Source: Actinomycetota bacterium (lineage in GTDB: Bacteria; Actinomycetota; Actinomycetes; Streptosporangiales; Streptosporangiaceae). Taken from it: DNA of 9,203 nucleotides. A model generated the notes under the pieces. The model was not told the origin of the DNA. It did no database searches and was given only the letters and a program-made list of their open reading frames with translations. The stretch is taken from contig PLIQ01000662.1 in NCBI GenBank assembly GCA_003140115.1, positions 1-9,203 of the forward strand, given 5' to 3'. How positions within the stretch are numbered: the first letter of the stretch is position 1; each line of letters begins with the position of its first letter. Shown in pieces: positions 1-9,203 of the stretch. The position numbers and the translations under genes are program-made.

Positions 1-864
1 GGCGGGGGTGGCGGCGGTGGCGGCGCCACCCAAGTCACCTACGGCGTCGGCGGTGGCGCGGGAACCAACGGATCCGCCGGGGCGGACGGCACCGTGGCCC
101 TCGGCGGGGGCGGCGGCAGCACGGGCGGCGTCGACGGCGGATACGCCGGCGGAGGTGGCGGCGGTGGCCTGTACGGCGGTGGGGGCGGCGGCTCGGCCGG
201 CGTCAACGGCGGAGCCGGCGGCGGAGGTGGCGGCGGCGCCAGCTACGGCCCGCGCGGTACCGCCTTCGATCCCAGCACGCTGGGCGGCAACGGCCGGGTG
301 ACCGTCACCTTCACCCCGCCGCTGCAGGTGACCACGAGCAGCCTGCCCGCCGCGACCGGCGGCGTGCCGTACTCCGCGACGCTGACCGCACACGGCGGGG
401 TCAAGCCCTACACCTGGTCGGTGACCTCCGGGTCGCTGCCGCCCGGCATGACGCTCGACTCCTTCACCGGGGTGATCTCCGGGACCTCGGATGTGACCGG
501 GACCTATCAGTTCATGGTGACGGTGAAGGACTCGGAGTACCCGAGGATGACGGCCAGCGCGGTGCTGTCGATCGCGGTGAGCGGGCCCGTGATCACCGCG
601 GTGCGGCCGGACAACGGCCCCGATTTCGGGGGCACGCCGGTGATGATCACCGGGACGGGCCTGTCCTGCCCGCCGAACGATGGCTCGTGCACGGTGCAGG
701 TGACGTTCGGCGGGCACTCGGCGGAGGTGGAGTGGGCGCACCCGGATCAGATCGCGGTGGTCTCGCCGCCCGGGACGGGGACAGTGACGATAACGGTGAC
801 CGTCGCCGGGGTGTCCAGCCAGGCCACCAACGCTGACCTGTTCGGCTACGGCAGCGGCCTTTAA
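1..864 (+). CDS. Glycine-rich protein with Ig-like and IPT/TIG domains, 3' part
   Basis: This frame is open from the left edge to a TAA stop, so it is the C-terminal 287 residues of a larger protein whose start lies outside the window. Residues 1 to about 82 are almost all Gly with scattered Ser, Ala, Asn and Tyr. They end in a block closing with GNGRVTVTF, which is how actinobacterial glycine-rich surface domains usually finish. Residues about 108-195 look like a putative-Ig (He_PIG) fold, with the signature GxPYSATLTAHGG..PYTWSV..GSLPPGM and GVISGT. Residues about 196-287 look like an IPT/TIG domain (ITAVRPDNGPDFGGTPVMITGTGL...VTFGG). Both folds are typical of secreted or cell-surface proteins. 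No LPXTG sorting motif or C-terminal membrane segment is visible, so it is probably secreted or held non-covalently at the surface. Function and substrate are unknown. It is transcribed towards the L,D-transpeptidase gene and shares a terminator with it. Domain calls are from pattern recognition only. Confidence 0.85.
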   Translation, partial: GGGGGGGGATQVTYGVGGGAGTNGSAGADGTVALGGGGGSTGGVDGGYAGGGGGGGLYGGGGGGSAGVNGGAGGGGGGGASYGPRGTAFDPSTLGGNGRVTVTFTPPLQVTTSSLPAATGGVPYSATLTAHGGVKPYTWSVTSGSLPPGMTLDSFTGVISGTSDVTGTYQFMVTVKDSEYPRMTASAVLSIAVSGPVITAVRPDNGPDFGGTPVMITGTGLSCPPNDGSCTVQVTFGGHSAEVEWAHPDQIAVVSPPGTGTVTITVTVAGVSSQATNADLFGYGSGL

Positions 865-882
865 CAGCGGCGCCTTTTGACA

Positions 883-921
883 GCGGCCAGCCGGGGGGGC
901 GAGTATCCCCCGGCTGGCCGC
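883..921. terminator. Perfect 15-bp hairpin between convergent genes, probable bidirectional terminator
   Basis: The arms at 883-897 and 907-921 are exact reverse complements (15 bp, very GC-rich) around a 9-nt loop. The hairpin lies between the stop of the rightward glycine-rich gene (864) and the stop of the leftward transpeptidase gene (940). There is no long U-tract on either side: CTCTGTGTC follows on the + strand, and a short A-run (from CCTTTTGA at 873-880) follows on the - strand. This is common for actinobacterial terminators. The position and perfect pairing make a two-way terminator the most likely role. Confidence 0.8.
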
Positions 922-939
922 CTCTGTGTCCCGGCGGGC

Positions 940-2292
940 CTACGCGGCGGTCGCGTTGCCGGCCGGAGCGGTGCCCAGCGGCGCGGCCGCGGTCGAGGCT
1001 GGCAGCGTGGCCGGGTTGACGAACGTGCTGCCGCCCGGCCCGGCCTGCACGGCCTCGTGCAGCGCGCTGCCGGCCAGGTATTGCGACCAGCTCAGGAACC
1101 ACTCGGTCCAGCCGTTGTCCCAGGTGCCGCCATGCGGGCTGCCCACGATCGTGATCGGGTCACCGGGTACGGCCAGGTTGTAGTACGTCTGCGCGTCGGC
1201 GGGGGCGAGGTTGACGCAGCCGTGGCTTACGTTCTCGAAGCCCTGTTCACCCACCGACCAGTAGGCGTCGTGGTAGTAGTCCCCGCTGAAGGTGAACCGC
1301 ACCGACCAGGGCACCTCCAGGCTGTACCCGGGGCCGGTCATCAGCACCGGGTTCTCCTTCTCGATGGTCAGGTAGCTCCCGTCGGGGGTGTCGTCACCCG
1401 GCCGGCCGGAGCTGATCGGCCAGTCGTAACGGAGCTTGCCGTTGTAGTAGATCTGCGTGCGGTGCGTCTGGGTGTTCCCGACCGCGATCAGCGATGCGCC
1501 GATGTGGAAGGTCTGGGTCAGGGTGTGGGAGCCGTACACGCCCGGCGCGCCCTGCACGCCGTTGAGGTGCCCCGTGAAGCTGACCGTGGTGCCGGCCGGC
1601 CAGTAGTTACGGGGCCGGAAGTAGGCGCAGGTGGCTGCCATGTTGCAGGGATCGTCCCAGTACCACGCGCCGACCACCGGCGTCGACGTGGCGACCTGCA
1701 GCGATCGCTCCACGGCCGCCTTGTCCGTGATCGGCTGGCTGAAGTACAAGATGATCGGCATCCCCACGCCGTAGGCCTGCCCGGAGCCCTCCAGGATCTC
1801 GGTGCTGAACGTCTGGCCCGGGGTCAGCGTGCGGAACGCGCTGGTCGCGGTGACCGTGCCGCCGTGCCCGGACGCCGTGGCCGTCACCGTATAGGACTGC
1901 GAGACGTCCAGCGCCCACTGGCTGCGCCAGACCGCGCCACCTTGGCTCAGGCTGCCGGCCACCTGGTCGCCGGAGGTACGCACGGCCACGTGGGTCAGCG
2001 TGCCGCCCGCGGCCGTGACCGTGATGCCCGCGGACGGGTCGGCCTGCGCCGCGCCGTTCGCCGGGGTGATCGTTACCCGCGGCATCGCCGCGGCCCTGGT
2101 GGTGGCTCCAGTGCTGGCTTCGGGCCCGGCATGAGCCGCGGCGCTGGCCTGGCTGGTACCGTGCCCGCCGCCCGTGCAGCCCGCGGCCAGCAGGGCCAGT
2201 GCCGCCACGGCGGCGATCCCCGCTGACCGCCTCAGCCACCTGCCCGCCGCGCCACTCCCGCGCCGCGTGGTCATGGTCCGAACGGCCCTCAC
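940..2292 (-). CDS. L,D-transpeptidase (YkuD family) lipoprotein with Ig-like domains
   Basis: The 450-aa product is a predicted extracytoplasmic L,D-transpeptidase that makes 3-3 peptidoglycan cross-links. An N-terminal signal with basic residues (RRSAG) and a hydrophobic stretch ends in LLAAGC at Cys39, a lipobox, so it should be a membrane-anchored lipoprotein. A Ser/Ala/Thr-rich linker follows. Two beta-rich Ig-like segments (about 70-150 and 155-250) precede the YkuD domain (about 255-380). The catalytic motif is SHGCVNL, with nucleophile Cys359, His357 and an upstream His341. A Trp-rich tail (WDNGWTEWFLSWSQYL) matches the C-terminal subdomain of mycobacterial LdtMt2-type enzymes, and a disordered Ala/Thr/Pro tail ends the protein. 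The GTG at 2292 (GGGGAA upstream) and the ATG at 2274 (GAGGG upstream) are both credible starts; the latter gives 444 aa. It lies 55 nt downstream of hypA on the same strand. Whether it is cotranscribed with the hydrogenase genes cannot be seen. A functional link to hydrogenase is not established. Confidence 0.93.
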   Translation of the reverse strand: MRAVRTMTTRRGSGAAGRWLRRSAGIAAVAALALLAAGCTGGGHGTSQASAAAHAGPEASTGATTRAAAMPRVTITPANGAAQADPSAGITVTAAGGTLTHVAVRTSGDQVAGSLSQGGAVWRSQWALDVSQSYTVTATASGHGGTVTATSAFRTLTPGQTFSTEILEGSGQAYGVGMPIILYFSQPITDKAAVERSLQVATSTPVVGAWYWDDPCNMAATCAYFRPRNYWPAGTTVSFTGHLNGVQGAPGVYGSHTLTQTFHIGASLIAVGNTQTHRTQIYYNGKLRYDWPISSGRPGDDTPDGSYLTIEKENPVLMTGPGYSLEVPWSVRFTFSGDYYHDAYWSVGEQGFENVSHGCVNLAPADAQTYYNLAVPGDPITIVGSPHGGTWDNGWTEWFLSWSQYLAGSALHEAVQAGPGGSTFVNPATLPASTAAAPLGTAPAGNATAA

Positions 2293-2347
2293 GTAAGCAC
2301 CGTTCCCCGTAACGACATCTGGTATGCCCGCCGGACGAACGGCGCAG

Positions 2348-2701
2348 TCACACGGGGCGCGGAGCTGGCGCCGCGTACGTGATCGATTCCAGGACCATCT
2401 CGTCGCCGCCGCTGATCTTGGCGTTGTTACTCGCGCAGCGCGGACAGGTGGCCAGCAGGTCCGTGGTCTCGCCGCTGTACTCGCAGTCCGGGCAGTCGAT
2501 GGTGGCCGGCACCGTCACGAGCTTGACGGCGGCGCCGGCCGCCTCGGTTCCCTCAGCCAGCATGCTGAACGCCTGGACCAGGGACTCCTCGTCGACGGCG
2601 TGCCGGACTCCGAACCGGACCCGGACTCCCGTTACCTGCCGACCGCCGGCGCGCTGCCGCACCGCGTCCACCACGCCCTCGCACAAGCCGAATTCGTGCA
2701 T
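2348..2701 (-). CDS. hypA: HypA, hydrogenase nickel-insertion metallochaperone
   Basis: The 117-aa product has the usual HypA length and layout. It begins with MHE, where the N-terminal amine and His2 bind Ni(II). A second half carries the structural zinc site as two CxxC pairs (Cys70/Cys73 and Cys86/Cys89), spaced as in the family. With HypB (not in this window) it delivers Ni to the immature large subunit in the cytoplasm. The start is ATG with GGGAG four bases upstream. It is the last recognisable hydrogenase gene of the operon, 30 nt after the YtxH-like gene. An oddity is the short Ala/Pro tail after the conserved GDEMVLESI segment. Identity is secure, although the substrate hydrogenase is inferred from context. 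Confidence 0.95.
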   Translation of the reverse strand: MHEFGLCEGVVDAVRQRAGGRQVTGVRVRFGVRHAVDEESLVQAFSMLAEGTEAAGAAVKLVTVPATIDCPDCEYSGETTDLLATCPRCASNNAKISGGDEMVLESITYAAPAPRPV

Positions 2702-2731
2702 ACCGCTCCCAGCTGCTCAGACCGTGGGTGA

Positions 2732-3010
2732 TCACGCCGCGCGGCGGGACCGCCGCTCGATGAGCTCGTCCACCACGCTGCCGAAGAGCGCGGCCCGGCT
2801 GCCGCCGTTGGACTTGCCGCCCACGCGCTCCAGGACCGGGCCGGCCGCGGTCTCGAACATGGATATCGCCTCGCTCAGCATCCGCCGGGTTTCCGGGGAG
2901 GCCGCGATCGCCTGAGCCGAGTCGATCGCCTCCTGCAGGCCCTTGCGCCCCTGCCGGGTGCCGATGTAATAGCCGACCGCGAAACCGAGTACAACTTCCA
3001 CGCCCCTCAC
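2732..3010 (-). CDS. YtxH-like small membrane-associated protein
   Basis: The product is 92 aa from a GTG start. Its N-terminus has a short hydrophobic stretch (about residues 4-17) running into GYYIGTRQGRKGLQ. That glycine-patterned membrane segment followed by a basic patch resembles small YtxH-type actinobacterial proteins. The rest is predicted helical (residues 22-60 SAQAIAASPETRRMLSEAIS and on, then FETAAGPVLERVGG), with a basic end (ERRSRRAA). AGGAAGG lies just upstream of the GTG at 3010. A second in-frame GTG at 3001 (residue 4) is an alternative start. It sits 21 nt after the 34-aa membrane peptide and 30 nt before hypA, so it is probably cotranscribed with the hydrogenase. A role in tethering or assembling the hydrogenase at the membrane is inference from position only. 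No catalytic motif is visible. Confidence 0.8.
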   Translation of the reverse strand: MRGVEVVLGFAVGYYIGTRQGRKGLQEAIDSAQAIAASPETRRMLSEAISMFETAAGPVLERVGGKSNGGSRAALFGSVVDELIERRSRRAA

Positions 3011-3031
3011 GTCCTTCCTGGCGTGCGCGGG

Positions 3032-3136
3032 TTACATCTCACGAATTTCGAGGTACCGCTTGATGTCAGGCAGCGAATCCACCACCAGTGCCAGCACCGC
3101 CGCGATGACGATCGCCTTGATCAGCCTGCTCAGCAT
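3032..3136 (-). CDS. 34-aa single-pass membrane peptide (DUF6893-like)
   Basis: This short gene starts at ATG 3136 and stops at TAA 3032. The product begins MLSRLIKAIVIAAVLALVV, one transmembrane helix, followed by a short polar tail with DIKRYLEIREM. The helix plus a D..RY..IR.M ending matches my recollection of the DUF6893 small-protein family of actinobacteria; a profile search was not possible. A near-ideal AAGGAGG eight bases upstream of the ATG strongly supports translation. The gene starts inside the 3' end of the maturation protease gene and overlaps it by 71 nt in another frame. It is 21 nt before the YtxH-like gene. The function is unknown. A small membrane anchor or stabiliser for the hydrogenase is a plausible guess. 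Confidence 0.8.
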   Translation of the reverse strand: MLSRLIKAIVIAAVLALVVDSLPDIKRYLEIREM

Positions 3137-3731
3137 CCTGAGCACCTCCTTCCTCAGTCGGTTTATCCGGATGGGTTAAATCAGCCATGCACCCCTGCTC
3201 GTCCGCTGCTTCCTGCACGTCTGGTTCTTGCACGCCTGGTCCCTGCGCGTCTGGTTCCGGGCCGGCCGCCAGCGCCTGGGCCAGGATCTCCTCCACGGCC
3301 CGGACCGCGTGCGGCAGGGCCTCCAGGACCGGATCGGACAGGCCCATGCCCGCGTCGACCTCGGCGGGCTCGCAAGCCACCACCAGGCTCCGCCCCGGGC
3401 GGCCGCCCAGTGAGGACAGCAGCCCGAAGATCGCGTCCGGGGTCAGGCTGTGCGCGTCGATGAGCGGCTGGGCGTCCGGGCTGGGCAGTTCCACCTCGAG
3501 CACGCTCACCGTGCCCGGTGCCTCACCCCGCGGCGCCGCGTCCACCAGCACGAACAGGTCGTACCCGTCGAGCAGCTCGTAGACCAGGTGGACGCCGCGG
3601 ATACCGTAGTCGCGGATCAGCACTCCAGGCGGCTGCGGGCGCTCGGCGAGCAGCCGGATGACCTCGACGCCGAAGGCGTCGTCGCGCAGGAACACGTTGC
3701 CCACGCCCGCCACCAGGATCCGTCCGGTCAT
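3066..3731 (-). CDS. Hydrogenase maturation endopeptidase (HyaD/HycI family, peptidase M52)
   Basis: The 221-aa protein is predicted to cleave the C-terminal tail of HhyL once Ni is in place. The core (residues 1 to about 150) has the family pattern GVGNVFLRDDAFGVEV near the N-terminus, then VLVDA and DAHSLTP. Asp18, Asp64 and His94 align with the three Ni-sensing ligands of E. coli HybD (Glu16, Asp62, His93). ATG 3731 overlaps the upstream stop as ATGA and has GGAGGG six bases before it, so longer in-frame extensions are rejected. After about residue 155 comes a low-complexity acidic tail unlike typical family members (usually 150-180 aa). It contains a five-residue repeat (EPDAQ/GPGVQ/EPDVQ). 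It also carries a TTA leucine codon at 3177-3179 (residue 185) and runs 71 nt into the next gene in another frame. The core assignment is secure; the role of the tail is unknown. Confidence 0.93.
   Translation of the reverse strand: MTGRILVAGVGNVFLRDDAFGVEVIRLLAERPQPPGVLIRDYGIRGVHLVYELLDGYDLFVLVDAAPRGEAPGTVSVLEVELPSPDAQPLIDAHSLTPDAIFGLLSSLGGRPGRSLVVACEPAEVDAGMGLSDPVLEALPHAVRAVEEILAQALAAGPEPDAQGPGVQEPDVQEAADEQGCMADLTHPDKPTEEGGAQDAEQADQGDRHRGGAGTGGGFAA
3145..3151 (-). promoter_or_regulatory. Strong ribosome binding site for the 34-aa peptide
   Basis: AAGGAGG on the - strand, eight bases before the ATG at 3136, is the best Shine-Dalgarno match in the operon. It lies within the coding sequence of the upstream protease and is the main reason to accept the tiny downstream gene as real. 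Confidence 0.8.
3214..3258 (-). repeat. Three 15-bp tandem repeats in the protease tail
   Basis: Three contiguous 15-bp units (3214-3228, 3229-3243, 3244-3258) read on the + strand as TGCACGTCTGGTTCT and two variants differing at a few positions. They encode EPDAQ, GPGVQ and EPDVQ in the disordered C-terminal tail of the maturation protease. The period is a multiple of three, so copy-number changes would keep frame. Confidence 0.85.
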
Positions 3732-5098
3732 GGGGCACCCTCCGCCTGGCACGGCTCCACCTCGTCGGGCATGAAGTACAGGAACCGCCCGTGCGCGATG
3801 CTCAGGTCCGGGTCGGGGTGATCGGTCAGCGACACGGCCAGGTACGGCTGGTCCTCGATGTCGAGCAGCACGGCCTGGACCTCGGCGATCCGCCCGACCA
3901 GGAACATGTCCTGCGCGTCGGCGCGGCGCGCGCCCGGCCGCAGCCGGACCAGGCTGCCGCGGGCCACCTGCTGGCCGCCGATCAGCACCGAGTCGGTATC
4001 CGGGGACACCGACGCGTCGGCCTCCGGATCCCACCAGGGCACCGCCGGATCGTAGTCGGCCAGCCCCCCGCCGCCCGCGCCGGAGGCGCCAGAGCGCTCC
4101 GCGCCGGAGGCGCCAGGGTGCAGAGCGCCGGAGGCGCCAGAGCGCAGGCCGCGGATGGTGCCGTGCAGCCGTTCCATGGTCGGCGCGTCCATCGACTCGA
4201 CCCGGTCGATCAGCGCGGCGGCCCGGGGGTCGGTGGCCCGGGCCTCGAGCTTTTCCTCGTCCGACAGCGCGAGCGTGCGCAGGGTGAGGATCTCGTCGAT
4301 CTCGGTGCCGTCGTACAGCTCACCCGGGCTCTCCGGGGCCAGTTCCGGGTGGTCGTACAGGATGATCGGCGAGGCCAGCATGACCTGGCGTCCGCCGTCG
4401 GGGTCGGCCAGGACCGGCCAGCAGCCGTGGTTCTGGCACTGCGCCACGGCCGGCTTGGCCCACTCGGGCGGATCGGTCATCGAGATGAACTCGCCGCCGG
4501 TGACGGTCACGATCACGTGCGCGGCGACCAGCGCGGTCGGCAGCGCGTCGTCCCTGACCGCGGGCGCGGGCTCGGCCGCGGACCGGTTCTCCACCCGGAC
4601 CTGGAGCCGGACCGCCCGCCACGGGCCCGGCACCGGGCTGGTGCGCACGCAAACCTGGCCGGCCAGGGGCTCCCGGCGCCGGACCGCGATCCCCGCGTCT
4701 GGTGAGGGTTCCCGGTCTTCCCCGCCGGGGACCGAGAACTCCCTGGCCAGGTCCGAGCCGAGCAGCTCGCCGGGGCCGAAGGTGAACTCGATCTCTCGTT
4801 CCACCGCCTCGTCCCAGGAGCCCGCCGCGCCCTCGGTGCTGCGCCGCTGCACCTGCAGGAACCGCAGGATGACCTGGACGGCGGGCTGCCCGGAGTGCTC
4901 GAGTACCCACTCGGACTGGGTGACGCTGCTCTCCGAGGGGTCGACCGCGGCGTACTCGGGCGCCATCACCACGCCGAACTGCCAGCGGCTGCGGTTCTTC
5001 TGGGACGAGGCCCGGTATGGGTACAGGATGTAGCCCTCGTAGAGGACGGCGTCGGCGATGCGGCGCACCGCGTCGAGGTTCGCGCCCGCGTCGCTCAT
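3728..5098 (-). CDS. Hydrogenase-operon protein of unknown function, 456 aa
   Basis: I do not recognise a characterised family, though similar genes travel with actinobacterial group 1h hydrogenases as far as I recall. The N-terminal region (residues 1-250) is mixed alpha/beta, with LYEGYILYPYRASSQKNRSRWQFGVV near the start and a CQNHGC motif (Cys221, His225, Cys227) that could bind a metal. Residues 255-315 form a charged helical segment (GTEIDEILTLRTLALSDEEKL and onwards). A Gly/Ser/Ala linker at about 319-345 is built of an 8-residue repeat. A compact C-terminal domain (about 353-450) starts with PWWDP and contains RGSLVRLRPG, DMFLVGRIAEV and GRFLYFMPDEVEPC, which suggests a small beta-barrel. 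There is no signal peptide or membrane helix, so it is cytoplasmic. ATG 5098 overlaps the DUF6084 stop as ATGA with GAGG upstream; the same frame stays open further but lacks justification. Its stop overlaps the protease start by 4 nt. Position between structural and maturation genes suggests a role in assembly, as inference. Confidence 0.85.
   Translation of the reverse strand: MSDAGANLDAVRRIADAVLYEGYILYPYRASSQKNRSRWQFGVVMAPEYAAVDPSESSVTQSEWVLEHSGQPAVQVILRFLQVQRRSTEGAAGSWDEAVEREIEFTFGPGELLGSDLAREFSVPGGEDREPSPDAGIAVRRREPLAGQVCVRTSPVPGPWRAVRLQVRVENRSAAEPAPAVRDDALPTALVAAHVIVTVTGGEFISMTDPPEWAKPAVAQCQNHGCWPVLADPDGGRQVMLASPIILYDHPELAPESPGELYDGTEIDEILTLRTLALSDEEKLEARATDPRAAALIDRVESMDAPTMERLHGTIRGLRSGASGALHPGASGAERSGASGAGGGGLADYDPAVPWWDPEADASVSPDTDSVLIGGQQVARGSLVRLRPGARRADAQDMFLVGRIAEVQAVLLDIEDQPYLAVSLTDHPDPDLSIAHGRFLYFMPDEVEPCQAEGAP
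4076..4144 (-). repeat. 24-bp tandem repeat encoding a GASGA linker
   Basis: A 16-bp core, GCGCCGGAGGCGCCAG, recurs at 4077, 4101 and 4125, exactly 24 bp apart. The first and third copies are identical over 20 bp. In the 456-aa protein this gives three 8-residue units of the form [S/P]GASGAxx, a flexible linker between the helical segment and the C-terminal domain. Each core contains the palindrome GGCGCC. The period keeps reading frame. Confidence 0.9.
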
Positions 5099-5814
5099 GG
5101 CTGCCTCGTCTCCGCCGGGTCCTCCGGGTCCGCGCCCGCCAAAGCCTGGGCCCCCGATCCGGTCGGCAGAACGCCCGATTCGGCCTGGCGGGCCTCGGCC
5201 AGCAGGGCCGTCAGGGTGGAGTCCCAGGTAGGCAGGGCGCGCTTGGCCTTGAACGCGGACAGCTCGTCCAGCGTCTCGCGGCTGCAGCGCAGCCACGCGC
5301 TGTTGGGGAAGTGGACGTCCACCAGCTCCCGCCAGATGCTCACCGGCATCCGGTAGGAGGCCTCGGCGCTCCACGGGACGAGCTCGACCGAGAAACTGTC
5401 GCCGTTGGCCACGAAGACGGTCCCGCTGAACAACAGGAGCAGCGGGACCGTGCCGTCGTCCAGCCCGTGCAGGTAACGGGCCGAGGTCACCTCCAGGTCG
5501 TAGGTGACCGGCACCTCCACGTTGGTCTCGGTCACCGCGGTGAACGAGGGGACCATCGTGGTCACCGTGGCGAGCTGGATTGGCTTGACGGTTTCGGCCC
5601 ACCGCGACGGGTCGCCGAACAAGTCGTGCAGCCGCTGCGCCTCGGCCGCGGAGTACCGCCGGCGGTGCGGTTCGATGCGGATCTGGCAGCGCAGCGCGAT
5701 GGCGTGCACCCGCACGCCGGAACGTTCGGTGATGGTCAGCGCGAACGTGAGCGTGGGCGTCGCCGCGTACCGCTCCGCGGTCGCGCCCGTGCAGCCGAAG
5801 ATGAGGTCCGCCAT
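5095..5814 (-). CDS. DUF6084-type hydrogenase-operon protein
   Basis: The 239-aa product matches what I remember as DUF6084, a family of unknown function found next to actinobacterial [NiFe]-hydrogenases; no search could be run. It opens MADLIFGCTGATAERYAATPT, then FALTITERSGVRVHAIALRCQIRIEPHRR with alternating hydrophobic residues, suggesting a beta-sandwich. A loop YSAAEAQRLHDLFGDPSRWAET follows, then further strands (VEVPVTYDLEVTSARYLHGL, and VPLLLLFSGTVFV with VELVPW). The C-terminal part has SIWRELVDVHFPNSAWLRCSRETLDELSAFK and an acidic, Pro-rich tail. No signal peptide, membrane helix or clustered metal-binding cysteines are seen, so it is probably cytoplasmic. ATG 5814 follows the DUF5947 stop by one base, with GAGAGGG upstream. 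The stop overlaps the next start as ATGA, so translation is coupled on both sides. A structural or chaperone role in hydrogenase assembly is a guess from context. Confidence 0.87.
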   Translation of the reverse strand: MADLIFGCTGATAERYAATPTLTFALTITERSGVRVHAIALRCQIRIEPHRRRYSAAEAQRLHDLFGDPSRWAETVKPIQLATVTTMVPSFTAVTETNVEVPVTYDLEVTSARYLHGLDDGTVPLLLLFSGTVFVANGDSFSVELVPWSAEASYRMPVSIWRELVDVHFPNSAWLRCSRETLDELSAFKAKRALPTWDSTLTALLAEARQAESGVLPTGSGAQALAGADPEDPAETRQP

Positions 5815-5815
5815 C

Positions 5816-6556
5816 TCAGTGCCCTCTCCCCAGTGGCACCGCGCGCCGCCGCAAGCTGTCCAGGAAGGTGGCCAGGGCCGCGCGGGCCTCGGCGCCGCCG
5901 TCGAACCCCTGCCATTTCATCCGCAGCTCACCGACCAGCGAGTAGCACTCGTCGATCGGGATCAGGAAGACCTCATATCCCGGGGGGGCAGCACTGCCCG
6001 GTTCCGCGCGGTTGACGAAGATGGCCTCCACGTCCGGGGCTAGCGTCCCGAGCAGCGGGTAGGCGGCGGCCAGCCGGTCCCAGGCCGCCAGGTCCAGCTC
6101 GCACTCGGTCACGCCGGCCGGGCTCGGGTAGCCGGCCACCACACGTCCTAGGGACGAGTTGCAGAAGAAGAACGCCATAGCCACCGGGATCTGCAACTCG
6201 TTCCAGTCCGCCTCGGTGAGCGGCCGGCCCGGGTCGTAGCAGACGTGCTCCGGCACGGCCCGGTACTGGCCGCCTGCCGCCCCCTCGTGGGTGAAGAGCA
6301 GATAGCACGCGCGGCAGGTACAGGCCAGCGATCGTTTCTCCAGGTCCACGACGTGCCCGTGCCGCTCGCCGAGCGCCTCGCGGCACATCTCGCACCGCTC
6401 GATGCCCGCCGCCGCGTCGCGGTCGGAGCGGGCCGCGGCCCGCGCGGCCAGGATCTCCTGGATCGACGGCGGGAGGCCCGGCGGCGGGCCCGGGGGCGCG
6501 CCCGCCGGCTGCTTGACGAAGCGCCGCAGCCCGACGGGACCGGCTTCGGCCGTCAC
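5816..6556 (-). CDS. DUF5947-type cysteine-rich hydrogenase-operon protein
   Basis: The 246-aa product resembles DUF5947, another unknown family I associate with hydrogenase loci. A Pro/Gly-rich leader (residues 15-30) precedes a helix. A cysteine cluster then follows: CEMC at 55-58 and CTCRAC at 79-84, with His66 and His68 between and Cys106 after it. This spacing looks like a zinc ribbon or possibly an Fe-S/heme-type metal site. A second half of alpha/beta character contains IPVAMAFFFCNSSLGRVVAGYPSPAGVTE and LAPDVEAIFVNR, then YEVFLIPIDECYSLVGELR and WQGFDGG near the C-terminus. There is no signal peptide or membrane helix. The start is GTG 6556, which overlaps the NifU-like stop as GTGA, with a G-run upstream. 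The stop is one base before the next gene. Likely partners are the NifU-like protein and the hydrogenase subunits, by coupling. The biochemical role is unknown. Confidence 0.87.
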   Translation of the reverse strand: MTAEAGPVGLRRFVKQPAGAPPGPPPGLPPSIQEILAARAAARSDRDAAAGIERCEMCREALGERHGHVVDLEKRSLACTCRACYLLFTHEGAAGGQYRAVPEHVCYDPGRPLTEADWNELQIPVAMAFFFCNSSLGRVVAGYPSPAGVTECELDLAAWDRLAAAYPLLGTLAPDVEAIFVNRAEPGSAAPPGYEVFLIPIDECYSLVGELRMKWQGFDGGAEARAALATFLDSLRRRAVPLGRGH

Positions 6557-7110
6557 CGGGCCCCCCGGACCGCCGCCGGGCGCCGGGTGATCTGCAGCAG
6601 CGGCAGCTCTGGTTCCGGAGTGACCACGTCAATGTCGACGCCGGCCGCCTCCGGCGCCGCCACGGCTACCGCCTCCTCGATGGCCGTCTGGACCGCTTCG
6701 GAGGAGGACCCGCAGCCGTGGCCGCCGCGCTCCAGGCGCAGCTGGATGACGCCCTGGTCGTCGACGCCGTCGAAGGTCACCTGGCCCGGGTGCGCGCCGA
6801 GTTGCGGCATGACCGCCTCGATCGCGCGCTGGACCCGGTCCGCGACCGGCAGCGGGTGCAGGTCATGCAGCAGCAGCAGGCTTTCCACCAGCGGGTCGCC
6901 GGCCAGCTGACCCATCAGCCGCTGGCCGGCCTCCGCGTCCGCACCGATGATCTTGACGATCTCGGTCAGCCCGGCGCCGTACAGATCGACCAGGCAGCTC
7001 ACGAGCTCTTCCGCGGCGGCCGCGACCTGCGGCCCGGCCTGCGACCCCAGCTCGGCGAGCAGCGCTTCGACCCGCTCGCCCGCCTTTTGCGCGTCGTGGC
7101 CTGCGGACAT
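6553..7110 (-). CDS. NifU C-terminal-domain-like protein
   Basis: The 185-aa protein has a helical N-terminal half (about 1-85; ELVSCLVDLYGAGLTEIVKII, then LLLLHDLHPLPVADRV). The second half is like the NifU/Nfu scaffold domain (about 92-165), with HPGQVTFDGVD, IQLRLE and AIEEAV..AAPEAAGVDIDVV. NifU C-domains normally hold a CxxC that binds or transfers an Fe-S cluster in a G-x-C-x-x-C-P-S-S setting. Here the segment reads ERGGHGCGSSS: only Cys133 remains, Gly130 (codon GGC) replaces the first Cys, and Pro is also lost. The other cysteine is Cys39. Group 1h operons commonly encode a NifU-like partner thought to help with clusters or electron transfer; in this copy that would need an altered mode, such as cluster sharing between two subunits. 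ATG 7110 has GGAGG upstream. It lies 40 nt after hhyL and overlaps the next gene by 4 nt. Confidence 0.87.
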   Translation of the reverse strand: MSAGHDAQKAGERVEALLAELGSQAGPQVAAAAEELVSCLVDLYGAGLTEIVKIIGADAEAGQRLMGQLAGDPLVESLLLLHDLHPLPVADRVQRAIEAVMPQLGAHPGQVTFDGVDDQGVIQLRLERGGHGCGSSSEAVQTAIEEAVAVAAPEAAGVDIDVVTPEPELPLLQITRRPAAVRGAR

Positions 7111-7150
7111 CAGCCCTCCCTCTCTCTGCGTCCCGCTGGTGCTTACGGGC

Positions 7151-8959
7151 CTACATGGCCAGGGTCACACCCGTGGGCGAATGCGCCGTGTTGAGCACCT
7201 TGCCGCCGCCGAGGTACATGTGCACGCCGCAGGGCAGGCACGGATCGAAGCTGCGCACGGCGCGCATGATGTCGATGCCCTTGAACTTATCCGGCGGGTT
7301 CTCCTCGAAGATCGGCGTGTTCTGCACCGCGTCCTCGTACGGCCCGGGCGTCCCGTAGGTGTCGCGGACGCTGCCGTTCCACGGCGTGGGCGGGTACGGG
7401 TGGTAGTTCGCGATCTTCCCGTCCCTGATCACCATGTGGTGCGACAGCACGCCGCGCACCGCCTCGGTGAAGCCGACGCTGAACGCGTCCTGGGGCACGG
7501 TGAACGATTCCCAGGTCTTGGTCCGTCCGGCCCGGATCTCGGCCAGCGCCTGCTCGACGAAGTACACCGCGCACGCGGCCGCGTAGGCCTGGAAGTAGGT
7601 CCGGGCCCGGTCCCGCTCGATCGCGTTGGACAGCGGCTGGCCCTGCTTGTCCACCGGGATCTTCCACTCGAAGCTGGTTTCCGGCCGGGACATGGTCCGG
7701 GGCAGGTTGATCTTCACGCTGTGCCCGGTGGACTGCACGTAACCGAAGTCGACCAGGCCGCCCAGCGCGGTGGCCCACAGCCGGGCGATCGGACCGCCGC
7801 CGGTGTCCAGCGGCAGGTAGTCCTTTCCGTCGAACCAGCGCGGCGACATGGTCCAGCTGTACTTGTCGTCGAAGTCGCGCTTGGCGGGCCGCGGGATCGT
7901 GTGCTGGTTCCACGGGTGGCGCCGGTCGACCGGGTTGCCGAGCTCGTCGTGGGTGACGAACATCTCCTTGTCTTCCCAGTCCTCGTAATACGAGTGACCG
8001 AGCAGGATCCTGATGCCCAGGTTGATGTCGACCAGGCTGTTGGTGACCAGTTGCCCGTCCACCACCACGCCGGGCGAGACGAACATCTTCCGGCCCCACG
8101 AGGCCATGTTCCGGTAGGTGAAGTCGCAGTACTCGGGGTCGTTGAGGCTGCCCCAGCAGCCGAGCAGCACCCGCCGCCGGCCGACTTCCTCGTATCCGGG
8201 CAGCGCCTCGTAGAAGAAGTCGAACAGGTCATCGTGCATCGGCACGACCCGCTTCATGAATTCCACGTAGCGCATCAGCCGGGTCAGGTAGTCGGTGAAC
8301 AGCTGCACCGTCGCGACCGTGCCGACGCCGCCCGGGTACAGCGTGGACGGGTGCACGTGGCGCCCTTCCATCAGGCAGAACATCTCGCGCGTCGACCGCG
8401 ACACCTGCAGTGCCTCACGGTAGAACTCGCCCTCCAGCGGGTTCAGCGAGCGCATGATGTCGCCGATGGTGCGGTACCCGTGCTCGCCCGCGTGCGGCGC
8501 CTGCGTGTGGTTGGCCATCTCCAGCACGCCGGGGTTGGTCTCGGCCACCATCTTCTCGCAGAAATCCACCCCGACCAGGTTCTCCTGGAAGATGTTGTGG
8601 TCGAACATGTACTCCGCGGCCTCGCCCAGGTTGATGATCCACTCGCCCAGGTGCGGCGGGCGGACCCCGTAGGCCATGTTCTGGTTGTAGACCGAGCAGG
8701 TCGCGTGGTTGTCACCGCAGATCCCGCAGATCCGGCTGGTGATGAAGTGCGCGTCCCGCGGGTCCTTGCCCTTCATGAAGATGCTGTAGCCGCGGAAGAT
8801 CGACGAGGTGCTGTGGCACTCCGCGACCCGCTTGGCCTTGAAGTCGATCTTGGTATAGATGCCCAGGCTGCCTACGATCCGGGTGATCGGATCCCAGGTC
8901 ATCTCGGTGAGTTCGGCCTCGTCGGCGCCGGTGGACGGCGGGTATTCAAGTGAGGTCAT
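7151..8959 (-). CDS. hhyL: [NiFe]-hydrogenase large subunit, group 1h (high-affinity H2 uptake)
   Basis: The 602-aa protein carries the NiFe(CN)2CO active site that splits H2. The L1 motif RICGICGDNH is at residues 76-85 (Cys78, Cys81, His85). The L2 motif DPCLPCGVH is at 572-580 (Cys574, Cys577). All four Ni/Fe-ligating cysteines are present. The sequence flanking L1 (TSRICGICGDNHATCSVY, then GVRPP..LGEWIINLGEAAEYMFDHNIFQENLVG) is characteristic of the group 1h/5 enzymes of actinobacteria such as Streptomyces HhyL and Mycobacterium HucL. After His580 comes a 22-residue tail starting MYLGGGKVL, which the M52 protease of this operon should remove. ATG 8959 is seven bases after the hhyS stop with only a weak GGTGAA upstream, so translational coupling is likely. 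Length is full for the family. The enzyme works with HhyS facing the respiratory quinone pool; the exact acceptor is not visible here. Confidence 0.97.
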   Translation of the reverse strand: MTSLEYPPSTGADEAELTEMTWDPITRIVGSLGIYTKIDFKAKRVAECHSTSSIFRGYSIFMKGKDPRDAHFITSRICGICGDNHATCSVYNQNMAYGVRPPHLGEWIINLGEAAEYMFDHNIFQENLVGVDFCEKMVAETNPGVLEMANHTQAPHAGEHGYRTIGDIMRSLNPLEGEFYREALQVSRSTREMFCLMEGRHVHPSTLYPGGVGTVATVQLFTDYLTRLMRYVEFMKRVVPMHDDLFDFFYEALPGYEEVGRRRVLLGCWGSLNDPEYCDFTYRNMASWGRKMFVSPGVVVDGQLVTNSLVDINLGIRILLGHSYYEDWEDKEMFVTHDELGNPVDRRHPWNQHTIPRPAKRDFDDKYSWTMSPRWFDGKDYLPLDTGGGPIARLWATALGGLVDFGYVQSTGHSVKINLPRTMSRPETSFEWKIPVDKQGQPLSNAIERDRARTYFQAYAAACAVYFVEQALAEIRAGRTKTWESFTVPQDAFSVGFTEAVRGVLSHHMVIRDGKIANYHPYPPTPWNGSVRDTYGTPGPYEDAVQNTPIFEENPPDKFKGIDIMRAVRSFDPCLPCGVHMYLGGGKVLNTAHSPTGVTLAM

Positions 8960-8966
8960 CGTATGT

Positions 8967-9203
<237 letters not shown>

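Follow-up and report, generated by a model that had tools for sequence, protein, structure and literature searches.

A conserved gene block beside group 1h [NiFe]-hydrogenase genes: a putative maturation module with an invariant Cys/His site in its DUF5947 protein

The window analysed herein, a stretch of 9,203 nucleotides taken as a whole, carries part of a hydrogenase cluster on the reverse strand, with the following features listed from its hydrogenase end:

8967..9203, reverse strand: HhyS small subunit, C-terminal 78 residues as read from the translation, the rest lying beyond the window edge
7151..8959, reverse strand: HhyL, group 1h [NiFe]-hydrogenase large subunit, 602 aa, assigned from its sequence
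6553..7110, reverse strand: NifU-like protein, short HhyE form, 185 aa (PF01106, 1.2e-8; PHG066 equivalent)
5816..6556, reverse strand: DUF5947 protein, 246 aa, GTG start (Pfam, 2e-66; PHG067 equivalent)
5095..5814, reverse strand: DUF6084 protein, 239 aa (PF19562, 2.7e-88; PHG068 equivalent)
3728..5098, reverse strand: 456-aa protein without a Pfam family (PHG069 equivalent)
3066..3731, reverse strand: HyaD/HycI-type hydrogenase maturation protease, 221 aa (PF01750, 7.2e-12; TIGR00072, 8.3e-33 over residues 1-190)
2348..2701, reverse strand: HypA nickel metallochaperone of the same cluster (PF01155, 4.5e-25)

HhyL contains both TSRICGICGDNH and SFDPCLPCGVH, the L1 and L2 motifs printed for the group 1h large subunit in PMC5364354, and we therefore treat the window as a group 1h locus. 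Its closest solved chain is HofG (5aa5_C, 1065 bits), while HofK of the same structure (5aa5_A, 1.3e-29) is the only solved match of the partial HhyS, whose gene ends 7 nt before the start of hhyL. The full protease ORF resembles solved hydrogenase-2 maturation proteases (e.g., 5ttx, 3.9e-13). The NifU-like stop and the DUF5947 start overlap by 4 nt (GTGA), a 1-nt gap separates the DUF5947 stop from the DUF6084 start, and the DUF6084/456 and 456/protease junctions are both 4-nt overlaps (ATGA). These ORF coordinates agree with a preliminary description of this DNA, which had placed the last three genes before the protease (hereafter the trio) between the NifU-like gene and the protease with just such spacing. 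The window thus holds a block of the PHG066-069 type, with NifU-like, DUF5947, DUF6084 and 456-like genes between hhyL and the protease gene. An NCBIfam scan of the three trio proteins returned no family match.

The arrangement was followed across 80 genome loci, which were retrieved via the 456-aa family and hence all contain that gene by construction. The order hhyL-NifU-DUF5947-DUF6084-456 was found on one strand in 71 of them, and in 68 of the 80 the single-strand order also included the protease (in three more the protease lies upstream on the other strand). The 456 and protease genes are divergent, on the opposite strand, in four loci, and five are cut by contig ends. The block is also kept on plasmids of C. 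necator, Streptomyces, Mycobacterium and Methylocystis, and its arrangement is conserved rather than a product of chance. A start codon giving the 4-nt overlap is available for the 456 gene after DUF6084 in 74/76 cases and for the protease after the 456 gene in 71/76, both counts being upper bounds because our script picked the starts nearest to that spacing. Within the 72 complete loci, mean pairwise identity was 85% for HhyL, 54-59% for the trio and 46% for the NifU-like protein; the trio is thus far less conserved than HhyL, as expected of accessory rather than core subunits. The pairwise identities of the trio follow those of HhyL (r 0.86-0.94, not corrected for shared descent).

The preliminary description had suggested that the trio may form a complex specific to group 1h enzymes, and the co-occurrence check it proposed, run here on plasmid records and genomes, revealed a close association in both. 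HhyL matches occurred in 124 plasmid records, 12 of them above 60% identity (close HhyL) and 112 not, the distant ones including, among the matches listed, 28 at about 26-27%. Both DUF5947 and the 456-aa protein were found in exactly the 12 close-HhyL records and DUF6084 in 10 of these, with no trio member detected at E<=1e-5 in the other 112; since three strains are listed twice, the 12 records represent about nine lineages. The genome survey covered 296 genomes from the phylum to which Trebonia kvetii belongs, taken here to be Actinomycetota. HhyL at >=60% identity was present, among the matches listed, in at least 30 of them (24 long matches and six as fragments only). DUF5947 was encoded in 26 genomes (25 with HhyL at >=60%), the 456-aa protein in 28 (25) and DUF6084 in 27 (24); the Fisher values for this co-occurrence overstate its significance because the genomes are related. 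The exceptions (G192, G219 and G293) have their trio genes at or near contig ends, which does not fully explain G293 because 940 bases upstream are free of a DUF5947 match. Conversely, the HhyL carriers without the whole trio (G110, G133, G187 and G230) have only HhyL fragments at >=60%. A hand-made list of 12 genomes with distant HhyL only (37-44%) contained 11 without the trio, the twelfth being G219 with DUF6084 and the 456-aa protein. One distant-HhyL locus (L128) carries a NifU-Rieske protein instead. Overall, the trio is largely tied to group 1h loci.

DUF6084 is the loosest member of the set. It is missing from one locus type (L005, G131, G174); the S. cattleyicolor plasmid, like G131 and G174, lacks it. 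Its alignments contain no invariant Cys or His. Occurrence away from hydrogenases, which the preliminary description had named as evidence against specificity, applies to a minor extent to this family: Trebonia kvetii has an orphan DUF6084 paralogue (L124) separated by roughly 7.6 kb or more from the nearest hhyL match, and the one paper found to mention DUF6084 names it as AurHIII/KirHIII of the clusters for aurodox and kirromycin (PMC9361827, excerpt). The antibiotic clusters imply at least one use outside hydrogenases, and DUF6084 is not exclusive to hydrogenase loci. The fixed stoichiometry earlier read from the tight coupling is also doubtful, given that DUF6084 or DUF5947 is absent from some loci and that the 456 gene is divergent in 4/80 and split in 7/28.

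DUF5947 combines a small Cys/His motif with an alpha/beta domain (model pLDDT 90). The motif, C55-x2-C58-x7-H66-x-H68-x10-C79-x-C81-x2-C84, provides five Cys and two His, and all seven are invariant in 61/61 aligned rows; a looser pattern was present in 120/123 frames, some of which are repeat fetches of one gene. No convincing PDB match was found for the model, which does not by itself prove a new fold, and our literature search found no mention of DUF5947. The one genome noted without it, G045, has a contig that ends inside DUF6084. The NifU-like neighbour is much less constant in its ligands. HhyE of the M. smegmatis type is defined by a NifU CxxC plus a C-terminal CxxC pair, and forms without the C-terminal domain are on record (PMC6883350, excerpt). 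The NifU-domain CxxC was present in 28/81 loci (absent in 53/81) and the full HhyE layout in 13/81 by a rough script rule, and the window protein contains no CxxC, with Cys only at positions 39 and 133. Because this neighbour so often lacks ligands, it is the DUF5947 site that stands out as the block's conserved candidate for a metal or redox centre. We rejected the idea that DUF5947 is the missing C-terminal half of HhyE, as an M. intracellulare plasmid encodes a 301-aa long HhyE-type protein beside a separate DUF5947. A link to DrmB was likewise dropped: the only match among 61 members had E 0.0094, about chance level for 61 scans, and a DrmB family search of nine genomes gave no match.

The AF2 model of the 456-aa protein comprises an N-domain (~18-246), helices (264-311), a Gly/Ala/Ser-rich linker (~313-360) and an SH3-like C-domain (370-452). 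The family consists of two modules, which are separate genes in 7/28 genomes. By Foldseek/VIA, the N-domain fold resembles the N-terminal non-motor region of DrmA (a jelly roll, DrmA 148-423). DISARM DrmA has an SF2 helicase motor, whereas the 456-aa protein has none: it matched no Pfam helicase family, and its model is free of RecA-like domains by secondary structure. PADLOC DrmA models matched other members of the 456 family, while a PADLOC scan of the window's own protein gave no match. Searches with 456-family profiles found neither seven DISARM-locus helicases (six named drmA, one DEAD/DEAH) nor five further DISARM-type helicases, the long frames of L193 or two helicases from other genomes, and real DISARM-type helicases scored no better than shuffled controls. 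The 14 DISARM-type helicases scanned fit other PADLOC DrmA models, and the best stretch of PDLC02573, where present, starts at position 324 or later. Among the matches listed for 296 + 245 genomes, PDLC02573 was covered below position 324 by a single match, to a 456-type gene, in a search that scored two candidates per genome and left the other 456-type genomes unmatched below that position. The fold and the PADLOC matches of other family members tentatively suggest that the N-domain may be related to the DrmA jelly-roll domain, whereas the profile searches speak against such a link; if confirmed, a DrmA-type domain in a hydrogenase operon would represent one structural module reused in phage defence and energy metabolism.

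From the gene arrangement, the group association, the conserved metal ligands and the two-module make-up of the 456-aa protein, we infer that the trio, together with the NifU-like gene and the protease, may form a maturation or assembly module dedicated to group 1h hydrogenases, to which we assign a probability of roughly 0.5. Such a module would be produced next to the nascent subunits in the cytoplasm and would not be retained in the finished S/L enzyme. With its 5-Cys/2-His site, DUF5947 would bind a metal ion or two and might protect or reduce the nascent small-subunit Fe-S clusters in air, as is reported of HoxR for group 1d. The 456-aa protein would act as the scaffold, holding the immature subunits with its N-domain and with two loops (21-42 and 257-267) that are conserved but poorly modelled, and docking a partner through its SH3-like tail; DUF6084 would help in most lineages and be dispensable in some, and the coupled protease would end maturation. 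This reading fits the position of the trio between the NifU-like gene and a maturation protease, near hypA, as well as the lack of transmembrane-like segments in its three proteins. It also fits the gene content of pHG1, where the group 1d operon encodes HoxO (HyaE), HoxQ (HupH), HoxR (rubredoxin), HoxT (HybE) and HoxV, and the annotated group 1h stretch names none of these and has the block and its own hyp genes. A rubredoxin role has been reported in group 1d maturation, and in M. smegmatis without the neighbouring HhyE, staining for activity with an artificial acceptor was lost as well, the authors leaving assembly roles open (both PMC6883350, excerpt). In the window, the only counterparts of 5aa5, the one close solved enzyme of group 1h, are the S and L subunits, and the trio family profiles gave no significant match to solved chains (best E 0.11). 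The trio resembles no tested maturation factor, as the preliminary description had held: hhalign gave a probability of <=2% in 24/24 pairs against C. necator HoxL/O/Q/R/T/V/Z and HypA (single-sequence targets, low power), and no trio protein matched the HyaE, HupH, rubredoxin, HybE or HypA families of Pfam. This lack of sequence matches counts against the module, whose maturation role is argued from position.

The main rival, which we consider rather unlikely, is electron transfer, in which DUF5947 would be the immediate acceptor from HhyS and the 456-aa protein would use its SH3-like tail to dock the enzyme to a respiratory partner. Electron transfer would be served equally well by the invariant metal site, PHG067 has been proposed as the electron acceptor (PMC6883350, excerpt, citing Schafer 2013), and the frequent absence of ligands from the NifU-like protein adds to the weight of this reading. 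A loosely bound partner could, moreover, be missing from the 5aa5 crystal, and this too weighs against the maturation reading. A structural role, in which a higher-order HhySL complex is built or anchored by the trio with neither redox nor maturation chemistry, is improbable: two of the trio look like binding modules only, and HucM provides a precedent for such a role in Huc of group 2a (PMC10017518, excerpt), but no trio protein has a transmembrane-like segment (highest 19-residue hydropathy 1.44-1.58), the DUF5947 and 456 models show no long coiled coil, and the invariant metal site would be left unexplained. That the trio has a general function in stress or regulation and stays near hhyL by operon inheritance can draw on the hydrogenase-free DUF6084 of Trebonia kvetii (L124) and, by name, of the aurodox and kirromycin clusters, but is very improbable given HhyL at >=60% in 25/26 DUF5947, 25/28 456 and 24/27 DUF6084 carriers.

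Taken more broadly, and with somewhat less assurance than the maturation module itself, the building or wiring of group 1h enzymes may fall to a machine that shows no sequence relationship to the tested factors, with a DUF5947 metalloprotein core and a 456 scaffold that shares the DrmA module and bears an SH3-like docking domain (encoded separately in some lineages); the universal partner of these enzymes in metal or redox chemistry would then be DUF5947 rather than the NifU-like HhyE. The soil sink of atmospheric H2 is attributed to high-affinity [NiFe]-hydrogenases such as those of group 1h, and the trio may bear on how such enzymes mature in air and where their electrons first go. DUF5947 and the 456 gene follow these enzymes closely and are good genetic handles, and the seven-ligand site of DUF5947 offers a single testable target, earlier work having looked at HhyE.

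The closest known counterpart is the PHG066-PHG069 block of C. necator H16, whose order (large subunit, NifU, DUF5947, DUF6084, 456-like, protease) is identical in the window. PHG066-069 were already printed as four ORFs of unknown function (PMC4377017, excerpt), so the block is not the undescribed system for which it was first put forward as a candidate. By tblastn, the window shares with C. necator H16 76% identity in HhyL, 43% in DUF5947, 41% in DUF6084 and 37% in the 456-aa protein; its NifU-like and 456 proteins differ from those of C. necator in length and linker, and its relatives are Streptosporangiaceae. A 2025 paper describes four ORFs of unknown function by hhyL in alphaproteobacterial methanotrophs, the nearest being NifU-like in 2/3 (PMC12319191, excerpt). 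The genes named hhaABC in Thermomicrobium roseum (PMC6776052, excerpt) may correspond to the trio, and hhaBFCDE is used for accessory proteins, glossed in a table as nickel-incorporation and metallocentre-assembly proteins (PMC5364354). Methylacidiphilum fumariolicum, which has a group 1h enzyme, reportedly has no counterparts of the operon's hypothetical genes (PMC7174314, excerpt), so that not all group 1h enzymes depend on such genes. With HhyE and HucE (groups 1h and 2a) the window shares a NifU-like domain, here encoded directly after hhyL, but its NifU-like protein lacks both CxxC elements of HhyE; HhyE is a neighbour of the trio and not a member. HyaE, HupH, HybE, HoxR and HoxV of group 1d would correspond to the trio in operon position and in including a small Cys-rich protein, and as single-sequence targets have no profile similarity to it. 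The gene set is thus already known, and what our analysis adds is a sharper test of its specificity, the DUF5947 site, the division of the 456-aa protein into two modules and its tentative link to DrmA.

Within three fetched loci (L005, L126 and L127) the hydrogenase is a variant of group 1h, with an HhyL identity of 69-70%; here the gene for the 456-aa protein lies upstream of hhyL, NifU is followed by DUF5947, and DUF6084 is absent from all three. At the two loci encoding sister hydrogenases (L128 and L134, 42-43% to HhyL), none of the DUF5947, DUF6084 and 456-aa genes was found; a NifU-domain gene is present in both, the L128 copy being a NifU-Rieske, and a protease-like ORF and short hydrophobic ORFs were read, by eye only, close to the large subunit. 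On the Thiodictyon plasmid pTs485, a SecB-annotated gene (L184:2038-2505) lies immediately upstream of a drmA (DISARM helicase) gene.

Three further frames of the window were noted:

1-864 (+), highly Gly-rich open frame that lies at the edge of the window and is encoded opposite to the operon
940-2292 (-), L,D-transpeptidase with an Ig-like (Big_10) domain, directly downstream of the hydrogenase cluster
2732-3010 (-), 92-aa protein gene, between the protease gene and hypA

The 92-aa protein, a possible small partner, had eight frame matches in the fetched loci (L009, L010, L024, L025, L042, L072, L121 and L129); L121 and L129 are pieces of one contig and L025 appears to be the same.

In genome G045, a single open frame (L125:4133-5824) holds both NifU-like and DUF6084 readings, joined by an RD/GD-rich linker, at a locus where DUF5947 is absent; the candidate readings are a fusion, a frame open by chance and an assembly effect. 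DUF6084 also occurs as an orphan paralogue in Trebonia kvetii (L124:7702-8958), sharing 65% identity with the window DUF6084 over 198 residues and bearing a long tail rich in Pro/Glu/Ala; no hhyL match was found in the surrounding 16-kb locus. In the literature, the aurodox and kirromycin clusters, remote from hydrogen metabolism, include AurHIII/KirHIII, named as DUF6084 (PMC9361827).
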